Positions 1 through 64,000 of a stretch of 64,000 nt of DNA are shown here, one piece after another. Source of the stretch: a virus; the IMG/VR virus record IMGVR_UViG_3300048930_000192, positions 62,001-126,000 of that record, one strand, 5' to 3'. Numbering within the stretch: the stretch's first letter is position 1; each line of letters starts with the position of its first letter. Made by a program: the position numbers and the translations under genes. The notes below the pieces were generated by a model, which was not told the origin of the DNA, did no database searches, and worked only from the letters and a program-made list of their open reading frames with translations.

Positions 1-217
1 GAAATGACTTTCCTGTACCCGCACATCCGTGGATGAAACTAATTTCGTGTTTATCTATGCACTCTAATGCAAGCCGTTGACCTTCATTTTTGTGATGAAT
101 AAGAACACCGCCGAAACTCGTCTTTTTAAGAGTACGATCGACATCTCCAGTCGTCAACTTCTTTGGTACCAGCTCGTCGCTTTTCTTTAGGCGCTTACTA
201 CCAGACTTACTACTCAT
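1..217 (-). CDS. PhoH-like P-loop ATPase (N-terminal part, runs off the window)
   Basis: The visible N-terminus has a basic leader, then NEGQRLALECID followed by IHGCAGTGKSF, a Walker A motif. The spacing of a Q-containing helix before GxAGTGKS is typical of PhoH-like ATPases, which are common in T4-superfamily phages and often resemble the nuclease-helicase half of PhoH2-type proteins. The C-terminal part is beyond base 1. The start ATG at 217 overlaps the TGA of the upstream resolvase gene, which indicates translational coupling. The family call rests on one motif and its neighbourhood. Confidence 0.75.
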   Translation of the reverse strand, partial: MSSKSGSKRLKKSDELVPKKLTTGDVDRTLKKTSFGGVLIHHKNEGQRLALECIDKHEISFIHGCAGTGKSF

Positions 218-765
218 TTAGGCGTCTCCAACAAATCTTTGTATAGATACTTTGCGATAAAATACGAATCCGAGATATCACTTATAGGGCTTGCAATATT
301 TTTAGAAGTATAACTTAGAAGCGTTCTAAGATCTCTTTTGGTATCCTTAAGATACGCGCTATACATCATCGATTTATCTGCATTTCCTTTAATGGCAAAC
401 TTCTTAATTACTGTTGGTGGATATGTCTTATATGGCACTCCTTCCTTAGTTAGTAGATACTTTAAAATAGCTGTGTTTTCGGCGATGTGGAATACTCTGC
501 CTCTGCTACCCATACTATAATCCTCGATCGCGGCATAATCTGCCCCTTTAATAAAAGACATAGCCCATAGAGCGATATTTTCGTATCTCTCTATTGGGCT
601 AGAATATGTTTTTATTTGTGATCCACTTATATCACCATAATCATTAATATATTTCTTAACATCTGTAAGAAAGTAAGTTTTGCAGTTATCTGACGAAAAT
701 GTATTACCTTCAAATACGGTAATAGCCGGGCAACTCAAACTGTAATCTATTCCACAGAGTTTCAA
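214..765 (-). CDS. RuvC-like Holliday junction resolvase
   Basis: 183 aa with an RNase H-like fold signature. GIDYSLSCP at the N-terminus carries the first catalytic Asp, AIEDYSMGSRG gives the Glu, and SDISDSYFIA near the C-terminus gives the last acidic residues. A short TYPPTVIKKFAIKGNADK segment resembles the RuvC region that precedes the third acidic residue. Such phage resolvases cleave branched DNA produced by recombination-dependent replication before packaging. It is the penultimate gene of the leftward nucleotide and replication operon and is coupled to the PhoH-like gene. T4 endonuclease VII, an unrelated fold, is not seen in the window. Confidence 0.75.
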   Translation of the reverse strand: MKLCGIDYSLSCPAITVFEGNTFSSDNCKTYFLTDVKKYINDYGDISGSQIKTYSSPIERYENIALWAMSFIKGADYAAIEDYSMGSRGRVFHIAENTAILKYLLTKEGVPYKTYPPTVIKKFAIKGNADKSMMYSAYLKDTKRDLRTLLSYTSKNIASPISDISDSYFIAKYLYKDLLETPK

Positions 766-784
766 CTATCTATTTATGAAAAAA

Positions 785-3700
785 TCAAGAACACTTGCTC
801 CAACCACATGATTTGCAACTAACACAACCTTCTTCTCTAACCAAAGACTCGGATTTACACGAATCGCAAGATTGCCCGGTGACTTTTTCACCATTTGGAA
901 TGTACTTTTTAAGTATTCTGCCAATAGATTTACCAAACGAATGCATATCACCGGGAGCCTTCTCGATTTGATCTACTATAAATTTGATATCAGAACCGTG
1001 TCTTAGGCTCAAACTTGTCATTCTTGCTATGACAACTTCTTCGTCTGTAAACTTAGAAGAAATGTTCTCTATAACTATACCATCATCTGTGTGAAGGTCG
1101 TAATGGCCTCTCTTAATCTTTACTAGCTTTCCTTGTTTGCTGGGTGTTATTTTACCCTTACCAGCAAATATCTCATATGGTGTATTCTGATATTTGCCGA
1201 CCACCACAAAGAATTCTTCACCACCGACCTTGGTTTCATAGATATCACAATCAAGAGACTTTGGTCTTTTTGGTGCAGTTGTCTTATTAAATGAATCTTT
1301 CTTTGATTCGTTCGAGCCACCAGATATTAATACACCGGCTCTGCATTTGTCTCTATAAACGGTGAACCCCTTGCACCCATGTTCCCACGCTTTCATGTAA
1401 ACTTCTGATATTGTGTCTTTGGTGCAAGACTCTGGCACATTACAAGTTTTAGAAATTGCATGACATATCCATTTTTGAGCAACAGCCTGAATTTCTACAC
1501 TTGCCAGCCAATCAATATCGTTGGAAGTAGATTGATAATATGGTGACACTTTGTAGAACTCCAAATCGTCAGCAGTTTTACAATTCTTGCTTTCGTCTAG
1601 TTTATATCCGTTGATATCCATCCAAGATTTAAATGCATGATGAAAAACTGGGTATTCTTGCCACTTGTCGCCCATGTCATCAACAAAATCTACTCTAGAA
1701 TTTACATCATTTGGATTAATCTTCTTTCTTCTCTTATAAAATATCAAATATGCCGGTTCTATACCAGAAGTAGTTTGAGTCATTGTAGAAACAGATCCCG
1801 TTGGTGCAGTTGTAGTATTAGCAATATTTCTGCGACCATACTTCATATAAAGTTCCAAAAGTTCTGGATCTGAATTTATTATTCTAGATATAAATGGATG
1901 ATCTTTTTCTAGGTTTCTGTCGAATACTGGAAAACAACCACGTTCTCCAGCCATTATACAAGAAGACTTATAAGAGTTTATGGCCAAAGTTTGATAAATC
2001 TTCTCTGTTATTTCAATAGAATCCTGAGAACCATATTTAATACCAAGCGCAGCAAGAGTATCACCAAGAGCTGTTATACCCAACCCAGTTCTTCTTCCAT
2101 TAACACAAGCAGTTCTAATATTTTCCCACAATCTCTTTTCATAAAATTTGATTGCGCCGTCTTCTGGATCAATTTCTATTTTATGCAGTATTTTGTCAAT
2201 TTGCTCTATTTCTAGGTCAATCATGTCGTCCATAAGTCGTTGTGATTGAATGATGACCTTTGAATAATTGTCATAGTCAAATTGAGCAGAACTTGTAAAT
2301 TTATTATTTACAAATCCCATAAGATTAATGCACATTAGCCGGCAAGAATCTGATGGAGACAATATAATTTCGCCGCAATTTTTTGAGTTGAACATACATC
2401 TTTCTTTTCTGCCATCAACAACTTGTTCGTTGCCGCCGATATAGAAATTGTGAAACTCATCAACTGTTCCATTATAAACATCTTGCTTTCCTGCATGAGC
2501 AACACTAATTACTTTATGATTATTGTAGGCTGCGTTTATTTTTAGATCGCCATAATCGTTGAATCCATATTTTGTGCCGAACCGACAGCTTAAATCATTC
2601 TTCTTGCATTCTAACTTATACTCTTTCAGCATTGGTTCTCTACCAATTATGTATTTGAAATCGCAATATAAATCCATCTGCGATTTCTTAATTGAATCCA
2701 TTTTTATTTTATAAGATTCATTAATAGAATGCGCTCGTTTTGCACAAGATTCTGGGTTTGAATTATTTATTTTGTTTGCACAAGTTATACCACAGCAAGA
2801 AACTTCGCGGTGCCCGTGGGCCACTTCAAATTTATCACCACAGCATTCGCAGACTTTTTCTACAAATACTCTAGAATCTTTGATAGAGCACTTATATCCC
2901 TGAGATTGCATTTTTTGCAATAATTTTGTTGTTCTTGGATCTATTTCGATCAGTTCGGCAGAAATACCGCAAACTTGGGCGCATTTCTTAGAAAATTCTA
3001 AAACATCGCCAAATTCATTGTATCTATAATCTGCAAATGCTAATGGCAAATCATTATTTTTTGCATATTCTTGCCATTCTTTTATGGAAAATCTTCTACC
3101 GATCGAAAGAGTCAATTCTATTCCTTTAGCCTTTAACTCTGTATTAGATATATCCTTTGCATTACCATTTTTCAAACCAGTATTAAGTTCAGATTGCAAT
3201 TTTCTATATTGAGCAGATCTTTCTGGATCAGCCAATATTTTGTGTATTGGATTATTGGCGCCCATCATTTTTTCTTTGTGGTGCTCGTTGTGGTCGGTAA
3301 TTAGCATCTTTTCTAGATTTTCAATTTTATTGTTCTTAGAATTATGATCTTTGTGATGTACTATATAACCTTTGCCAACGTCACCAAAATGATGGTTGTA
3401 GATATACCGATGCTCAGTTTTTTTGAAAGCATTGTTGCAATTTTTTAGCATCCAGTACATAGTACGCACATTTCTGGATTTGACATTAGGGATATCTACT
3501 ATCGATCCTTCATATCTAAATCCAACATGCAAACTATCGCCTGGGACAATGTCTTTTACCTCTTTAAAAGATCCATCTCGCATCATCATTCTATGATTAC
3601 TTGTGGTTTTAAATTTCGACCCGTCATCTAATATAACTTCATATACATCTTGATTATATCCGGTTATTCTAGGATTTCGCATTGTTCTAACAGCAATTCT

Positions 3701-4687
3701 TCCTCTGTCATCGCAGCAATAAACGGGAATGTCCAATCCTTCTTCTGCTAATTTAGATATTTCTACAAATCCTCTACCATCTGCAACAGATATTAATGTA
3801 TCTCCAGTAATACAAGGATTTGTAGAAGTACTTTCATATCCAAAATCCTTATAGATATCAGACGGCGTCAATCTCTGCGCGGTATCCCAAAATAGTAAAC
3901 CTGGTTCAGCAGAGGCCCACGCAGCCTCGATTATCTCATTCCACAAAGATTCTGCATCTACAGACTCTTTTATAGATGGATTAGAAGAATCAACCGGCCA
4001 TCTCAATTCTACTTTTTGCTTATTCTTTACTGCATTCATGAATTCGTCTGTTAAACGAATTGATATATTAGCACCAGTTACCTTCTTTAAATCCTTCTTG
4101 ATATTGATAAATGTTCTAATTTCTGGGTGGTGGCAAGATATAGTAAGCATTAGTGCCCCGCGCCGCCCACCCTGAGCCACTTCTCGGCAGGTATTGGAAA
4201 ATCTTTCCATGAAAACGCCAATGCCATCTGTAGTTCTTGCTGCGTTCTTTGTTTTAGAACCCTTTGGTCTTATGTTGCTTATGTCAAATCCGACACCACC
4301 GCGGCGCTTCATGATTTGAGCCTGTTCTTGATCAGTTTTCAATATGCCTGAATACGAATCTTTTGGCGAATCTATGACAAAACAATTGGAAACACTTTGA
4401 ATTTGATAATCGTTGCCAATTGCACTCATTGGCGATCCCTGTGGAATAACAAATTCAAAGTTCTTAAAAAGATTATATATTTCTTCTTCTGTTAGTGGAT
4501 TAGGATAATTAGCTTCTATTCTGGCAAATTCTTTTGCCAATCGTCTGTGCATTTGATCTGGAATTGATTCTAATATATTACCATCTTCATCTCTAAGCGC
4601 ATATTTTCCAACAAATATACCAGCAGCCAATTCATCACCATTAAAATACGAAATTGAATCCTTCATTGCTTCTTCGTAGCTAAACAT
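785..4687 (-). CDS. nrdJ: Adenosylcobalamin-dependent (class II) ribonucleotide reductase with an intein
   Basis: 1300 aa. Exteins are residues 1-291 and 771-1300 and the intein is 292-770. The N-extein has NCFVIDSP with an active-site Cys and the NrdJ-like RRGGVGFDISNIRPKG. The C-extein begins CGEIILSPSDSCRL, so the joined sequence NPCGE holds the catalytic Asn, thiyl-radical Cys and Glu of the finger loop. The C-terminus ends in a Cys-rich tail (CDSC, CVSCKSCGWSKC) typical of NrdJ redox and zinc tails. The enzyme reduces ribonucleotides without oxygen or a separate radical subunit but needs cobalamin from the host. Start: GGAGAAAGT just upstream of the ATG at 4687. Downstream lie the resolvase and PhoH genes, upstream ThyX. 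Confidence 0.93.
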   Translation of the reverse strand: MFSYEEAMKDSISYFNGDELAAGIFVGKYALRDEDGNILESIPDQMHRRLAKEFARIEANYPNPLTEEEIYNLFKNFEFVIPQGSPMSAIGNDYQIQSVSNCFVIDSPKDSYSGILKTDQEQAQIMKRRGGVGFDISNIRPKGSKTKNAARTTDGIGVFMERFSNTCREVAQGGRRGALMLTISCHHPEIRTFINIKKDLKKVTGANISIRLTDEFMNAVKNKQKVELRWPVDSSNPSIKESVDAESLWNEIIEAAWASAEPGLLFWDTAQRLTPSDIYKDFGYESTSTNPCITGDTLISVADGRGFVEISKLAEEGLDIPVYCCDDRGRIAVRTMRNPRITGYNQDVYEVILDDGSKFKTTSNHRMMMRDGSFKEVKDIVPGDSLHVGFRYEGSIVDIPNVKSRNVRTMYWMLKNCNNAFKKTEHRYIYNHHFGDVGKGYIVHHKDHNSKNNKIENLEKMLITDHNEHHKEKMMGANNPIHKILADPERSAQYRKLQSELNTGLKNGNAKDISNTELKAKGIELTLSIGRRFSIKEWQEYAKNNDLPLAFADYRYNEFGDVLEFSKKCAQVCGISAELIEIDPRTTKLLQKMQSQGYKCSIKDSRVFVEKVCECCGDKFEVAHGHREVSCCGITCANKINNSNPESCAKRAHSINESYKIKMDSIKKSQMDLYCDFKYIIGREPMLKEYKLECKKNDLSCRFGTKYGFNDYGDLKINAAYNNHKVISVAHAGKQDVYNGTVDEFHNFYIGGNEQVVDGRKERCMFNSKNCGEIILSPSDSCRLMCINLMGFVNNKFTSSAQFDYDNYSKVIIQSQRLMDDMIDLEIEQIDKILHKIEIDPEDGAIKFYEKRLWENIRTACVNGRRTGLGITALGDTLAALGIKYGSQDSIEITEKIYQTLAINSYKSSCIMAGERGCFPVFDRNLEKDHPFISRIINSDPELLELYMKYGRRNIANTTTAPTGSVSTMTQTTSGIEPAYLIFYKRRKKINPNDVNSRVDFVDDMGDKWQEYPVFHHAFKSWMDINGYKLDESKNCKTADDLEFYKVSPYYQSTSNDIDWLASVEIQAVAQKWICHAISKTCNVPESCTKDTISEVYMKAWEHGCKGFTVYRDKCRAGVLISGGSNESKKDSFNKTTAPKRPKSLDCDIYETKVGGEEFFVVVGKYQNTPYEIFAGKGKITPSKQGKLVKIKRGHYDLHTDDGIVIENISSKFTDEEVVIARMTSLSLRHGSDIKFIVDQIEKAPGDMHSFGKSIGRILKKYIPNGEKVTGQSCDSCKSESLVREEGCVSCKSCGWSKCS
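2378..3814 (-). mobile_element. Intein with HNH homing endonuclease inside nrdJ
   Basis: The intein begins at Cys292 (CITGDTLISV, block A), with a block-B-like TTSNHRMM at about 362-369, and ends in VYNGTVDEFHNFYIGG (block F) and FNSKN770 before Cys771. The middle contains YIVHHKDHNSKNNKIENLE, an HNH nuclease core at about residues 441-459, and two Cys pairs (CECC, CCGITC) that may bind zinc. The insertion lies directly before the radical Cys, so the reductase is inactive until splicing. The penultimate residue is Lys instead of the usual His, which may slow or alter Asn cyclisation. Confidence 0.9.
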
Positions 4688-4716
4688 ACTTTCTCCATTT
4701 TGCTTCGGTTCATTAT

Positions 4717-5550
4717 TTAGATTGATGTCTTTAACTTTTCTAACAGTTCCTTCTTCTCTCTGTCAGATAATTGACTGTTTGACACCAATTGAATTAGTTT
4801 ATTTTCCTCGACTGCGGCACGTAATATTTGCATTTCTTGAGAAGAGAAAGATTCGGCGTTTATCATATAGTCGTCGAACGCTTCAAATATTATCGGGAAC
4901 TTTGGTCTTACCAAACTACAGATGGCATTTGCGTAATCTTGTATCTCCATTTGAGCATGAGGGTCCATTCTAAGCTTCAAGAATCTCATGAGATTATTCA
5001 AATCTACTTTGCAATAGAATTCGGTGTATAGGCTTAATGGCAAATTAATTCTTGCAAGTTCACGAGATACACCTTCTTCGATATCGGCATTATAGGTATC
5101 AAAAATGTGTACGTTTAGTAGATTTATGTCATTTATAAAATTGTTGGGATCTTCAATCGTACCTTCGCGACCTTGCTTATTTGTGGTACTTTGGCGCTGA
5201 ATGTATTCTGGAGTAGGAATATAGGTTTCTGTTTCTGCTTCGCTATATCGTAAAGAAGTTTCATTATAACTAAACGTGCGGTGCCTCATCCATTGACGAG
5301 CAACGAATATTGGCAACTTGACATGAAGAACAACTTCACCAAATTCAGTTGGTGAAGTGTGTTGATTTCTGATAAGGTACCTAATAAGATTTCTGGTATC
5401 ACTCTTTATTCTGGTACCCTTACCATAAGATACTCTGGCTGCTCTCTCTATGGTTTCATCTGATCCCATGGTTTCTATCAAACCGACGAAGCCGCCATTG
5501 TGTATCGGAATATATCTAGGATCACTTAATATTTCACTTTGTTTTGTCAT
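4717..5550 (-). CDS. thyX: Flavin-dependent thymidylate synthase
   Basis: 277 aa. It contains the ThyX signature RHRTFSYNETSLRYS (RHRxxSxN) and an N-terminal ARVSYGKGT segment. ThyX makes dTMP from dUMP with FAD and NADPH, using methylenetetrahydrofolate only as carbon donor. It sits next to the reductase that supplies deoxynucleotides, and the dUTPase upstream in the same operon supplies dUMP. The start overlaps the stop of the primase gene by 4 bp (ATGA), so the two are coupled. The C-terminal helix rich in Glu and Lys is unremarkable. Confidence 0.95.
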   Translation of the reverse strand: MTKQSEILSDPRYIPIHNGGFVGLIETMGSDETIERAARVSYGKGTRIKSDTRNLIRYLIRNQHTSPTEFGEVVLHVKLPIFVARQWMRHRTFSYNETSLRYSEAETETYIPTPEYIQRQSTTNKQGREGTIEDPNNFINDINLLNVHIFDTYNADIEEGVSRELARINLPLSLYTEFYCKVDLNNLMRFLKLRMDPHAQMEIQDYANAICSLVRPKFPIIFEAFDDYMINAESFSSQEMQILRAAVEENKLIQLVSNSQLSDREKKELLEKLKTSI

Positions 5551-6548
5551 ACCTTACTCCATTCTATAAGTTTAACTTTCGCCATCAAACCAGAATATGT
5601 ATTTTCGTCTATTATCTGTTGAGCGTTTATACCATTAAGAATCATGTCATTTACATCTTTTTCTTTGATATATTCTGGCCATATACAAACATTATATCCG
5701 TGCTCGATTGCACCACTAACACGATTTATTACATCTTTGTTTCGTGGTTCGTTATCGTATACAAATACACATAAATCTTTATCGCCTGGCAAACTAGATT
5801 CTGCCATTACTTTAAGGCCACTAACTGCAATAGCATTCGGTATCATCATGCTGTCTATTGGACCTTCTAATATATAAATCTTAGAAGTTGCATCTAGTTT
5901 GTCTATACCGTATATTAATTCTCGTTCTTCGCCTTCTGGCTTTATTATAATATACCGATACTTACTATATTTGTTCAAAGTACGGCATATTACACCATAT
6001 ACAGAACCATCTTTTTGTTTAAATGGTATTACTATCTTAGGATCATTAAAGTAGTTTCTTGTATCGTTTATTGATTTACCGAACGATTCAAAATCTTCTG
6101 AATAGTAAATCTCGTCATATAGTATAGACGGCACTTTACGATCTGTCAAATATCGAACAGCTATATGATCGGGTGGTAAGTCAGATATTCTAGGCAAATC
6201 TATGAAAATAGCCTTATCGAATCTTTCTTTTGGCGAAGTGGTAGATACTTTGATTTCTGGTTTACTTGGAGCAAACGACTGCTGAAAGATCTCCATTCTA
6301 TATTCGCGGTATAGTTCGGGATCGTAGTTCTTTAGAAACGTAGAAAATAGGTTTGCTATTTCGCAATTATGACACTTAGCATGAAACTCACCCTTCTTGT
6401 AGTAAAAATAGAACCGGCGTTTACTCTTATTCTTTTTAGAGTCGCCGCACGTTGGGCACCGACAAGTAGCCAGAGTTGCAGTTTTCCATGAAAACTTCTC
6501 AAGTCTGGCTGATATCATGTTAATATATTTTACGTCGATGTAACTCAT
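5547..6548 (-). CDS. DNA primase (T4 gp61-like, zinc finger plus TOPRIM)
   Basis: 333 aa. The N-terminus has a zinc-binding module CRCPTCGDSKKNKSKRRF ... CHNC at about residues 29-65. A TOPRIM segment follows with YILEGPIDSMM (the catalytic Glu) and LCVFVYDNEPRNKD (acidic metal site). This is the arrangement of T4 gp61 and DnaG-type primases that make RNA primers for the lagging strand. The gene lies between the polymerase C-half and thyX with 4-bp overlaps on both sides. A gp41-type helicase partner is not in the window. Confidence 0.88.
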   Translation of the reverse strand: MSYIDVKYINMISARLEKFSWKTATLATCRCPTCGDSKKNKSKRRFYFYYKKGEFHAKCHNCEIANLFSTFLKNYDPELYREYRMEIFQQSFAPSKPEIKVSTTSPKERFDKAIFIDLPRISDLPPDHIAVRYLTDRKVPSILYDEIYYSEDFESFGKSINDTRNYFNDPKIVIPFKQKDGSVYGVICRTLNKYSKYRYIIIKPEGEERELIYGIDKLDATSKIYILEGPIDSMMIPNAIAVSGLKVMAESSLPGDKDLCVFVYDNEPRNKDVINRVSGAIEHGYNVCIWPEYIKEKDVNDMILNGINAQQIIDENTYSGLMAKVKLIEWSKV

Positions 6549-7948
6549 TCAAAGAAATCCGAAACCGAATTGCGAGTCTCATAGTTCCAATTAATTGTAT
6601 TCAGCAAGCCATTTAGTGGATCTAGAAATGTCTTTTCATATTGAGTTTCTTTGTCGATATATCGTTGTAATTTAAATTCTTCTGGTATATCTTTAACAAA
6701 ACTAATTACATGAGATTTTGTTGGGTTTGGTACTTTAAGATATATAAACTTGATCTTGTCACCGCTGTCTATCTTCTGATACCGACTCTGTAGTTTATTA
6801 GATTCTATCAAGTTATTGTATATCAATGCACCTTTAACTGCTATAGGAGTACCTTTACTAAAGATCTCTTTGGCGTCGGTATATTTCTCTAGGTCATTAA
6901 CACCTCTGGGTGATGCTATGTCGATATATGGCCTGGTCATGAAGTCGTTTTTAAACTCTGTAACATAGTTTATTAGTTCATTTTCTGTACCAGTAAGCAT
7001 TATCTTTATGCACTTCTTTAATGCTTCCCTACATATATTAGGTGTACTAGACCTTTGAACCTCTATGCCCATGATTTTGAGTTTCGGCTCGGCATATCTA
7101 ACACCTTCGCTGTCAATAACATTTAGACAATATCTCTTTTTAGCTACCCATATACCTTTAGAGCATATATTCTCTCGTTTCATTACCATTTTGTTGGTAT
7201 AACAGTTCATATATTCGGCAAGTTCTTTATAGCACTTGTCCATAAATGGTTGTATTACTTCTTTAGATATTTTGTCTAATGTATTAGTAGCCTTTATTGG
7301 GTCAGCAATAGGCCCGAAAATTGAATCAACAATACGACTAGCGCTAATATACAAACTATCTGTATCAAGGTATTCAATATAATCAACACCACTCGTTTTA
7401 CATATTTTATTAAAGTATTCGTTGACATATTTTTCTACCCACTGGATTGCCAATTGGCCAGATATTGTAATAGCCTCTGCTTGGCGAACATCATAATGAC
7501 GGAAGTTAACCTGACCAATGGAACCATATCCCGAGTTGGCCGCAATCTTATATGCCATTTGTTTCGTTTCTAGCTTAGCAGCAAGTTTTTTGGTTTCAGC
7601 AATCTTTCTTTTCAGATCGTCTGTTGACAGATTTTCATACATAATTTTATTTTTATTTCTTATGGACAATTCTTTTTCCATAAGCTCTATTTCCTTCTTT
7701 AGGTCAATTGCCTTATTCTTTGCAGCCTTACGCCAATCCATGAAGTTACTCATGATTGACGACAAGAAACTTTGCCGATCATTACTGAACAGTTCACCGT
7801 TGGCAGCCATACCACAATTCAGTTTCTTAAGATACGATAGATCCATTTTCTTGTGTAGAAAATCTTGAACGGTAGGTGGCGACTTTAGATGGTATTCTAG
7901 GTTAAGTAGTTCAGTATCAGTCAGCAAACTCAAATCAATATTATGCAT
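6545..7948 (-). CDS. DNA polymerase, family B, C-terminal part (split gp43B-like)
   Basis: 467 aa. It holds palm motif B (KQMAYKIAANSGYGSIGQ) and motif C (YLDTDSLYIS, with two catalytic Asp) followed by a thumb-like region with MKRENICSKGIWVAKKRY, as in T4 gp43. It lacks the exonuclease domain and motif A, which are encoded by the upstream gene. The two halves must associate to form an active polymerase. The start ATG overlaps the end of the first half. The break lies between motif A and the fingers, and there is no intein motif at the junction. Confidence 0.92.
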   Translation of the reverse strand: MHNIDLSLLTDTELLNLEYHLKSPPTVQDFLHKKMDLSYLKKLNCGMAANGELFSNDRQSFLSSIMSNFMDWRKAAKNKAIDLKKEIELMEKELSIRNKNKIMYENLSTDDLKRKIAETKKLAAKLETKQMAYKIAANSGYGSIGQVNFRHYDVRQAEAITISGQLAIQWVEKYVNEYFNKICKTSGVDYIEYLDTDSLYISASRIVDSIFGPIADPIKATNTLDKISKEVIQPFMDKCYKELAEYMNCYTNKMVMKRENICSKGIWVAKKRYCLNVIDSEGVRYAEPKLKIMGIEVQRSSTPNICREALKKCIKIMLTGTENELINYVTEFKNDFMTRPYIDIASPRGVNDLEKYTDAKEIFSKGTPIAVKGALIYNNLIESNKLQSRYQKIDSGDKIKFIYLKVPNPTKSHVISFVKDIPEEFKLQRYIDKETQYEKTFLDPLNGLLNTINWNYETRNSVSDFFE

Positions 7949-9228
7949 TATAATCCTCTGCGTTGTTTTTCCGCTGATATTTTGCTTAACAAATCATTCT
8001 TTTCTATAATAGTATCTGATCCGATAGAATACTGGATAATCAAAGATGGATACAGTGAAGTGAGGTCGAAGCTAATGATCCAGTCCTTGAATCCCGGTCT
8101 AGGATCTTTAACATATGCACCGGCATATTGACCGTCAATCACTTCACCCTCTTTCTTTAGAGGTATAACTATGTTTTTATTCTTTAGATAGTTGTAGATA
8201 ATACAATCCCAAGTCTTGACTTGGCCAAACACATCTTCAAAGTTGCACTTGGCAACGTATGCGATGCCTATATGCAGATCTATTAGATTCAACTTATTAT
8301 CTAATTCATCTACTATATCTACGTCTTGAATATTATACATTACAAACTTATCAAAGTCCTTTGTATAAAATTCATGCATACTATCATATTCTGTATAGTC
8401 TAACTTGGTCTTATTGAGCTCGACTTTAGCTACATGGTTTAAAGAATATGATTCTAATGTCTGTGTAGAATACTTTCTATAAAGTTCGTATAGATCTAAT
8501 ATTGATATGCCAACCAATCTGAACGTCTGGCAAGTCTTGCCACGATATTCAATTTCTTCTTCTTTTATCCAATTCCATGGCGACAATTCTTTGGTTGCTT
8601 TCTCACCAAGAAGCTTATAACATCTGTTGACAATATACGGTATATCGTAAAATCTAATGTTCCAGCCAGTTATAACATCTGGATCTATTTTCTTAAATTC
8701 AGAAATGAAGGCTTTCAACATTTCTTCTTCTGAATCATAACATTCGATAATAGTATTTTCGAAAGTAGTTATAGTCTTATTAAGACAGAAAGTATGCCTT
8801 AAACCAGTGTTCTTATTCTTTATTGTTATAACATTGATTCTTTCTGTCGGATCATCAGCTGGCGCAAATCTTTCTTCTGATTCTGTTTCAATGTCTAAAG
8901 TTACAACAACTATGTCGTGCATATCATAATGAATTTCATCAGGAAACTTATCAGAAATATACTGATACTTGTAGTCGGTATTACCGTATACTTTAAAATT
9001 ATTGATATCTTCGTATTGCTTTAGAAAGTCTCTGGCATCAGATATTGATCCTATCTCGATACGATCTAAGAAATCACCTTGAATGCTGGTATAGTCAGTA
9101 GTCTTGGCAGATGTAATATACAAAGTAGGTTTAAACGCATTATCAATATATGTTACTCTTTTGCCGTTTTCTATACCACGGTAAAGAATATTATCGCCCT
9201 TTGTTTGTACATTCGTATAATAATTCAT
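7948..9228 (-). CDS. DNA polymerase, family B, N-terminal part (exonuclease and motif A, split gp43A-like)
   Basis: 426 aa. The 3'-5' exonuclease motifs are VVVTLDIETESE (Exo I), DVITGWNIRFYDIPYI (Exo II) and YNIQDVDIVDEL (Exo III). Palm motif A appears near the C-terminus as FDLTSLYPSLIIQY with the first catalytic Asp. The protein ends soon after in AEKQRRGL, before the fingers. Together with the next gene it equals a complete T4-type polymerase of about 890 aa. Similar two-gene polymerases are known in some T4-related phages. It follows a DUF5664-like gene with a 4-bp overlap. Confidence 0.92.
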   Translation of the reverse strand: MNYYTNVQTKGDNILYRGIENGKRVTYIDNAFKPTLYITSAKTTDYTSIQGDFLDRIEIGSISDARDFLKQYEDINNFKVYGNTDYKYQYISDKFPDEIHYDMHDIVVVTLDIETESEERFAPADDPTERINVITIKNKNTGLRHTFCLNKTITTFENTIIECYDSEEEMLKAFISEFKKIDPDVITGWNIRFYDIPYIVNRCYKLLGEKATKELSPWNWIKEEEIEYRGKTCQTFRLVGISILDLYELYRKYSTQTLESYSLNHVAKVELNKTKLDYTEYDSMHEFYTKDFDKFVMYNIQDVDIVDELDNKLNLIDLHIGIAYVAKCNFEDVFGQVKTWDCIIYNYLKNKNIVIPLKKEGEVIDGQYAGAYVKDPRPGFKDWIISFDLTSLYPSLIIQYSIGSDTIIEKNDLLSKISAEKQRRGL

Positions 9229-9665
9229 TTTCTCTTAATAACCTTTTTAACTGGTTTCTTAGTAACTTTCTTAGTAGCCTTCTTCTTGGTTTTCTTCGCG
9301 TAAGAAAGAACTTCTTCTGGCATGTCCATCAATTTGGGATCAAGTCTGCCTCGAATGTGCATTTCTTCTTGGTGTATCATTGCAGCTGCATTCCACATGA
9401 TTGCAGCCAAGTGATCTTCTGATCTATCACCAGCAAGATACCGAATACAATGCCTATTCATAGAATCATATATCTTTCTCATTGGCAAGCCAAGTTTCCA
9501 ATTATCTTCTGGGTGTGTCTTAGCTCCATTCTGATAATGCTTAGCCAATCTAGTAGTTGCATGGGTAGAAATCATATCGAACCTACCCTTATCCGTATTT
9601 TCTGCTCTAACTGCACCAGAAGAGAATTTCTGCATCTTAATTTTGTGACTTGAACTCTTTGCCAT
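9225..9665 (-). CDS. DUF5664-like protein (dATP/dGTP diphosphohydrolase N-terminal family)
   Basis: 146 aa. Residues about 27-105 match the pattern of the phage DUF5664 / dATP-dGTP diphosphohydrolase N-terminal family: GRFDMI ... ATTRLAKHYQNGAK ... NWKLGLPMRKIYDSMNRH ... YLAGDRSEDHLAAIMWNAAAM. The C-terminus is a lysine-rich tail (KKTKKKATKKVTKKPVKKV) that could bind nucleic acid. A role in purine deoxynucleotide pools fits its place between dUTPase and polymerase, but activity of this domain alone is an inference from the family name. Confidence 0.65.
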   Translation of the reverse strand: MAKSSSHKIKMQKFSSGAVRAENTDKGRFDMISTHATTRLAKHYQNGAKTHPEDNWKLGLPMRKIYDSMNRHCIRYLAGDRSEDHLAAIMWNAAAMIHQEEMHIRGRLDPKLMDMPEEVLSYAKKTKKKATKKVTKKPVKKVIKRK

Positions 9666-9666
9666 A

Positions 9667-10200
9667 TTATCTTACTCCTGTACTACCAAATCCACCATTT
9701 CTAGATGTTTTAACTGATGGCTTTGAATCTATTGGCTCTAGATTATACGCAAGCGATTCGATCATTTCAAGTTGCGCAATTCGATCACCGCTATTAATCT
9801 TTACAGGTATATTTGTAGTATTAGTAATCATGATATATAATTGTTCAACATAATCGCTGTCGATAATACCTTCATTGTTAGTTAAACTCAATCCGTTCTT
9901 TAGTGCAGTACCAGATCGACTATGCACTCTTACGCTATAGCCAAGTGGTATATCTAATATAATACCAGTTGGTATTAAAACTCTATCGCCCGGATTTACA
10001 GTCAAAGATTCAGCCTCACTTTGCTGGCTATCTTTAACTGCAACTTTGCTAGTTAGCGTATTGTCTTTTGTATAACACTTTATAATCTGTTCGTGTGTGT
10101 TACCAAAGTACGCATGTACATCAAAACATGCAGATTGCAATGTTGCAAAATATGGTTCTTTGACGTTCTGGTACATCTTATAATATTTCAAATTATTCAT
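9667..10200 (-). CDS. dut: dUTP diphosphatase
   Basis: 177 aa trimeric-type dUTPase. Motif I is SACFDVHAYF, motif II SRSGTALKNGLSL, motif III NEGIIDSDY, motif IV GDRIAQLEMI, and motif V the C-terminal RNGGFGSTG that closes over the active site. It converts dUTP to dUMP, keeping uracil out of DNA and feeding ThyX in the same operon. It is about 30 aa longer than many phage dUTPases, with the extra length between motifs I and II. Confidence 0.95.
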   Translation of the reverse strand: MNNLKYYKMYQNVKEPYFATLQSACFDVHAYFGNTHEQIIKCYTKDNTLTSKVAVKDSQQSEAESLTVNPGDRVLIPTGIILDIPLGYSVRVHSRSGTALKNGLSLTNNEGIIDSDYVEQLYIMITNTTNIPVKINSGDRIAQLEMIESLAYNLEPIDSKPSVKTSRNGGFGSTGVR

Positions 10201-10219
10201 AATAACTCCTTTTGTAAAT

Positions 10220-10251
10220 GCAGCAAAGATGTAATATTACATCTTTGCTGC
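10220..10251. terminator. Perfect 32-bp palindrome between regA and dut
   Basis: GCAGCAAAGATGTAAT is followed directly by its reverse complement, giving a 16-bp stem in RNA. On the leftward transcript it lies between the regA stop and the dut ribosome binding site and is not followed by a U-run. It is therefore better read as an RNA-processing or stabilising hairpin, or a weak terminator, than as a standard intrinsic terminator. Confidence 0.6.
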
Positions 10252-10283
10252 TATGTTTTACTATTCTTAAATATTGTCGAATC

Positions 10284-10685
10284 TTACTTTTTACCTATTT
10301 GATACTTAGAAACTAATTTCCATTGTGCTTTTTCTCCATGCTTTATTACTTTTATTTCATTCATCAATGCAACTGGGAATTCAGTTTTCTTAGGGTCCAA
10401 TATTCTAATCAAACCCCAATCTTCTATTAAGTTAGCAATTGTATTTCTACGAGCAAGATCATTTTCGTCAAAGGTTATTTCGTGGCCATCTAATCCAAAA
10501 AGTTCTTTAAAGTGAATAATTGCATATCTACCCTTTTTGTGGAGAAGGTGGCAACTTTGGTATATAGTATTATCTTTTTTGGAGCATATACCAATTCTGG
10601 TTAATGTCTCTTTAACTTTCAAGAAATTCTGTGGATCAATCAATTCAATTTCAACGCCGAACCCTCTGAAAATATCATCTTGCAT
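10284..10685 (-). CDS. regA: RegA translational repressor
   Basis: 133 aa. It aligns by eye with T4 RegA along its length: FLKVKETLTRIGI, YQSCHLLHKKGRYAIIHFKE, NLIEDWGLIRI and a C-terminal WKLVSKYQIG. RegA binds the initiation region of many early phage mRNAs, including its own, and blocks translation. It lies in the T4 order after the clamp and clamp loader. The N-terminus carries a few more residues than T4 RegA (MQDDIFRGFGVEIEL). Confidence 0.95.
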   Translation of the reverse strand: MQDDIFRGFGVEIELIDPQNFLKVKETLTRIGICSKKDNTIYQSCHLLHKKGRYAIIHFKELFGLDGHEITFDENDLARRNTIANLIEDWGLIRILDPKKTEFPVALMNEIKVIKHGEKAQWKLVSKYQIGKK

Positions 10686-10730
10686 GTGTTGGCCCTATAT
10701 AAAATAATCAAAGTCATATGTAGGTATTTA

Positions 10731-11123
10731 TTACTTTGTGCCGCCAGGGTTCATTCGCTCTTTGATTTCTTTAAGTTGGTCTTTAGACAAGACCTTTAGA
10801 TATTTCTTAGCCACTTCTCGGTTTACGCTATAATAAGACATTATAACCTCGACATCGGCAGTCAACTCATTTTTATGCCACTTTCCACTATACCGTTTGC
10901 GTTTTTCTACACCAAACATATAATAATGATATTGCATCATTTTATCTAGATTTGGTCGTATATTCATCTCATTTGCATAAAATATAGTGTCTGGATGATA
11001 CGAAAATGCACGATTTGTTAGATACGGTATATAAGAACTTATATTAGACTCACCTTTAGTGATATCTGCCTTTGCATAAGAAGCATCATTATAGAAATCA
11101 AATGGATTAGCTTTTTCCGTCAT
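10731..11123 (-). CDS. Clamp loader small subunit (T4 gp62-like)
   Basis: 130 aa. The segment KRKRYSGKWHKNELTADVEVIMSYYSVNREVAKKYL resembles the gp62 core (KRYGKW followed by a helical region). Position between the ATPase subunit and regA matches T4 gene 62, although a 250-aa gene intervenes. It is shorter than T4 gp62 (187 aa). It would join the gp44-like ATPase to load the sliding clamp. Confidence 0.7.
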   Translation of the reverse strand: MTEKANPFDFYNDASYAKADITKGESNISSYIPYLTNRAFSYHPDTIFYANEMNIRPNLDKMMQYHYYMFGVEKRKRYSGKWHKNELTADVEVIMSYYSVNREVAKKYLKVLSKDQLKEIKERMNPGGTK

Positions 11124-11859
11124 CTTTTGGTTCCGGTCTCTTTATTTCGTCAATCGAATCACTAAACATATCAATAATCAGGCTAATCGGTACAGCAACA
11201 TGAGTATTTGTTATAGAATCGTATAATCCATGAACATAGAAGCTATCTAGAAATCCCACCCCAATATATCTGTCTATTAAGTTGGATTCAATATAATCTG
11301 GCGATAATTTAGGTTCATGATGCTTTGCCTTGATTGTTCTAATCTTACCATTCAAATCTTCGTATGTTATATCTATTGTATCATTCTTTATTTTGATTAG
11401 CGATAGATCTATCCATAACGACAATATTCTATCTTTAAAAGACTTGGGATCTGTAGTTATTTCTGAAGGTGCGCGATCTACGATTTGAGTACAAACAAAT
11501 TTGTTCCAAAAGTAATCTTCTCTATTTGCCATAAACTCTTTTTTAAGACCAATTACTTTCTTGCAATATTCATCATATTTAAACTTCTGCTGAATTGATC
11601 CTATTTCATCTATAATTTCTAGCTGATCATCTGGTGAGAAGTTAGCAACTTCATTAACAATGATTCTGTGCAATTCAGAACCGGTCTTGATGTCGGTAGA
11701 ATACAAAATATCTTTGAGTTTGTTATAAGTAGACGTATCTTTAGATTTAGATACTATGATATTTTTAATTTCGGTATAATATTCTTCAACTCTATATTTT
11801 TTGTGTAGAGAATGAACGTCTATAATCATGTCATTTGCAGACCGAGTAATGTTTCTCAT
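11107..11859 (-). CDS. Unrecognised 250-aa protein between clamp-loader genes
   Basis: No catalytic motif is seen. The protein is mixed alpha/beta, starting with a charged helical half (KKYRVEEYYTEIKNII, DDQLEIIDEIGSIQQKF) and ending in a strand-rich half (RILSLWIDLSLIKIKNDTIDITYEDL). The tail is charged (RPEPKDDGKS). It overlaps the gp62-like gene by 17 bp. A weak resemblance to T4 baseplate-hub assembly protein gp26 is possible from size and pattern but cannot be shown here. Its insertion in the 44-62 interval is unlike T4. Confidence 0.45.
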   Translation of the reverse strand: MRNITRSANDMIIDVHSLHKKYRVEEYYTEIKNIIVSKSKDTSTYNKLKDILYSTDIKTGSELHRIIVNEVANFSPDDQLEIIDEIGSIQQKFKYDEYCKKVIGLKKEFMANREDYFWNKFVCTQIVDRAPSEITTDPKSFKDRILSLWIDLSLIKIKNDTIDITYEDLNGKIRTIKAKHHEPKLSPDYIESNLIDRYIGVGFLDSFYVHGLYDSITNTHVAVPISLIIDMFSDSIDEIKRPEPKDDGKS

Positions 11860-11879
11860 ATGTAATATTTATGATGGCC

Positions 11880-12815
11880 TCATTTAAATGTTGCATTTAC
11901 CATTATTTCAACAAAGCAGGCACACAAACAAATTTCTGGGTCACTGCTGAATGCCATCTTATACTGGTAATCTGCCAATATTAGAATTACTTGAGGCACA
12001 GATTGCTTGTCTACGGTTTCAGATAATGTATCATAGATTTCTCTAAAAATAGCAGACGAATCACAATCGCTGTTTTCACTAACCCATTTTCTGACTGAAA
12101 CGAAATTTTTCTCTTTCATGTGCTTAATTAGGGTAGCAACATTACTATGAGATCCGAGTGACAATATACCTTCGTCGATAGTACCTCTTGAACCGTATGT
12201 TTGTAGTTCACCGAGAATCTTTCTAAAATCTGGAAAGAACTTAAGGATAAATCTACTTAGAACCTTCTCGTCGTAAGATATCTGTTCACGATCCAAAATG
12301 TTCTTAACTCGTTGATGCATTTGAGAAGCCAATTTAGGCTGTTGATCTCGTGGCATCTTAAAATCAATAATAGAAAATCTACTATGTAGTGGTTCTATAA
12401 TCTTATTTTTAAAGTTACATGTTAGTATAAATCGGCAATTGGCTGCAAACTCTTCTATGAATCCACGAAACGCAGATTGAGTTGCCGCAGTCATATTATC
12501 ACTTTCGTCTAATATAACTACTTTGCCACCGCCAAGCACACTAACTGTACTTGCAAAGTTTCTGATAGTAGTGCGCAAGGTATCTATGTTGCCTTGTTCA
12601 GATGCATTAATGAAAAGTGTATCACAATTCAATTCATTGCACATGGCTCTGGCTGCCGTGGTCTTACCGCAACCGGGGCCACCACTTAACATTAAATTTT
12701 GAGCTTCGCCACTTTTGATTATATCTTTGAAGATCTTTGAGATATTATCTGGTAAAATACACTCGTCAATAGTTTTGGGCCTATATTTCTCAACAAACAG
12801 AAATTGATCGCTCAT
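11880..12815 (-). CDS. Clamp loader large subunit, AAA+ ATPase (T4 gp44-like)
   Basis: 311 aa. It begins EKYRPKTIDECILP, the usual clamp-loader start, followed by Walker A LSGGPGCGKTTAARA and Walker B VVILDESDNMT. Sensor 1 is in FILTCNFKNKII and an Arg finger is likely in LHSRF. This subunit hydrolyses ATP to open and place the sliding clamp on DNA. It lies 7 bp downstream of the clamp gene, as in T4. Confidence 0.95.
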   Translation of the reverse strand: MSDQFLFVEKYRPKTIDECILPDNISKIFKDIIKSGEAQNLMLSGGPGCGKTTAARAMCNELNCDTLFINASEQGNIDTLRTTIRNFASTVSVLGGGKVVILDESDNMTAATQSAFRGFIEEFAANCRFILTCNFKNKIIEPLHSRFSIIDFKMPRDQQPKLASQMHQRVKNILDREQISYDEKVLSRFILKFFPDFRKILGELQTYGSRGTIDEGILSLGSHSNVATLIKHMKEKNFVSVRKWVSENSDCDSSAIFREIYDTLSETVDKQSVPQVILILADYQYKMAFSSDPEICLCACFVEIMVNATFK

Positions 12816-12822
12816 TATTTAC

Positions 12823-13500
12823 TCACTTCCAGAAGCTATCACTTTCAACACTTATAAAGTAAGTCACGTCAATGTCTTTGTTGGTAAATTTAGATATCTT
12901 TGGGCTGAGTTCGACAAGATAATTGCCAGGAATTATCTTGAGGCTATTTACAATGTCGAAGTTAAAGCTAAATTCGTGATTAGTCTGGTTATCACCAAGA
13001 TCTACTTCATACACGTTGCTTGAACTATCATTCTTATCATGCACAGCCAATACGATTCTATCGCCAACAGATCTAATGCTCATGTTAGAAACCATAAGTG
13101 CAGATCGTGACTTCATGATACCAGTGATCATTTCTGGTGTCAACTCGAAATTAAACTCAAAAGTCAGCGGCTTCATGTTTCTCTTGAGGTTATTTTCAAG
13201 AGTAGTCATCAATTCAGGTGCAGCATAACGGTATTTTACCTTTGACTTGCCACTAGAAATGATAACATGTGTGTCCTTGAAGTCAAAATCTGGATCCTTC
13301 ATCATCGAACACACATTTAGAAACTGAGAAAGATCAAAAATGTTTGCCTTCTCTGTAAAATTCTCACTAACAGTAGCAATAGAGATAATACCAAGATTTG
13401 GAGCTACAGTTTTAAGCTCGTTTCCTGGAAAAATCACTAAATTACTGTTGATTGATGAAAAATTCTTCAAAACCGTCATAGTATCTTCACTTATCTTCAT
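12823..13500 (-). CDS. Sliding clamp (T4 gp45-like)
   Basis: 225 aa, the size of gp45. The N-terminus (MKISEDTMTVLKNFSSINSN) and the NIFDLSQFLNVCSMM segment match the phage clamp pattern, with strand-rich repeats and no enzymatic motif. The clamp tethers the polymerase and, in T4, also activates late transcription. It is the first replication gene of the leftward cluster; a minus-strand TATAAT-like hexamer lies about 55 bp upstream. Confidence 0.92.
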   Translation of the reverse strand: MKISEDTMTVLKNFSSINSNLVIFPGNELKTVAPNLGIISIATVSENFTEKANIFDLSQFLNVCSMMKDPDFDFKDTHVIISSGKSKVKYRYAAPELMTTLENNLKRNMKPLTFEFNFELTPEMITGIMKSRSALMVSNMSIRSVGDRIVLAVHDKNDSSSNVYEVDLGDNQTNHEFSFNFDIVNSLKIIPGNYLVELSPKISKFTNKDIDVTYFISVESDSFWK

Positions 13501-13534
13501 AATATCTCCAAAATATTAAAAATCACTGTTTAAA

Positions 13535-13566
13535 ATGTCTGATACAACGTCTATTATATCAGACAT
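13535..13566. promoter_or_regulatory. Hairpin upstream of the clamp gene
   Basis: ATGTCTGATA and TATCAGACAT form a 10-bp stem with a 12-nt loop in the 5' leader of the clamp gene. On the minus strand its centre contains TATAAT. It could be a protein-binding dyad or an mRNA hairpin; no U-run supports a terminator. Confidence 0.4.
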
Positions 13567-13576
13567 ACGACGTATT

Positions 13577-13720
13577 TTAGCTGTTCGGAGAGAACTTGTC
13601 AACAACCTTACTTTCGGCATCTCTTACTTTAGCAAGAGTATTCTTATTATTCTTGCTAAACCAAACAGTAAGACCAAAACTAACGACTGCGCCAACTAAA
13701 AGACCTGCAATAAAAAGCAT
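13577..13720 (-). CDS. Small membrane protein
   Basis: 47 aa starting MLFIAGLLVGAVVSFGLTVW, one membrane helix, then a charged tail. The start at 13720 is chosen because AAGGAGA lies 7 nt upstream on the minus strand. Longer in-frame starts would overlap the upstream gene. No family is recognised. Confidence 0.7.
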   Translation of the reverse strand: MLFIAGLLVGAVVSFGLTVWFSKNNKNTLAKVRDAESKVVDKFSPNS

Positions 13721-13739
13721 AAACTTTCTCCTTTTTAAA

Positions 13740-13985
13740 TTATTCATTATCATCTTCACCAAAGTCTTGAATATCACCATCTTCTGTGTCTGGTTCTACT
13801 TGATCCAAATCTTCTTCTGAATATCCATTATATTCAGCCTCTGGATTAGTAAAATTCTGCGAAACAAAATCTTTAAAATGATTAATTCGATCATTTGTAC
13901 GATTGATCATTTCTTGATCAAACATCATCTTAAATGTTCCTGGGTTACCGTCATTTAAGGCATTCATCATATCTTCAATACTCAT
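13740..13985 (-). CDS. Acidic hypothetical protein
   Basis: 81 aa with a helical N-terminal half and a very acidic C-terminus (EEDLDQVEPDTEDGDIQDF). Acidic short proteins of this kind occur among prohead core components and inhibitor proteins of T4-like phages, but nothing specific links this one to either. It overlaps the neighbouring basic gene by 4 bp. Confidence 0.65.
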   Translation of the reverse strand: MSIEDMMNALNDGNPGTFKMMFDQEMINRTNDRINHFKDFVSQNFTNPEAEYNGYSEEDLDQVEPDTEDGDIQDFGEDDNE

Positions 13986-14596
13986 GGATTTGTTCCTTTC
14001 ATCTGTTTAATTCTATCTGCCAAGCCGCCGGCAGCTTTGCGCTTTGCTTCTAGTTCTTTGCGGCGTTTCTCTTCGGCATTAGCTCTATCATCAGCCAACT
14101 TTGCACTCTTTTCTGGATCTTGAGTTGCTTTATAATGGTCTTTAGATGCTTGCCGTTCTGAATCAGTTAGTTTCTTGCCAGTAAATCTAGGCACGAAGGC
14201 AGCAGGATCAACACTTCTATTTTCCATCTGCGCCTTAACGCGATCCATGATTCTATTATATCTACGCTTTTTGCGATTGTCAGAATCTTTCTTTGGGCCT
14301 AATCTATGCAATTGGCGAACATTGCGTTCTAAAGTATCTTTCTTATTTTTACCTGAAGCCTCTGATATTTTGTCAGTAGTTTGAAACTTGGCGTAACTAA
14401 CATTTAAAGCTTTGGCATTAGTAAGCGGCGAACTCTCTGTCTTTATGTCTTTAAGAGCGGCCAATGCTCGTTCTGCTTCTGGTCGGTCTTTATGCTTACT
14501 CATGGTAAGTGTTTGTGTGCCTACGATCTTAATCACAGCAAACAGATCGCCGCCGAGCTTTATAATTTTGTATTTAGTCGTATTTTCTTGCGCCAT
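13982..14596 (-). CDS. Basic hypothetical protein
   Basis: 204 aa, rich in Lys and Arg, with long charged helices (NRKKRRYNRIMDRVKAQ, ANAEEKRRKELEAKRK) and a small strand-rich N-terminus (KYKIIKLGGDLFAVIKIVG). A nucleic-acid-binding role is plausible from charge only. It is coupled to an acidic gene downstream and overlaps the PAS gene by 23 bp upstream. Confidence 0.6.
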   Translation of the reverse strand: MAQENTTKYKIIKLGGDLFAVIKIVGTQTLTMSKHKDRPEAERALAALKDIKTESSPLTNAKALNVSYAKFQTTDKISEASGKNKKDTLERNVRQLHRLGPKKDSDNRKKRRYNRIMDRVKAQMENRSVDPAAFVPRFTGKKLTDSERQASKDHYKATQDPEKSAKLADDRANAEEKRRKELEAKRKAAGGLADRIKQMKGTNP

Positions 14597-15242
14597 TAGC
14601 TTCTACCTCTTTCAAAAAACCGACATATCCAAGCAAACTGTCGTCTTTGGACTTGATCGGAAATGCTTCTATTCTAACACGATACTTTATGCCATCTGTG
14701 TTTTGAATATAAAATATATCATGAAATTCTTCAATATTTGATATACACCGATTCCATTCACTTCTAACCTCTTCTCTGTCTGACTCTTCTATTGTATTTA
14801 GCCAACCATAACCCAACAGTTCTTCAATTGTTCGATTAGTAAGCCGTTGGTACAGTCTATTAACAGTAGTTACATTGCCACGACTATCTGTTTCAAAATA
14901 ACATATTTGCTTGCTAGAAGTTAAGATAGCCTTTTGGCGCTGTTCTAGATAGTGCATATTTTTATCTATTCTATTAACAGAATCTTTGATACTCATGCCA
15001 CCGTTAGTAGAAAGTTCTTTAGATATTTCAGAAATTTGATTATTTATTTTAGGTATTTGACCAATACTATCTGATATCGAACTAAAGTACTTTTTTACTG
15101 GTATCACTATTTTCTTACTAACATACAGATATATAGCACCAATAGCTCCGGCTCCAGCAACTATACCCACCAATGCTTGACTGATCTCATTAATGTTGGG
15201 TATACTAATTAATGCAATAATCAGACTAACGAAATGATCCAA
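14574..15242 (-). CDS. Membrane-anchored PAS-domain protein
   Basis: 222 aa. One or two N-terminal membrane segments (FVSLIIALISIP and ALVGIVAGAGAIGAIYLYV) are followed by a coiled coil at about 45-95. A PAS domain at about 105-215 follows: CYFETDSRGNVTTVNRLYQRLTNRTIEELLGYGW ... SDREEV ... YRVRIEAFPIKS ... GYVGFLKEV. PAS domains bind small ligands or mediate dimers. No kinase, GGDEF or other output domain follows, so this looks like a sensor or decoy that could pair with host signalling proteins. Confidence 0.75.
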   Translation of the reverse strand: MDHFVSLIIALISIPNINEISQALVGIVAGAGAIGAIYLYVSKKIVIPVKKYFSSISDSIGQIPKINNQISEISKELSTNGGMSIKDSVNRIDKNMHYLEQRQKAILTSSKQICYFETDSRGNVTTVNRLYQRLTNRTIEELLGYGWLNTIEESDREEVRSEWNRCISNIEEFHDIFYIQNTDGIKYRVRIEAFPIKSKDDSLLGYVGFLKEVEANGARKYD

Positions 15243-15281
15243 AGTAATATCTCCAGTTAAGTTCTTATTAGATATTTATGT

Positions 15282-16376
15282 TTACCCAAAAGTAGTTAAC
15301 GGTGATATGCCAATTCTTGTGTTTGGTATGACCAAACCATGAATATCTACGTTCCGGTCACTGGCTGGCCTCAACGAGAAGCATGGTTCTAGATCTGGTC
15401 TAAGAGTTATAATGTCTCGATGTATTCGTCTGTCAATTACATGCAACGGATTGTCGGTATGAAAATAATCGTCTATTGTTTTTTCGTCTGGCTCACCAAA
15501 ACAGATCATATCTACGTTATTTGGACCAGATTCGCCAAATTGACTATATTCGTGCCCGTACATAGCACAATTCATTAATTCTATAGATTCTGGTGAGCCA
15601 TCATATATTCTACGAATCGTTCGTTTTGTGGTTGAATTGAGATATTCGTTTACATCTATTATATATGATATATTCTTAACTAATTTATTATTGTATATCC
15701 GTTCGCCTGCACTCTTAGATATACCAGACCATTGTCTGAATTCTGGCCCACTCGACCCTGCTTTATGAGATATAAAGTAAGTGTTTAATTTACTTGAGCC
15801 ACCATAACTGGTACTTGCAGTATACAATGCTATATCAGCCTTTTCGCCAGTATTTAACGGCAAGCAACAAATTGGCGTAGATTTATACCCCATCGAATCA
15901 ACATATCGTCTAAACAAGCCTTTTCTTATAGCACCATTTACTTTACTAACAAATTTAATTTCATGCCTGGCGCACGACACAAACGGAAATCTGGGTAACG
16001 GCACTCGATCAAACATCGGCATTTGTGTGTACAAATTAAAATCTTCAAAATCGTATTCTAACGGTGTGTTTGATGAAGTTAATAAGATGTTACTTTTTAT
16101 TACATTGCAGCCGTTAATTTCTATCTTAGAAACTTCATCAACAAACTTAATCGTACATTTGTGTTTACACAATTGCTGCAATTCTTCGATCGGTGTTGTA
16201 AAGATATTGTATTGTTTATTATCTAATTCAAATACAACTGTAGTAAAACATATTGGGTTATATTTTTTAACTACCCAATATGTTTTACTATTTAATTTAT
16301 CTTTGACAGCTTCAATTCTTTCAATCGCACAATTGCCGCTTGAGCCTAGAAATCCCGGTGCATTCAAACCACTCAT
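15282..16376 (-). CDS. Unrecognised 364-aa protein
   Basis: The protein is strand-rich, with many Gly, Ser and Pro residues and several Cys. No enzyme motif or membrane segment was seen. Its composition resembles a virion or fibre-associated protein, and it is followed by another unrecognised protein of similar size in the same operon. Function is unknown. Confidence 0.6.
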   Translation of the reverse strand: MSGLNAPGFLGSSGNCAIERIEAVKDKLNSKTYWVVKKYNPICFTTVVFELDNKQYNIFTTPIEELQQLCKHKCTIKFVDEVSKIEINGCNVIKSNILLTSSNTPLEYDFEDFNLYTQMPMFDRVPLPRFPFVSCARHEIKFVSKVNGAIRKGLFRRYVDSMGYKSTPICCLPLNTGEKADIALYTASTSYGGSSKLNTYFISHKAGSSGPEFRQWSGISKSAGERIYNNKLVKNISYIIDVNEYLNSTTKRTIRRIYDGSPESIELMNCAMYGHEYSQFGESGPNNVDMICFGEPDEKTIDDYFHTDNPLHVIDRRIHRDIITLRPDLEPCFSLRPASDRNVDIHGLVIPNTRIGISPLTTFG

Positions 16377-16396
16377 GATATAATATTCCCTAATAT

Positions 16397-17557
16397 TTAA
16401 CTAAAATCAATTTCGTCGATATTAACGGCATTATCGTATTGCGGATACTGTTTTGCACCAGTGTTAATACTACTCTTAATTAGACCGTTGGCATATTTAA
16501 TATTTACACGAGCCAAAATATCTTCAACTGCATCTCTGTCTGCCTGGGTTTCGTGCGGGCTAGCCCAATAAAGCGCCTCTTTGTAGCCACCTATGCAAAG
16601 AGCACTAACCAGTGCCTCAAACGGCTGATATGTATTATACGACGGCATACCGTTGCCACGATATCGTGGCAACGCAATCCACGGCAACTTCTTTGTGCTT
16701 ACGCTCAACGAATCTGCAAGATCTAATGCTATTTCAAACCCTACTCTAGACGCACGAGCCAAATCTATATCTGCTGCATTTTTATCTAAAATCACTTTGG
16801 CCTGATACGATCGTAACGATATACCTCTGGCACCCGAACAGTCTGGATATATTGGCGGCGAATTGTAGCCAAAGTAACTAACACCTGTATATTTGGTGCT
16901 AACCCAGTTATTGATTTCGGTATGATCACGATACATCTTGCTTACGCCGTAATTAGAAAATACGTTGCCAACATAGTTCTGAGCATAATACGGCTTAGAA
17001 ATTATTTCGTATAAAGATTTGGTGTATCTTAGTTGCGCCCATCTAGAAAAGTTCATGATCCATCTGGCACCACCAGATGCAGCACCATAACTAGTTAATA
17101 ATACATCTTTATCGTATGTGGCCAATAGTTTGCGGTCAAATTTCTTAGTGGCAATAGCTGCGTCAATTTGTGCAAGTCTGGTTGGATTATCTACGCCAAT
17201 TCTGTACCAGGTATAACCGCTTTCGTTTTCTAATACAACACGATACGGTTGCACGCCACCAGCGGCGCTATATGCAGCCCAAAATCTTTCGCTATAATTA
17301 CGCCATGCAATCATCGACGGTGTATTGCCGATCAAAAAGTCAGCCAACGACTCAGATGCAAGATTTGGCAAACCAGATGCGGCCTCGCCAAAATGCCGAA
17401 GAAACATCACGTCACCGTCTTTCATCTGACTGGCTGCTGATTGTGCAGCAGCCTCTGGTGATGCAAATGTAGAAACTTTTATTAATACCATTGGTTTAAT
17501 AAACTCTGATTCTGGATTCTTGCTTTGAACATCATCGGTCCATGAAAATAGCTTCAT
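16397..17557 (-). CDS. Unrecognised 386-aa protein
   Basis: Rich in aromatic residues (YSERFWAAYSAAGG, SGYTWYRIGVDNP, ALYWASPHETQADRD), with SD GGGAGA before the start. The composition is that of a globular, possibly structural or carbohydrate-active protein, but no catalytic signature is clear. It follows the four-gene block and precedes the 364-aa gene in the leftward operon. Confidence 0.6.
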   Translation of the reverse strand: MKLFSWTDDVQSKNPESEFIKPMVLIKVSTFASPEAAAQSAASQMKDGDVMFLRHFGEAASGLPNLASESLADFLIGNTPSMIAWRNYSERFWAAYSAAGGVQPYRVVLENESGYTWYRIGVDNPTRLAQIDAAIATKKFDRKLLATYDKDVLLTSYGAASGGARWIMNFSRWAQLRYTKSLYEIISKPYYAQNYVGNVFSNYGVSKMYRDHTEINNWVSTKYTGVSYFGYNSPPIYPDCSGARGISLRSYQAKVILDKNAADIDLARASRVGFEIALDLADSLSVSTKKLPWIALPRYRGNGMPSYNTYQPFEALVSALCIGGYKEALYWASPHETQADRDAVEDILARVNIKYANGLIKSSINTGAKQYPQYDNAVNIDEIDFS

Positions 17558-17607
17558 ACGATTATATCTCCCTGTTATATGATAACTATTTATTACAACG
17601 ATAATGT

Positions 17608-18033
17608 TTAATCAAACATTCTAATATTAATCAAACATTCTAATATTACTGTATACCAGTGTTGTAAGAAATGATCAAGACCCGATGATATCTGATTCAT
17701 ACTTACATCAAAGTCAGATGTATAATGGGATTTGTAATAATCACTGAATTCGCCAAGTGTAGACATTAAACCAAGGTCAAATCGATTAAACAGTTTATTG
17801 ATCAACTCGCGATGTGTATAATTAAATGTAACATGTCTGAAAAATACAAGTACCTTACCGGGCATTTCTTGAATACTAACATACATTGATATAGTAATAG
17901 AACCATCAGTTTCTATAATTAAACTAACAACCGATGTGGCAATATCAAGATGGCCAGTATCTACAGGCACAATAAAACCATAATTGGGTGTGTCGTCGCC
18001 AGATAGTATGTAAATTTGAGGTACATTAGCCAT
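17608..18033 (-). CDS. Hypothetical protein, member 4 of a similar-plan quartet
   Basis: 141 aa. The N-terminal half is strand-rich (SLIIETDGSITISMYVSI), followed by an aromatic segment and C-terminal helices. This plan is shared with the next three genes upstream. The C-terminal coding end contains a direct duplication (TCAAACATTCTAATATTA twice near 17,612-17,645), which extends the tail. No family is recognised. Confidence 0.55.
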   Translation of the reverse strand: MANVPQIYILSGDDTPNYGFIVPVDTGHLDIATSVVSLIIETDGSITISMYVSIQEMPGKVLVFFRHVTFNYTHRELINKLFNRFDLGLMSTLGEFSDYYKSHYTSDFDVSMNQISSGLDHFLQHWYTVILECLINIRMFD

Positions 18034-18421
18034 TATTGGGTATATCCAGCCAATGATTGGTTATAACAACAAGATTTATGTAACTTGTCACAAATTCGAT
18101 GTCAGCCATATTATGTTTTCTCTTTTTATAATAACTTGCGAATTCCTCAGAAAAATACGAATACATCTGTTGCATTACACTCAAGAAGTTATATTTAAAG
18201 ATTGGGCCAAAATGCTTTGTAAAGCAGACCCATGAAAAATCACCATGTTTAAATCTCAATGTTATATGCAAATTGCCATTACTGCATTCTACGTTTTCGA
18301 CAGTAATGGTATAATTCTCAAATACAAAGCAACCACTATTATCAGTCAACCTGCTAATCATAACATTATAATAATGTGTATTATAGTCGGGGTTGGTCTT
18401 ATATACGTTCATGTATACCAC
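18026..18421 (-). CDS. Hypothetical protein, member 3 of quartet
   Basis: 131 aa with the plan of strands (YTITVENVECSNGNLHITLRF) followed by helices (FKYNFLSVMQQMYSYFSEEF, ending FVTSYINLVVITNHWLDI). Overlaps its neighbours by 8 and 23 bp, so the four genes are tightly coupled. Function unknown. Confidence 0.55.
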   Translation of the reverse strand: MVYMNVYKTNPDYNTHYYNVMISRLTDNSGCFVFENYTITVENVECSNGNLHITLRFKHGDFSWVCFTKHFGPIFKYNFLSVMQQMYSYFSEEFASYYKKRKHNMADIEFVTSYINLVVITNHWLDIPNNG

Positions 18422-18896
18422 CTGTGCCGATCTTGTTGAGCTGAGTCATATAATATAAGAAAAGGTGAGCACAATAAAATGAAACCTCGTCTATTTCATT
18501 AGATGTTAGAAGACGACCAAAATCTGCAACCACAGATCTACAAATCCTATCATAAACTGATTTATATATATCACTGATAACAGTCAGTATTGGTGCACCG
18601 ATATCGTATGTAACACCCAAATCGCAAATACATAAATCATTAATTTGCCGCTGAGGGGGTAGATCATAAGTTTGTAGATGCAAAGTAATATCACACCGTA
18701 TGTTAGTATTACCGATCGCCATACGAAAATGACTAATTGTTATATCTTTATTAAGATTATCAATAGTAGTAGGTAAACCAATAATCTGTTTGTTTGTTTG
18801 ATGAATGCTGGTATCACAACTGTTCTTTGTTATTGTAATGTTAGATAATTGATCGATACCGACGCAATAATTGATAAAGTTATCGTTTGGTATCAT
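18399..18896 (-). CDS. Hypothetical protein, member 2 of quartet
   Basis: 165 aa. The strand-rich first half includes ISHFRMAIGNTNIRCDITLHL. The C-terminal helices read EIDEVSFYCAHLFLYYMTQL, like the final helix of the other three proteins. Overlaps the neighbours by a few bases. No family recognised. Confidence 0.55.
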   Translation of the reverse strand: MIPNDNFINYCVGIDQLSNITITKNSCDTSIHQTNKQIIGLPTTIDNLNKDITISHFRMAIGNTNIRCDITLHLQTYDLPPQRQINDLCICDLGVTYDIGAPILTVISDIYKSVYDRICRSVVADFGRLLTSNEIDEVSFYCAHLFLYYMTQLNKIGTGGIHERI

Positions 18897-19369
18897 ATAT
18901 TATGTTCCACTGTTCTAGGAAACTGAACTAAACTTAAGGTAATCAAATAATCAACAAGAAAGCAGACAAGACTGATATTATCAGGTTCTATTACAGATAT
19001 CTTAGAAAGACCACTACTAATTGTATTATTAATCGAATGTAATAACCACATTATGTCGTCGTGTATCGTAAATGAATCATTATAGAGTTCAGTATATTCT
19101 TCTTTTGGGGTTGATGAAGCCTTATTATTGATGACCTTCGCACAAAGATTGATTTTGTAATAATATCTATTGTTGATAGTATTATACCCAGCAATAAACT
19201 CTTTAAGTATTATTTTAATAGTATATTGGCTATTAGAAAATAATGCAATAACCTCTGATTCTTGCATGGTATTAGTATCTGAGTTTGGTTGATTGGATAT
19301 GTAAAATTGATATCTGATAGTATCTTTAATACATTGTGGTGTAAAGAAGTTATTATTTAATGCAGTCAT
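18893..19369 (-). CDS. Hypothetical protein, member 1 of quartet
   Basis: 158 aa with QYTIKIILKEF and YYYKINLCAKVI strands, then helices DDIMWLLHSINNTISSGL and ISLVCFLVDYLITLSLV. It is the first gene after the leftward promoter at 19,408-19,436 and overlaps the next gene by 4 bp. The shared plan suggests ancient tandem duplication of the quartet. Confidence 0.55.
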   Translation of the reverse strand: MTALNNNFFTPQCIKDTIRYQFYISNQPNSDTNTMQESEVIALFSNSQYTIKIILKEFIAGYNTINNRYYYKINLCAKVINNKASSTPKEEYTELYNDSFTIHDDIMWLLHSINNTISSGLSKISVIEPDNISLVCFLVDYLITLSLVQFPRTVEHNI

Positions 19370-19407
19370 ATATGAAACTCACGATATAAGAACACTAATG
19401 TTGACGT

Positions 19408-19436
19408 ATTATACACGATTGGTATGATATGATCAA
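19408..19436 (-). promoter_or_regulatory. Leftward promoter of the structural-unknown and replication operon
   Basis: On the minus strand TTGATC, a 17-bp spacer and a perfect TATAAT lie about 40 bp upstream of the first leftward gene. It drives the quartet and perhaps the replication genes beyond. Confidence 0.65.
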
Positions 19437-19507
19437 AAATCTGAGTTTCGGTGCGTAAGATAATAGTCGCCTATAGTAGATCTATAGTGATTACCGTGAC
19501 CACCGTT

Positions 19508-19685
19508 ATTTTAACTCTGGATAGTGAAAAATTGTGGCGGCCAAAAGAACGGTAACAGTACCACCACCGTACCACCACCACCGTACCACCACCACCGTAC
19601 CACCACCACCGTACCACCACCACCATTTTGACTCTGGATAGTCACCATTTTAACTCTGGATAGTGAAAAATTGTGGCGGCCAAAA
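19508..19685. repeat. Iteron region: 39-bp direct repeats flanking 14-bp tandem repeats
   Basis: A 39-bp sequence beginning ATTTTAACTCTGGATAGT occurs at 19,508-19,546 and identically at 19,647-19,685, with a partial copy (one change) at 19,625-19,642. Between them GTACCACCACCACC is repeated four times in full (19,569-19,624) after a shorter copy at 19,558. The block is strongly strand-asymmetric (C/A-rich on the plus strand). It sits between the divergent leftward replication operon and the rightward early units, where an origin or master control region would be expected. Confidence 0.75.
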
Positions 19686-19740
19686 TATCGTATTTAATCT
19701 TCAACGACCCCCACCACCCCTCTTTATATAGTGTCTTTTC

Positions 19741-19773
19741 GTATCTGAGATACTACAGTTAGTGTGTACTAAC
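19741..19773. promoter_or_regulatory. Operator pair upstream of the first early promoter
   Basis: GTATCT-G-AGATAC and GTTAGT-N4-ACTAAC are dyads lying 24-56 bp before the -35 box at 19,797. Versions of the same two motifs recur at 20,761-20,815, 21,696-21,730 and 22,806-22,842, which points to a common regulator. Confidence 0.6.
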
Positions 19774-19796
19774 AGTCGATTTTTTCACTCCAGTGC

Positions 19797-19824
19797 TTGA
19801 CTCTACGCGCGACGCGCATACACT
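19797..19824 (+). promoter_or_regulatory. Early promoter of the GG/CC-free unit
   Basis: TTGACT, a 16-bp spacer and TACACT. Transcription would begin near 19,831 and run through the GG/CC-free genes to the hairpin at 20,581. Confidence 0.65.
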
Positions 19825-19894
19825 CTATGTGTCTACTACGTGTCGCGCAACTTCGTGAGACACGAAAACAATAGTAGACTTGTGAGAATCTGAC

Positions 19895-20374
19895 ATGACT
19901 TCTACGCTTCAGATCGTTGCATCGTCGCACGTCGTTCGTTTTCGTGATCAAGAGCAGCGACTGTTTTCGTACAGTCTGCACGATTCGTCTGTCAGTCTCA
20001 CGCGCAACGCGCTTGCGTCGTACGCGCTCGATCGTGAAGACTCTCTCGCGCACGTGCATACGATCGATCGCGACGAATTCGAGCGCGCAAATACGCGCGT
20101 GATTCGTGACAGTGTGTACGAAAACTACGCGCAGAATCGTCACTCGATCGAGCGCGTACGACGCAAACGTTCGCGCGTGCGACGATCGATTCGTGCTTCA
20201 CTACGTTCTCGACTGTCGCGCGCTTCACTGTCAACGTCGATAACGTCAAGCGCGACAAGTGTGTGCGAATCGTGCGAAAAGTTGAATTCGACGAAGCGTA
20301 CAATGCAAGCGCAGAGCACGATTTGCAGATCGCGCAAGATTGCAGACTGCAATCGATCGAGATCATGCAAATGA
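19895..20374 (+). CDS. Early protein from the GG/CC-free unit (N-terminal reading frame)
   Basis: 159-codon frame starting ATG with a weak GTGAGA site. The first ~100 residues look like a protein (VVRFRDQEQRLFSYSLHD, TRVIRDSVYENYAQNRH) but the last ~55 become Ser/Arg-repetitive. A second frame (starting no later than 20,263) then takes over. Either two overlapping genes are present or one gene of about 220 aa needs a -1 shift near 20,170-20,220. No Gly, Pro or Trp codon occurs, because GG and CC are absent from the DNA. Function unknown. Confidence 0.5.
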   Translation: MTSTLQIVASSHVVRFRDQEQRLFSYSLHDSSVSLTRNALASYALDREDSLAHVHTIDRDEFERANTRVIRDSVYENYAQNRHSIERVRRKRSRVRRSIRASLRSRLSRASLSTSITSSATSVCESCEKLNSTKRTMQAQSTICRSRKIADCNRSRSCK

Positions 20375-20559
20375 TCGAAGATGTGCAGAAATTGCGCGCA
20401 AAGATCGCATCGTGCATCACTCTCTTTCACAAAATGAAAGAGAGCGCAGACAAAGAGACGCGCGACAAAGCGTTTGCTGCTCTCAACGCTGCGAAAAAGC
20501 GCAAGATTCTGCTCGCAGAGATGCTCGAATCGTTGAATTGCGCAGATCTTTTCGACTAA
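20263..20559 (+). CDS. Helical early protein from the GG/CC-free unit (C-terminal reading frame)
   Basis: 98 aa from a GTG start, all predicted helix: YNASAEHDLQIAQDCRLQS, EIMQMIEDVQKLRAKI, AALNAAKKRKILLAEMLES. The frame is open upstream to 20,110 and reads sensibly there too (ARFTVNVDNVKRDKCVRIV), supporting fusion by frameshift to the preceding frame. It contains no Gly, Pro or Trp. Function is unknown; a small coiled-coil regulator is a reasonable guess. Confidence 0.6.
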   Translation: MRIVRKVEFDEAYNASAEHDLQIAQDCRLQSIEIMQMIEDVQKLRAKIASCITLFHKMKESADKETRDKAFAALNAAKKRKILLAEMLESLNCADLFD

Positions 20560-20580
20560 GATCGAAAACAGAACAAAACA

Positions 20581-20616
20581 CGAACGAAGCGCTAACGTGC
20601 TTCGTTCGTCTTTCTC
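20581..20616 (+). terminator. Terminator of the GG/CC-free unit
   Basis: CGAACGAAGC, 8-nt loop, GCTTCGTTCG, then TCTTTCTC. A 10-bp stem is built without any GG or CC, so even the terminator respects the exclusion. Confidence 0.75.
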
Positions 20617-20680
20617 ACAAAGCGCCGATTGCCAGTGCTTGTTGCGCTGGCTTTCGTCGTTTTTCGGTCGGATCATAACA

Positions 20681-20759
20681 TCGCGTTCGCCATTGTATGC
20701 ATGGTGGTATCAAAAGTCAAGTAAAAAATAAAATAATATTATACGGTGGTGGCGGACGC
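20681..20759. repeat. Inverted-repeat module A
   Basis: CGCGTTCGCC at 20,681-20,690 and GGCGGACGCG at 20,750-20,759 are inverted with one G-T type change. First of five related modules in front of early units; the interior is AT-rich with no gene. Confidence 0.55.
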
Positions 20760-20760
20760 G

Positions 20761-20815
20761 AGGTTAGTAACGGCTAACTAACAACCATCTGGGATACCGT
20801 ATGTTAGTGAATACT
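20761..20815. promoter_or_regulatory. Operator copies before the second early promoter
   Basis: GTTAGTAACGGCTAACTAAC, CATCTGGGATAC and GTTAGTGAATACTAAT resemble the GTTAGT...ACTAAC and TATCTGAGATA dyads of the first unit. Confidence 0.5.
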
Positions 20816-20843
20816 AATGTGTGTCAAAATCAAGTCTACGTGC

Positions 20844-20872
20844 TTGACATTCGCACGTTTACGCGCTATACT
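20844..20872 (+). promoter_or_regulatory. Early promoter 2
   Basis: TTGACA, 17-bp spacer, TATACT; it precedes the gene at 20,952 by about 80 bp. Confidence 0.75.
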
Positions 20873-20951
20873 TATGTGTCACACGAGAGAATATTAGACG
20901 TGAGTGTTTCACGAAAAGTAAACTCTCAAAACAAGTTTGGAGTATCTGACA

Positions 20952-21533
20952 ATGACGACCGCCAATGCTCTGCCGTTTGCCCCCGTCACCCCCGGGGCGC
21001 CCAAGACCGCCAAGCCCGCTGCCCCGAGTGGCGTGACCTACGGGGACAAGATCAATGCTGCCTTCGCGCTTGAGATTGCCCGCACCGTGGGCTTCGACCC
21101 GTTCGACGTCGCCGCTCGCCCGACCTACTTCACCCGCCCGCAGATGTTCCGCATCGCGCTCGAAAACGGGGCCAAGTGGTTTCTCGACTACTACCGCAAG
21201 CAAAAGAGTGGCAAGGGCCTGGGCAAGCTGATCGCGCAGACGGGGCAAGACTGGTACACCCCCGAATTGTTCAGCGACCCCAAGTTCTACTCCCGCTTTG
21301 GCGTCAAGCTGGGCAAGCCGAATCATGTGAGCAACAAGCACACCAAGAATGGCGTCTGCGTCGACCCGACCCGCCCGTGCCTGCCCAACGGGACCAAATG
21401 CTACGACGCCGTCGTGCTCTGGGAATCGCTTGACCGCGTGCGTGAAAAGATGGGCGAAGTTCACTACCTCGCCATGTGCGACCGCAAGCCGTTCGATGCC
21501 GCGACCGACGAAGAAACCGAAGATTCCGAGTAA
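20952..21533 (+). CDS. Conserved early protein, paralogue 1 of 3
   Basis: 193 aa. The start ATG at 20,952 has GGAG 9 nt upstream; an in-frame TTG at 20,937 overlaps that site and is rejected. A Pro/Ala-rich N-terminus is followed by a core shared with the genes at 22,967 and 48,097: INAAFALEIARTVGFDP, RPTYFTRPQMFRIALENG, FYSRFGVKLGKPNHV, CLPNGTKCYD, LWESLDRVR, and an acidic tail. No known domain is recognised. The gene is very GC-rich with C/G third positions, unlike later genes, and has its own promoter and terminator, suggesting strong immediate-early expression. Confidence 0.85.
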   Translation: MTTANALPFAPVTPGAPKTAKPAAPSGVTYGDKINAAFALEIARTVGFDPFDVAARPTYFTRPQMFRIALENGAKWFLDYYRKQKSGKGLGKLIAQTGQDWYTPELFSDPKFYSRFGVKLGKPNHVSNKHTKNGVCVDPTRPCLPNGTKCYDAVVLWESLDRVREKMGEVHYLAMCDRKPFDAATDEETEDSE

Positions 21534-21564
21534 ACCCATCGTCACGACAATCTGAGATAGACCC

Positions 21565-21594
21565 AAGGGGCTGGATCAATCCAGCCCCTTGTTT
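21565..21594 (+). terminator. Intrinsic terminator
   Basis: AAGGGGCTGGAT-CA-ATCCAGCCCCTT followed by GTTTC. It ends the unit of paralogue 1; a near-copy ends the unit of paralogue 2. Confidence 0.85.
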
Positions 21595-21614
21595 CGGTAC
21601 ATTATCCCAAACAT

Positions 21615-21696
21615 CGCGTCCGGCATTATAGGGGTGTGGTATGATGGTGTCAAGTGCATTAGTGAAAATTAATGTTACCGTATGGCGGACACGAGG
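21615..21696. repeat. Inverted-repeat module B
   Basis: CGCGTCCGGCATTATA at 21,615-21,630 and TATGGCGGACACGAGG at 21,681-21,696 form imperfect inverted arms around an AT-rich core that also contains TCAAGTGCATTAGTG and AATGTTACC, words shared with the other modules. Confidence 0.6.
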
Positions 21697-21730
21697 TTAG
21701 TAAGTACTTACTAACAGATATCTGAGATAA
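21696..21730. promoter_or_regulatory. Operators: 20-bp perfect palindrome and TATCTGAGATA
   Basis: GTTAGTAAGTACTTACTAAC is a perfect 20-bp palindrome (21,696-21,715), followed by ATATCTGAGATA. They precede promoter 3 by about 25 bp, a typical repressor position. Confidence 0.7.
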
Positions 21731-21752
21731 TAAAATAAAATGCACTATACAC

Positions 21753-21781
21753 TTGACATCGACTAGGTAACATGCTATACT
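21753..21781 (+). promoter_or_regulatory. Early promoter 3
   Basis: TTGACA, 17-bp spacer, TATACT, upstream of the three-gene unit 21,821-22,634. Confidence 0.75.
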
Positions 21782-21820
21782 TATGTGTCGAGTGGATCAT
21801 CTATCACAAAGGGGCTCAAA

Positions 21821-22168
21821 ATGAGCAATTGCATCCAGCCGCGTGGCAATTTCTGTCAGGGTGTCATCTTGGATCCTTCCATGTTCACTGGGCTCCTTGC
21901 CGTCGAAGATGCCGAGGGCAACAAAATCTTCCGATCCACTCGTGATGGCTGGGTCCTCAAGATGGGCAGAATAACCACATGGCGTGGGTTTCGTTGCTTT
22001 CTCTGGAACCATGTGCAACCGTTCGTCAATCAGCCGCGCGTCAAGATCCCAACCCTGATCGCCGACGAGGCTGATGAGTTTGCCGAGGCATTCACTGCCA
22101 CCGTGCACCTATTTCCACCTGGGACCAAGAGCGCAGACGTGGCTGATTGGACCAAGATTTTCCCCTGA
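21821..22168 (+). CDS. Hypothetical early protein
   Basis: 115 aa starting MSNCIQPRGNFCQGVILDP, with AAAGGGG upstream of the ATG. GC-rich codon use like its neighbours. Globular, with an acidic helical stretch (IADEADEFAEAFTATVH). First gene of a three-gene unit; no family recognised. Confidence 0.7.
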   Translation: MSNCIQPRGNFCQGVILDPSMFTGLLAVEDAEGNKIFRSTRDGWVLKMGRITTWRGFRCFLWNHVQPFVNQPRVKIPTLIADEADEFAEAFTATVHLFPPGTKSADVADWTKIFP

Positions 22169-22185
22169 CCAGACCAAATGGAGAT

Positions 22186-22422
22186 ATGACCATGACCGAT
22201 AACCTCAAGACCGTCACCCGGAACCTTCTGATGTCTGCCCTCATGTGTGATGAGGGTGTGACCAAAGAAGTGTTCGACCGCCTTCTGGAACTCGCCGAAG
22301 AGGTGTTTGGCACGCCGGGTGCTCATGTGCTCGCGATGTACGTGGATGCCACCGATGATTGTTTCTATGTCGCGGAACACAAGGTGTCTGCCTTCATGAT
22401 CGACGTGGCTAATCTGATCTGA
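22186..22422 (+). CDS. Hypothetical early protein
   Basis: 78 aa, acidic and helical (LLMSALMCDEGVTKEVFDRL, ELAEEVFGTPGAHVLAMYV). Start at the first of two close ATGs, with GGAGAT upstream; the same leader AATGGAGATATGACC precedes the next gene, suggesting duplication of the initiation region. Confidence 0.7.
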   Translation: MTMTDNLKTVTRNLLMSALMCDEGVTKEVFDRLLELAEEVFGTPGAHVLAMYVDATDDCFYVAEHKVSAFMIDVANLI

Positions 22423-22442
22423 TCACCAGACCCAATGGAGAT

Positions 22443-22634
22443 ATGACCATGACCAAGATCATTGTGACCGTGACCGACAACGAGAACCCAGAGTGTGAGC
22501 CTGCTACCTATGAGGCGCTCGTGGAAACCGGACTTTCTCCTGAAACCCAGGAAATGATCGTTCGTGGGATCCTTTTCGCCCATTCCTGGGCAGATTCTGC
22601 TGGCATCGACTATACCTGGTCCTACGACGGATAA
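22443..22634 (+). CDS. Hypothetical early protein
   Basis: 63 aa (MTMTKIIVTVTDNENPECEP...), acidic, one strand-rich segment. The SD and first codons match those of the preceding gene. Followed by a very strong terminator. No family recognised. Confidence 0.7.
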   Translation: MTMTKIIVTVTDNENPECEPATYEALVETGLSPETQEMIVRGILFAHSWADSAGIDYTWSYDG

Positions 22635-22650
22635 CCCGACCTTTCAAATG

Positions 22651-22705
22651 CGCCGATAGAACCGTGAATGGTGTGTTGCCATTCACGGTTCTATCGGCGT
22701 GTTTT
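22651..22705 (+). terminator. Strong intrinsic terminator with 21-bp perfect stem
   Basis: CGCCGATAGAACCGTGAATGG pairs perfectly with 22,679-22,699 across a 7-nt loop and is followed by TGTTTTT. Confidence 0.9.
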
Positions 22706-22721
22706 TAGGCTCATCCGTAAA

Positions 22722-22806
22722 CCTCGTGTCCGGCATTATAGTATATAGGTAGTGTAAAGTCAAGTATGGTATGTAAAATTGATGTTACCATGATGGCGGA
22801 CGCGAT
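22722..22806. repeat. Inverted-repeat module C
   Basis: Left arm CCTCGTGTCCGGCAT, right arm ATGGCGGACGCGATG. About 80 bp of this module are almost identical to module D at 23,720, a recent intergenic duplication. Confidence 0.65.
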
Positions 22807-22842
22807 GTTAGTACTTACTAACTAACCTGTATCTGAGATAAT
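22806..22842. promoter_or_regulatory. Operators before promoter 4
   Basis: GTTAGTACTTACTAACTAAC and GTATCTGAGATA, variants of the two recurrent dyads, end about 22 bp before the -35 box. Confidence 0.6.
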
Positions 22843-22863
22843 CACAAAAAGAGCGATATACAC

Positions 22864-22892
22864 TTGACGTCTTCTAGCCTACGCGCTATCAT
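22864..22892 (+). promoter_or_regulatory. Early promoter 4
   Basis: TTGACG, 17-bp spacer, TATCAT; it drives paralogue 2. Confidence 0.65.
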
Positions 22893-22966
22893 TCACTGTC
22901 AACTGCAACTGTCGCGCGTCGCGTCGATCGCAAGTTGAAAATTACCCACGAAAGGGGTAAAGTATC

Positions 22967-23644
22967 ATGACCGAGAATAACAACGCCGTTGCCACCACTC
23001 CTGCCACCGCCGCCAAGAAGGGCCGCAAGCCCAAGAATGCCGCTGCCTTGCCTGATGTGCCGCCTGCCCCTGTCGCGCCTGGCGCCGCGACGCCCGAGAC
23101 CCCGATCAGCAAGCCCGCCAACGTGTCGCGTCGTGACCGTACCAATGCGGGATTCGTGCTCGACCTGTGCATGATCACTGGCACTGACCCGACCGACATC
23201 GCCAATCGCCCGCAGTATATGACCCGCCCGCAGATGGAAGCCGTTGCCATCTCGAATCGTGAGCCGTGGTACGTGAATATGTGGAACAAGCAGAAGACCA
23301 CCAAGCACCGCGACAAGACCATCGCCAAGACGCATGCCAACTGGTTCGACGAAGCCATGCTCGTCGATGGCAAGAAGTTCAGCCGATTCGGGATCGTGTG
23401 TGGCAAGCCGGGCCACGTGAGTTATGCCACTGTTCATGCCGGGGTGATGGTCGACCCCAAGGGCCCGACCCTGCCCGACGGGACCAAGCAGTACGACATC
23501 ACCCAACTCTGGGATTCTCTCGACCGAGTGATCGCTGCCTACCCCGCGGGGACCTATGCCGAACTGAGCCAGCGCAAGCCCGTTGTCGCTGATGACTCGA
23601 CCGATGAGTCTGACACCGAGACCAACGACGAGACCGCCGACTAA
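22967..23644 (+). CDS. Conserved early protein, paralogue 2 of 3
   Basis: 225 aa. A long Ala/Pro/Lys-rich N-terminal tail of about 50 residues precedes the shared core: TNAGFVLDLCMITGTDPTDI, RPQYMTRPQMEAVAISN, FSRFGIVCGKPGHVS, GPTLPDGTKQYDITQLWDSL. It ends in an acidic tail (ESDTETNDETAD). The basic-then-acidic layout suggests nucleic-acid or protein binding, but no domain is recognised. AAAGGGGTAAAGT is the ribosome site. Codon use is strongly GC-rich. Confidence 0.85.
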   Translation: MTENNNAVATTPATAAKKGRKPKNAAALPDVPPAPVAPGAATPETPISKPANVSRRDRTNAGFVLDLCMITGTDPTDIANRPQYMTRPQMEAVAISNREPWYVNMWNKQKTTKHRDKTIAKTHANWFDEAMLVDGKKFSRFGIVCGKPGHVSYATVHAGVMVDPKGPTLPDGTKQYDITQLWDSLDRVIAAYPAGTYAELSQRKPVVADDSTDESDTETNDETAD

Positions 23645-23674
23645 ACCCGACAACCCGACATCCTGAATCACCAC

Positions 23675-23704
23675 GAGGGGCTGGATCGATCCAGCCCCTC
23701 TTTC
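23675..23704 (+). terminator. Intrinsic terminator
   Basis: GAGGGGCTGGATCGATCCAG continues to CCCCTC as a perfect palindromic stem, then TTTC. Near-copy of the terminator at 21,565. Confidence 0.85.
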
Positions 23705-23719
23705 GGGTACATATACTAA

Positions 23720-23805
23720 CCTCGTGTCCGGCATTATAGTATATAGGTAGTGTAAAGTCAAGTATGGTATGTAAAATTGATGTTACCATGATGGCGGACA
23801 CGAGG
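23720..23805. repeat. Inverted-repeat module D
   Basis: CCTCGTGTCCGGCAT (23,720-23,734) and ATGGCGGACACGAGG (23,791-23,805) are inverted arms differing at one position. Interior nearly identical to module C. Confidence 0.65.
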
Positions 23806-23841
23806 TCTATGGTTACCGATAAAATAATCGTGTGTGTAGAC

Positions 23842-23870
23842 TTGACATCATGTTGCCATAACGCTAGAAT
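23842..23870 (+). promoter_or_regulatory. Early promoter 5
   Basis: TTGACA, 17-bp spacer with TTGCC, TAGAAT. Confidence 0.75.
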
Positions 23871-23912
23871 AACTGTCGCGCATTGTCTCTCACATACACT
23901 GGAGATCGCCGC

Positions 23913-24134
23913 ATGGGCTACCGTGATCCTCGCCGTTTCGTGATTGCCGTCACCAACGTCAATGGCCGCAAGGACTACTATGCGGGTAGCCGTGATGGCC
24001 AACCCACATGGTCGAATGACCTGATCGACGCCTTCCAGTTTCGTGGCGAAACGGAACTGGATGCTGCAATCCTGCTCGCCAAGAAGCTTGGTGCCAGGGT
24101 CTATCAGCGTGGCGTGATGGTCGAGTGTTGGTAA
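23913..24134 (+). CDS. Hypothetical early protein
   Basis: 73 aa, MGYRDPRRFVIAVTNVNGRK..., basic N-terminus, strands then helix (AAILLAKKLGARVYQRG). Start chosen for GGAG upstream. GC-rich codons. No family recognised. Confidence 0.75.
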   Translation: MGYRDPRRFVIAVTNVNGRKDYYAGSRDGQPTWSNDLIDAFQFRGETELDAAILLAKKLGARVYQRGVMVECW

Positions 24135-24176
24135 GCAATTTCATCCATCTCACGCAACCACTCAAGGAGTATCATC

Positions 24177-24401
24177 ATGGCTACCGTAAAGTCGGACCTG
24201 ACCGCCGCCCGTAGGTACCTGATCGAGGCCTATAAGGCTATCAAAGATGCCAGAACCCACTGTGATGGTGTCGTGGATGTTGAAGGCATCCACTACCATG
24301 ATATCACCAAAATCATGGACCAAGTCGATACCGTCGCTCGGATTTGCAAGGTCGAGCTGGATCGTCTGGATAAGGGTATTTTGACGTCCAAGGAATCCTG
24401 A
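24177..24401 (+). CDS. Hypothetical helical early protein
   Basis: 74 aa, likely a helical bundle (AARRYLIEAYKAIKDARTH, ITKIMDQVDTVARICKVELDRL). AAGGAG site upstream. Second gene of the unit started by promoter 5. Confidence 0.75.
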   Translation: MATVKSDLTAARRYLIEAYKAIKDARTHCDGVVDVEGIHYHDITKIMDQVDTVARICKVELDRLDKGILTSKES

Positions 24402-24441
24402 TATTTTCCGCTGTTTTCCGTAATTGTCGTCAAAAATCACG

Positions 24442-24552
24442 AAAAAACTGCATTTGGACAGCCAGGATGCAGTTTATTTTGATGGATTTACGCTCCAAAA
24501 AAACTGCATTTGGACAGCCAGGATGCAGTTTTTCACGAAAACACGTGTTTTT
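24442..24552 (+). repeat. Twin identical 34-nt hairpins plus terminator-like palindrome
   Basis: A 34-nt sequence with arms AAACTGCAT and ATGCAGTTT is repeated exactly at 24,442-24,475 and 24,498-24,531, including its 13-nt loop (TTGGACAGCCAGG). AAAACACGTGTTTTTT follows at 24,537. The hairpins may terminate the unit, but the identical loops suggest a bound protein or RNA. The remaining gap to 24,863 holds module E and promoter 6 and no gene. Confidence 0.7.
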
Positions 24553-24647
24553 TGCATTTACCCCTGCTCCGCTACAGGCCAGCCCTTACCAAACATCAAA
24601 AAACTCGCGTCCTTTTGGAAATACGTGGCAATAGGTCTATAATTTTA

Positions 24648-24757
24648 CCTCGTGTTCGGCATGTTATGTGTATGGTGTATGATAGTCAAGTATGGTCTAA
24701 AATATTAATGTTACCAATTGATGTATAATGGTAGCGCCAATGGTGGCGAACACGAGG
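24648..24757. repeat. Inverted-repeat module E
   Basis: Left CCTCGTGTTCGGCAT and right GGTGGCGAACACGAGG. Relative to modules C and D, both arms carry the matching change (GTCCG to GTTCG on the left, CGGAC to CGAAC on the right). Confidence 0.65.
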
Positions 24758-24792
24758 TATGCCATTGGTATAATATATTCGTGTGCGTACAC

Positions 24793-24821
24793 TTGACTAT
24801 GATATGCCAATCGTCTAAAAT
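24793..24821 (+). promoter_or_regulatory. Early promoter 6
   Basis: TTGACT, 17-bp spacer with TGCC, TAAAAT. Confidence 0.7.
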
Positions 24822-24863
24822 AACTGTCGCGCATTCTCTCACACGATCATTGGAGTATCCACA

Positions 24864-25130
24864 ATGACAGAGCAAGACTTCAACCAGTTGCCAGACCACA
24901 TCAAGAATGCACTCAAGGAAGCCAACATCGTGGCCATGTGCACCCACCACCGATTGAACACCGACAATAGTGGTGTGATGGGCACCACCGAAGTCCATGT
25001 TGATGCCGGTTGCTATATGCACAACACGGAACTCAAAAAGTTGGTACAATGCAATGGTTTCGTGAAAATCTGCCCGTACTATATTGGCACAACGCCATCA
25101 TTGAAACTGGTCTTTTGGACCGTGGTATAA
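24864..25130 (+). CDS. Hypothetical protein
   Basis: 88 aa, MTEQDFNQLPDHIKNALKEA..., His/Cys-containing middle (MCTHHRLN), GGAG site. No family recognised. Confidence 0.7.
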   Translation: MTEQDFNQLPDHIKNALKEANIVAMCTHHRLNTDNSGVMGTTEVHVDAGCYMHNTELKKLVQCNGFVKICPYYIGTTPSLKLVFWTVV

Positions 25131-25145
25131 AGGAAACCACCGAAA

Positions 25146-25403
25146 ATGAGCACCACCATCACTCGGCCAATGGTATGGGACGTCTATTACCACGACGACG
25201 ACACCATCACGATGGTAATGGGTATTACCAGTGATAATCGGGTCCATCTGCGGTCGATCAAAAAGTTGACGGATTACGACAACCACTTCGGTTACCATGG
25301 GTTCGACGACGGTGGCCTCATGTCGGTCACCATGGATGAATTCCTACGAGCACTTTCACAGTCCATCATCATCAAGGTCATCAATTTGCAACTGCCATTG
25401 TGA
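25146..25403 (+). CDS. Hypothetical protein
   Basis: 85 aa with a strand-rich first half (WDVYYHDDDTITMVMGITS) resembling the hydrophobic-Y-(H/D)DG-type hairpin of the expanded small-protein family, then a C-terminal helix. AAGGAAACC upstream. Function unknown. Confidence 0.65.
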   Translation: MSTTITRPMVWDVYYHDDDTITMVMGITSDNRVHLRSIKKLTDYDNHFGYHGFDDGGLMSVTMDEFLRALSQSIIIKVINLQLPL

Positions 25404-25522
25404 TTTTCATGGATTTTCACCATTTTTTTAACATATATAGGCTCTTTTTAGTTTATCCACGGTCCCTATAATGTTAGATTTTTCGTGGTTTCTACGATTT
25501 TTGTAGAAAGGGTAAATGGTAT

Positions 25523-25762
25523 ATGATGCAGATTATTGATTGCCATGGCAATCCAGTTGTCAATGGTGATATTGTACAATCACATAGCGGTAAGAAATAT
25601 ACAGCCATGTTCACTGATGGTGGCATTGTTTTAGAACAATCATCTACATGGTTGTATAATCCATCTAAGGGCACAGGATCAAAGCAATACGTTTCTTCTT
25701 CCTATCATCCGATCACCATTTCATTTGAAAACTTCCCCAATACTCAATGGCATAAGGTATAA
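25523..25762 (+). CDS. Hypothetical protein
   Basis: 79 aa, MMQIIDCHGNPVVNGDIVQS..., a small strand-rich fold. AAAGGG upstream. TATAAT at about 25,467 in the 120-bp leader may be a promoter -10. No family recognised. Confidence 0.6.
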   Translation: MMQIIDCHGNPVVNGDIVQSHSGKKYTAMFTDGGIVLEQSSTWLYNPSKGTGSKQYVSSSYHPITISFENFPNTQWHKV

Positions 25763-25799
25763 TCAATTTTTTGAAATAGAAAGGGCAAATGGTCCACAC

Positions 25800-26210
25800 A
25801 TGAGCATTATTAAACTGACCGTCAACGGCGCCACCATCACAATCGACCAAACTGCTGATGGTGATACCACCATTGGTGTTAATACACAAGGGCCTACAGT
25901 CAAAACTGAGCCCGACGGTACTCATGCTATCCCAATTGTTGACGGCGGTTACTATACACCCCCTGCACAAACTGATTCAGTTGGTCCGGCATTCAGCCCT
26001 GAGCAACTAGGCAAATTGCGGGAAGTTATTCGAGCAATTGCATACGGTATCATCTATCTTGGTCCTAGTGATGGTTCAGTCGAGGACCGGCTTCGGCGCG
26101 ACCGTAAACTTCAAGAGAAGTACCATCTAGAAAAGGATGCCTTAAATTGCCTGTGCAGTTTGGTTGGTGATACTTTTTATTGTGAGACCCTTAAGGATTT
26201 TAAGATTTAA
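25800..26210 (+). CDS. Hypothetical protein
   Basis: 136 aa from the ATG at 25,800; an earlier in-frame ATG at 25,725 lies inside the preceding gene. N-terminal strands (IIKLTVNGATITIDQTADG), then a helical C-terminal half (EQLGKLREVIRAIAYGIIYLG). The ribosome site is weak (AAAGGG 14 nt away). No family recognised. Confidence 0.6.
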   Translation: MSIIKLTVNGATITIDQTADGDTTIGVNTQGPTVKTEPDGTHAIPIVDGGYYTPPAQTDSVGPAFSPEQLGKLREVIRAIAYGIIYLGPSDGSVEDRLRRDRKLQEKYHLEKDALNCLCSLVGDTFYCETLKDFKI

Positions 26211-26222
26211 AGGAGATTTCAT

Positions 26223-26645
26223 TTGAATACTGGAAATGTTCCGTCGGGTGATCTAGCAGGCGAATCAGCCAAGATTCTTGAATGGCTACGGTCTAGTACC
26301 CAATCGGCTGGTGATTTTGCCATTACACAGGCACCGTTGGCTGCTCAGGAATTCATTCGATGGGAAATCGTTGGTCATGGCATCACGGCAGGTTTGTATC
26401 TTATCTGTGGTATCGCCATGTTGATATGTGGCATACTTGGCCTCAGGTATTTAATGAGCGACAAAATGAATTGGGAAAAAGGCCCAAACGGCGGTTTCGC
26501 CGTGTCTGCGGTCGGTTGTATTCTTGGTTTCGCTGCGATGGTTGGTGTGTTGCCATCTGGCATCAGCGAGGCAAAGCAGTCGATCAAGGCATACGTTGCA
26601 CCGCGGGTAGTGATTATTGAGAAAATCAGCGACCTGGTCCGATAA
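26223..26645 (+). CDS. Two-helix membrane protein
   Basis: 140 aa from a TTG start with AAAGGAG at good spacing. Membrane helices are at about 55-78 (AGLYLICGIAMLICGILGL) and 91-112 (FAVSAVGCILGFAAMVGVL). A holin-like or inner-membrane effector role is possible; nothing in the sequence decides this. Confidence 0.65.
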   Translation: MNTGNVPSGDLAGESAKILEWLRSSTQSAGDFAITQAPLAAQEFIRWEIVGHGITAGLYLICGIAMLICGILGLRYLMSDKMNWEKGPNGGFAVSAVGCILGFAAMVGVLPSGISEAKQSIKAYVAPRVVIIEKISDLVR

Positions 26646-26655
26646 CTTGTTTTTT

Positions 26656-26782
26656 GCTCGGGTATCGTGGATATGGCTCACGCACGCCCTAACCGGCGTG
26701 AAGGGGTTGGCCCCCTGCGGGCGAAAGCCTTAATGACGGTTCGAATCCGTTGGTATAGTCGGTTCGAATCCGACCCCGAGCG
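26656..26782 (+). tRNA. tRNA-like RNA with long variable arm and two T-arms
   Basis: 127 nt. Acceptor GCTCGGG pairs with CCCGAGC at the 3' end. D-stem CGTG/CACG with a GG-containing loop and a GGGGTTGGCCCC class II variable arm are present. The anticodon helix is a CACGC/GCGTG stem whose loop (CCTAACCG) is not 7 nt; UAA is the likeliest anticodon. Two T-arms occur in series: GACGG-TTCGAAT-CCGTT and GTCGG-TTCGAAT-CCGAC. It looks like a class II tRNA with a duplicated 3' segment inserted, or a tRNA-like structured RNA. Aminoacylation cannot be assumed. Confidence 0.5.
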
Positions 26783-26815
26783 TTTTGACCCCTGTTTATA
26801 GATGGAATATGGCAT

Positions 26816-27091
26816 ATGAAAAGAGAAGATCTCCTAGCTTTACTTGTTAATCGGTTATCGTCTGATTTTATTATTACTGATGTTGGTCACGGTTGGTCTA
26901 ATAAGGTGATAACAGTTAAATCTGGCACCAATCAAGTAAACCTATGGGTCGATGAAACTGGTATACGCATTGTGTGTATGTGCCCAAACCCGAAAGAATC
27001 TGGTGGATGTAATAAAGTTGTTTTACCAGAAAATGTAATCGACACCATTATTTCTCTTAAAGGGCATAAATGCATGCCTTGGGGTGGGTGA
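26816..27091 (+). CDS. Hypothetical protein
   Basis: 91 aa, MKREDLLALLVNRLSSDF..., with a CMCPNPKESGGC segment that might bind a metal. No clear SD. Begins the operon of mostly small genes that continues to 27,534. Confidence 0.6.
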   Translation: MKREDLLALLVNRLSSDFIITDVGHGWSNKVITVKSGTNQVNLWVDETGIRIVCMCPNPKESGGCNKVVLPENVIDTIISLKGHKCMPWGG

Positions 27092-27100
27092 TTTGTATAT

Positions 27101-27313
27101 ATGACTGATACTAACCAACAGCCAAATAACAGGGCATTAACTCTTGAATCTATTAATAGGTCAGGATTATACACCTATTATGACGGTTGGCTAGAATATT
27201 TTGAAGGTACGCGGTGTACCATGCTTTTAACTGCCATTGGATCATACAGAAAGCATGGCCTCAATTCTTTTGTTGACAGATCCGGTCTACCCCAACAGGA
27301 ATTCCAAATATGA
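27101..27313 (+). CDS. Small YDG-TG family protein
   Basis: 70 aa with the family plan: YTYYDGWLEYF hairpin, AIGSYRKHG, then VDRSGLPQ near the C-terminus in place of DETGL. CAACAGGAATTCC at its 3' end supplies the ribosome site of the next gene, which starts 4 bp before its stop. Function unknown. Confidence 0.65.
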   Translation: MTDTNQQPNNRALTLESINRSGLYTYYDGWLEYFEGTRCTMLLTAIGSYRKHGLNSFVDRSGLPQQEFQI

Positions 27314-27534
27314 CCAGATACACAAAGATAGTTGACACCATCGGCAATCCGATGTGTTTGTGTGCTTATATCGACCAGCACCAATTTTGCTTCTATCACA
27401 ATACTGCATGCACCATCGGCCCATTCTATTACCCAGCGGAAAACAGGCTTAGCACAGAAATTGACATTGGCCTAGCCGAATACACAGACCTTTTGATTGA
27501 AATATTACAATCAGCCAAGGCGGCCAAACTGTAA
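27310..27534 (+). CDS. Hypothetical protein
   Basis: 74 aa, MTRYTKIVDTIGNPMCLCAY..., with a C-terminal helix (YTDLLIEILQSAKAAKL). Coupled to the preceding YDG-TG gene by a 4-bp overlap. No family recognised. Confidence 0.65.
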   Translation: MTRYTKIVDTIGNPMCLCAYIDQHQFCFYHNTACTIGPFYYPAENRLSTEIDIGLAEYTDLLIEILQSAKAAKL

Positions 27535-27568
27535 TTTTATTCGGCATCAAATTTCTTTAACGACAGTC

Positions 27569-27597
27569 TTGACAGTGATTTGCCATACGTCTACAAT
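27569..27597 (+). promoter_or_regulatory. Consensus phage promoter (TTGCC type)
   Basis: TTGACA, 17-bp spacer containing TTGCCATACGTC, TACAAT. One of the recurrent near-identical promoters. Confidence 0.9.
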
Positions 27598-27658
27598 CAC
27601 ATGAGTGGGGCGATTCTTGTATGATTCTCACTCACCCCCCCTTATGGAGTACCTTGAA

Positions 27659-27967
27659 ATGACAACCACTCAACGCAAGGTTTGGACTCGTGACGAAATC
27701 AAGGCTCAGATCCTCACCGATGATCGTTGGGTCGAACGTGCCATCGTGGCCATCTACAACAAGCAAACCAGTCACGAACAGGCAATCGGATCGACCACGG
27801 TCCATAACGGTGTTGGCTTTGCTCACTGTCACGCCAATCTTGGATCCTATTATGCCCGTTGGATCCAGAGTGGCAAGATGCTCAGTGGCCATCATGTGGC
27901 CAAAGCTCGCAAGATTGCCCTTCGATACGTCGGGCAACTGGCCAAGATCGCAAACGGTGAGATCTAA
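27659..27967 (+). CDS. Hypothetical helical protein
   Basis: 102 aa, MTTTQRKVWTRDEIKAQILT..., with the HNGVGF segment and C-terminal basic helix. Start chosen by GGAG 8-9 nt upstream and promoter position. Likely a conserved phage family but not one I can name. Confidence 0.8.
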   Translation: MTTTQRKVWTRDEIKAQILTDDRWVERAIVAIYNKQTSHEQAIGSTTVHNGVGFAHCHANLGSYYARWIQSGKMLSGHHVAKARKIALRYVGQLAKIANGEI

Positions 27968-27980
27968 AAGGAGATACACG

Positions 27981-28214
27981 ATGACGGCGAATTGGGATAA
28001 GCTGTGGGCGGCTGTGGCCGTCGCGTCGTTCATGGCGATGTGGGCACTGCCCTTGATGCTAGTGTTGTTAGCATGGGCGCTGCGCATGGAGTCGATTCGC
28101 GACCAGGATCGAGATTCGCTGGTCCGCGAATCGAACGGTCTATTGCGCGGAGCAGCATATGCGCTCATGGCCCTGTTGGTACTGATAGTGTTGCACATAC
28201 TTTATGGAAACTAG
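27981..28214 (+). CDS. Small membrane protein
   Basis: 77 aa with two hydrophobic helices (VAVASFMAMWALPLMLVLLAW and AYALMALLVLIVLHILYG) separated by a charged RDQDRDSLVRES loop. AAGGAGATA upstream. Function unknown. Confidence 0.75.
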   Translation: MTANWDKLWAAVAVASFMAMWALPLMLVLLAWALRMESIRDQDRDSLVRESNGLLRGAAYALMALLVLIVLHILYGN

Positions 28215-28250
28215 ATATAGCCTGCCGCACTAATATTTTAACGTTATAGC

Positions 28251-28279
28251 TTGACAGTGAGTTGCCGTACGTCTACAAT
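28251..28279 (+). promoter_or_regulatory. Consensus phage promoter
   Basis: TTGACA, 17 bp with TTGCCGTACGTC, TACAAT. Confidence 0.9.
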
Positions 28280-28339
28280 TGATTGGCGTTCGATGCACAA
28301 ATGAATTTTCCGCCTCTCACTCACAAAGGAATCAGCACC

Positions 28340-28699
28340 ATGACCATCACCACTCACAATGATCTGATCGCACGGCTCAAGGCCAACTACCCCGACGAAT
28401 CGTTGGACGGTGAGTTTCTTGCGCCGGGTGTTGCTTTGGCCAACAAGCTCATTAGCTGCCATACTGTGGCCGACAACTACGAATCTTCGACCACGATCTT
28501 TGCCTTTAATCCCGAAACCACTGATGCAGAGATTCGTGACATTGCCAAGATGTGCCACTTTGATCCAGATGGATCCAGTTGCAGGTGCAGTCACGATTGC
28601 TGTGGCCACTGGTTTCATGGCGCCATCCGAATCGTTGATAACACCAGTCACCCTGCGTTTTTTCGGTTCGCCTATATCTATGGGCACAGAAATGTCTAA
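28340..28699 (+). CDS. Hypothetical protein
   Basis: 119 aa. The middle has DAEIRDIAKMCHFDPDG followed by a Cys/His cluster (CRCSHDCCGHWFHG) that could bind zinc. AAAGGA upstream of the ATG at 28,340. Overlaps the next gene by 8 bp. Confidence 0.7.
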   Translation: MTITTHNDLIARLKANYPDESLDGEFLAPGVALANKLISCHTVADNYESSTTIFAFNPETTDAEIRDIAKMCHFDPDGSSCRCSHDCCGHWFHGAIRIVDNTSHPAFFRFAYIYGHRNV

Positions 28700-28925
28700 T
28701 ACAGCAACTCGCGCAATCAATCCCGAGTCAATTACACACACCGTTGGTGATGTGGGCATCTTTATGGCCACCTACGACGGGAGTGTGCGTATGCGGAACG
28801 ATCATGGCTCATATTATACCTATCTCACTCTTTATGCGGTAACTGATTTCAATATGGCCGGTTCATATCGTCCAAGTCATCGAAGCTTTGTGACCGACGA
28901 CGGAGAAATCCTAAATGATTTCTAA
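28692..28925 (+). CDS. Small YDG-type protein, tandem copy 1
   Basis: 77 aa, near-identical in layout to the next gene: SNTATRAINP, VGIF(M)ATYDGSV, GSYYTYLTLYA, and C-terminus VTDDGEILNDF. The last codons contain ACGGAG, the ribosome site of the next copy, whose ATG lies within the final codons. Confidence 0.75.
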   Translation: MSNTATRAINPESITHTVGDVGIFMATYDGSVRMRNDHGSYYTYLTLYAVTDFNMAGSYRPSHRSFVTDDGEILNDF

Positions 28926-29151
28926 TACAGCCACTCGCGCAATCAATCCCGACTCAATTGCACGCACCATTGGTGATGTGGGCATCTTTATAGCCACATA
29001 CGACGGGTATGTGTATATGAAAACCGATCGCGGCGCATATTACAATTACATCACTCTTTATGCGGCATCTCGTTCCAGCATGGCAGGCGCATATAATCCA
29101 AAACATCGAATCTATGTAACCGATGACGGAGAAATCCTAAATGATTTCTAA
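28915..29151 (+). CDS. Small YDG-type protein, tandem copy 2
   Basis: 78 aa, about three-quarters identical to the preceding protein and ending in the same VTDDGEILNDF. The junction sequence GACGGAGAAATCCTAAATG is repeated exactly at both ends, showing that the duplicated unit carries its own 3' ribosome site. Confidence 0.75.
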   Translation: MISNTATRAINPDSIARTIGDVGIFIATYDGYVYMKTDRGAYYNYITLYAASRSSMAGAYNPKHRIYVTDDGEILNDF

Positions 29152-29500
29152 GAACAGGCAACAGCCAATGTTTGTTGCCAGTAACAAATCACCAACACCG
29201 TATCGTCTGATTGATATTAGTCAGGCTCAGGCAATGGCCGGCGATACGCCGTTGCCATTGCCCGGTTGCCGAACGGCGATCAATGTTCGCAAAACTAGAA
29301 CCAGAGGCTGGCTTTATCATTTACCTTCAACCGGTACTTTCTTGTTTACCACATCAAACGAACACCGTATGATTCATGGTACTACTCAAATTATCACAAA
29401 GGCACAAACGCCAAACAAATTGCCACGAGAAGAAGCTCGGTTGCCTGCATATGTTGGCGGCCATTATCGGCCGCGATGGGATGCCGACCGCGAGGTTTGA
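29141..29500 (+). CDS. Hypothetical basic protein
   Basis: 119 aa, MISKNRQQPMFVASNKSP.... It takes over the MIS start context of the duplicated cassette, but the rest is unrelated and rich in Arg and Pro. Function unknown. Confidence 0.6.
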   Translation: MISKNRQQPMFVASNKSPTPYRLIDISQAQAMAGDTPLPLPGCRTAINVRKTRTRGWLYHLPSTGTFLFTTSNEHRMIHGTTQIITKAQTPNKLPREEARLPAYVGGHYRPRWDADREV

Positions 29501-29527
29501 CGGTGCATTACATTTTGACGATATCAC

Positions 29528-29556
29528 TTGACGATGACTTACCATACGTCTACAAT
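29528..29556 (+). promoter_or_regulatory. Consensus phage promoter
   Basis: TTGACG, 17 bp with TTACCATACGTC, TACAAT. Confidence 0.88.
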
Positions 29557-29599
29557 TGATTGGCTCTCGTTGTCTTTTCAAGAAAGGTTGATACAAGCC

Positions 29600-29863
29600 A
29601 TGAAGATCGTCAAGACGCATAATGCCAAGATGGGTATGGTATATCAACTGATTGCCATGGACCACAAGATTCCTAGTGCATGTGTATGGTCAACCAATGA
29701 TGGGCAACGAGTTGCCCTTTGTCTGATGCGCAAGGATCGGCATGGTGAAATGGCAATTTCTCGCATGATGAGTTGGCGAGAAAAGATGAGTTGGATCATG
29801 TTGGTGTGTTACGACATTGAGAACGTGGCCAAGGCGTTGGATATTAAGCCGATTAAGGTTTGA
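29600..29863 (+). CDS. Hypothetical protein
   Basis: 87 aa, MKIVKTHNAKMGMVYQLIAM.... Start chosen downstream of the promoter with AGAAAGG upstream. C-terminal helices. No family recognised. Confidence 0.7.
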   Translation: MKIVKTHNAKMGMVYQLIAMDHKIPSACVWSTNDGQRVALCLMRKDRHGEMAISRMMSWREKMSWIMLVCYDIENVAKALDIKPIKV

Positions 29864-29907
29864 TAGCCAACCATCTGAATTTTCCTCAAAAGAAAGGTAT
29901 CATCACA

Positions 29908-30192
29908 ATGATTAGGCAATACAAGGTTTCTAGCAATGCCCCGGGCTTCGTTGAAAAGTATCTGTGGTCTAGTTTCTACGTGGCCGAATTGGTCAAGACC
30001 ATCCCAGATGGCTATACGGTCGATATCGAATACGAAGATCGGCCGATCTTGTCGGGCATCATCGGCCAGATGACGTTGCCGACGATCGCAACCTTGTATC
30101 GAGCCGTTGCAGTTGATCCGACTGTGTTGCCTGTGGTGACAGACGATGAGCCGTGCCAGATCAGCGGCAACGAAGGTGCAGTTCAGGGATAA
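29908..30192 (+). CDS. Hypothetical protein
   Basis: 94 aa, MIRQYKVSSNAPGFVEKYLW..., alpha/beta pattern with an acidic segment DIEYEDRPIL. GAAAGG site upstream. No family recognised. Confidence 0.7.
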   Translation: MIRQYKVSSNAPGFVEKYLWSSFYVAELVKTIPDGYTVDIEYEDRPILSGIIGQMTLPTIATLYRAVAVDPTVLPVVTDDEPCQISGNEGAVQG

Positions 30193-30206
30193 TTGCTTGT
30201 AGGCAC

Positions 30207-30392
30207 ATGTGGAACCCTAAAATGGATACTAGATGGGTCAGCCGAACCTTCATTAACTACACCAGTTTCGGTGCCTCAATTACTATGATTTTTTATGATG
30301 GGCATATATCTTCTGGTAGTGTATCGCTTCGCCAAGGCGGGCAATATTATACCAATAATAAGAACTTTTCACCAACAGGAGTAGAATCATGA
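30207..30392 (+). CDS. Small YDG-TG family protein
   Basis: 61 aa with SITMIFYDGHISSG, QGGQYY and FSPTGVES. The CCAACAGGAGTAGAATC at its end supplies the AGGAG of the next gene. Start uncertain between 30,207 and 30,222. Confidence 0.65.
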   Translation: MWNPKMDTRWVSRTFINYTSFGASITMIFYDGHISSGSVSLRQGGQYYTNNKNFSPTGVES

Positions 30393-30748
30393 AGTATTTT
30401 GAACGGGATAGTAAATTCAATTTCGTGGACGCAAACAACGTCTTTGTAGGCTATGACTCACATCAGGATTGCTGTGAGTTGGCTAGCTGGTATTTTTCTT
30501 TCAACCCGGGTGTAATTCCAGTTAGTGATTCAGACCATATTAGTGTTGACGAACTGGATGCATATTCGTTTGACACCGGTTATTTCCGTAAAGAGTTTGA
30601 AGATGAAACTGCAATTGCGGAATTCAAGTTGGTCGCCGCAGGTCTTCCGGATATCTATTTGATTCTTCATAACACCCATAATGGTTATTATGGGCATGGC
30701 TTTAAGTGTGAAATTTCTGGCGAAGTTCTGCGTTCGGGCATTCTGTGA
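30389..30748 (+). CDS. Hypothetical acidic protein
   Basis: 119 aa with an aromatic and acidic composition (DSHQDCCELASWYFSF, FRKEFEDETAIAEF). Coupled to the YDG-TG gene by a 4-bp overlap. Not recognised. Confidence 0.7.
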   Translation: MKYFERDSKFNFVDANNVFVGYDSHQDCCELASWYFSFNPGVIPVSDSDHISVDELDAYSFDTGYFRKEFEDETAIAEFKLVAAGLPDIYLILHNTHNGYYGHGFKCEISGEVLRSGIL

Positions 30749-30809
30749 TATGGGTGAGTGCCGAGCACGAGGTTGATGTTATAGGCAAGTGATATTTTAA
30801 TGATATCAC

Positions 30810-30838
30810 TTGACAGTGATTTGCCGTACGTCTACAAT
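30810..30838 (+). promoter_or_regulatory. Consensus phage promoter
   Basis: TTGACA, 17 bp with TTGCCGTACGTC, TACAAT. Confidence 0.9.
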
Positions 30839-30883
30839 TAATCGACTGGTCTCACACGCATACTTTATATGGAGTATCACCAG

Positions 30884-31255
30884 ATGCCAATTCGCCTGTC
30901 AACTCCAACCGAATACACTCTTGACATGGGTCGGTCTGATGGGAAGTTTGCTCTCAGGGCAGACAGATGGGAGTTCGCCTTCAACTACAACGGCGAAACC
31001 ATGGCTGTTCAGGTCTTGCATGATGGCATTGAGACCAGATTCAAGATGTTTCACTGGGATCTTGGCGATCGGTTTGAAGTCATCACCAAAGAAATGTTGG
31101 ACCAACGGATCCAAGACGCCATTGACCATGGCGACACTTACGATGGCAAGACGATTGAGGTCGCTGAAACTGCTGGGTATGACGCCATCATGGCAGATGT
31201 TCGCGCGCGATGGACTGCCATTTCATATATCGTTAACCCCAGGTACGCCTATTAA
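30884..31255 (+). CDS. Hypothetical protein
   Basis: 123 aa, MPIRLSTPTEYTLDMGRSDG..., strand-rich N-terminus and helical C-terminus (QRIQDAIDHGDTY). GGAG 9 nt before the ATG at 30,884. Not recognised. Confidence 0.75.
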   Translation: MPIRLSTPTEYTLDMGRSDGKFALRADRWEFAFNYNGETMAVQVLHDGIETRFKMFHWDLGDRFEVITKEMLDQRIQDAIDHGDTYDGKTIEVAETAGYDAIMADVRARWTAISYIVNPRYAY

Positions 31256-31269
31256 TTTGGGAGAGGTGT

Positions 31270-31461
31270 ATGATCCCGGCGAGAGAAATTGGTTACTCCT
31301 GCATGACTTACTATATTGCGGGTAGATGGATCATGACTTTGTATTATTCCGGTGATTTTACGAGGAATGAAATCACACACACAAGTTTTTACAGGTTATT
31401 TGAAAGCGGGGAGTATTGCTACAAAAGTAAATTATTTGACTCAACTGGTGTGGGTAGATAG
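31270..31461 (+). CDS. Small YDG-TG family protein
   Basis: 63 aa with IMTLYYSGDFTRN, ESGEYCYKS and FDSTGVGR, the family plan with YSG in place of YDG. GGGAGAGG precedes the start. Confidence 0.7.
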   Translation: MIPAREIGYSCMTYYIAGRWIMTLYYSGDFTRNEITHTSFYRLFESGEYCYKSKLFDSTGVGR

Positions 31462-31487
31462 AGGCTGATTAAATTTTGCATATCGAC

Positions 31488-31516
31488 TTGACAGTGATGT
31501 GCCGAAGTTCTATAAT
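31488..31516 (+). promoter_or_regulatory. Consensus phage promoter
   Basis: TTGACA, 17 bp with GTGCCGAAGTTC, TATAAT. Confidence 0.88.
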
Positions 31517-31546
31517 TTTGTACGCACTCTCTGGAGATCAAAGACG

Positions 31547-31906
31547 ATGATTAAGATCCTTTTCCTTGACGACGAAGCAGCCAGGTTTGACGTTTTGGTA
31601 AAGAATCTTGGTGATAGTGCCCAATGCCGTCATGTGAAGGACGGGTTTGAATTTCTTGAGGCTCTGTGTGATTCCAAATATGATGTTATCATGTTGGATC
31701 ATGATCTTGGCCTCTGCGATTTCACTGGTGTGGATGCAGCAAAGATTCTTGCCTGCGCACCAGAGAATCTGAATGATCACCAACTGGTAGTTGTTCATAG
31801 CATGAATGTTTGCGGCGCCGACAACATGATTTCACACATGAGGAACTCGCCGCATCTTAGGATTCGCAAGATGCCTGGTGCATGGATGAAGAATTTTCTT
31901 GGATAG
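31547..31906 (+). CDS. Cyclic-phosphate-processing receiver (cREC) domain protein
   Basis: 119 aa. KILFLDDEAARFD at the start, YDVIMLDHDLGLCDFTGVDAAKIL in the middle and LVVVHSMNVCGADNM near the end match the cREC family, a receiver-like domain with a conserved LDHDLG and HSMN. The family is thought from comparative genomics to act on cyclic phosphate ends in RNA repair or nucleotide signalling. That would fit the RNA ligase and tRNA genes in this phage. The Asp of LDHDLG and the His of HSMN are present. Own promoter; GGAG before the ATG at 31,547. Confidence 0.8.
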   Translation: MIKILFLDDEAARFDVLVKNLGDSAQCRHVKDGFEFLEALCDSKYDVIMLDHDLGLCDFTGVDAAKILACAPENLNDHQLVVVHSMNVCGADNMISHMRNSPHLRIRKMPGAWMKNFLG

Positions 31907-31919
31907 AAAGAGGTAAATA

Positions 31920-32165
31920 ATGTCAAACGATGAAAACGTCCCAACTGCAAGCCCAAGTCGAGAAGAAACAATCACCAATCTTGTCGAGGAGATGACAGGT
32001 GAAATGCTGCAAATCAGTAGGAAACTGGAACCCCTATACACTACAAGGGATGCCTTGTATGATCAAACCGACATCAATTTGATGGACGAATATATCTGTA
32101 GCCTAGAAGACCAAATTAGGCTTGTTCGTGACATTACCGTTAGGAAGATTTGCGCAATTGTTTGA
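31920..32165 (+). CDS. Hypothetical helical protein
   Basis: 81 aa acidic helical protein (EETITNLVEEMTGEMLQISRKLE). AAAGAGG upstream. Overlaps the next small gene, whose TTG start lies in its last codons. Confidence 0.7.
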   Translation: MSNDENVPTASPSREETITNLVEEMTGEMLQISRKLEPLYTTRDALYDQTDINLMDEYICSLEDQIRLVRDITVRKICAIV

Positions 32166-32328
32166 AAGATACCTTAAACAATGGCTGGTTATTGATAGTG
32201 GTACTATTGTTTTCTATGATGGTGCCATTGTATTGTTAAATCTACATATGTATAGCCCAAGAGGCAGAATTCATGGTGGTAACGGTAGTAAATGGTATGA
32301 CGAAACCGGAATAGAGTATGGTACCTAA
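32158..32328 (+). CDS. Small YDG-TG family protein
   Basis: 56 aa from a TTG start (GGAAGA upstream). IVFYDGAIVLL, GNGSKWYDETGIEYG. Its YDETG codons lie just upstream of the next start. Confidence 0.65.
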   Translation: MFERYLKQWLVIDSGTIVFYDGAIVLLNLHMYSPRGRIHGGNGSKWYDETGIEYGT

Positions 32329-32503
32329 GAGGTCGGTTCATCTTCAATGGATTTGTTATGAAGAACCAGATGGCCGTTGGTTCTCAGACATATGGTACCT
32401 TGGAGTAATTGTTTTTTGTGTGCCAGCACGTGGTTTTGAAAGTGATGGTAGCTATGACCTTACCACTGCTGAATATGACGATACTGGGCTACTGATAACA
32501 TGA
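32318..32503 (+). CDS. Small YDG-TG family protein
   Basis: 61 aa: SDIWYLGVIVFCV hairpin, SDGSYDLTT, YDDTGLLIT. Overlaps neighbours on both sides (11 and 4 bp). Confidence 0.7.
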   Translation: MVPKRSVHLQWICYEEPDGRWFSDIWYLGVIVFCVPARGFESDGSYDLTTAEYDDTGLLIT

Positions 32504-32679
32504 CTGACAGGATAATAGGATCATCATACATTTATTACATAGAGCCGGGTGCCAGGCGGCCTGCTAGTGGGGTTATGGGATACAATGGCACCATAACATA
32601 TAGTAATCTTACTTTTTGGAATACAGGTCAATATAATTTTGGCCGCGACGTATTTTCGCCAACAGGAATAGAATTGTGA
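32500..32679 (+). CDS. Small YDG-TG family protein
   Basis: 59 aa: SGVMGYNGTITYS, NTGQYNFG, FSPTGIEL. Its end CCAACAGGAATAGAATTGTGA contains AGGA and the GTG start of the next gene overlapping the stop. Confidence 0.7.
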   Translation: MTDRIIGSSYIYYIEPGARRPASGVMGYNGTITYSNLTFWNTGQYNFGRDVFSPTGIEL

Positions 32680-32828
32680 GTACCCGCATATTATATTATT
32701 TCATTTGGTGCGACGGCCAAAGTCTATGGTACACAGGCAATATAGACCGGGGTGATGACACCCATCATGAAAGCGGTAGTTACGATTTGGGGTTCAGACA
32801 TTTTGACCGAACAGGATTAATATTATGA
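32676..32828 (+). CDS. Small YDG-TG family protein
   Basis: 50 aa from a GTG start: YYFIWCDGQSLWYTGNI, ESGSYDLG, FDRTGLIL. The shortest intact member seen. ACAGGATTA serves the next gene. Confidence 0.65.
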   Translation: MSTRILYYFIWCDGQSLWYTGNIDRGDDTHHESGSYDLGFRHFDRTGLIL

Positions 32829-33037
32829 GAACGAGGGAGATTCAACTGGATTGCATGAGAATCATACTCGGTGAATATTTCACATACTATATTATATGGT
32901 ATGATGGCGATGTAGATTTCGGCACTTATGGGCTTGCTCATCGGGGCGTTAGTTTAAATTTAAGCCCAGTTGGAGCATATACCATTGAACACTTCGTAGA
33001 TCAATCTAGGCTATGTGTTAATGCCGATGGGTCTTAA
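32825..33037 (+). CDS. Small YDG-type protein with altered C-terminus
   Basis: 70 aa: YYIIWYDGDVDFG, VGAYTIEHFVDQSRL. The final TG motif is missing (ends VNADGS), as expected for the last cassette before a new promoter. Confidence 0.65.
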   Translation: MRTREIQLDCMRIILGEYFTYYIIWYDGDVDFGTYGLAHRGVSLNLSPVGAYTIEHFVDQSRLCVNADGS

Positions 33038-33069
33038 TATTTTGGCAATAATAATTTTGATATATCGAC

Positions 33070-33098
33070 TTGACTGCGACTGTCCAGATGTCTATAAT
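33070..33098 (+). promoter_or_regulatory. Consensus phage promoter
   Basis: TTGACT, 17 bp, TATAAT. Confidence 0.85.
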
Positions 33099-33120
33099 TT
33101 ATGACAAGGAGATCTGCGAT

Positions 33121-33297
33121 ATGGATAAGTCATACCACGAAGTTCACGATGATGCCGATTGTATCGATGATCTGCCAGAGCTGACGGCAGAAGAAGCCAA
33201 TATCATCGAACGGCAAATCGATGGCCTCTATGAAGGTCCTGTGTTCCAACGGAAACTTGAGGCCTATTATGAAAGAGTCGGAAATCAGGATAGTTGA
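33121..33297 (+). CDS. Acidic hypothetical protein
   Basis: 58 aa, MDKSYHEVHDDADCIDDLPE..., strongly acidic and helical. AAGGAGAT upstream. First gene of a long cassette operon running to about 37,036. Confidence 0.7.
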   Translation: MDKSYHEVHDDADCIDDLPELTAEEANIIERQIDGLYEGPVFQRKLEAYYERVGNQDS

Positions 33298-33463
33298 CTA
33301 CCGCAAAATTGCCAAGCCACACATCAACATACTATATGGCGGTGATATCATTCATCGGTCAAGAGTATTCCTACATGCATCCGGCGAGTATACCACATTC
33401 GACTCATCGGCTGCGGTCACATCAGATGGAAGTGAATTAGAATGGCCAAAGAAACCGTTATAG
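33269..33463 (+). CDS. Small YDG-type protein
   Basis: 64 aa: INILYGGDIIHRS, ASGEYTTFDSSA. The C-terminus lacks TG. Overlaps both neighbours. Confidence 0.6.
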   Translation: MKESEIRIVDYRKIAKPHINILYGGDIIHRSRVFLHASGEYTTFDSSAAVTSDGSELEWPKKPL

Positions 33464-33645
33464 AATACTACTGTATTGTCTTTGGCGGCCCGGGTAATAA
33501 TACATGTGTTGCATTTTATCACGGTGAGGCCAGGTGTCTATGGGGCTACTGGTTATGGGACACCGGGGCATATTATGTCAATTACAACAAAAATCGGACG
33601 CCAGTGGTATTTTACGATGAAACGGGGTTACAACAATATGAATAG
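33442..33645 (+). CDS. Small YDG-TG family protein
   Basis: 67 aa: CVAFYHGEARCLWG, DTGAYYVNY, FYDETGLQQYE. Typical member; GAAACGGGGTTAC encodes DETGL and gives the next ribosome site. Confidence 0.7.
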   Translation: MAKETVIEYYCIVFGGPGNNTCVAFYHGEARCLWGYWLWDTGAYYVNYNKNRTPVVFYDETGLQQYE

Positions 33646-33826
33646 GTCAATATTTGCTACCAATATAATTTTGTGGCATCCAAACGGATATCGAGATGTT
33701 AGATATAATGGCAGTGTCACCAACCAGAAATTCTGGCTGTGGGAAAATGGTTCATACTATGTTTACCGTCACCCGAATGACACACCCTGCTTTACTGTGT
33801 TTGATGCAACAGGAGTCTATATATGA
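33638..33826 (+). CDS. Small YDG-TG family protein
   Basis: 62 aa: RDVRYNGSVTNQ, ENGSYYVYR, FDATGVYI. Ends GCAACAGGAGTCTATATATGA, where AGGAG lies 7 nt before the next ATG. Confidence 0.75.
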   Translation: MNRSIFATNIILWHPNGYRDVRYNGSVTNQKFWLWENGSYYVYRHPNDTPCFTVFDATGVYI

Positions 33827-34038
33827 ATAATCCCGGAAACAAGCCTGTGCGCGTAGTTTGCCCGCGAGAAATCGTTAGGTATTATGATGGCGCTCGCGAC
33901 ATCATAAGCTATATTGGTACCATTAATACAACTGGCAATTTTCTGCTTTATAGTATCGGATCATATAATCTCTACGACCGACCCAACCCCAAAATTATGG
34001 TAGAAAGAACCGGCGAATATATTGATGCGAGATATTGA
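33823..34038 (+). CDS. Small YDG-TG family protein
   Basis: 71 aa: DIISYIGTINTTG, SIGSYNLYD, VERTGEYIDARY. Starts inside the stop of its predecessor. Confidence 0.7.
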   Translation: MNNPGNKPVRVVCPREIVRYYDGARDIISYIGTINTTGNFLLYSIGSYNLYDRPNPKIMVERTGEYIDARY

Positions 34039-34234
34039 AATGGATCAACAAATTACCAGGTTATTAACCGACATAAGCATAGAAAATTTCCAAACCAACA
34101 CCGAAATCTATTATACTGGGTGTATTTTAGACAGGGAAAAAATGCTTTGGACTATAGGTGATTATTATTTTCGTAAGTTGGTTATAGATGAAACCGGATA
34201 TATCGACCATGACCACTACGATCAGCGTTTTTAA
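34025..34234 (+). CDS. Small YDG-TG family protein
   Basis: 69 aa: TEIYYTGCILDRE, TIGDYYFRK, IDETGYIDHD. Start may instead be the ATG at 34,040. Confidence 0.65.
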   Translation: MRDIEMDQQITRLLTDISIENFQTNTEIYYTGCILDREKMLWTIGDYYFRKLVIDETGYIDHDHYDQRF

Positions 34235-34457
34235 GATTAGACATATATTTTCAGTTAACGGCATTAACTATGCTATTGGCACAAGTGGTAATGACAGTTG
34301 GTGGCGAGAGCGATGCGGCACACCACGGTCACTATTGCGTATATCTACTAAGGTGGATGGAATTACTTCACCAGAGTATTTTGTTGAACCGACGGCGTTA
34401 GATGATACAGATAAAGAGGCTATTAACTTCTCCGGTTTGGTATCACACAGGGATTAA
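34209..34457 (+). CDS. Hypothetical protein in cassette operon
   Basis: 82 aa, MTTTISVFKIRHIFSVNGIN.... Its first 20 residues fit the family's first strand, but YDG and TG motifs are lost. The preceding gene's GGATATATCGACC is its ribosome site. Confidence 0.55.
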   Translation: MTTTISVFKIRHIFSVNGINYAIGTSGNDSWWRERCGTPRSLLRISTKVDGITSPEYFVEPTALDDTDKEAINFSGLVSHRD

Positions 34458-34459
34458 AC

Positions 34460-34669
34460 ATGGTCACCGAAATCACCAATGAAAACAAGATGCGCCCCGA
34501 CTTCAAGGGTGGGCATGGCTATCGGCAACCTGGCTTCTATGACAAGCATGGTAAGAGGGTCGGCGAACGTGGTTGGATGACCTGGGACGAATCTGTTTAC
34601 ACCAAGCCGTTGCACAGGATCCTTGGTTACAAGAAGCGCGCCACTCTGCGAGATCACCGTGTTGGATAA
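34460..34669 (+). CDS. Hypothetical basic protein
   Basis: 69 aa, MVTEITNENKMRPDFKGGHG..., basic, not of the YDG-TG family, with GC-richer codons than its neighbours. Probably inserted into the cassette operon. Function unknown. Confidence 0.6.
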   Translation: MVTEITNENKMRPDFKGGHGYRQPGFYDKHGKRVGERGWMTWDESVYTKPLHRILGYKKRATLRDHRVG

Positions 34670-34892
34670 TCAACAACACCAAATTCGTACAGTTGGCGAT
34701 AGTCGGATAGAATATCATCTTCCAGCTAATGGTTGGTTCACCGCCATCTTTAGTTATGATGGTAGAATTAGTGTTTATGATTTATATTTATCAGTTAATG
34801 ATTTATATTTATCAGTTAATGGCTCATATACTTGCTATGCCAAAGATGGGCTATCAATTGATATAGACGAAACTGGTCTAGATTTGATATAG
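34659..34892 (+). CDS. Small YDG-TG family protein with internal duplication
   Basis: 77 aa from a GTG start: TAIFSYDGRISVY, then YDLYLSVN followed by an exact repeat DLYLSVN (22-bp tandem duplication), NGSYTCY, IDIDETGLDLI. A 26-bp tandem duplication also spans its end (ATATAGACGAAACTGGTCTA twice). Confidence 0.65.
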   Translation: MLDNQQHQIRTVGDSRIEYHLPANGWFTAIFSYDGRISVYDLYLSVNDLYLSVNGSYTCYAKDGLSIDIDETGLDLI

Positions 34893-34929
34893 ACGAAACT
34901 GGTCTAGATTTTTCGTGGGACTAGGTAAC

Positions 34930-35112
34930 ATGCCAGAACGGTTGATAAACTCATATTATATCGAATATAAAGAAAATAATACATACACATTATGCATTGG
35001 GTATGATGGTTATATCGGTCCTAAAGCACGCACTAAGTTTATGTTTAATGATGGTAGCTACCAGTATATATTAATCGACGAGATACTTTATTGTAACGCC
35101 ACAGGATTATAA
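34930..35112 (+). CDS. Small YDG-TG family protein
   Basis: 60 aa: TLCIGYDGYIGPK, NDGSYQYIL, YCNATGL. ACAGGATTATAAT precedes the next ATG. Confidence 0.7.
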   Translation: MPERLINSYYIEYKENNTYTLCIGYDGYIGPKARTKFMFNDGSYQYILIDEILYCNATGL

Positions 35113-35113
35113 T

Positions 35114-35287
35114 ATGACAGACCGACGTGCATATCCAGGCTGTATTGCATACGGAGAATTTTTCTCTATTAACTATAATGGCTATTCTGGCTATCTTGAT
35201 CTGGAAAAGTTCAGCAGGGTTTGGCCAGATGGTTGTTACATGTATAGGTTTGGTGAAATATTCTTTTATTGTGAGGCCACTGGCTAA
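35114..35287 (+). CDS. Small YDG-TG family protein
   Basis: 57 aa: FSINYNGYSGYLD, PDGCYMYRFG, FYCEATG. Its stop TAA overlaps the next ATG (TAATG). Confidence 0.65.
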   Translation: MTDRRAYPGCIAYGEFFSINYNGYSGYLDLEKFSRVWPDGCYMYRFGEIFFYCEATG

Positions 35288-35502
35288 TGAAAAGCAACCT
35301 TCAATTGTGGTATAGGAAATCACCGGTTTTCTTTGTTCGAGAAACCTATGGCAATTACACCGAAATATCATATAATGGTGATATTAGGTCTACTGATAAT
35401 AGTACAATTACCAAACGATTTGGTAATTCCGGACAATATTCGATTAGTTTACCTAGCAAATATGAATTCTTCGAAGGTACGGGACTAAGGGTGCTTTCAT
35501 AA
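35287..35502 (+). CDS. Small YDG-TG family protein
   Basis: 71 aa: TEISYNGDIRSTD, NSGQYSIS, FEGTGLRVLS. No gap to its predecessor. Confidence 0.7.
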   Translation: MKSNLQLWYRKSPVFFVRETYGNYTEISYNGDIRSTDNSTITKRFGNSGQYSISLPSKYEFFEGTGLRVLS

Positions 35503-35526
35503 TCACACAAATACTGGATCCCGAGA

Positions 35527-35745
35527 ATGAATAGGACGGTAAAACTTAGACATGAACATATCAGGGTCTACTACACAGATTATAATGATGTACGTTATTA
35601 TAATCGGTATATTAGCTATACTGGCGATTTGGAAGCCGGCACCGATACACTTACTACTTTTTGGTTTAGAGTAGATGGCTCATATTGCTGGTATACAACG
35701 GATAGTATGTATTACTATAACTCCACTGGAGAAGGTAATCAATGA
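35527..35745 (+). CDS. Small YDG-TG family protein
   Basis: 72 aa: NRYISYTGDLEAG, VDGSYCWYT, YNSTGEGNQ. The TG codons (ACTGGAGAAGG) give a strong ribosome site for the next start. Confidence 0.7.
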   Translation: MNRTVKLRHEHIRVYYTDYNDVRYYNRYISYTGDLEAGTDTLTTFWFRVDGSYCWYTTDSMYYYNSTGEGNQ

Positions 35746-35946
35746 ATACAATCCGACTCATTCACCATTACCATTTGACTATTGAAATAGAGTATCCCGA
35801 TAAGTCATTTATTACCATTGAATATGATGGCAACATAAGCACCGGTAAAAAATAAAGGAACGCGTGAGCCGACGGCTGCTAGCTTTACTCGCCAACGGCG
35901 ATTATTCTGACCTAGACGGCAATTTCTTTACAGATACTGGATATTA
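35742..35946 (+). pseudogene. Frameshifted small YDG-TG family gene
   Basis: The N-half (35,742-35,855) reads ITIEYDGNISTGKK and stops at TAA directly after an A6 run. The C-half continues in the next frame as LLANGDYSDLDGNFFTDTGY to 35,946. One extra A in the run would restore a complete family member. It could be a true mutation, slippage-dependent expression or a base-calling error. Confidence 0.7.
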
Positions 35947-35949
35947 ATC

Positions 35950-36171
35950 ATGAAAAGAATAGTTGATGAATGGGATATTGATATACACCATAGTATTAAT
36001 GTGCATATTACAATTGGTTATGAGGGTGATATTGTAATGAGTGAACGATGGCGAAGGAAATTTGCACTAACAGGCAAAGGCTACGACCCAGACACCCTAG
36101 CAGACACTCTAGCCGAAGATGGCTCGTACTTTTGCATCGGTAGTTATTACTTTGATCCAACAGGATATTAA
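35950..36171 (+). CDS. Small YDG-TG family protein
   Basis: 73 aa: VHITIGYEGDIVMS, EDGSYFCIG, FDPTGY. LADTLAEDGSY contains a short tandem duplication (TLAD/TLAE). CCAACAGGATATTAATC precedes the next ATG. Confidence 0.7.
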   Translation: MKRIVDEWDIDIHHSINVHITIGYEGDIVMSERWRRKFALTGKGYDPDTLADTLAEDGSYFCIGSYYFDPTGY

Positions 36172-36173
36172 TC

Positions 36174-36386
36174 ATGAATAACGACTATAGGATTATTGAG
36201 TATCGGATAATTAAAAGAAAATTGGGTGATAAAGAGTTCAAATTATATTATGATGGTTCTTATATAGACAACTTAGCAGGGCCAACAGTTATCAGTATTA
36301 CCGGTGAATATAGAGTGTTCTTTGACCCAGGCTGGGATGCAAAGAACAGGATCATTTTTGATGAAACGGGGTTACAACGTGAATAG
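36174..36386 (+). CDS. Small YDG-TG family protein
   Basis: 70 aa: FKLYYDGSYIDN, ITGEYRVFF, FDETGLQRE. Typical member. Confidence 0.72.
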   Translation: MNNDYRIIEYRIIKRKLGDKEFKLYYDGSYIDNLAGPTVISITGEYRVFFDPGWDAKNRIIFDETGLQRE

Positions 36387-36594
36387 TTATACCAGAGATG
36401 TGAGATCAGATAACATTTTTGCTAACTATGGTACCATATGTTGGTCGATAAATTATATAGGAAGTTATTATAATGACTCAGTTGGTGCTTCCGCTGTCGG
36501 TGTAAACGGAATGTATTTTGTATATTCTGTGCCAGGATTTGGCACCGCGCCGCGCACAATGGTAAACGAAACCGGAATTATCAAAAATGGATAG
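36379..36594 (+). CDS. Small YDG-TG family protein
   Basis: 71 aa from a GTG overlapping the previous stop: WSINYIGSYYNDS, VNGMYFVYS, VNETGIIKNG. GGGG from the preceding ETG codons is the ribosome site. Confidence 0.68.
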   Translation: MNSYTRDVRSDNIFANYGTICWSINYIGSYYNDSVGASAVGVNGMYFVYSVPGFGTAPRTMVNETGIIKNG

Positions 36595-36823
36595 GGAACT
36601 TAATGGTGGGTTTATTTGTCATACAGTCGGCGACAAAGAATACATTATACATTATATCGGCTCATTTGGCCACAACAAAGTAGGACCAGCATGGTTCTTA
36701 CGAACTGGTTCATATAAAGCATACAAATTTGATAATTGGCCAGATTGCCCATGTTATTCAATTGATGATACTGGTATTTTACTGGTATTTGGTATTAATA
36801 ATGTCTCGCCGTTGAAGATATAA
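36587..36823 (+). CDS. Small YDG-TG family protein
   Basis: 78 aa: YIIHYIGSFGHN, RTGSYKAYK, IDDTGILLVFG. The C-terminus is extended by a short duplication (GGTATT repeats) shared with the start region of the next gene. Confidence 0.68.
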   Translation: MDRELNGGFICHTVGDKEYIIHYIGSFGHNKVGPAWFLRTGSYKAYKFDNWPDCPCYSIDDTGILLVFGINNVSPLKI

Positions 36824-36835
36824 TAGGTATTAATA

Positions 36836-37036
36836 ATGAAACAAAAAATAACTTATACTTATACTCATATGTATCGTGGACGACAGTTTTACATGAGTTA
36901 TAGTGGTGAATTAAGTAAAAACTATACCAGGTTTAGAGCGAGTGGTGATTATATAGGATATAATCACGATAATTGGAATAATTGGGCAATTGACAACACA
37001 GGTATTCTTACTGGTTCTTTGCCAATCAAAATATGA
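36836..37036 (+). CDS. Small YDG-TG family protein
   Basis: 66 aa: FYMSYSGELSKN, ASGDYIGYN, IDNTGILTGSLPIKI. Last cassette of this operon. The leader GGTATTAATAATG repeats the 3' end of the previous gene. Confidence 0.68.
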   Translation: MKQKITYTYTHMYRGRQFYMSYSGELSKNYTRFRASGDYIGYNHDNWNNWAIDNTGILTGSLPIKI

Positions 37037-37057
37037 TACCGCATCGCAATCATCGAC

Positions 37058-37086
37058 TTGACAGTGACTTGCCACAAGTCTACAAT
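37058..37086 (+). promoter_or_regulatory. Consensus phage promoter
   Basis: TTGACA, 17 bp with TTGCCACAAGTC, TACAAT; upstream of the class II tRNA. Confidence 0.9.
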
Positions 37087-37137
37087 TTGTTCGAGCGATC
37101 ATCGATCTTTAATAACCGAATGAGTTGATAGTATAAT

Positions 37138-37224
37138 GGGCGGATCCCTTAGTCCGGTTTATAGGAGCAGATTCATAATCTGCCGGATAACATCCAATCG
37201 TGGGTTCGAATCCCACTCCGCCCA
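37138..37224 (+). tRNA. Class II-like tRNA with CAU anticodon
   Basis: 87 nt. Acceptor GGGCGGA/TCCGCCC is perfect, the T-arm is GTGGG-TTCGAAT-CCCAC, the anticodon stem is GCAGA/TCTGC with loop TTCATAA (anticodon CAU, 37,174-37,176). The variable region is 16 nt with a GGAT/ATCC helix, as in Leu, Ser and Tyr tRNAs. The D-stem is short (CCT/AGG). CAU normally belongs to Met or Ile2, which are class I, so the charging identity is unclear. A TATAAT-containing GATAGTATAATGGG precedes it, as for the tRNA at 42,096. Confidence 0.8.
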
Positions 37225-37257
37225 CTTTGTTTCGATAAACTTCTGGAGATAAAATAA

Positions 37258-37557
37258 ATGCGCCGCAGCTGCAAAATGGAAAAGAAAGAAGTGAAGATTT
37301 GGGCAGCTTCACTTCTTTGCCTTAGTATTTTTAGCTCAGGAATATTATTTGTTGGGTGTAAAGAGCCATGCCAAACCAATGGCACACCTTCAGCGCCACC
37401 AATCACAGCAACTATTTGGTGTGATAACTACTATCTGCCTGGTGGAATAAAAGCAACAGGGCCAATTCATAGCAATAGTGGCACAATAACTTTTACTGAC
37501 GCATCGACCGGTAAAATCGTTGAAATTCACGGCAATTACATTATTAGGTATGAGTAA
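37258..37557 (+). CDS. Putative small lipoprotein
   Basis: 99 aa. Basic N-terminus, hydrophobic stretch IWAASLLCLSIFSSGILF and a lipobox VGC at Cys34, so likely secreted and lipid-anchored. The mature C-terminus (TGKIVEIHGNYIIRYE) resembles that of the lipoprotein at 44,941. GGAGATAAAATAA precedes the start. A role at the cell envelope, such as superinfection exclusion, is a guess. Confidence 0.72.
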   Translation: MRRSCKMEKKEVKIWAASLLCLSIFSSGILFVGCKEPCQTNGTPSAPPITATIWCDNYYLPGGIKATGPIHSNSGTITFTDASTGKIVEIHGNYIIRYE

Positions 37558-37569
37558 AGGACCCCCCAA

Positions 37570-37785
37570 ATGGCGCGTAACAAAGTCATTATGTATGGTC
37601 AAGGTTGCTTTGTTGAAGGCTCGTTTAATATGATGTGTATGAGGCTTCGCCTTGCTGACCGCAAAGCTAATGGCCAGGCCTTTGTAAACGAAAGAATCCT
37701 TCGGTTTCCCAGATCATGGTCAGAAAAGAAGTGTTGGGACTTTTACCAAAAGCGAACTGCAATCGGCGCAATTCTAAGGTGGTAA
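37570..37785 (+). CDS. Hypothetical protein
   Basis: 71 aa, basic, with NMMCMRLRLADRKANGQAF and aromatic SWSEKKCWDFYQKR. No family recognised. It ends just before the convergent methyltransferase gene. Confidence 0.6.
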   Translation: MARNKVIMYGQGCFVEGSFNMMCMRLRLADRKANGQAFVNERILRFPRSWSEKKCWDFYQKRTAIGAILRW

Positions 37786-37790
37786 TACTG

Positions 37791-38453
37791 TTAAACCACG
37801 TCGTATAACGGTACTACTCTAGACTTTATGCGCTTATCGGCTATAACACAGTAGTCTGGCACTATCTCTGAACCAATATACCTGCGACCAGTATCTAATG
37901 CTGCTATGGCAGTAGTACCAGAACCCATGAATGGGTCATAAACTATATCATTTGGTTTGGTATAATTCAAAATGCACCGTTTAGGCATAGCAACTGCCAC
38001 GCCCTGTTGGAATCCATCATATCGTTCTGTACCATCTTCAAATACATCTGGTTTAAATGACTTCTCGAAATATTGTTTAGGCTTAGACTTCTTCTTGGCG
38101 AAGGTCAAAACATTGCTATAATTCAACCGATATAAATTAACACCCATAGATTTTATTAGAATCTTGTGCGATATTAGTTTATAGTCCAATTCGCTCATCA
38201 TGGTATTAATCATTGTTGACTTAGATATGATCCGAGAATCAAACTTTCGGTCAGTCAGGCACATTGTTATAATGCCAGTTGAAGGATTGCACAACTCGAA
38301 TATGGAGATTAAAAAGTCTTTATATGCCTTTTCATCGTTGGGGTCATAACCCAACTCGTCGTATTCGGGTGGCCCGCAAAAGATATAGTCATAAGATATA
38401 TTAGATTTCAAGGTATCGCGGCAATCTTCACATTTAATAACATTCTCTACCAT
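37791..38453 (-). CDS. Site-specific DNA methyltransferase (N6-adenine or N4-cytosine type)
   Basis: 220 aa. FCGPPEYDELGY near residue 27 replaces the usual DPPY catalytic motif, and NDIVYDPFMGSGTTAIAALDTGRRYIGSEI near 165-195 is the SAM-binding FxGxG motif, giving a beta-class order. It would methylate DNA to resist host restriction or mark phage DNA. The first residue of motif IV is Gly instead of Asp, Asn or Ser, so activity is uncertain. It is one of two leftward genes in this region. Confidence 0.85.
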   Translation of the reverse strand: MVENVIKCEDCRDTLKSNISYDYIFCGPPEYDELGYDPNDEKAYKDFLISIFELCNPSTGIITMCLTDRKFDSRIISKSTMINTMMSELDYKLISHKILIKSMGVNLYRLNYSNVLTFAKKKSKPKQYFEKSFKPDVFEDGTERYDGFQQGVAVAMPKRCILNYTKPNDIVYDPFMGSGTTAIAALDTGRRYIGSEIVPDYCVIADKRIKSRVVPLYDVV

Positions 38454-38503
38454 TATATTAATCCTTTCGTATCAAAATCACATTAGTTATTTATGGAGTT
38501 TAT

Positions 38504-38833
38504 ATGGGATATCAGACACAATATACATTAAAGGCGTTGGATCCACTTACTATGGAAGAAATAGAAGATCAGGCTTCTATCATCGGCAATTTTACACAAG
38601 CTGTCGAGTATGCTATCGATTCAAATGGTGATTGTATTGATTCAGTTACGTGGTACGATTGGGAAACAGATACTAGGGAGTTTAGTAAGAATAATCCTAG
38701 TTATATATTCTTCTTGAGTGGCATTGGCGAAGAGACCGGTGATATGTGGCGAGCATATTTCTTTAATGGCAAAGCTCAAATAATTGGCGCAAGAATAGAA
38801 TATGATCCGTTTGATTTGGCACTACTTAAATAA
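38504..38833 (+). CDS. Hypothetical protein
   Basis: 109 aa, acidic with Trp/Tyr-rich strands (SVTWYDWETDTREF, SYIFFLSGIGEETGDMWRAY). The look is that of small phage proteins associated with host binding. Not recognised. Confidence 0.7.
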   Translation: MGYQTQYTLKALDPLTMEEIEDQASIIGNFTQAVEYAIDSNGDCIDSVTWYDWETDTREFSKNNPSYIFFLSGIGEETGDMWRAYFFNGKAQIIGARIEYDPFDLALLK

Positions 38834-38860
38834 TGGCATAAAGAAAAATTAGCGTTTGAC

Positions 38861-38889
38861 TTGACGACAATTTGCCATAAGTCTACAAT
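38861..38889 (+). promoter_or_regulatory. Consensus phage promoter
   Basis: TTGACG, 17 bp with TTGCCATAAGTC, TACAAT. Confidence 0.9.
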
Positions 38890-38931
38890 TGATCGACGCG
38901 AACTCTATATGGCACTCGAAAGGAAACTGGC

Positions 38932-39546
38932 ATGACTCTGCTTATTGGTGATGTTCATGGCAAATGGCACCTGATGGACAGAGTTGTTAGCAATACTACT
39001 CAGGACGTCGTTTGTGTGGGTGATGTTGGTATTGGCTTTGCCGGAAAGAAAGATCCGGTGATGCCAAGCAATTTCAAGTTCATTCGTGGTAATCATGATA
39101 ATCCAGAAATCATTAGCAAAGAGCCAGGGTTTCTTGGTGATTATGGTATGACCAAGTACGGATTCTTTGTTGTGGGTGGTGCAGATTCAATTGACAAGGA
39201 TCTAAGAACTCCTGGCATCGATTGGTGGCCAAACGAACAATTGAGCCACACAGAAATGGCTAAATGCAGAGAGGCATACAACGAAGCCAAGCCTGATATC
39301 GTGGTATCTCACGAAGCACCTTTCTTTCTTCATGGCATCCTTCATGCCGCAAGTGTTACTCTTAGACCATCATACAAGAGTCTTGGTGAGCCAAAAGGTA
39401 ATAGTACCGCGTTTCTGTTGAACACCATGTTTCTTGACCATAGACCCAAGATGTGGTATTTCGGTCACTGGCACACGTCTTTGACTTTCAGGCAGTTTGG
39501 CATTACATTCCGGTGCATTGATGAACTGGAGACAGTAGAGGTATGA
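38932..39546 (+). CDS. Calcineurin-like metallophosphoesterase
   Basis: 204 aa. LLIGDVHGKWH (Asp, His), VVCVGDVGIGF (Asp), FIRGNHDNPE (Asn, His), IVVSHEAPFF (His) and WYFGHWH (His-x-His) form the complete two-metal site. Such enzymes cleave phosphomono- or diesters; substrates include protein phosphates, Ap4A and cyclic nucleotides. AAAGGAAACTGGC precedes the start. It heads an operon with membrane proteins. Confidence 0.92.
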   Translation: MTLLIGDVHGKWHLMDRVVSNTTQDVVCVGDVGIGFAGKKDPVMPSNFKFIRGNHDNPEIISKEPGFLGDYGMTKYGFFVVGGADSIDKDLRTPGIDWWPNEQLSHTEMAKCREAYNEAKPDIVVSHEAPFFLHGILHAASVTLRPSYKSLGEPKGNSTAFLLNTMFLDHRPKMWYFGHWHTSLTFRQFGITFRCIDELETVEV

Positions 39547-39779
39547 GGCACAAGACTAAGCCACACGAATACATCCCAACTACAATCATTCTACTTACTG
39601 GGTTACTTTGCGTTACTAAACTAATTGGGATGTTTCCATTCGATTGGATATGGGTATTTGTTTTGATTTGGGGACCAATTTTGGCATGGTTTGGCTTAGT
39701 TGTAGCCGTGGCAGTACTCGGCTTGGTATGGCTTGCGTTATCAGAAATGGTGGCTGCGTTTACTGGTGCAGAAACTTAA
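39543..39779 (+). CDS. Two-helix membrane protein
   Basis: 78 aa with hydrophobic segments TTIILLTGLLCVTKLIGMF and WVFVLIWGPILAWFGLVVAV followed by a third weak one. Overlaps the phosphoesterase stop. Function unknown. Confidence 0.75.
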   Translation: MRHKTKPHEYIPTTIILLTGLLCVTKLIGMFPFDWIWVFVLIWGPILAWFGLVVAVAVLGLVWLALSEMVAAFTGAET

Positions 39780-39791
39780 TAGGAAAGTAAA

Positions 39792-40130
39792 ATGGATAAC
39801 AAGTATATTTACATTCTGGGTCATGGGCCTGGAACCGACTATTACAGGTATTTTGAAACGTACAGCATTGACCAGTATGAATACGAATTGCGCCGGGCAC
39901 GACGGACCTTGGATGAAATTCACACTCGATGGATCGGTCGAGAAAGTGAAATCCCCGTATATGAAAAGGAGATTAAACGTCTAAATATCCTGATTGACGA
40001 AGGGCGTCAGATTCTACGCGAAAAGGCCATGGTAAAATCGCGCAGTCGTAACCTAACAGAAATCATTGTTGCTTGCACCTTTGGTATTTGTCTTGGTGTT
40101 ATCATTGGATATAGCATCTTTGCTTGTTGA
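39792..40130 (+). CDS. Coiled-coil protein with C-terminal membrane anchor
   Basis: 112 aa: N-terminal YIYILGHGPGTDYYRYFE, a long charged helix (about 30-85), and a C-terminal membrane helix (EIIVACTFGICLGVIIGYSIF). The tail-anchored layout resembles spanin or membrane-tether proteins, but there is no signal. Function unknown. Confidence 0.75.
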   Translation: MDNKYIYILGHGPGTDYYRYFETYSIDQYEYELRRARRTLDEIHTRWIGRESEIPVYEKEIKRLNILIDEGRQILREKAMVKSRSRNLTEIIVACTFGICLGVIIGYSIFAC

Positions 40131-40225
40131 TATGGATTAATAATGAACCATAGATCATATAAGGTAATATATGGATTTGATTAGTTATATTGTCGGTGAT
40201 TGTATTATAGTTTATTTTATATTTA

Positions 40226-40289
40226 GGTAAGGTCTGAGTTAACTCACACCTTACCAATCCGGTGTGTTGGAAATGACACATCGGGTTTT
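40226..40289 (+). terminator. Two consecutive hairpins
   Basis: GGTAAGGT-c-TGAGTTAACTCA-c-ACCTTACC is a 14-bp palindromic stem. It is followed by CCGGTGTGT ... ACACATCGG and GTTTT, a terminator-like hairpin. They separate the phosphoesterase operon from the miniature tRNA. No gene is present in 40,131-40,357. Confidence 0.65.
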
Positions 40290-40291
40290 AC

Positions 40292-40336
40292 GCCAAAGTA
40301 GCCCAGCTGGCAGGGGTTCGAATCCCACCTTTGGCA
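40292..40336 (+). tRNA. Miniature tRNA lacking the anticodon arm
   Basis: 45 nt. Perfect acceptor GCCAAAG/CTTTGGC, then TA, a 5' D-arm sequence GCCCAGCTGGCAG, and directly a T-arm GGGG-TTCGAAT-CCCA. There is no anticodon helix or variable loop. It looks like a deletion between the D-arm and T-arm GGGG runs. It may be a decayed gene or a functional tRNA-like minihelix. Confidence 0.6.
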
Positions 40337-40357
40337 CTTTAGATTATGGAGAATAAC

Positions 40358-40642
40358 ATGACCAAACTTCCAATGCAGCCATTACACCGTGATCATCACG
40401 GCATAATTCGATTTGTAAAAAACAGGATCGTTAGGGATCTTCTTGATACGGCAACCGAAGCCGGTTTAATGGACATGAATTCAATTTGTATTGATGCCTG
40501 TAAAGGTAAATATACAGAACAAGAGCAGATGCAATTTGCCCAGTTAATTGGTTATTCATTGGGCGGGTTTGAGGAACTAAATTATAGTTCTCAGGAAGTG
40601 ATAGATGCGGCTCACCAGTCATACTTAGATTCTAAGGATTAA
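40358..40642 (+). CDS. Hypothetical protein
   Basis: 94 aa, MTKLPMQPLHRDHHGIIRFV..., helical, with IDACKGKYTEQEQMQFAQLIGYS. Resembles small conserved phage proteins of T4-like genomes in composition, but I cannot name it. GGAG 6 nt upstream of the second in-frame ATG decides the start. Confidence 0.72.
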   Translation: MTKLPMQPLHRDHHGIIRFVKNRIVRDLLDTATEAGLMDMNSICIDACKGKYTEQEQMQFAQLIGYSLGGFEELNYSSQEVIDAAHQSYLDSKD

Positions 40643-40643
40643 A

Positions 40644-40850
40644 ATGTGATTCAAATACGAACGGTTCAATTTCTTTTGCCGATCGTGTAAAGTTTATGGT
40701 CACAGAGACTTCTTATTCGGCCATGCTTTTGTTGGCGGCGGCTCACGAGAGTATGAAGAATACCTCAAGGGGCCGCATGTCTGCGCATTTAGCGAGAAAA
40801 TGACAAGGCGCAAAGTCTTGGAGAATAATGCAAAGTTGGTTCGGCACTAG
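40644..40850 (+). pseudogene. Zinc-ribbon-like gene with UGA as second codon
   Basis: After AAGGATTAAA the frame is ATG TGA TTC AAA TAC and then open for 66 codons: FFCRSCKVYGHRDFLFGH ... HVCAFSEKMTRRKVLENN. Two CxxC-like Cys groups suggest a zinc ribbon. Only the UGA at codon 2 breaks it; no good alternative start exists in frame. A TGG-to-TGA change, readthrough or a sequencing error are all possible. Confidence 0.5.
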
Positions 40851-40871
40851 AATTTGCAGGAGTGATGGGCG

Positions 40872-41180
40872 ATGGAAAATAATACAGAAGTAGATAATTC
40901 GTTGAAGATTGCCGGTGGTATTCGGATTCAGAACAACAGCAACCCATACGCCGTCGCGACCCACACCCTAGCTCGCCGAGTTAGAGAGTTGGAAACCGAG
41001 GCATCGAAATTGCGGCTCGACCTTGCCACTAAGACTGAGGCAATGGATAATCTTGCGAAGGCTGCGAAGGAACTTATAGATGTAGCCGACAATATGGGTT
41101 ACACCCACAATGATGCTTGTGCTGACAAAATAATTGCCGAACTTCGTAAAATGCTGGAGGAGACTGGATATGGAACGTGA
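40872..41180 (+). CDS. Coiled-coil hypothetical protein
   Basis: 102 aa with a long heptad-like helix (TLARRVRELETEASKLRLDLATKT). It overlaps the next gene, also coiled coil. Codon use becomes GC-rich towards its end. Confidence 0.7.
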   Translation: MENNTEVDNSLKIAGGIRIQNNSNPYAVATHTLARRVRELETEASKLRLDLATKTEAMDNLAKAAKELIDVADNMGYTHNDACADKIIAELRKMLEETGYGT

Positions 41181-41658
41181 TTACGACGACGCCGCAAACA
41201 CCGGTGTGTATATAGCCGGCGCGATAGCCGATGCCAAAACGATCGCTGACCTTAGAACTCAACTCACCGTGGCGACCGCCCGCGCGGAGAAGGCCGAGGC
41301 GGAACGGGACTCATACAAGAAGGCCAGGGTCGACGCGGCGGCGAAGGCTGAGGATGTTGCTGAGGCGTTGAAACGTACGGATGATTACGCGATGAGGGTA
41401 GAGCAGCATGATCTTGTGGTTCATCCACAATGTCGGGCGTTGCTCATCCTCGCCGCCGAGGTGCGGAGGTTGTCCGACGCGATAACTCGCGCGGAGAAGG
41501 CCGAGGTGGAACGCGAGAAACTATTGGCGTCGATGAACCGCATCGCCGCCATGCCCGTAGACGGGTGTACGCCTTCTGTGATTGAGTCAATGCTGCGACA
41601 GGCAAAGACTCTCGCTTGCAACGCCCACGACGCCGCGCGAAGGGAGGCGGGACTGTGA
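41170..41658 (+). CDS. Coiled-coil hypothetical protein, GC-rich
   Basis: 162 aa, almost all helix (LRTQLTVATARAEKAEAERDSYKKA, repeated AEKAE...). The DNA is distinctly GC-rich against its surroundings, suggesting recent import. Such proteins (RAEKAEAERD repeats) are common as hypothetical phage genes. Start chosen by GGAGGAGACT. Confidence 0.7.
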   Translation: MERDYDDAANTGVYIAGAIADAKTIADLRTQLTVATARAEKAEAERDSYKKARVDAAAKAEDVAEALKRTDDYAMRVEQHDLVVHPQCRALLILAAEVRRLSDAITRAEKAEVEREKLLASMNRIAAMPVDGCTPSVIESMLRQAKTLACNAHDAARREAGL

Positions 41659-41831
41659 AGCAACTCAAAGAGTGGTGGCGGCAGTTCTGTGACGACTGGC
41701 AAGTGAGTGCGATGTTGGCCGACGAAATGGAAGCTCAGCGGCTATGCCGATTAGACAAGCCGGCAAAGCCCATCGAGATCGTGCTGACAATCCGACTAGA
41801 CGCGGCCAAGCCGCAGGAGAGAGAAAAGTGA
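41655..41831 (+). CDS. Hypothetical protein
   Basis: 58 aa from GTG with GGGAGGCGG upstream: MKQLKEWWRQFCDDWQVSAM.... Coupled to the preceding gene and sharing its GC-rich composition. Confidence 0.65.
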   Translation: MKQLKEWWRQFCDDWQVSAMLADEMEAQRLCRLDKPAKPIEIVLTIRLDAAKPQEREK

Positions 41832-41871
41832 TCGATACAAGGCATCCAATGATAAATAATGACTCTGTGAC

Positions 41872-41900
41872 TTGACTTTAATTTGCCATACGTCTAGAAT
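41872..41900 (+). promoter_or_regulatory. Consensus phage promoter of RNA1 and tRNA-Ile2
   Basis: TTGACT, 17 bp with TTGCCATACGTC, TAGAAT; 26 bp before the long-stem RNA. Confidence 0.9.
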
Positions 41901-41925
41901 TGACGTAGAGAAAATGCAATTGAGT

Positions 41926-42059
41926 GAAACGGTTCGTGTCATGGTTCTTGAATATACGAGAACGACCCTAGCTAATGGTTCCTGAAAGAAGGGCAGCTTT
42001 TGTGCGAAAGTGGGCGCTTCGGCAATTTTCGATTCAAGAGCCATGACATGAACCGTTTC
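41926..42059 (+). ncRNA. Long-stem structured RNA 1
   Basis: The 28-nt arms 41,926-41,953 (GAAACGGTTCGTGTCATGG...) and 42,032-42,059 pair completely with two G-U wobbles, enclosing 78 nt with smaller hairpins. No reading frame fits. It follows a promoter directly and precedes a tRNA, the same arrangement as RNA2 at 43,800. Function unknown; RNase III processing or a free structured RNA are possible. Confidence 0.75.
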
Positions 42060-42095
42060 GGTATCTATGATAAGTGAATGAATTGATAATATAAT

Positions 42096-42171
42096 GGGGT
42101 CTTACCTTAGCCTGGCCTAAAGGAGAAAACTCATAATTTTCCTATCGCTGGTTCGAATCCAGCAGGCCCCA
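42096..42171 (+). tRNA. tRNA-Ile2 (CAU), probable TilS substrate
   Basis: 76 nt. Acceptor GGGGTCT/AGGCCCC, D-stem CCTT/AAGG, anticodon stem GAAAA/TTTTC with loop CTCATAA, T-arm GCTGG-TTCGAAT-CCAGC. The anticodon is CAU at 42,132-42,134. The loop is identical to that of bacterial tRNA-Ile2, whose C34 TilS converts to lysidine to read AUA, and the phage encodes a TilS. An elongator tRNA-Met cannot be excluded from anticodon alone. Confidence 0.85.
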
Positions 42172-42177
42172 CTTGTT

Positions 42178-42212
42178 CGTTCAAGTCCTAGTTGGTAAAG
42201 CATCTAACTCTT
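42178..42212 (+). tRNA. Partial tRNA-like fragment before a homing endonuclease
   Basis: TTCAAGTCCTAGTTGGTAAA followed by GCATCTAACTC resembles the D-arm and 5' anticodon strand of a tRNA. It breaks off before the homing nuclease gene, and no matching 3' half is seen after 42,939. Confidence 0.35.
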
Positions 42213-42246
42213 TATATTTCTAAATAGAAGTATAAGGAGTGAATAG

Positions 42247-42939
42247 ATGCGAGAAAAGAATTGTAAAAATTGCGGCGGCTACATTCCCGCGACCATTTTA
42301 ATAGATGGTTCTTATAAATCTCTAAAAGATAGAAGATTTTGCCTTTGTTGCCGACCTTTTAGATCCAAGGAAAAGATACCAAATTATTCAAATCCAAGAA
42401 AAGGAATAAAAAGAGAAGGCCGAGGCGGTAATCAATATACTCTAGCTAAAGAATTGGGTCTTCCTAAACCAACTGTCTCTAAAGAAACCAGAGACAAAAT
42501 CGGTGCTAAATCTAAGGGGAGACTAGTTTCCCAAGAAACCAAAGATAAAATTTCTTCGGCAATGAAACGCGCCGTTGAGTTGTATCCAGAATCTTATAAT
42601 TCTTCAAATCGCGGTAGAACAAAACAGATCATTGTAGACGGAATAAAATTCCAAGGTAAATGGGAACTAGAATTCTATAATTGGTGCAAAGATAATAATA
42701 TACAAATACGGCGGTGCTTAGAAAGTTTCCCATACAATTGGAATGGATCTAGGAAATACTTCCCCGACTTCTACTTAACGGAACTGAATATTTACACAGA
42801 AGTAAAGGGATATAAAACTGAACGAGATGAAGCAAAATGGTCTCAGTTTCCACACCAACTATTAATTGTTCAAAAACAGGATATAGAAAGAATAAGGAAT
42901 GGTACATTTAGTTTGAATACGGGGAATTACTTAAAATAA
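42247..42939 (+). CDS. Homing endonuclease-like protein with PD-(D/E)xK fold
   Basis: 230 aa. N-terminal zinc finger (CKNCGGYI ... CLCC), a tandem NUMOD3-like DNA-binding segment (SKETRDKIGAKSKGR, SQETKDKISSAMKRA), and a C-terminal nuclease with FQGKWELEFYNWCKDN, FPDFYL and YTEVKGY, the spacing of PD-(D/E)xK (EDxHD-type) homing nucleases. It likely cuts phage DNA lacking the insertion. AAGGAGTG site. Confidence 0.85.
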   Translation: MREKNCKNCGGYIPATILIDGSYKSLKDRRFCLCCRPFRSKEKIPNYSNPRKGIKREGRGGNQYTLAKELGLPKPTVSKETRDKIGAKSKGRLVSQETKDKISSAMKRAVELYPESYNSSNRGRTKQIIVDGIKFQGKWELEFYNWCKDNNIQIRRCLESFPYNWNGSRKYFPDFYLTELNIYTEVKGYKTERDEAKWSQFPHQLLIVQKQDIERIRNGTFSLNTGNYLK

Positions 42940-42971
42940 TGATGTTTGCAGAGTGTGGCCCCTTGGCCCTA

Positions 42972-43080
42972 ATCCCAAACCTGATTCGCCAATCAGACTG
43001 GGATACGCACGATTCTCACACTAATTGGCGTTACTGTGAGGATGGGCGGGCTAGTGATTGGCACCTTAAACAGTGCCAAT
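42972..43080 (+). promoter_or_regulatory. Three-hairpin leader
   Basis: ATCCCA...CTGATT-CGCC-AATCAG...TGGGAT (42,972-43,004), CTCACA...TGTGAG (43,015-43,040) and ATTGGCAC...GTGCCAAT (43,057-43,080) are consecutive stems in the gap before the gene at 43,106. The last could be a terminator or leader hairpin. Confidence 0.5.
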
Positions 43081-43105
43081 TACTTTTTGAATAAGGATCA
43101 GAATC

Positions 43106-43519
43106 ATGACCGATAATCGCACACCATTCTATTACTTGCACACCAACGGCAGTTTGATATACAAGCCTCATGCGGACGTTGCCGACCTCGAGGAAAGCGA
43201 CTTCGTGGTCGAGTACTGGGCTTGGAACGAAAACCGAGAAACACTCTGGAGTATTTTGATCGAAGGCCTTGGGTTGTCCGCCGCTCCAGAAATAACTGCA
43301 TCTCGGGTAGCAGAAATCGCACCTCATTGGCATTGCGATGCTCGCGATCTAGAACAATATATGGCTCGAATGGACGTAAATCCAGTTAGAGCCAAAGGTG
43401 TTGTGTTGTTCCTTCAAGATGTTCTGAAAATCGACCCGCGGGAATGGATGGATTGGTTTGCTTCTACTCCCGTGGGTGGTGAGCCAAATTACGAAACTAT
43501 GCCAAAGGCAAAGAAATGA
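43106..43519 (+). CDS. Hypothetical protein, paralogue of the gene at 44,523
   Basis: 137 aa. FYYLHTNGSLIYKP is a YDG-like hairpin, then helices ESDFVVEYWAWNENRETLW and LKIDPREWMDWFAS, ending GGEPNYETMPKAKK. The 44,523 protein matches in order (YLYIDGQI, IIEALGL, LNVDPDEFWNWVS, GETPDYATMP). No known family. Confidence 0.78.
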   Translation: MTDNRTPFYYLHTNGSLIYKPHADVADLEESDFVVEYWAWNENRETLWSILIEGLGLSAAPEITASRVAEIAPHWHCDARDLEQYMARMDVNPVRAKGVVLFLQDVLKIDPREWMDWFASTPVGGEPNYETMPKAKK

Positions 43520-43701
43520 TCCAGATACTCGTCATCCCTATGATAGTATGCTGGTTTGGTGGTATCGTAATGTGGGTTATTGCCTCAATTGTTGGCGGTG
43601 ATCGACCAGACCAAACCAGAGCTAATACTATCGGTAATGTGTTGATGATAGTGTGTGGTGTATGTGCATTGTGTGCGGCTTTTGCCGGTGAATTTAGGTA
43701 A
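43516..43701 (+). CDS. Two-helix membrane protein
   Basis: 61 aa with helices ILVIPMIVCWFGGIVMWVIA and VLMIVCGVCALCAAF. Coupled by a 4-bp overlap. Function unknown. Confidence 0.72.
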   Translation: MIQILVIPMIVCWFGGIVMWVIASIVGGDRPDQTRANTIGNVLMIVCGVCALCAAFAGEFR

Positions 43702-43733
43702 ACCAGTTATTAAAATCGTTGTCTTGACTTGAC

Positions 43734-43762
43734 TTGACTTTGATTTGCCGTGCGTCTAGAAT
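43734..43762 (+). promoter_or_regulatory. Consensus phage promoter of RNA2 and tRNA-Lys
   Basis: TTGACT, 17 bp with TTGCCGTGCGTC, TAGAAT. TTGAC is triplicated in tandem upstream (CTTGACTTGACTTGACTT), offering shifted -35 boxes. Confidence 0.9.
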
Positions 43763-43799
43763 TGTCTGTAAGAATTTGTTATCTATGACAAGTGAATAT

Positions 43800-44009
43800 C
43801 CGATTCTTGTTGTGTGGCATTGCCGTTAGTGGCAAAAGTGGAATCTTAGTTTGCAGCCGATAGCCCGACGTGGAAATGGGCGCCACACAAACTGAGTGAG
43901 GGAGACCAGACCGAGCCGTTAGGGATAACCAGCATATACAATCTGCATAGACGTATGCAAATACAAAGCAAACGAACGGTTAACGGCAATGCCACACAGC
44001 AAGAATTGG
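43800..44009 (+). ncRNA. Long-stem structured RNA 2
   Basis: Arms 43,800-43,828 and 43,981-44,009 form a 29-bp stem with two G-U pairs around 152 nt. Inside, CTTAGTTTG pairs with CAAACTGAG, GCCC with GGGC, and GCATA with TATGC. No reading frame fits. Same promoter-stem RNA-tRNA order as RNA1, though the sequences differ. Confidence 0.75.
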
Positions 44010-44027
44010 AATAGTATAAACGCGCTC

Positions 44028-44056
44028 GGGGTCGTAGCTTAGCCTGGCTCAGAGTC
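44028..44056 (+). tRNA. Orphan 5' tRNA half
   Basis: GGGGTCGTAGCTTAGCCTGG and following bases look like an acceptor 5' strand and D-arm. GGGTC could also pair with the 3' acceptor strand of the tRNA-Lys that follows, so it may be a remnant of duplication. Confidence 0.4.
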
Positions 44057-44066
44057 AGTCGTATTT

Positions 44067-44140
44067 GGGTCTTCAGCTTGTGTAGTTCAAGCACCGGTCT
44101 TTTAAACCGGATTAAATGAGTGCAAGTCTCATAGGACCCA
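44067..44140 (+). tRNA. tRNA-Lys (UUU)
   Basis: 74 nt. Acceptor GGGTCTT/AGGACCC, D-stem GCTT/AAGC, anticodon stem CCGGT/ACCGG with loop CTTTTAA (UUU at 44,101-44,103), T-arm ATGAG-TGCAAGT-CTCAT. The T-loop lacks the usual TTC. Lys-AAA codons are frequent in the AT-rich phage genes. Confidence 0.85.
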
Positions 44141-44147
44141 CTTTCCA

Positions 44148-44252
44148 ATGCTTAAGGATCGCGATGATGATGATGCAGAACGAACCCAAATGGTCGACCT
44201 TGTAATTGCTCGACGTGCAGAGGCAATCCGTAAGTTGAGTGTTAGTAATTAA
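44148..44252 (+). CDS. Possible small acidic protein
   Basis: 34 aa, MLKDRDDDDAERTQMVDLVI..., starting 8 bp after the tRNA with no clear ribosome site. Composition is protein-like but support is limited. Confidence 0.3.
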   Translation: MLKDRDDDDAERTQMVDLVIARRAEAIRKLSVSN

Positions 44253-44284
44253 GTTTATATAGTATATTGGTACTGGCAAATACA

Positions 44285-44520
44285 ACGTGGGATAGCTCAC
44301 CTGGGGGCCGTTGCGCCCCTGGGTGGGACCCCACTCCTAGATGAAGGGTTTGACCGATATGGTGGAAATGCCATATAAAGATTCATCTACTGGTATATTA
44401 TATAATTACCCGTGCCATCGAGTTGATCGCCGATGGCAGGATTTATATTGATAGTGGCATATATTTGTAGCCACTGATGCTTATGCAACTCACCAACACA
44501 TTAACTTGTCTTGGTGAGTT
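44285..44520 (+). promoter_or_regulatory. Multi-hairpin leader with sequestered ribosome site
   Basis: Stems in order: a G/C-rich hairpin near 44,296-44,332; TAGATGAA...TTCATCTA with an inner ATATGG/CCATAT; GCCATCG/CGATGGC (44,413-44,436); AGTGGC/GCCACT; and AACTCACCAA (44,487-44,496) with TTGGTGAGTT (44,511-44,520). The last stem hides GGTGAG, the ribosome site of the ATG at 44,523. Confidence 0.6.
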
Positions 44521-44522
44521 TT

Positions 44523-44948
44523 ATGGTCAATGAATTCCATTATCTGTATATAGATGGCCAGATATTATCCGGAACATGCGGTACCGTAAATATGGATAAA
44601 GATCCCAATATAATGGGATATTGGAAAGTAAATGTATGTGATGCCATATCAATGTACGATATGATTATCGAAGCTCTTGGTTTAGCAAACATAGACCAGA
44701 TTTATACTACCATAACAGATATTAAGGTATACGCATATGACTGGGATATAGTCTTAGATGGTGAAAGTCTTTTGCAATATATGTTGGAAACTAAACCAAC
44801 CTACTTTCTGCGCCGAGGAGCAAACAGGTTCATAAAATATGTTCTAAATGTAGACCCAGACGAATTTTGGAATTGGGTTAGTAATCAAGGCGAAACACCG
44901 GATTATGCAACAATGCCGGTTTATAAGGGAGTAGTTATAAATGCGTAG
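44523..44948 (+). CDS. Hypothetical protein, paralogue of the gene at 43,106
   Basis: 141 aa with YLYIDGQILSG, DMIIEALGLANIDQI, LNVDPDEFWNWVSN and GETPDYATMP in the same order as its paralogue. The ribosome site lies inside a 10-bp hairpin, suggesting translation only from transcripts starting or processed inside the leader. Function unknown. Confidence 0.75.
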   Translation: MVNEFHYLYIDGQILSGTCGTVNMDKDPNIMGYWKVNVCDAISMYDMIIEALGLANIDQIYTTITDIKVYAYDWDIVLDGESLLQYMLETKPTYFLRRGANRFIKYVLNVDPDEFWNWVSNQGETPDYATMPVYKGVVINA

Positions 44949-45201
44949 TTTAGTGGCATCTTTAATTTGTATGGTTTGTGTTACTTCTGTTGGTTGCTCT
45001 GATGCCTCATGGGAACGTAACACGAGTTATGGATCTAAACACAAGGTCCAACTATATTCTGGCGGCACAATGGTACAAGAATGGACTTCTACTGGTAGGG
45101 TCATGAGCCTGCAATCAGAAGATGGTTGGCAATTTGTTGATGCAGAAACCGGTCATTTGATAATTGTAACCGGCGATCTTGTCATTACAAAGTTAGATTA
45201 A
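44941..45201 (+). CDS. Putative small lipoprotein
   Basis: 86 aa. Signal MRSLVASLICMVCVTSVGC with a lipobox at Cys19. The mature part has QLYSGGTMVQEWTSTGRV, GWQFVDAETGHLIIVTGDLV. The final strands match the lipoprotein at 37,258. Lipid-anchored periplasmic or surface protein; function unknown. Confidence 0.75.
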   Translation: MRSLVASLICMVCVTSVGCSDASWERNTSYGSKHKVQLYSGGTMVQEWTSTGRVMSLQSEDGWQFVDAETGHLIIVTGDLVITKLD

Positions 45202-45279
45202 CATACCTCGTACTCGGCTCACCGTTGATAAATAACAATCTCACTAAATGGCATGGCAAGATAAATTTTGATTTGACAG

Positions 45280-45308
45280 TTGACAGTGAATTGCCATAAC
45301 GATATAAT
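45280..45308 (+). promoter_or_regulatory. Consensus phage promoter
   Basis: TTGACA, 17 bp with TTGCCATAACGA, TATAAT; a second TTGACA lies 7 bp upstream. Confidence 0.9.
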
Positions 45309-45335
45309 TTGTTGTCAATTAGCATAGTATTAGTA

Positions 45336-45409
45336 GGGTGCGTAGTCCAACCGGCAGAGACAATCGCCTTAAGAGCGATCCAGTACGGGTCCGAATCCCG
45401 TGGCACCCA
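45336..45409 (+). tRNA. tRNA with UAA anticodon (Leu-type, short variable loop)
   Basis: 74 nt. Acceptor GGGTGC/GCACCC, anticodon stem ATCGC/GCGAT with loop CTTAAGA (UAA at 45,370-45,372), T-arm ACGGG-TCCGAAT-CCCGT. It would read UUA (Leu), yet the variable loop is only 5 nt, whereas bacterial tRNA-Leu has a long variable arm. Charging identity is therefore open. Confidence 0.75.
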
Positions 45410-45453
45410 TTACCGTCCTGTTCTATCCCGTCCCACGATTCCGGAAAAATGCA

Positions 45454-45678
45454 ATGGTCGCTTTTATTTGGATTTTGAGTCACACCATGTTCATTGTGCC
45501 TCTCGCGTTTTGGACTCAACTCGAAATCACCGGATGGGCGTCTTACTCAAAGGGCGTATACAGCCCATTTAATTGGTGGCTTGCATTGCTCATCACCGCA
45601 GCCCTTTACTTTGTGCGACCCTGGATCCTCATTGTTCTTCTGGTAATCTCAATGATTGCCAGATTTGTGTTCATCTAA
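45454..45678 (+). CDS. Two-helix membrane protein
   Basis: 74 aa: AFIWILSHTMFIVPLAFW and a second long hydrophobic region (WWLALLITAALYFVRPWILI). Start supported by GGAAAAATGCAATG. Function unknown. Confidence 0.72.
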   Translation: MVAFIWILSHTMFIVPLAFWTQLEITGWASYSKGVYSPFNWWLALLITAALYFVRPWILIVLLVISMIARFVFI

Positions 45679-45702
45679 TACAAACCACTTCTTTGAAAGT
45701 TG

Positions 45703-46116
45703 ATGGTTGCCATGCTGACTAGGCCAATTTGCGTATATTGTTACACAGAGTTTATTCCCGTCGGCAATGAAACTGTTTGTGATCTTTGCGCCGACGAAGG
45801 AATTACCATCGACGAACCGTTAACCCTTACTGTCAAGGGCTTCCCAGCCAATCCACCCAATGCTTGTCGTACAATTGCAAGTTGTACGGTGCTCGATCAT
45901 GCACCGACCGGATCTACTCGCGACGAATATTTTGGGCTGAGGCGCGAACTTGCTTTGAAGTATGGTGGCCCCAAAGGCTACGCCGACATGAGTGATTTCG
46001 AGGATCGGTGCCCGTTTGATCCTAAAGACCCCGATGGTTCAAACGAAGCATCCGATAACGTAATTTATAACCTCATACACCGTTGCGTTGAGATTAGAAA
46101 GAACAGTAAACCATGA
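45703..46116 (+). CDS. Zinc-ribbon hypothetical protein
   Basis: 137 aa. CVYCYTEFIPVGNETVCDLC near the N-terminus is a zinc ribbon. The rest has YFGLRRELALKYGGPKGYAD and FDPKDPDGSNEASDNVIYNL. Coupled to the next gene. Not recognised. Confidence 0.7.
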   Translation: MVAMLTRPICVYCYTEFIPVGNETVCDLCADEGITIDEPLTLTVKGFPANPPNACRTIASCTVLDHAPTGSTRDEYFGLRRELALKYGGPKGYADMSDFEDRCPFDPKDPDGSNEASDNVIYNLIHRCVEIRKNSKP

Positions 46117-46349
46117 AATTTACACGAAGATTTAGGAAAAAAGCCATAGACTTAATGGCTTTAGTTAATGGCAGTAGATTCTATATTCGTGGTTATGATA
46201 TTGTGCCAGATGACCCGATTAAATGGGATAATTGGGAATATAACAGATCGATGCAAGTTGCCAAAGCAATGTTTCGCGATCTGCCTGTACCACCCGCTAA
46301 AAATGTGCCGAAGTTTCAACTGGTTAAACAAACTCCGCTCATTCTTTAA
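46113..46349 (+). CDS. Hypothetical basic protein
   Basis: 78 aa, MKFTRRFRKKAIDLMALVNG..., basic N-terminus, proline-rich C-terminus. Overlaps the previous stop by 4 bp. Not recognised. Confidence 0.65.
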   Translation: MKFTRRFRKKAIDLMALVNGSRFYIRGYDIVPDDPIKWDNWEYNRSMQVAKAMFRDLPVPPAKNVPKFQLVKQTPLIL

Positions 46350-46363
46350 GGAATAATTAAACC

Positions 46364-46966
46364 ATGAACACCCACGATTTAATTGATGCTGGCCATGAAC
46401 TACCTCGTTACAGCGACCTTCAATGTTCGCCCCGCGCTCTTACATTGGCAATTCACGGTCACAAACACCAACAGCGATCTGATGGTAAGGCTTACATCTC
46501 TCACCCTGTTCGTGTTGTTCGGCTATTGCAGCATTATTATATCTATGACGTGGATACTCTCGACACCGCAATTTGTCATGATCTGTTGGAAGATACAACG
46601 GTAACAGAGGATGATATTGAATACGCTTGTGGTCGCAAAGTTGTTAAAAACGTCAAAATGCTAACTGGTGTGTATTATGCCGACAAGGATACCACCAAGT
46701 TAACCACCGAACAAAAGACCAAACTAATTGTATCTAAGGTTGAATCTTATAATACTGCGGCCGCATTAGTTAAAATGGCTGATAGGTTGGATAACCTTAC
46801 TGATGCAATTGGTGTATGGTCTACCGAACGGATTGACGCCTATGCCAAACAGGCTAACCTTATGTTGGGTGCAATGGCTATTAACCAAAATGTTTGCTTT
46901 GATGATAATTCAAAGCAACTCCGTAATAAGTTGTATGGTGTGGCAAACTTTCTTTCAAGGAAATAA
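46364..46966 (+). CDS. MESH1/SpoT-like HD-domain (p)ppGpp hydrolase
   Basis: 200 aa. HGHKHQQRSDGKAYISHPVRV (first His), AICHDLLEDT (HD), and LVKMADRLDNLTDA (the KxADRxxN motif) match the hydrolase domain of RelA/SpoT proteins and stand-alone MESH1-type enzymes. It would remove the 3' diphosphate of (p)ppGpp, silencing the stringent response or alarmone-based phage defence. No synthetase domain is present. AAGGAATAATTAAACC precedes the ATG. Confidence 0.85.
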   Translation: MNTHDLIDAGHELPRYSDLQCSPRALTLAIHGHKHQQRSDGKAYISHPVRVVRLLQHYYIYDVDTLDTAICHDLLEDTTVTEDDIEYACGRKVVKNVKMLTGVYYADKDTTKLTTEQKTKLIVSKVESYNTAAALVKMADRLDNLTDAIGVWSTERIDAYAKQANLMLGAMAINQNVCFDDNSKQLRNKLYGVANFLSRK

Positions 46967-46967
46967 T

Positions 46968-47192
46968 ATGAATACTCTTATTAATATCGTCCTTTTTATC
47001 CTTGTTAATATCGCCCTTGTTGTTTTGATTGTATGCCTTGGCGCCTTGTCTGGTGCAGTATTGCGGTTCTTCTATGATGATTTGACCAGATGGGAGTCAT
47101 TTGGATATGGCGTAGTATCTCTAATTATGGTTGACTGGCTTTATACGGCTCAGAAGCAAGTTATCAAGTGGTCTTTTGGTGATCGAGGCTAA
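46968..47192 (+). CDS. Small membrane protein
   Basis: 74 aa: a strong N-terminal helix (IVLFILVNIALVVLIVCLGALSG), then WESFGYGVVSLIMVDWLY. Follows the hydrolase by 1 bp. Function unknown. Confidence 0.72.
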   Translation: MNTLINIVLFILVNIALVVLIVCLGALSGAVLRFFYDDLTRWESFGYGVVSLIMVDWLYTAQKQVIKWSFGDRG

Positions 47193-47222
47193 CGCTACTT
47201 GTAGTGGTTTCTCGCTGCGCTC

Positions 47223-47258
47223 GAAACAGGAGAGGCAAAGCCTCTCCTGTTTCCTTTT
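47223..47258 (+). terminator. Strong intrinsic terminator
   Basis: GAAACAGGAGAGGC-AAA-GCC and the rest of the arm to TTTC make a 14-bp perfect stem, followed by CTTTT. Confidence 0.9.
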
Positions 47259-47305
47259 GGTGATTAGGTGGTATACAGCACGTTTTAAGTCTCATATGAA
47301 CTCCT

Positions 47306-47701
47306 TTGATACACTTTGATTATACGTCATCCGGTCTAGGATCTCAAGTTTCGTCAATCGTAGATAATAATTGTATGTTTGCCAGTGCCAAATTTATCAA
47401 TCTGGATTTTCTTTGTCATCCTAATCCCGAACCTGGTCTGTATACCTATCACAAATTAAATGCGGGGTTGCTTATATATTGCATTAGCGGCGACCTTGAA
47501 GCACAAATTCATTATTTTTCTGGCTGGAAGAATTTTCAAGACAATAAGGTATTCCTAAACGACCCAATTGTAGAAATTGATATAAACCACTACATTAGAT
47601 ACTCATATACCTTCATTGAACGGTACAATAAAGATATCGTATATTACATCGACGGTATTCAAGTAAATCCTGGAAAATTGATATATGGAATTTTACCATA
47701 A
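47306..47701 (+). CDS. Hypothetical protein distantly like the YDG family
   Basis: 131 aa if TTG at 47,306 is used; the start is uncertain, and an ATG 10 bp upstream is in another frame and stops at once. LLIYCISGDLEAQIHYFSG and IVYYIDGIQVNPG are family-like hairpins. It lies after a strong terminator without an evident promoter. Confidence 0.5.
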   Translation: MIHFDYTSSGLGSQVSSIVDNNCMFASAKFINLDFLCHPNPEPGLYTYHKLNAGLLIYCISGDLEAQIHYFSGWKNFQDNKVFLNDPIVEIDINHYIRYSYTFIERYNKDIVYYIDGIQVNPGKLIYGILP

Positions 47702-48005
47702 TATAAATCATAACACCGCAAATAGTTGCATTTATACTATTATGATTAATAGGCCCATATTTATTGTAAACACCCTTATTATTAGTGTGTTTGTAAATTG
47801 TTTCGATAATTATACCGACTATAGTAATTTTATTGATATATATGGCAATAAAAATAACTTTGAAAGAATTACACTAGACGAATATATCAAACTCACCCAC
47901 AAGTTATATTTGGATGGCATAAAAACTAATAGTTTAAGATGCTGTGGTGGGCTTGGCGTCGAAATACATTCACCAATATTGAGAATATCTCAATTGAAAA
48001 CTTGA
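47685..48005 (+). CDS. Hypothetical protein
   Basis: 106 aa, asparagine- and isoleucine-rich, with IFIVNTLIISVFVNCF hydrophobic strand and SLRCCGGLGVEIHS. Overlaps the previous gene by 17 bp. Not recognised. Confidence 0.55.
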   Translation: MEFYHNINHNTANSCIYTIMINRPIFIVNTLIISVFVNCFDNYTDYSNFIDIYGNKNNFERITLDEYIKLTHKLYLDGIKTNSLRCCGGLGVEIHSPILRISQLKT

Positions 48006-48030
48006 CGATGACTTGCCGATTGAGTATAAT
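48002..48030 (+). promoter_or_regulatory. Consensus phage promoter
   Basis: TTGACG, 17 bp with TTGCCGATTGAG, TATAAT. Confidence 0.88.
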
Positions 48031-48096
48031 TATACGTCGATCATCGCGCGTTGTGATGGTCAAATTGTGATTGCATGTTTATATGGAGTATCGATA

Positions 48097-48591
48097 ATGT
48101 CCAACGATTCGACCGCCGTTACTGATGCCGGTTCTGAAAACAAGGCTCCGCGAGTGCTTTATGGTACTCGTGTTGACGCCGCATTTGCCCTTGAACTCGG
48201 GCGCCTGCGTGGCGAGGACTATACTGATCCCAGCCAGGATCGACCGAAGTATATCACTCGCCCTGAACTGATCCGCATTGGTATCGAGAATGGCACCAAC
48301 TTCTATGTGGATTACATCAACGATCATCCTGGTTCGCGTGAGGCGTACATGACCGATGAAATGCTTGAGCCTGACCAGTCGAAGCGCACCAAGTATACTC
48401 GATTTGGCATCACTCTTGGTGTTCCTGGCAAGGCAACTCAGCGCACCACAAATCGCAATCCTGCTGGCCCTCGCGCAAGTGATGGTACGCCGCAGTATAA
48501 GATGGATATTTTCTTTACTGCGCTCGACAACCTTATTCGTGACATGAAGCCCGAAGAATTCAATGAAACCTTTGCGCGTACTGCCCTCTGA
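48097..48591 (+). CDS. Conserved early protein, paralogue 3 of 3
   Basis: 164 aa. Shares with the 20,952 and 22,967 proteins the sequence VDAAFALELGRLRG, RPKYITRPELIRIGIENG, FYVDYINDH, YTRFGITLGVPG, GPRASDGTPQYKMDIFFTAL. It lacks the long Ala/Pro tail and the acidic C-terminus. Codons are again GC-richer than in its neighbours. Own promoter, GGAG site and terminator. Function unknown. Confidence 0.82.
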   Translation: MSNDSTAVTDAGSENKAPRVLYGTRVDAAFALELGRLRGEDYTDPSQDRPKYITRPELIRIGIENGTNFYVDYINDHPGSREAYMTDEMLEPDQSKRTKYTRFGITLGVPGKATQRTTNRNPAGPRASDGTPQYKMDIFFTALDNLIRDMKPEEFNETFARTAL

Positions 48592-48616
48592 AACAAAAAT
48601 TAAAACTGAATATGCC

Positions 48617-48652
48617 AATACGGCGTGATTAACTTTGCGCCGTATTATTTCC
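48617..48652 (+). terminator. Intrinsic terminator
   Basis: AATACGGCG, 12-nt loop, CGCCGTATT, ATTTC; ends the paralogue 3 unit. Confidence 0.7.
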
Positions 48653-48677
48653 CGAATTTAACTTTAACGGAGAATAT

Positions 48678-48848
48678 ATGAGTCACGGTCAACGTGCGGC
48701 ATATAAGAGCAATCACCAACGCGAAGTTTGGAGTCGCAGAGCAGACTCTAGGTTTACTGGTTGCAGAAATGGCCGATATGTGAAAACTGAAACCCATAGG
48801 CAAGAGCGCCGAGAAGCCAGAATTAATCTCAAAAAGCACGAAGATTGA
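48678..48848 (+). CDS. Small basic protein
   Basis: 56 aa, MSHGQRAAYKSNHQREVWSR..., strongly basic with two Arg-rich helices (THRQERREARINLKK). CGGAGAATAT precedes the ATG. A nucleic-acid or ribosome-binding role is possible from charge only. Confidence 0.7.
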   Translation: MSHGQRAAYKSNHQREVWSRRADSRFTGCRNGRYVKTETHRQERREARINLKKHED

Positions 48849-48892
48849 TCCTCGCAGTCGGCAACTGGTAACAATAAATTGAGTCGTTTATC

Positions 48893-48921
48893 TTGACTTT
48901 GATTAGCCGTAAGTATAGAAT
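48893..48921 (+). promoter_or_regulatory. Consensus phage promoter
   Basis: TTGACT, 17 bp with TAGCCGTAAGTA, TAGAAT. Confidence 0.85.
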
Positions 48922-48964
48922 TATTCGTGCGATAGATTCTAAACGCCTTTAAAGGATTCATTAA

Positions 48965-49258
48965 ATGAGTCGGAATGTGCAACCCGTTATTTCGCCTGTT
49001 GAGATCATGGATCGCAGGATCGGAGATCGTGAAATTTCCGACAGTCTCGTGGCTGCTCGAATCAAGCCGAGCGAGGTGATTGTTTCTCGCGTTGACCAAG
49101 CTGGAAAGTATGTGATTGTTGAAACCAGTCACACTTGTTTGGATCGTGCTCAAATGGCAGAATTGTGTAAGTGTGTTCGGTTTGCTCAGTTGGAAACTAC
49201 ATATTCTATTGATGGTACTATTTGGTTCTTCTTTAAGACCTCTAACAGCGCAAGGTAA
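48965..49258 (+). CDS. Hypothetical protein
   Basis: 97 aa, MSRNVQPVISPVEIMDRRIG..., mixed alpha/beta with SHTCLDRAQMAELCKCVRF. AAAGGATTCATTAA precedes the start. Not recognised. Confidence 0.7.
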   Translation: MSRNVQPVISPVEIMDRRIGDREISDSLVAARIKPSEVIVSRVDQAGKYVIVETSHTCLDRAQMAELCKCVRFAQLETTYSIDGTIWFFFKTSNSAR

Positions 49259-49264
49259 TAAAAA

Positions 49265-49749
49265 ATGAGTGACAATTATCGCAGAGCCGGGCGATGTTAT
49301 ATCGAGAGATATAACACCATTCGCAAATCATATCAGGGTATTATTACTTACGTTGGTGGTGCGAAAGTAAAGAGGCAAAATAAGGATTTGCCAACATCAC
49401 TTGGGATCAATGGGGTGCCGTTTTCTATGGTAAACAAATGCATCGCGATGGTGCGATCACCTCTTTGTATCATGCAAGGCGCCACGGTCTAAAACGGAAT
49501 GTTAATACCCGTCATATTCTTAGAACCTCTGAAATTGTAACAAATAGAATTACTACCGTACGTGCCTATAATGGCACAGAACGACATCATTACGAAGCCC
49601 TGAAAAAGAGAAGGGGCAAACCTTCTAAGATCGGTAATGATGGGCGATATTTCATTCCCAAGATAGTAATTATGCCTGATGGCATTTCTCGACCGGTCAG
49701 ATCAAATACAGAAAGGACAGACAGAACATGGCTGCAAACACATTGGTAA
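49265..49749 (+). pseudogene. Basic protein gene split by a frameshift
   Basis: The first frame (49,265-49,492) reads sensibly to KVKRQNKD near 49,390. The next frame then continues as FANITWDQWGAVFYGKQMHR and DGAITSLYHARRHGL to 49,749. One more T in the TTT run near 49,386-49,390 would join them into a protein of about 160 aa. Read separately, the second gene would start at ATG 49,438. True decay and base-calling error cannot be separated here. Confidence 0.6.
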
Positions 49750-49988
49750 CGGTAGATAACTATCCATCACAGAAGTATGTTTTGCTGGATTCAAATGCAA
49801 ATGGCACCGTGCGCATCAATGGTCTTGCCTCGCACGAAGAAGCAATCATCCTCATCTTCAAAGCCGGTGATGGATATTATGGCTGCACAGCCGACGATAT
49901 CGTTTATGTTGGTGCGCCCATTGATGACGATGGTGGTGATGATCTCGAATTTGTTGGTGTTGGAATTCTAGAGTCTCTTGTCGAATGA
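49728..49988 (+). CDS. Hypothetical acidic protein
   Basis: 86 aa, strand-rich with YGCTADDIVYVGAPIDDDGG. AAGGACAGACAGAAC precedes the start. Not recognised. Confidence 0.7.
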   Translation: MAANTLVTVDNYPSQKYVLLDSNANGTVRINGLASHEEAIILIFKAGDGYYGCTADDIVYVGAPIDDDGGDDLEFVGVGILESLVE

Positions 49989-50007
49989 CAAAAGTTTGTG
50001 TCAAAAC

Positions 50008-50036
50008 TTGACGCGAGTTTGCCGTCAGTGTATAAT
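50008..50036 (+). promoter_or_regulatory. Consensus phage promoter
   Basis: TTGACG, 17 bp with TTGCCGTCAGTG, TATAAT. Confidence 0.9.
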
Positions 50037-50088
50037 TTCAAGTCGTTTTGTTCACGCAATATCTGTGGATTGAAAAGGAGTATCAAGA

Positions 50089-50970
50089 ATGCCGGGTCGC
50101 CGAAGTAACGAAGATCGTGCAAAGATTATTGCCAGTCTCAAGAAGGATATGTACTACCTTGACGGCTTCGACGTGATTTATGACGATAGTGGCAAGAAAG
50201 AGAAGCGGTATCTCGATCCTGATACCATGAAGCCACGCGATCCGTATGATGGTGTTGCAGCCATTCAGACTTCGCCGCTTCGTGCGAAGAAGGATATCTG
50301 CAAGGATTGCCCGAACAAGCCCGGGCTACTTGAGGGAATGGTTTATCTGTGGGGGCTGGATCTTGTGCTCGACCCTCGAAACAACCTGACTGTGTATCGT
50401 CACCCCGAAACTCGTCTTGTGTATAACGGCTACACAGATATCCCCGCTTTCATTGATCCTGGCTCTAGCGAGCGATTCTTCCAGCAAGACCGTGGCGGCA
50501 TCATCAATCGCACCAATGGTCCTGCGTGCGTGTTCCCCATCAACCCCGAAGATAACCTGTATATCGTCGATGGTCGCCCACTTGCGCAGGGCGGGCATCT
50601 GGATCTTGCTCGTAAGATTGTAATGGAGCCCGAGAAGCTTACCCTCGACGAGATTTATTCCATCGTCGATGAGGAATCAAAGCGAATTGCGATCGAACGG
50701 TTCGGTCTTGAAGAATTCATCAAAGTGAGTAATGCCAAGGTCCTTGATGAATATGAAAATGTGATTGAGGGAACCCATGAAGCCTTGTTCGAGCTGTATG
50801 GCAACAAAGAGGGTACCATCAAGTTTTCGTTCTTCTGTGGTGTTTGCCGTTCGACTGGCCGCGTTTACTTCATTCGAGTGCCGAATCCCGACGACAATCG
50901 AACCATTGAAGCAGCCAAGAAGTTCATGACTGGCGGGATGGAACCCAACAAGTGCGTTGGTGCAAGTTAA
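50089..50970 (+). CDS. DUF6745-like protein
   Basis: 293 aa. The second half, with RTNGPACVF, LYIVDGRPL, PEKLTLDEIYSIVDEESK and RIAIERFGLEEFIKVSNAKV, followed by VYFIRVPNPDD, follows the pattern of DUF6745 proteins, which are widespread in bacteria, especially actinobacteria, and of unknown function. The first half includes CKDCPNKPG. Good GGAG site and own promoter. The family assignment is from memory of its motif order. Confidence 0.65.
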   Translation: MPGRRSNEDRAKIIASLKKDMYYLDGFDVIYDDSGKKEKRYLDPDTMKPRDPYDGVAAIQTSPLRAKKDICKDCPNKPGLLEGMVYLWGLDLVLDPRNNLTVYRHPETRLVYNGYTDIPAFIDPGSSERFFQQDRGGIINRTNGPACVFPINPEDNLYIVDGRPLAQGGHLDLARKIVMEPEKLTLDEIYSIVDEESKRIAIERFGLEEFIKVSNAKVLDEYENVIEGTHEALFELYGNKEGTIKFSFFCGVCRSTGRVYFIRVPNPDDNRTIEAAKKFMTGGMEPNKCVGAS

Positions 50971-51043
50971 TAAATAAGTAAGATTGTTTCTTGCTTATAT
51001 GCCTCTGTGTACGATAGTGTGAGAATAAAAGGAGTTTTAGATT

Positions 51044-51502
51044 ATGGCTAAGAATACTGTTGCTGTTGCCGATCCCGTGAAGGTCTTTAACCGAGTGAAG
51101 AACTCTGTAAAGAACCCGAAGCCCGATCCAATCATGCTTTCTAACGTGAATACTCCCGGTGAGTTTGTTCGCCAGGGCGACATTTACGTTACCCTTCTTG
51201 AGGGCAAGCCGACTGGTACTTGCAAGAAGGTTCCTGCTGCAAAGCTGACCAGCAAGGAATTCCAGCTTGCGCCTGGCAACAGCCGTGGCTCTCGCCACAT
51301 GCTCGATAATGTCGATGCTGTGGAGATCTACGATCGTGGCACTCGTGAAGATGGCATCGAAGCTGGTTATGCAATCAAGGTGAACGAGGCTTGCAGCATT
51401 GTTCACCCCGAGCATGGTACTGTCAATCTTGGCAAGGACATGTGGGTTGCTGTTACTTACCAGCTCACCTGGGATCAAGTTGCTCGCCGCGTTCAGGACT
51501 AA
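51044..51502 (+). CDS. Strand-rich partner of the DUF6745-like gene
   Basis: 152 aa. VRQGDIYVTLLEGKPTG, LAPGNSRGSRHMLDN and CSIVHPEHGTVNLG form a small beta-rich domain that often neighbours DUF6745 genes as I recall. Codon use is GC-richer than average. AAAGGAGTTTTAG site. Function unknown. Confidence 0.6.
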   Translation: MAKNTVAVADPVKVFNRVKNSVKNPKPDPIMLSNVNTPGEFVRQGDIYVTLLEGKPTGTCKKVPAAKLTSKEFQLAPGNSRGSRHMLDNVDAVEIYDRGTREDGIEAGYAIKVNEACSIVHPEHGTVNLGKDMWVAVTYQLTWDQVARRVQD

Positions 51503-51542
51503 TACTGAACACCAATGATTCTGTTTGACAATTTGATTATTG

Positions 51543-51576
51543 TTTCCGCACACTGAAAAGTTGTGCGGAAATTTTT
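51543..51576 (+). terminator. Intrinsic terminator abutting a start codon
   Basis: TTTCCGCACA, 9-nt loop, TGTGCGGAAA, TTTTT; the next ATG begins immediately after the T-run. Confidence 0.85.
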
Positions 51577-51909
51577 ATGACGACAGGAAGAAACACTACA
51601 TTCCGTGCAGATCGTATTCTTTACGATTCTATTAGAATGCCAAATACCGTTTTTTATGATGGTACTATATCTTATGTGGCACGAAAGCACAATAAGATAT
51701 ATATGTACGCAACCAAGATATATATGTACGCAACCGGCTCATATGAATGCCCGTTTGGTAAGATATATATGTACGCAACCAAGATATATATGTACGCAAC
51801 CGGCTCATATGAATGCCCGTTTGGTAAGATATATATGTACGCAACCGGCTCATATGAATGCCCGTTTGGTGCATTTATAGATCGAACTGGATGGAACCAC
51901 CTCACCTGA
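51577..51909 (+). CDS. YDG-TG family protein with in-frame tandem repeats
   Basis: 110 aa: TVFYDGTISYVAR, then KIYMYAT five times and GSYECPFG three times in a nested pattern, then FIDRTGW. The DNA repeats (21-bp unit AAGATATATATGTACGCAAC plus one base, and a larger 45-bp unit) are exact, so the expansion is recent. No ribosome site is visible; the start follows a terminator, so the gene may be silent. Confidence 0.65.
   Translation: MTTGRNTTFRADRILYDSIRMPNTVFYDGTISYVARKHNKIYMYATKIYMYATGSYECPFGKIYMYATKIYMYATGSYECPFGKIYMYATGSYECPFGAFIDRTGWNHLT
51690..51876 (+). repeat. Nested exact tandem repeats
   Basis: A 21-bp unit (AAGATATATATGTACGCAAC plus C) occurs five times and a 24-bp unit (GGCTCATATGAATGCCCGTT plus TGGT) three times, in phase with the reading frame. 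Confidence 0.9.
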
Positions 51910-51936
51910 GGTGTGCCGACAACGAGGAATGATGTA

Positions 51937-52326
51937 ATGGCAAAGAAGAAAGAACAAATAAAATATATTGATACCTATGCGGCTATCACCGACCTAATGC
52001 AAGTGGTGTTTAATGCCGAGAGGCCAGGCCCAGGATATTCATACTATCGGTGGTATGATATTAACACGAAAAGTGCAATATCAATATTTCGGTCTTTTAA
52101 TCCATTTACTAAAGAAAAGCATACAATAAAGGTTCTGGAAAAGTTCATTAAAATGACGGAATGTGCAATATCTATTGAGGCTGGTGTTAATGGATATTCA
52201 CTAAAGATGATAAAGGATGGTAATACTACGTTACTTAGTTTGGAGAAAACTCTGCCGTATGCAGTTTGTATTGGAATTCTAAACTATTATGGGCATCAAA
52301 GGCCAAAATATGAAGTGCCGAGATAA
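51937..52326 (+). CDS. Hypothetical protein
   Basis: 129 aa, MAKKKEQIKYIDTYAAITDL..., helix-strand mix with FNPFTKEKHTIKVLEKFIKM. GAGGAATGATGTA precedes the ATG at 51,937. Not recognised. Confidence 0.7.
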   Translation: MAKKKEQIKYIDTYAAITDLMQVVFNAERPGPGYSYYRWYDINTKSAISIFRSFNPFTKEKHTIKVLEKFIKMTECAISIEAGVNGYSLKMIKDGNTTLLSLEKTLPYAVCIGILNYYGHQRPKYEVPR

Positions 52327-52564
52327 AAGGATAGTTAACAGAAGCGATATTTTTTATGGTAATAAAGATATAGCCATTAAAACTGTTCTGTATGACGGTT
52401 CAATTTGGACGGGACCTTATAACATAAGTAATCGCAGAATTATAAAGAAAGAAAAATCGGCTCGTTTTGAAAATAACGGAGAATATAACTTTTATGTTCC
52501 CGTAGATAAGTATAATAATACCCTAAATATGTTCGATCCAACCGGAATCATTTCGCAACTCTAA
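52310..52564 (+). CDS. Small YDG-TG family protein
   Basis: 84 aa: KTVLYDGSIWTGP, NNGEYNFYV, MFDPTGIISQL. Overlaps the previous gene; its stop TAA is 1 bp before the tRNA-Cys. Confidence 0.7.
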   Translation: MKCRDKRIVNRSDIFYGNKDIAIKTVLYDGSIWTGPYNISNRRIIKKEKSARFENNGEYNFYVPVDKYNNTLNMFDPTGIISQL

Positions 52565-52565
52565 T

Positions 52566-52639
52566 GCCCGAATACCAAAATGGCTTAATGGCTCTGGCTG
52601 CAACCCAGATGTGTCTTGGTTCAAGTCCAAGTTCGGGCT
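52566..52639 (+). tRNA. tRNA-Cys (GCA)
   Basis: 74 nt. Acceptor GCCCGAA/TTCGGGC with U73, as expected for Cys. Anticodon stem TCTGG/CCAGA, loop CTGCAAC (GCA at 52,600-52,602), T-arm CTTGG-TTCAAGT-CCAAG. It sits between two YDG-TG genes with no spare bases, so it is processed from their mRNA. Confidence 0.9.
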
Positions 52640-52644
52640 TTGAT

Positions 52645-52854
52645 ATGGAAAATAAACACAAACTTGGTCAATATTGTATCTTTATTCAAGGTTGCGACAA
52701 TGTGTTTATTGCATCTATTCATTATTCTGGCGGCATTACTGTTGGTCCATATATTACAGATTATGGGCACCATACTACTGATTCCGATGGTTCATATCGA
52801 ATTGGACCCAAAAATTCATACATCGATGAAACTGGTTGTTTGATAATAACATGA
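52645..52854 (+). CDS. Small YDG-TG family protein
   Basis: 69 aa: IASIHYSGGITVG, SDGSYRIGP, YIDETGCLIIT. Starts 5 bp after the tRNA, without a usual ribosome site; it may be translated as a leaderless message after tRNA processing. Its ETG codons precede the RNA ligase start. Confidence 0.65.
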   Translation: MENKHKLGQYCIFIQGCDNVFIASIHYSGGITVGPYITDYGHHTTDSDGSYRIGPKNSYIDETGCLIIT

Positions 52855-53542
52855 AAATATTTAACGCTAAAAATTACGGTTCTATTCCTCATTTGCCTGG
52901 CAGTCACTTGACTGTTGGCGACTATACTCTTAATGCTGGTCAAGCCAAGATTCTAACGGTAAAGACCAGAGACAAGCACGATACCGTATTTGTACATGAA
53001 AAGTTGGATGGCTCTAATGTTGGTATCTATCGTGAAGGCGATATATTTCATCCAGTTAGTAGATCTGGTAATATGTGTGTAAATTCGCCACTTGAGCAAC
53101 ACCGCATATTTTACGAATGGGTAAAAACAACTGCGGCTTATTCTTGTTTCTAGAAGATGGTGAACGACTGGTTGGCGAATGGCTTGCACAAGCTCATGGT
53201 ACTAAATATGCAATAAATAATAATCCATTTGTCGCATTTGATATTATGAGAGGCTCAACCAGAGCCTTACAATCGGAATTGGATTCAAGAATACCGTCAG
53301 AAATACCTCGATCCAAACTTCTTCATTCTGGTCAGACAATTTCAGTAGACCAGGCAGATAAACTTCTGGGCGAATACGGCCATCATGGTGCGACAGAGAC
53401 AGCAGAAGGCGTGGTATATCGTGTTGAACGTAACGGTGGTGTTGACTTTTTGGGCAAATATGTTAGAAGTGGTGTAGTGCCTGGTAAGTATTTGAGACTG
53501 GATCCACCGATATGGAACTGGCATCCAAGAAAACTAAATTGA
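52851..53542 (+). pseudogene. RNA ligase gene interrupted by a frameshift
   Basis: The first frame (to 53,153) holds ligase motif I VHEKLDGSNVGIYR with the nucleotidyl Lys. The second frame (open to 53,542) holds FVAFDIM (motif III), EGVVYRVE (motif IV) and FLGKYVR (motif V). One more A in the A5 run at about 53,122-53,128 would give YEWVKNNCGLFLFLEDGERL and a 230-aa ATP-dependent RNA ligase of the Rnl2/PF09414 type. It would seal RNA breaks, for example cleaved tRNAs. Whether the break is real must be checked. Confidence 0.82.
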
Positions 53543-53560
53543 TTGTGTTAGCGGGGCACT

Positions 53561-54553
53561 TTACGTCTTTTTTATATTTATTTCGTATTTTGCACACCAT
53601 TTCCTAACAGCATTATCAGATACACCGTACTTTCTACCCAAAGCAAGAAATGACATTTTTTCTATTTCATCTTTTAGAATTTCTTTAGATGGCCTTGTCA
53701 CTTTTCTAGAAGATTCTGCACAACACTCGGTAGAACAAAATTTACCCTTACATTTTTTAATTTTGCAAAATTCGCAACAATTTAATTCTTTCTTTGGTTT
53801 ATCAAATTTAGCGAACTTATCCCAATTGGCAGAGGACGCCGTCCTAGAAACGGTGTGTTCGGGGTTCGACTCCCCGAGTTCGCATTTGTTCTTTTTAGAT
53901 TTGGATTTACAAAAAGTTTCTGTTTGGCTATGACAATTTGGACAAATTAATCTTAAATTTTCCAATCTATTATCGTATGATACGCCATTTATGTGATCCA
54001 TTTGTAAAGTCAATTTATTATTATTCCACGATGATATACCACAAATATCACATTTATATTCGTGCTTAACTTGCAAAAATCTTTCTTTTACCATTGATTT
54101 ACATTTTCCGTGTATCGCAAATATTTCTTCGTTGGGTGTTCTATCTTTCTTCGGGCCAAACTTTGCACCTTTGCTCCATCCCTGACCAGTAAAATGATCG
54201 ATATTTATATTATTTGTTTCTATATAATTTATCAATTTTGATTTGAAAGTCCAAGGATAGTCATTTTTGCCGCCCAATAAAATATATACTCTCCTAATAG
54301 ACTTACTATTTTTTATTGCCTCTAATATGAATTCCGGTTCTATTGTATCTATGTCAATTATATTACCGTGCTTTCCGCGCATATGGCTTACGTCTATTTT
54401 ATGCTTATTAATGTAAGCATCTAAGTCTCTATACCAAGCGCCACTATATGGGTCATTTTTATTCAATTTTCGAAAAATTTCAGCCTTAGTCTTACTTTCT
54501 TTAATAATCAAATTTAGTTCTTCATTAAAATCAACAAAGTATCCGGGTTTCAT
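53561..54553 (-). CDS. HNH endonuclease containing an antisense tRNA
   Basis: 330 aa from the ATG at 54,553 (GGAGG 6 nt upstream on the minus strand). CDICGISSWNNNKLTLQMDH, INGVSYDNRLENLRLICPNC is the HNH core at about residues 165-210. The C-terminus has a Cys cluster (CCEFCKIKKCKGKFCSTECC) and a helix-turn-helix (SFLALGRKYGVSDNAVRKWC). About 25 residues between them (GESNPEHTVSRTASSANWDK) are encoded by the complement of a tRNA gene, inserted in frame. It is probably a homing endonuclease, the only leftward gene in this stretch besides the methyltransferase. Confidence 0.85.
   Translation of the reverse strand: MKPGYFVDFNEELNLIIKESKTKAEIFRKLNKNDPYSGAWYRDLDAYINKHKIDVSHMRGKHGNIIDIDTIEPEFILEAIKNSKSIRRVYILLGGKNDYPWTFKSKLINYIETNNINIDHFTGQGWSKGAKFGPKKDRTPNEEIFAIHGKCKSMVKERFLQVKHEYKCDICGISSWNNNKLTLQMDHINGVSYDNRLENLRLICPNCHSQTETFCKSKSKKNKCELGESNPEHTVSRTASSANWDKFAKFDKPKKELNCCEFCKIKKCKGKFCSTECCAESSRKVTRPSKEILKDEIEKMSFLALGRKYGVSDNAVRKWCAKYEINIKKT
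53811..53884 (+). tRNA. tRNA with UAG anticodon (Leu-type) inside an HNH gene
   Basis: 74 nt on the plus strand. Acceptor GCGAACT/AGTTCGC, T-arm CGGGG-TTCGACT-CCCCG, anticodon stem GCCGT/ACGGT with loop CCTAGAA. UAG (53,845-53,847) would read CUA (Leu), but the variable loop is short. Position 33 is C instead of U. It lies wholly within the oppositely oriented HNH gene. Confidence 0.75.
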
Positions 54554-54592
54554 CTGAACCTCCATTCTATGCTACTATTTATCTTTTAATGA

Positions 54593-54645
54593 ATTTGGGG
54601 TTCAGATATATTTTCTGGTGATAGGTTCAAGTCCCTTCACCCGCA
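54593..54645 (+). tRNA. Orphan 3' tRNA half
   Basis: CAGATATATTTTCTG could be an anticodon arm, then GGTTCAAGTCCC and CACCCGCA resemble a T-loop and 3' acceptor strand. The T-stem has two mismatches. GCGGGG at 53,552, just beyond the HNH stop, could be the other acceptor strand, which would mean the HNH gene interrupts a tRNA. Confidence 0.35.
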
Positions 54646-54652
54646 TTTTAAT

Positions 54653-54856
54653 ATGAATAGAACCATAATATCAAATGCTATTGCCAGATCGAATGACAAG
54701 GGAGCAATTATCCTGTGGATCGAATATTCGGGTAAGATTGACGGGAACAGAGTATGGGACCCAAACATTTTAAAATACCTCGATTTCCATGAGAATGGGT
54801 CGTATGATATAGATTCTGTGGTGTTTGTTGATCCAACGGGAGTAGAGGATAGATGA
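54653..54856 (+). CDS. Small YDG-TG family protein
   Basis: 67 aa: ILWIEYSGKIDGN, ENGSYDIDS, VDPTGVEDR. CCAACGGGAGTAGAGG is the next ribosome site. First of a second cassette array (to 56,139). Confidence 0.7.
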   Translation: MNRTIISNAIARSNDKGAIILWIEYSGKIDGNRVWDPNILKYLDFHENGSYDIDSVVFVDPTGVEDR

Positions 54857-55056
54857 ATAATCTAATAGAAAAAAGAACTATTAATTGGGCGAGTATTCAT
54901 ATACGATACAAGTTGAATTATAATTTGTTCATATATTACAATGGTCTTATTACTAATTTCCCAAAATATCCAGATTTTAAAATTGACGGATCATATGAGT
55001 TATACAATTCTTGTAGCCCCATTGGAATAATACAATATGACGAAACCGGATTATAA
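54853..55056 (+). CDS. Small YDG-TG family protein
   Basis: 67 aa: LFIYYNGLITNFP, IDGSYELYN, YDETGL. Overlaps both neighbours. Confidence 0.7.
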   Translation: MNNLIEKRTINWASIHIRYKLNYNLFIYYNGLITNFPKYPDFKIDGSYELYNSCSPIGIIQYDETGL

Positions 55057-55252
55057 TAACCCCAAAATAGATATTGGATATTATTTAATGTCTAGATACG
55101 ACAATGACGGGTATGTGAAGATGTATTTTTACTACAACGGTGAATTAATATTAACCCCTTGGCAAACAAATTTTGGCGAAGACGGTGGATATTATTTCGA
55201 CGGCCTTCAATACTTTGAGTTCGATGAAACAGGGATACCAATATATGAGTAA
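55037..55252 (+). CDS. Small YDG-TG family protein
   Basis: 71 aa: KMYFYYNGELILTP, EDGGYYFDG, FDETGIPIYE. ACAGGGATACCAATAT precedes the next ATG. Confidence 0.7.
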   Translation: MTKPDYNNPKIDIGYYLMSRYDNDGYVKMYFYYNGELILTPWQTNFGEDGGYYFDGLQYFEFDETGIPIYE

Positions 55253-55454
55253 ATCTAAACCACATAAGTCATTTTTAATGACTCCCATTAAAAATAAAAT
55301 GCGATCTAGAATTTATTATGATGGATGTATACTTGTTGAAACACGAGAAAAATCTGTATTGGATATCTATAGATTTAAGGAGTATGGTGTGAGTGGCGAA
55401 TATGGTGGTTGGAAAACGCCATGGGTAACTGAAACCGGGTTAACAGGGTTCTAG
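55245..55454 (+). CDS. Small YDG-TG family protein
   Basis: 69 aa: RSRIYYDGCILVE, VSGEYGGWK, VTETGLTGF. Its MSKSKPHKS start is like that of the next member. Confidence 0.7.
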   Translation: MSKSKPHKSFLMTPIKNKMRSRIYYDGCILVETREKSVLDIYRFKEYGVSGEYGGWKTPWVTETGLTGF

Positions 55455-55479
55455 CACCATTATATGGGATTCAATATAT

Positions 55480-55668
55480 ATGAGTAAATCTAGAAAATGT
55501 AAAGAATGGATTAATATAACTGTAAATAAACATATAACTAGAATTTACTATGATGGATCTCATTGGGGGTTTCTGTACGTCGCCACGGGCGATCCACTAG
55601 AGTGTTATTTTGATAACGATGGGAGATATTGGATCATGGGAAAATCCATTGATGAGACTGGGCTATGA
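55480..55668 (+). CDS. Small YDG-TG family protein
   Basis: 62 aa: ITRIYYDGSHWGF, NDGRYWIMG, IDETGL. The leader TTCAATATATGAGTAAATCT is nearly the same as before the previous member, showing duplication. Confidence 0.7.
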   Translation: MSKSRKCKEWINITVNKHITRIYYDGSHWGFLYVATGDPLECYFDNDGRYWIMGKSIDETGL

Positions 55669-55723
55669 AAACTAATGGCATAATAGGATGGCATTCAATA
55701 TTTAGATCAAAGAGGGTTACCAA

Positions 55724-55888
55724 ATGAATTTTAGGTCACTTACATCGATTTCAATTTACAATTCATGCGGATCTTTCCTGCACATTTACTATGACGGAAG
55801 TATATCGGCCCGTGGTTGCAGTGGTATTTTTTATGAGGATGGTGGATATCTATCCAATAATTATTATTTTAATGAGACAGGTCTATGA
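55724..55888 (+). CDS. Small YDG-TG family protein
   Basis: 54 aa: FLHIYYDGSISARG, EDGGYLSNN, FNETGL. AGAGGGTTACCAA upstream; its stop overlaps the next ATG. Confidence 0.7.
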   Translation: MNFRSLTSISIYNSCGSFLHIYYDGSISARGCSGIFYEDGGYLSNNYYFNETGL

Positions 55889-56139
55889 AAACAAATACTA
55901 AACTTACTGACTGGATCATTATAACTTCTTTTGGTACATATAAAGTCATCCTCGAATACAACGGCAGTATACTGCACTTTTTTACTAAACTGGCATCAAA
56001 AGAAGAAAAACTAAATTACAATGGTATAAAAATAGCGGAATCAGATGGTGAATATTATATGGTAAATTGCTCAGTCGATTCAACCGGAATTATAGACCAG
56101 ACCTATAGAGGTCGATTAAAATTCGATGACTTGACTTGA
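55885..56139 (+). CDS. Small YDG-TG family protein
   Basis: 84 aa: KVILEYNGSILHF, SDGEYYMVN, VDSTGIIDQT, with a C-terminal extension that runs into the next promoter. Last member of this array. Confidence 0.7.
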   Translation: MKTNTKLTDWIIITSFGTYKVILEYNGSILHFFTKLASKEEKLNYNGIKIAESDGEYYMVNCSVDSTGIIDQTYRGRLKFDDLT

Positions 56140-56164
56140 CTAGATGATGCCACGAAGATATAAT
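56136..56164 (+). promoter_or_regulatory. Consensus phage promoter
   Basis: TTGACT (second of two tandem TTGAC), 17 bp with TGCCACGAAG, TATAAT; serves tRNA-Ile and TilS. Confidence 0.88.
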
Positions 56165-56202
56165 ATCTCGAATCGCGTAGTTTTCACGAATCGTATAAAT
56201 GA

Positions 56203-56275
56203 TGGGTTGTAGCTCAGTTGGTAGAGCAAAAGATCGATAATCTTTAAGTCATAGGTTCGAGTCCTATCAGCCCAA
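56203..56275 (+). tRNA. tRNA-Ile (GAU)
   Basis: 73 nt. Acceptor TGGGTTG/CAGCCCA, D-stem GCTC/GAGC, anticodon stem AAAGA/TCTTT with loop TCGATAA (GAU at 56,236-56,238), T-arm ATAGG-TTCGAGT-CCTAT. Compared with the usual CTGATAA loop, positions 32 and 33 are swapped, leaving C33. It is in the same transcript as TilS. Confidence 0.85.
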
Positions 56276-56292
56276 TTTTGGAGATGTATTAA

Positions 56293-56472
56293 ATGCCAGA
56301 TTTAGAGCGCCTCACAGATGACCTTATGCTAGACCTAAGCAAAGGCGACGAATCAAAACACCAATATTACATTGGCTATATTACAGGTAAAACTACTGCA
56401 AGAAAAGAAATTGCATTTGCCGCTATTGTTCTTGGCGTAATTATCTGTGTGTTTGGCTTCTTTGCTTCTTGA
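56293..56472 (+). CDS. Small tail-anchored membrane protein
   Basis: 59 aa, MPDLERLTDDLMLDLSKGDE... with a C-terminal membrane helix (IAFAAIVLGVIICVFGFF). Between the tRNA and tilS. GGAGATGTATTAA upstream. Function unknown. Confidence 0.7.
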   Translation: MPDLERLTDDLMLDLSKGDESKHQYYIGYITGKTTARKEIAFAAIVLGVIICVFGFFAS

Positions 56473-56479
56473 ATATAAA

Positions 56480-57460
56480 ATGAGCCACATCAATCAAATC
56501 TCAAATTCATGGCGCCGTCTAGTTGGCACCAATAAAGTGCTTCTGATGGTTTCTGGTGGCGTAGACAGCATGGCTTTAATGGAAACCGCATTACGAGCCA
56601 ATGTTGACTTTGAGGTGTTGCATATTACCCATGATATGCGACCTGCAAGCGAAACTGATAATGACCGAAAGATCGTGGAAGAATATTGTGCCGACCACGA
56701 TGTTCCGTTTCATAACATTGCCGTTACAAGTGAATCCAAGACTGAAACAGATTACCGCAATCTTCGAGTAAAGGTAATCTGTGATCTTACCAATGAACTT
56801 GGCATCAAATATGTTGCCACTGGGCACCATTCAGATGACCAGATTGAAACCATTTTGATGAAGATTTGTCGAGGTTGCGGCCTTGAAGGCCTGAGTGGCA
56901 TTGCAGAGACCTCAGAATATCCGACCGTTGATCCGCAATTTACATATGTTCGGCCACTACTGAATACTCCAAAATCTGTTCTTATTGATATTTGCCTTGA
57001 AAATAATGTGCGATGGCACGAAGATGTTACCAACGCAGATGCCGATATTACTCGGAACGCGATTAGAAACAAGGTTGTGCCACTACTCAAGCAATTGTAC
57101 CCTGGCATTAACTCTGCATTTAATAACATGGCTGACAATTCTCGAATGGCACTTGACCATATTACCAATGAAGTATCTGAATATATTGCCTCGCAATTAG
57201 ACGAATATGGCTCTGGCTGCTTTGACCGCAAACAGCTAAAGGCCAAGAGCGATTGCTTCATTCGGTATTGGCTAATTGGTATTCATAGTCATAATAGCTA
57301 TAATGGTATGGACAAATTGAAGAAAACGTATACTATGGAATTCATCAAGTGTATTAAATCAACCAAAGTAAGGAACACTGTAATGAGATATGGTAATTGC
57401 GAAATGTTCTTTGCCAGAGATAAGATTTACGTTATTGGTCAACCGCATAATCAAAAATAA
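56480..57460 (+). CDS. tilS: tRNA(Ile)-lysidine synthetase
   Basis: 326 aa. PP-loop LMVSGGVDSMALM, then TGHHSDDQIETILMKICRG and CGLEGLSGI, VRPLL and WHEDVTNADADITRNAIRNK are the TilS signatures in order. TilS uses ATP to attach lysine to C34 of tRNA-Ile2(CAU), changing its identity from Met to Ile and its codon from AUG to AUA. It is shorter than E. coli TilS (about 430 aa), lacking most of the C-terminal domains, like the compact bacterial forms. The phage tRNA at 42,096 is the likely substrate. Confidence 0.92.
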   Translation: MSHINQISNSWRRLVGTNKVLLMVSGGVDSMALMETALRANVDFEVLHITHDMRPASETDNDRKIVEEYCADHDVPFHNIAVTSESKTETDYRNLRVKVICDLTNELGIKYVATGHHSDDQIETILMKICRGCGLEGLSGIAETSEYPTVDPQFTYVRPLLNTPKSVLIDICLENNVRWHEDVTNADADITRNAIRNKVVPLLKQLYPGINSAFNNMADNSRMALDHITNEVSEYIASQLDEYGSGCFDRKQLKAKSDCFIRYWLIGIHSHNSYNGMDKLKKTYTMEFIKCIKSTKVRNTVMRYGNCEMFFARDKIYVIGQPHNQK

Positions 57461-57484
57461 AGATATAATTATCGTGCGTAACGA

Positions 57485-57513
57485 TTGATGTAGACTTACC
57501 ACAAGTCTACAAT
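57485..57513 (+). promoter_or_regulatory. Phage promoter, weaker -35
   Basis: TTGATG, 17 bp with TTACCACAAGTC, TACAAT. Confidence 0.75.
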
Positions 57514-57548
57514 ATATCACGTTCGTATAGACAAAAGCGAGACAAAAT

Positions 57549-57881
57549 ATGCCAAATGACTTTTTCAGCCGTGAAAATCTTGAGAACCTTGAAAAAAGGC
57601 CACATCTGCCAACAGAAGAGGAATTGGAAGCTTCTATTGAGGATCCAAAGAACACTGTTCTTAACCTTATTGGCCATATGGTAGACAATAAAATGTTGGC
57701 TTTTAAGTTGGATGTTGACACCAAGAGGTTTGACGAAAAGGACACCATGAGGGTGATTGTTCTTGGTGTCAAGGCCCTCAAAAATGTATTGTATCGCCTC
57801 GGTAAGGAAAATGATATTTCCAAAGAAGAAATTGATGCCATTATAGATGACGATTCTAATGGTGGCATGCACTTTATCTAA
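57549..57881 (+). CDS. Hypothetical acidic helical protein
   Basis: 110 aa, MPNDFFSRENLENLEKRPHL..., mostly helical, acidic C-terminus (EEIDAIIDDDSNGG). Not recognised. Confidence 0.7.
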   Translation: MPNDFFSRENLENLEKRPHLPTEEELEASIEDPKNTVLNLIGHMVDNKMLAFKLDVDTKRFDEKDTMRVIVLGVKALKNVLYRLGKENDISKEEIDAIIDDDSNGGMHFI

Positions 57882-57894
57882 AAAGAGATATAAA

Positions 57895-58380
57895 ATGAAA
57901 AGACCAAAGTTAATTTTTGACATGGCTAAAATGTCTGGTATAAGTGCGCCTATAGATTATTCTGAACACCGATCAATTACTGCTGCCGACTTGGTAAAAT
58001 TAGACAGAAAAATCAACCAACCGATGATTTATACCACAACTACAGCCACAATATATAAAAATCAATCTCAATCGCATATGGTCGAAGAAAATTGTATTCT
58101 TAAAGTTTACATAAACGACAAACAATCCCGAATTATTCTGCACTGTAGAAGGCCTTGTAACAACAAACATGCTACTGCCGGCTATTACTATAATGACCGA
58201 ATATTTGAAATAGCAAAGACAGACCATTTGTCGAGAACACTTAACCGAGCAGGCCAAACTCTTCGGTGCAGACTTAGTTGCTTAAATGGCACAACTTTTG
58301 AATATAAGCGGTCTAAATTTACTGAATGTACCACTGAAAGTGTTAAGTTTATGTTTGGTAAAGCATATATGATTATATAA
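57895..58380 (+). CDS. Hypothetical basic protein
   Basis: 161 aa, MKRPKLIFDMAKMSGISAPI..., basic, with CILKVYINDKQSRIILHCRR strands and several Cys. AAAAGAGATATAAA upstream. Not recognised. Confidence 0.65.
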   Translation: MKRPKLIFDMAKMSGISAPIDYSEHRSITAADLVKLDRKINQPMIYTTTTATIYKNQSQSHMVEENCILKVYINDKQSRIILHCRRPCNNKHATAGYYYNDRIFEIAKTDHLSRTLNRAGQTLRCRLSCLNGTTFEYKRSKFTECTTESVKFMFGKAYMII

Positions 58381-58388
58381 ATATCGTA

Positions 58389-58547
58389 ATGAAATCCAGA
58401 CTAGAAATAATTAAGGCTCTTTTACGAAAACAAAGTTTAGAAAAAATGAAGTCTACCGGTATTACACGGTCTAAATCTTGGGGTGGTAAACCAACCGCCA
58501 AGAAAGATCGAGTTTCGTCCAAGAAGAATCTTCGGTTCAATTCATAG
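58389..58547 (+). CDS. Small very basic protein
   Basis: 52 aa, MKSRLEIIKALLRKQSLEKM..., Lys/Arg-rich (SKSWGGKPTAKKDRVSSKK), resembling small ribosomal or nucleic-acid-binding proteins. Not recognised. Confidence 0.6.
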   Translation: MKSRLEIIKALLRKQSLEKMKSTGITRSKSWGGKPTAKKDRVSSKKNLRFNS

Positions 58548-58555
58548 GAGTATGT

Positions 58556-58762
58556 GTGTTGTATACTAATAAGTTTGAGGTCGCTACCCAAATTACTCGT
58601 TCGTATACCGCAGTTACTAAATCTGGGCACGAAATTACTGTGCAAGCACCAGCATTGGCTTCTGCTCAGGAAATCTTCAAGAGTAAGATGCCTGCATCTA
58701 TGATTTTGCGCATTAAAGATAACAACGGTAAAGTTGTTTGGCGCAACAGTCACCTAATGTGA
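58556..58762 (+). CDS. Hypothetical protein
   Basis: 68 aa from a GTG start with AGGAGTAT upstream. Strand-rich (VATQITRSYTAVTKSGHEITV) then helix. Not recognised. Confidence 0.65.
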   Translation: MLYTNKFEVATQITRSYTAVTKSGHEITVQAPALASAQEIFKSKMPASMILRIKDNNGKVVWRNSHLM

Positions 58763-58785
58763 CGCATTTGAGAGGAACTTAGATA

Positions 58786-58962
58786 ATGCCGTATTATGTT
58801 TGCTATAATGAGAATGAGAATGGATATTGGAATAGGTCAATGGGGTGGGTGCAATATAGATTGGCAGACCATTATACTGCGATGGAAGCAAGAAATAATG
58901 AGCCGCCTCATGGTGGCGTTTGGATTCTTGTAAGTGAAGCCGCAAAAAATGAAACTCCATAA
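58786..58962 (+). CDS. Hypothetical protein
   Basis: 58 aa, MPYYVCYNENENGYWNRSMG..., aromatic-rich. GAGGAACTTAGATA upstream. The last codons form the 5' arm of a hairpin AAACTCCA...TGTGGAGTTT (58,952-58,977) that may be a terminator. Not recognised. Confidence 0.65.
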   Translation: MPYYVCYNENENGYWNRSMGWVQYRLADHYTAMEARNNEPPHGGVWILVSEAAKNETP

Positions 58963-58994
58963 TTGTGTGGAGTTTGTTTATTGGTGTTTAAATT

Positions 58995-59309
58995 ATGGAA
59001 AATAATGTTTTCGATGTGTCGGAATTATTTCGAGGCGTGGTAGAGGTGCATGATACTCCAATGCAATATGTTAAAATGTTAGTTTATAATAACAATACCA
59101 CGTCTATTGTTATTCTTAACAAGTCAGGCCAACTAAATTACTTTTCGCCAACAGCAGATGCTATTTTGCCAACTTTGGCTGACCCGATTCTTTTGTCGTC
59201 AAGCGGCGAATGCTGCGGGGGATCAGCAGATATAACCAATAATTATACCGAATTCATTGAATGTTGGTCTAACAACAGCCAAAAGTTTAATGATATTATA
59301 ATGTCGTAA
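58995..59309 (+). CDS. Hypothetical protein
   Basis: 104 aa, MENNVFDVSELFRGVVEVHD..., with strands VKMLVYNNNTTSIVILNKSG and a CCGGSADI segment. Not recognised. Confidence 0.65.
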   Translation: MENNVFDVSELFRGVVEVHDTPMQYVKMLVYNNNTTSIVILNKSGQLNYFSPTADAILPTLADPILLSSSGECCGGSADITNNYTEFIECWSNNSQKFNDIIMS

Positions 59310-59341
59310 AGATATGGTCTAACTTATATTAGACGATCGAC

Positions 59342-59370
59342 TTGACTTGAATATGCCAAGTCGATATAAT
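59342..59370 (+). promoter_or_regulatory. Consensus phage promoter
   Basis: TTGACT, 17 bp with TATGCCAAGTCGA, TATAAT. Confidence 0.88.
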
Positions 59371-59426
59371 ATTTTGCGTACATTCTATCGACTAGCTGTA
59401 AACTTTCCCAATCAGAGGTTTGGCAT

Positions 59427-59861
59427 ATGAATGTTAAATTATTTGCCATGTGTTCATTTGTGGCAGTCAGCAATTGCTTTGCAGTTGATCCGGGATGGTC
59501 TGATTCAGAATGGCGGTCATTTTACGACGCTCTGAGGCAAACTGAAACTGGTGCAGAGCCAAACGAAGGATTGGGTGCAGTTGGCGACAATGGCAATGCA
59601 ATTGGACCGTATCAAATTTGGGATGCGTATTATGCCGACGCCAAGCAATACGACAGTGGTATTGGTGGCGTCTACGAGGATGTTAAAAACGACAAGGCTT
59701 TAAGTGAAAGAGTGGTAAAGGCGTATATTTGCAGATATCTTCCAAAGAATGGTTCTATGGAAGATGCCGCTCGAATTCATAATGGTGGTCCAAAGGGGCA
59801 TAAGAAAAAGTCAACTTTGGGTTATCTTAAGAAGTTTAAGAAATTTTTGCTTGGTACTTAA
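59427..59861 (+). CDS. Secreted lysozyme-like protein
   Basis: 144 aa. Signal peptide MNVKLFAMCSFVAVSNCFA, then ALRQTETGAEPNEGLGAVGD, GNAIGPYQIWDAYYADA and AARIHNGGP. A Glu in TETG followed by a GPYQI loop is the layout of lysozyme-fold (i-type lysozyme or transglycosylase-like) enzymes that cut peptidoglycan. The Lys-rich C-terminus (HKKKSTLGYLKKFKKFLL) could bind the envelope. Periplasmic action is inferred from the signal. Confidence 0.75.
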   Translation: MNVKLFAMCSFVAVSNCFAVDPGWSDSEWRSFYDALRQTETGAEPNEGLGAVGDNGNAIGPYQIWDAYYADAKQYDSGIGGVYEDVKNDKALSERVVKAYICRYLPKNGSMEDAARIHNGGPKGHKKKSTLGYLKKFKKFLLGT

Positions 59862-59873
59862 TAGGAAACAAAA

Positions 59874-61052
59874 ATGACTGGTTACAACTTTGTCGTTAAC
59901 GGTCGGCAATATACTCCTGTGCCGAAGGACTCTGCTATTGCAGACGGCTTTAAGCCTGGCTGTTATGTCATTAAGCACCGAATGAATGGCCCGGACTATT
60001 TCGAACCGGTAACCAATGTTAATATTCCAAAGAAGATTTATGGCGATTGCACTCGATATGCAAATCGAATTTGGAAACAATTCAAGGAATCTAATGAAAA
60101 TGTCGGCGTTCTTCTTTCTGGTGAACGAGGCAGCGGCAAGACTTTGTTGAGCAAGGTCATTTCTAATATGGCCATGCAAGAAGGTATGAGTACGATTTTG
60201 GTAAATGATCCAGAAACCGGATCTAGATTCGGCGAACTGATGCAGATGATTCCACCATCTGTTGTTATTCTGGATGAATTCGAGAAAATTTACGAAAAAG
60301 ATGACCAGATGAAGATGCTAACGGTGCTTGATGGTGTTTTGAGCAATCGGCATCTGTTCATTATTACGGTAAATGACTATAGTATGCTCGACGATCACCT
60401 ATTGAATCGCCCGGGGCGAATTCGGTATCGTATCAAGTATAATGGTCTAAGCGAAAGCGAAATTCGGGAATATTGCAACGAGGTTCTGATTGACAAGGGT
60501 CAAATTGAAGGCATTCTTATGCTAACCTCAATGTTCCACAAATTTAACTTTGATATGCTTCGAGTTTTGGTTGAAGAAATGAATAAGTACGGCGAAACTG
60601 CAATTGAAGCCGTGCAAATTCTTAATATTGATCCCAGCCATAGCGAGCGTTTGTTTGAATATAGGGTATTCATTAACGATATTGAGATTGACACCAATTT
60701 ATACTATAGCTATGGCATCGGTCGTCAAAATCCTATGTCTCAAGATTGTGATGACTCAAATTTGCATATTAGGTATGGTCTGCAAGCAATCAAAGTTGGC
60801 TCCAAAATTGTCCAAACAAACTCGGATCAAGAAACTACCCTTTATCAATTGCTGGCTAATTCAACCCCCAATATCAATCAAAAATATTCTTCTGATGTGG
60901 GGTATGAAAATGCTATATCCAAAGAAAATCTCGTATCTCATAATCACATTGACGGAAAATATGTATATGTCATAAAGGATGGTAATCTGAATGTAAAGAT
61001 TGTCTTTACCAGAGAAAGTCGCAAAAATGACTTTAATTATTATGCCTTCTAA
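59874..61052 (+). CDS. AAA-type ATPase
   Basis: 392 aa. GVLLSGERGSGKTLLSKVIS is Walker A (about residue 82), SVVILDEFEKIY Walker B, FIITVNDYSMLDDHLLNRPG sensor 1 and Arg finger. A small helical domain follows, and a separate strand-rich C-terminal part from about residue 265. The N-terminal 60 residues (YTPVPKDSAIADGFKPGCYV) may bind a client. Such phage ATPases are common next to metabolism genes, with unknown clients. AATAGGAAACAAAA precedes the start. Confidence 0.85.
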   Translation: MTGYNFVVNGRQYTPVPKDSAIADGFKPGCYVIKHRMNGPDYFEPVTNVNIPKKIYGDCTRYANRIWKQFKESNENVGVLLSGERGSGKTLLSKVISNMAMQEGMSTILVNDPETGSRFGELMQMIPPSVVILDEFEKIYEKDDQMKMLTVLDGVLSNRHLFIITVNDYSMLDDHLLNRPGRIRYRIKYNGLSESEIREYCNEVLIDKGQIEGILMLTSMFHKFNFDMLRVLVEEMNKYGETAIEAVQILNIDPSHSERLFEYRVFINDIEIDTNLYYSYGIGRQNPMSQDCDDSNLHIRYGLQAIKVGSKIVQTNSDQETTLYQLLANSTPNINQKYSSDVGYENAISKENLVSHNHIDGKYVYVIKDGNLNVKIVFTRESRKNDFNYYAF

Positions 61053-61087
61053 GTTATGAACGGCATAAGTTATTTTGATAAATGATC

Positions 61088-61116
61088 TTGACTTGAATTT
61101 GCCAATCGTCTATAAT
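61088..61116 (+). promoter_or_regulatory. Consensus phage promoter of the NAD-related operon
   Basis: TTGACT, 17 bp with TTTGCCAATCGTC, TATAAT. Confidence 0.9.
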
Positions 61117-61156
61117 TTTCTGTGAATTTCTCGAAACTCTTTAATTTGGAGAAGCC

Positions 61157-61468
61157 ATGATTTACAACGGCGATTTCCCAGTCAATGTCAAGATGCCGAT
61201 TCGCAATAAGGAAAAGGCTGCAATGAAAGTCGGACCGACTTTCAAGAAGATTGACCTTCTTGACCTAGAAGCAGAAGCAGAGGGCAATGCTATTCGCCGA
61301 ATGAAAACTTCATTCAGTAGTGGCAATAATCCTGTTCTTGGTCGTCGCCTTGTTCGTCAGGGTGTCAAAGAGAGCCGCGGGCGAACGATGGTTGGCAATA
61401 AGAGAGTTGTGAACCTTACCAAAGATCACAACGCTGCGCGTGAAAAGTATATCATTGGCTCCGAATAA
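61157..61468 (+). CDS. Hypothetical basic protein
   Basis: 103 aa, MIYNGDFPVNVKMPIRNKEK..., basic C-terminal half (RRLVRQGVKESRGRTMVGNK). First gene of the operon with the PRPP synthetase-like and NAMPT-like genes; ten bases before the former. Not recognised. Confidence 0.7.
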   Translation: MIYNGDFPVNVKMPIRNKEKAAMKVGPTFKKIDLLDLEAEAEGNAIRRMKTSFSSGNNPVLGRRLVRQGVKESRGRTMVGNKRVVNLTKDHNAAREKYIIGSE

Positions 61469-61477
61469 GGAATTAAA

Positions 61478-62413
61478 ATGTCAGACGATAAACTGGTTCA
61501 CATCTTAGGACCAAAGACCAATCTAGACATTGGCGATTGCGGTAGCAATGAATACGACGGTGTTGTTTATCCTTACGATTCCGGATATGCAATCCAGTAT
61601 ATTGAATATACCACGTTCTCTGGTGGTGAAATTCATCTAGATATGGAGAATTGCTTTAGTAAGATTAATTACCATATGCCAAGTGTTATCAGGGCACGAC
61701 TACAATCAGCCAATGATGTTATGGCTCTATTTTCGCTAATGGATATCTATAAGCGCCGTGGCCATATTCCGGATATCTTGGAAATTCCATATTTCCCATA
61801 TGCTCGTCAAGACAGGGCAACTACACCGTATACCAGTTTCAGTTTGAAGTGGTTTGCCGATCTAATCAATACGTTTAATGCTCCGTATGTATTTTCTTAT
61901 GATCCGCACAGTGTAGTTACACCAACACTGGTCAATAATTTCAGATCACCAGATATCACTGGTTGTATGTCATTGGCGATCAGTAAGGGTTGCCGATCAT
62001 TGTTCAACGGCAACGACTATACTGTGGTATCACCAGACGCTGGCGGCTACAAGCGGGCAAGCCAATTTGCCGAAAAGATCAAGATGCCGTTTGCTACTGG
62101 TATGAAAGTCAGAAATCCTGCTACTGGCAAAATTGAAAAAGTCGAAATCTTTGGCGATGTTGGTGAAAATGCAATTATCATTGATGATATTTGCGACGGT
62201 GGCCGAACCTTCATTGAACTTGCAAAGATCCTAAAAGAGCAAAGGGGATGCAAAAAGGTTGCATTGTATGTTACTCACGGCATTTTCAGCCGTGGTCTAG
62301 AAGTGTTTGATGGTCTTATTGATAAGATCATTACCACTTCGTCGTTTGTTACACCGTTTACAGACGTTAATAATCCGTTGTTGCACGTTGAACATATTAA
62401 CTTTCCACGATAA
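61478..62413 (+). CDS. prs: PRPP synthetase-like enzyme (possible ADP-ribose pyrophosphate synthetase)
   Basis: 311 aa. PYFPYARQDRAT (ATP-binding region), VFSYDPHS (metal loop), VVSPDAGGYKRASQFA and the phosphate loop IIIDDICDGGRTF match ribose-phosphate pyrophosphokinase. The canonical loop DDxxDTGGT is altered to DDICDGGRT. Phage pairs of this gene with a NAMPT-like gene either make PRPP for nicotinamide salvage or, in the NARP1 pathway, make ADPR-pyrophosphate (Adps) to rebuild NAD+ from ADPR and nicotinamide. Confidence 0.88.
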   Translation: MSDDKLVHILGPKTNLDIGDCGSNEYDGVVYPYDSGYAIQYIEYTTFSGGEIHLDMENCFSKINYHMPSVIRARLQSANDVMALFSLMDIYKRRGHIPDILEIPYFPYARQDRATTPYTSFSLKWFADLINTFNAPYVFSYDPHSVVTPTLVNNFRSPDITGCMSLAISKGCRSLFNGNDYTVVSPDAGGYKRASQFAEKIKMPFATGMKVRNPATGKIEKVEIFGDVGENAIIIDDICDGGRTFIELAKILKEQRGCKKVALYVTHGIFSRGLEVFDGLIDKIITTSSFVTPFTDVNNPLLHVEHINFPR

Positions 62414-62425
62414 AAAGGAGATATC

Positions 62426-63946
62426 ATGCAAATCAGTCCGCTCCATTCTTGCGATTTTTACAAAGTAGTCCATCGAGTCCAATATCCGGAAGGAACCCAA
62501 GAGGTATATTCCAACTTTACTGCTCGAAGTGGCAAACTTGGTAATGTACACCCAGATAATTTTAGCGGTGTTGTGTTCTTTGGTTTGCAGCACTTTATCC
62601 TTGACTTCCTGATGAAGGACTTTAATGATATGTTCTTCAATCAACCAAAGGCGACTGTTGTTGCTCAATACAAGCGCCGTCTAGACAATGCTCTTGGTAG
62701 GGATGCAGTTGCAGTTGACCACATCGAGGCTCTGCATGATCTTGGGTATTTGCCGATTGAGATTCGTGCATTGCCCGAAGGTACTATTGTGCCTATTGGT
62801 GTGCCGATGATGACAATTCGTAATACTCATCCAGATTTCTTCTGGTTGACTAACTATCTGGAAACTGTTCTTAGTAACAATCTATGGAAGCCAATTACGT
62901 CTGCTACTACTGCCCATTATTACCGTATGTTGCTTGATAAGTGTGCAATTAAGACCGGTGCTGATTTGGGATTCTGTCAGTTTCAGGGGCACGATTTCAG
63001 TTGCCGTGGCATGAGTGGTATGCATGATGCCGCTCTTTCTGGCGCAGCCCATCTTATTAGTTTCGCTGGCACAGATACAGTCGCAGCCATTGATTTGCTT
63101 GAATATAGTTATGGCGCAAACAGTGATGATGACCTGATTGGCTGCTCTGTTCCTGCCACAGAGCATAGTGTTACGTCTGCCGGCGGTCCAGAAAATGAGA
63201 AGGAAACTCTGCGCCGAATTATTCAAGATGTTCATCCTTCTGGTATTGTTAGTTTGGTTGCCGACACTTATGACCTTTTCTCTGTCATTTGCAACTATGC
63301 CGCAGAATTGAAGCCTCTAATCATGAGCCGAAACGGCAAGGTAGTGTTTAGGCCTGATAGTGGTGATCCTGTTCTTATCATCTGCGGCGATGAGAGTGCA
63401 ACATCTGGCTCGCCCGAGCGAAAGGGTGTTATTGAGTGCCTGTGGGATGTGTTTGGTGGCACTGTGAACGAAAAGGGATATAAGGTACTGGATGGTCATG
63501 TTGGTGCTATCTATGGCGATAGTATTACATATGATCGCGCCCGGTCTATCATGACTCGCCTAGAAGAAAAGGGATTCGCATCTTCTAATATCGTCTTTGG
63601 TATTGGATCTTATACCTATCAACATTGTACCCGAGATACTTGGGGTATGGCTGTCAAGAGCACCTATTGCATCATTGATGGCAAAGGCAAGGATATCTAT
63701 AAGGACCCAATCACGGACAATGGCACCAAAAAGAGCCTGCGTGGTAGAATTGTTGTTGTGCAGAAGGATGGTCGATTGGTTGCAAATGACGGGCAGCAAG
63801 ACTATGACTGCCTTGGTAATATGCTTCAAGTAGTGTTTAGGAATGGCACTCTTATTAAGATGCAAGATTTGGTTGAAATTCGTGACCGTCTTGCAAGCCA
63901 ACGGGCCAGTGCCGTTGGTGCCGAGATCGAGGTTGCAGTAAACTAA
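62426..63946 (+). CDS. Nicotinamide phosphoribosyltransferase-like enzyme
   Basis: 506 aa, full family length. YKVVHRVQYPEGTQEVYSNF at the N-terminus, GHDFSCRGMSGMHDAALSGAAH, GTDTVAA, TEHSVTSAGG, VADTYDLFSVI, RPDSGDP, DGHVGAIYGDSI and GIGSYTYQHCTRDTWG are NAMPT signatures including the phosphate and nicotinamide sites. It makes NMN from nicotinamide and PRPP or, in NARP1, acts as Namat to form NAD+ directly from ADPR-PP. AAAAGGAGATATC precedes the start; it is 12 bp after the synthetase gene. Confidence 0.92.
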   Translation: MQISPLHSCDFYKVVHRVQYPEGTQEVYSNFTARSGKLGNVHPDNFSGVVFFGLQHFILDFLMKDFNDMFFNQPKATVVAQYKRRLDNALGRDAVAVDHIEALHDLGYLPIEIRALPEGTIVPIGVPMMTIRNTHPDFFWLTNYLETVLSNNLWKPITSATTAHYYRMLLDKCAIKTGADLGFCQFQGHDFSCRGMSGMHDAALSGAAHLISFAGTDTVAAIDLLEYSYGANSDDDLIGCSVPATEHSVTSAGGPENEKETLRRIIQDVHPSGIVSLVADTYDLFSVICNYAAELKPLIMSRNGKVVFRPDSGDPVLIICGDESATSGSPERKGVIECLWDVFGGTVNEKGYKVLDGHVGAIYGDSITYDRARSIMTRLEEKGFASSNIVFGIGSYTYQHCTRDTWGMAVKSTYCIIDGKGKDIYKDPITDNGTKKSLRGRIVVVQKDGRLVANDGQQDYDCLGNMLQVVFRNGTLIKMQDLVEIRDRLASQRASAVGAEIEVAVN

Positions 63947-63981
63947 AATATCACGGCTCAAATTATAATTTGAGCGTTCGC

Positions 63982-64000
63982 TTGACTTGACTTTACCAAT
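63982..64000 (+). promoter_or_regulatory. Phage promoter cut by the window end
   Basis: TTGACT and the start of a spacer (TTTACCAAT) match the consensus; the -10 lies outside. Confidence 0.7.

Follow-up and report, generated by a model that had tools for sequence, protein, structure and literature searches.

What could keep a complete phage transcription unit, from promoter to terminator, free of every GG and CC dinucleotide? The question is raised by 834 bp within a 64,000-nucleotide stretch (the window, to which all coordinates refer), which was analysed here as part of a 131,810-bp virus record (the contig). The contig is that of a T4-like phage, to which it was assigned by its replication and nucleotide-metabolism genes (split family-B DNA polymerase, clamp, clamp loader, ribonucleotide reductase, ThyX, gp32, and gp59), baseplate proteins, RegA-type translational regulator, and NAMPT; the closest match of the clamp loader is 56% identical. 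The polymerase is encoded by two adjoining genes (6545-9228), and the large subunit of the ribonucleotide reductase (785-4687; 1300 aa) includes an HNH-endonuclease-like segment at residues 405-642, which is possibly an intein. No Rfam elements other than tRNAs were detected in the contig. Genes to the left of ~19.4 kb lie on the minus strand, and those to the right, mostly on the plus strand, where they are small, early-looking, and accompanied by tRNAs. The GG/CC-free unit opens the plus-strand series to the right of this strand switch and, judged by its position and promoter type, appears to be early.

In the gaps between the early units, a minus-strand promoter is repeated (at 20720, 21653, 22763, and 23761), facing back toward the preceding terminator. 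An operator-like element resembling GGCGGACRCGAKGTT recurs upstream of the early promoters (at 20752, 21683, 22795, 23795, and ~24745) and is matched in reverse beside the minus-strand promoters. Three early proteins are paralogous (20952-21533, 22967-23644, and 48097-48591; 32-43% identity to the first), and no match for the first of these was found in the phage collection.

From 19791 to 20624 (834 bp, 51% G+C), no GG or CC starts on either strand, against about 109 expected from base composition; the dinucleotides that border this stretch are a CC at 19790 and a CC at 20625. The composition, per 835 nt, is A221, C219, G209, and T186, with 113 CG and 83 GC. Thus, the dinucleotide count agrees with the earlier note, made from the sequence of the window, on the absence of GG/CC from about 19,791 to 20,625, on the roughly one hundred occurrences expected at random, and on a sequence that is half G+C and rich in CG and GC. 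The longest other GG/CC-free run in the contig is 142 bp. When dinucleotides were counted in sliding windows over the genome, as that note had proposed, the unit scored z = -7.8 in 400-bp windows, whereas the rest of the contig (n = 6,409 windows) had a mean of -0.10, a standard deviation of 1.03, and a minimum of -2.98, and the minimum among 40,230 windows of 400 bp from other phage loci was -3.66. The unit is therefore an isolated outlier. No other word among those of 2 to 5 bases tested was absent from the unit beyond chance, and outside the unit, the contig shows no GG/CC depletion (rho 1.02). The exclusion is real, complete, discrete, and specific; the effect is all-or-none and limited to this unit. 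A neutral origin is very unlikely.

The features of the unit are as follows.

19791-20624, either strand: stretch without GG or CC, from the dinucleotide count
19797-19824, plus strand: sigma-70-type promoter (TTGACT, 16-nt spacer, TACACT), from the sequence pattern
19834-19894, plus strand: leader with a predicted hairpin at 19834-19876, from sequence and folding
19895-20152, plus strand: coding, frame A, from the ATG at 19895 (N-terminal part of a putative protein), from codon usage
20010-20034, plus strand: left arm of an inverted repeat, 25 nt, 96% complementary, from a repeat search
20145-20169, plus strand: right arm of the inverted repeat, covering the first frame switch
20153-20214, plus strand: coding signal in frame B, starting at GAGCGCGTAC, with the boundary placed to about 15 nt, from codon usage
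20215-20559, plus strand: coding signal in frame C (C-terminal part), with the stop codon TAA at 20557-20559, from codon usage
20580-20616, plus strand, terminator-like on the minus strand too: terminator with a GG/CC-free stem (ACGAACGAAGC...GCTTCGTTCGT) and the tail CTTTCTC
20631-20660, plus strand: second hairpin with an ordinary, GG/CC-containing stem (GCCAGTGC...GCGCTGGC), just beyond the excluded stretch

The claim that the exclusion covers just the unit from promoter to terminator fits these coordinates, but its upstream edge hangs on the single CC at 19790, given that 19720-19789 is already free of GG and CC. Immediately upstream of the unit, 19536-19720 is rich in CC and carries tandem repeats of 14 nt (ACCACCACCGTACC).

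The coding content was resolved by frame-specific codon usage, with the neighbouring early genes as the training set. The coding signal follows frame A to ~20150, frame B to ~20200-20215, and frame C to the stop codon; frame A itself stays open to 20374, the extension being an Arg/Ser-rich tail. Hence, codon usage does not bear out two clean overlapping frames, but indicates one coding sequence with two frame switches, probably a single gene of ~222 codons that shifts frame near 20153 and again near 20215. The first switch, at GAGCGCGTAC, amounts to an apparent +1 shift or the loss of 2 nt. A CGCG run is present at both switches (GAGCGCGTAC and TGTCGCGCGCTTC), and the loss of one CG pair at each run would account for the shifts, which may be true mutations, programmed, or assembly errors. 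AlphaFold runs without an alignment yielded low-confidence models (pLDDT 50 and 68), with long helices predicted in the C-terminal, frame C part. Searches with the unit proteins produced no convincing match in Pfam, PHROG, or PDB and none in PADLOC; no known anti-CRISPR or defence family was found, nor any nuclease or deaminase motif.

Neither the protein sequence nor codon usage alone can cause the exclusion. Re-encoding the unit protein with the codon usage of the ten neighbouring early genes, which carry 88-175 GG/CC per kb, gave 57.5 ± 5.8 GG/CC, with a minimum of 37 in 10,000 trials, against 0 in the real sequence; the codon usage of four genes further right gave 33.8 ± 5.4. The non-coding parts obey the exclusion as well, with 6.9 GG/CC expected in the 43-nt promoter, 6.0 in the 61-nt leader, and 7.0 in the 65-nt 3' part, and 0 observed in each, which upholds the view of the earlier note that codon choice or protein selection alone was not responsible. 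The codons that are permitted in the unit (ATC, GTC, CGC, and CTC) match those of the neighbouring early genes, the share of ATC being 0.82 in the unit, 0.74 in these neighbours, and 0.34 in the genes further right. The unit thus looks like an old, adapted resident rather than a recent import. A promoter like that of the next unit, together with these codons, makes the unit look native.

The exclusion has a cost. Most early promoters of this phage contain TGCC in the spacer, whereas the spacer of the unit's promoter (-35 at 19797; -10 ending at 19824) is CG-rich and lacks it. The ribosome sites usual for the early genes are GGAG or AGGA, neither of which occurs in the unit; instead, a GG-free, ribosome-binding-site-like UGAGA is located at 19883-19887, 7 nt ahead of the ATG. 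Similarly, the terminator stems of the next units contain G and C runs (GGGGCTGG), whereas the stem of this unit (20580-20609, with the tail extending to about 20616) is built of ACGAACGAAGC. The normal promoter, ribosome-site, and terminator parts appear to have been swapped for GG/CC-free ones, so that the GGAG-type ribosome site, the TGCC spacer, and the G/C-run terminator stem were all given up.

The symmetric GG/CC pair best fits a word in double-stranded DNA, and a DNA-level constraint on both strands is likely, resting on the ~43 bp of untranscribed promoter. The alternative is an unlikely one, namely, that the cause lies in the mRNA, with the transcript avoiding both GG and CC so as to evade an RNase, for instance, or to prevent pairing with ribosome-site or anti-ribosome-site sequences. 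It draws support from the GG/CC-free runs that rank second and third in the contig by extremeness: the second is the promoter-leader stretch of the unit that follows (20798-20938, ~140 bp), and the third lies in the leader of unit four (22878-22943). They could be the same trait in a milder form, or else reflect ribosome-site accessibility; in early-unit leaders, GG/CC avoidance may have an ordinary cause, such as a need for the ribosome site to stay accessible. The transcript of the unit also folds better than dinucleotide shuffles (z -4.9) and codon-preserving shuffles (z -2.7), but the same holds, to an equal degree, for the minus strand compared with shuffles of itself. Inverted repeats in DNA would lead one to expect this, and it weakens the case for an RNA-level cause. 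Furthermore, the neighbouring early genes, with their 88-175 GG/CC per kb, show no comparable avoidance, the promoter upstream of the transcription start is GG/CC-free too, and a GG-reading RNase leaves the absence of CC unexplained. Escape from a RegB-like GGAG cutter, one of the possibilities raised in the earlier note, lacks support, because enzymes of this type need only GGAG and so predict the loss of GGAG only, yet every GG and every CC is gone.

The best explanation, which we put forward as possible but doubtful, is that a native immediate-early unit has been kept GG/CC-free by long-standing selection on nucleic acid, the cause being a DNA-targeting activity with an obligatory GG/CC. 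Selection would then act on the nucleic acid itself rather than on the protein, and the unit would need to be expressed while an antiviral activity of this kind is present. The candidate reader would be a CRISPR-Cas system, either of type I-F, with its GG/CC PAM, or an NGG Cas9, and the product would be an early counter-defence or takeover protein. Known activities with an obligatory two-base word are few, and CRISPR-Cas interference of these kinds is the known one with so short a word. We infer that DNA and not RNA is under selection, that the reader is CRISPR-like or otherwise keyed to a dinucleotide, and what role the protein has.

The phage DNA appears exposed to sequence-directed attack, given the strong genome-wide avoidance of the palindromes CTGCAG (2 in the contig versus 54 expected, both strands counted), AACGTT, and CTCGAG; TACGTA and, in addition, CCTCC/GGAGG are strongly avoided as well. 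The avoidance of such restriction-type palindromes counts in favour of evasion of DNA targeting. The native type I-F system has GG as its PAM (PMC5059440), the very word excluded here, and the joint absence of GG and CC removes this PAM from both strands. PAM depletion has been reported in phages whose hosts bear CRISPR (Kupczok and Bollback 2014, PMC4246573), where selection strips a short word needed for DNA targeting, as it would in the unit; that depletion, however, is statistical and concerns phage genomes, whereas in the present case the word is lost altogether, and from a single unit of an otherwise normal genome.

Several observations speak against a PAM. A system with a GG PAM could attack anywhere, yet the genome outside the unit is undepleted, at the rho of 1.02 given above. 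The edges of the exclusion track one transcription unit, whereas selection by a PAM should track an entry region. The type I-F anti-CRISPR loci of phages JBD30 and D3112 provide a comparison, being small counter-defence genes of Pseudomonas phages from a host group with GG-PAM systems. Unlike the unit, they are ordinary in GG/CC for their own genomes, with observed/expected ratios of 0.87 versus 0.87 for the genome in JBD30 and 0.78 versus 0.88 in D3112, and the phage collection that holds these two records contained no match to the unit proteins. Thus, of the proposal that the unit escapes a PAM, the identity of the word stands, but the known anti-CRISPR loci, which are not specially depleted, lend it no support. 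The putative role in counter-defence is likewise weakened by the unit proteins' lack of a convincing Pfam, PHROG, PADLOC, or PDB match.

That the exclusion fits a single transcription unit so sharply suggests harm from an internal GG or CC to the expression of this unit in particular. Two other explanations would fit this sharpness better than a PAM does; no such activity was identified. In the first, which we regard as improbable, the product of the unit or a partner made with it acts on GG/CC, and the unit, being free of the word, keeps working amid the attack; the actor could be a nuclease, a deaminase, a modifying enzyme, or a transcription terminator. The edges coincide exactly with one transcription unit, the excluded word is a symmetric DNA word, and T4 offers a precedent in Alc, an early factor that terminates transcription on cytosine-containing DNA (PMC2988021). 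However, the unit has no nuclease or deaminase motif, the phage genome is otherwise normal in GG/CC, and the genes scanned include no cytosine-modifying enzyme, only adenine-type methylases, so that the phage would be attacking its own DNA.

In the second, to which we give still less credence, GG/CC would be modified, bound, or able to stop RNA polymerase during infection, and the unit would have to be read through; the effect would be coupled to transcription rather than degradative. We know of no factor with GG/CC dinucleotide specificity that could play this part. The exclusion does run from promoter to terminator and end there, but the parts of the contig that were scanned contain no candidate gene.

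Explanations that dispense with selection fare worse. Growth of the unit by duplication, including inverted duplication, from a small GG/CC-free vocabulary of CG-rich words (such as CGATCG and GCGC) has little to recommend it: distinct 5- to 7-mers are slightly fewer than in shuffles and there is the 25-nt inverted repeat, but the k-mers are almost as diverse as in a random sequence (787 distinct 8-mers versus 798 in shuffles), new GG/CC would soon arise by mutation at many positions, and ~220 codons of coding signal follow early-gene codon usage. A mutational scar left by a deaminase was rejected as the sole cause, since the unit retains 51% G+C and is enriched in CG. A sequencing or assembly artefact is hardly credible: two apparent frame shifts do occur inside ~60 nt, but some 100 collapsed G and C runs would break the frame everywhere, only one unit is affected and its promoter, coding signal, and terminator are intact, and homopolymer collapse in particular was rejected because the frame is open over long stretches and AA and TT are normal.

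Relatives of the unit were sought by several routes. No orthologues were found by tblastn in phages and plasmids or by 8-mer peptide scans of IMG/VR and GTDB genomes, and none were reached via the neighbouring early protein family, a neighbouring gene, or the early promoter and operator patterns. Two matches to the promoter pattern, L088 and L089, were rejected as unrelated contigs.

Among known systems, phage T5 is one of the closest. According to older literature, its first-step-transfer DNA lacks EcoRI sites. As here, a word is missing from an early region alone, which in T5 allows that region to act ahead of the defence; in T5, however, this is the whole first-entering region and a 6-base word, and here, one unit and a 2-base word. 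Restriction-site avoidance in the T7, T5, and N4 groups (PMC8594841) and in plasmids (PMC11602122) resembles the unit in the complete or near-complete loss of a word, but involves longer words and whole genomes, rather than a dinucleotide in one gene. Restriction avoidance in the sense of a word of at least 4 bases missing genome-wide does not describe GG/CC, which has 2 bases and is missing from one unit. T4 makes two early factors, Alc and RegB, whose shut-off of DNA or RNA depends on sequence or base chemistry: RegB cuts specific sites in some early mRNAs, and Alc acts on unmodified cytosine DNA (PMC2988021). Neither predicts the loss of all GG and CC in one unit.

The exclusion is a case of motif avoidance that by far exceeds, in sharpness and in local confinement, the known cases that we found, and it looks like the outcome of strong selection by something that reads GG/CC. 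We tentatively suggest that a novel GG/CC-keyed activity, of phage or host, acts during infection, and that the whole unit, promoter and terminator included, has been rewritten so as to escape its notice. Phages are already known to lose restriction words and, more weakly, CRISPR PAMs across their genomes. The total loss of a two-letter word over a complete transcription unit, at the cost of its usual elements, would mark selection far more sharply than this. As the unit is short, a reporter can measure the cost of GG/CC to its expression, and the exclusion would point to a two-base-specific activity open to direct search.
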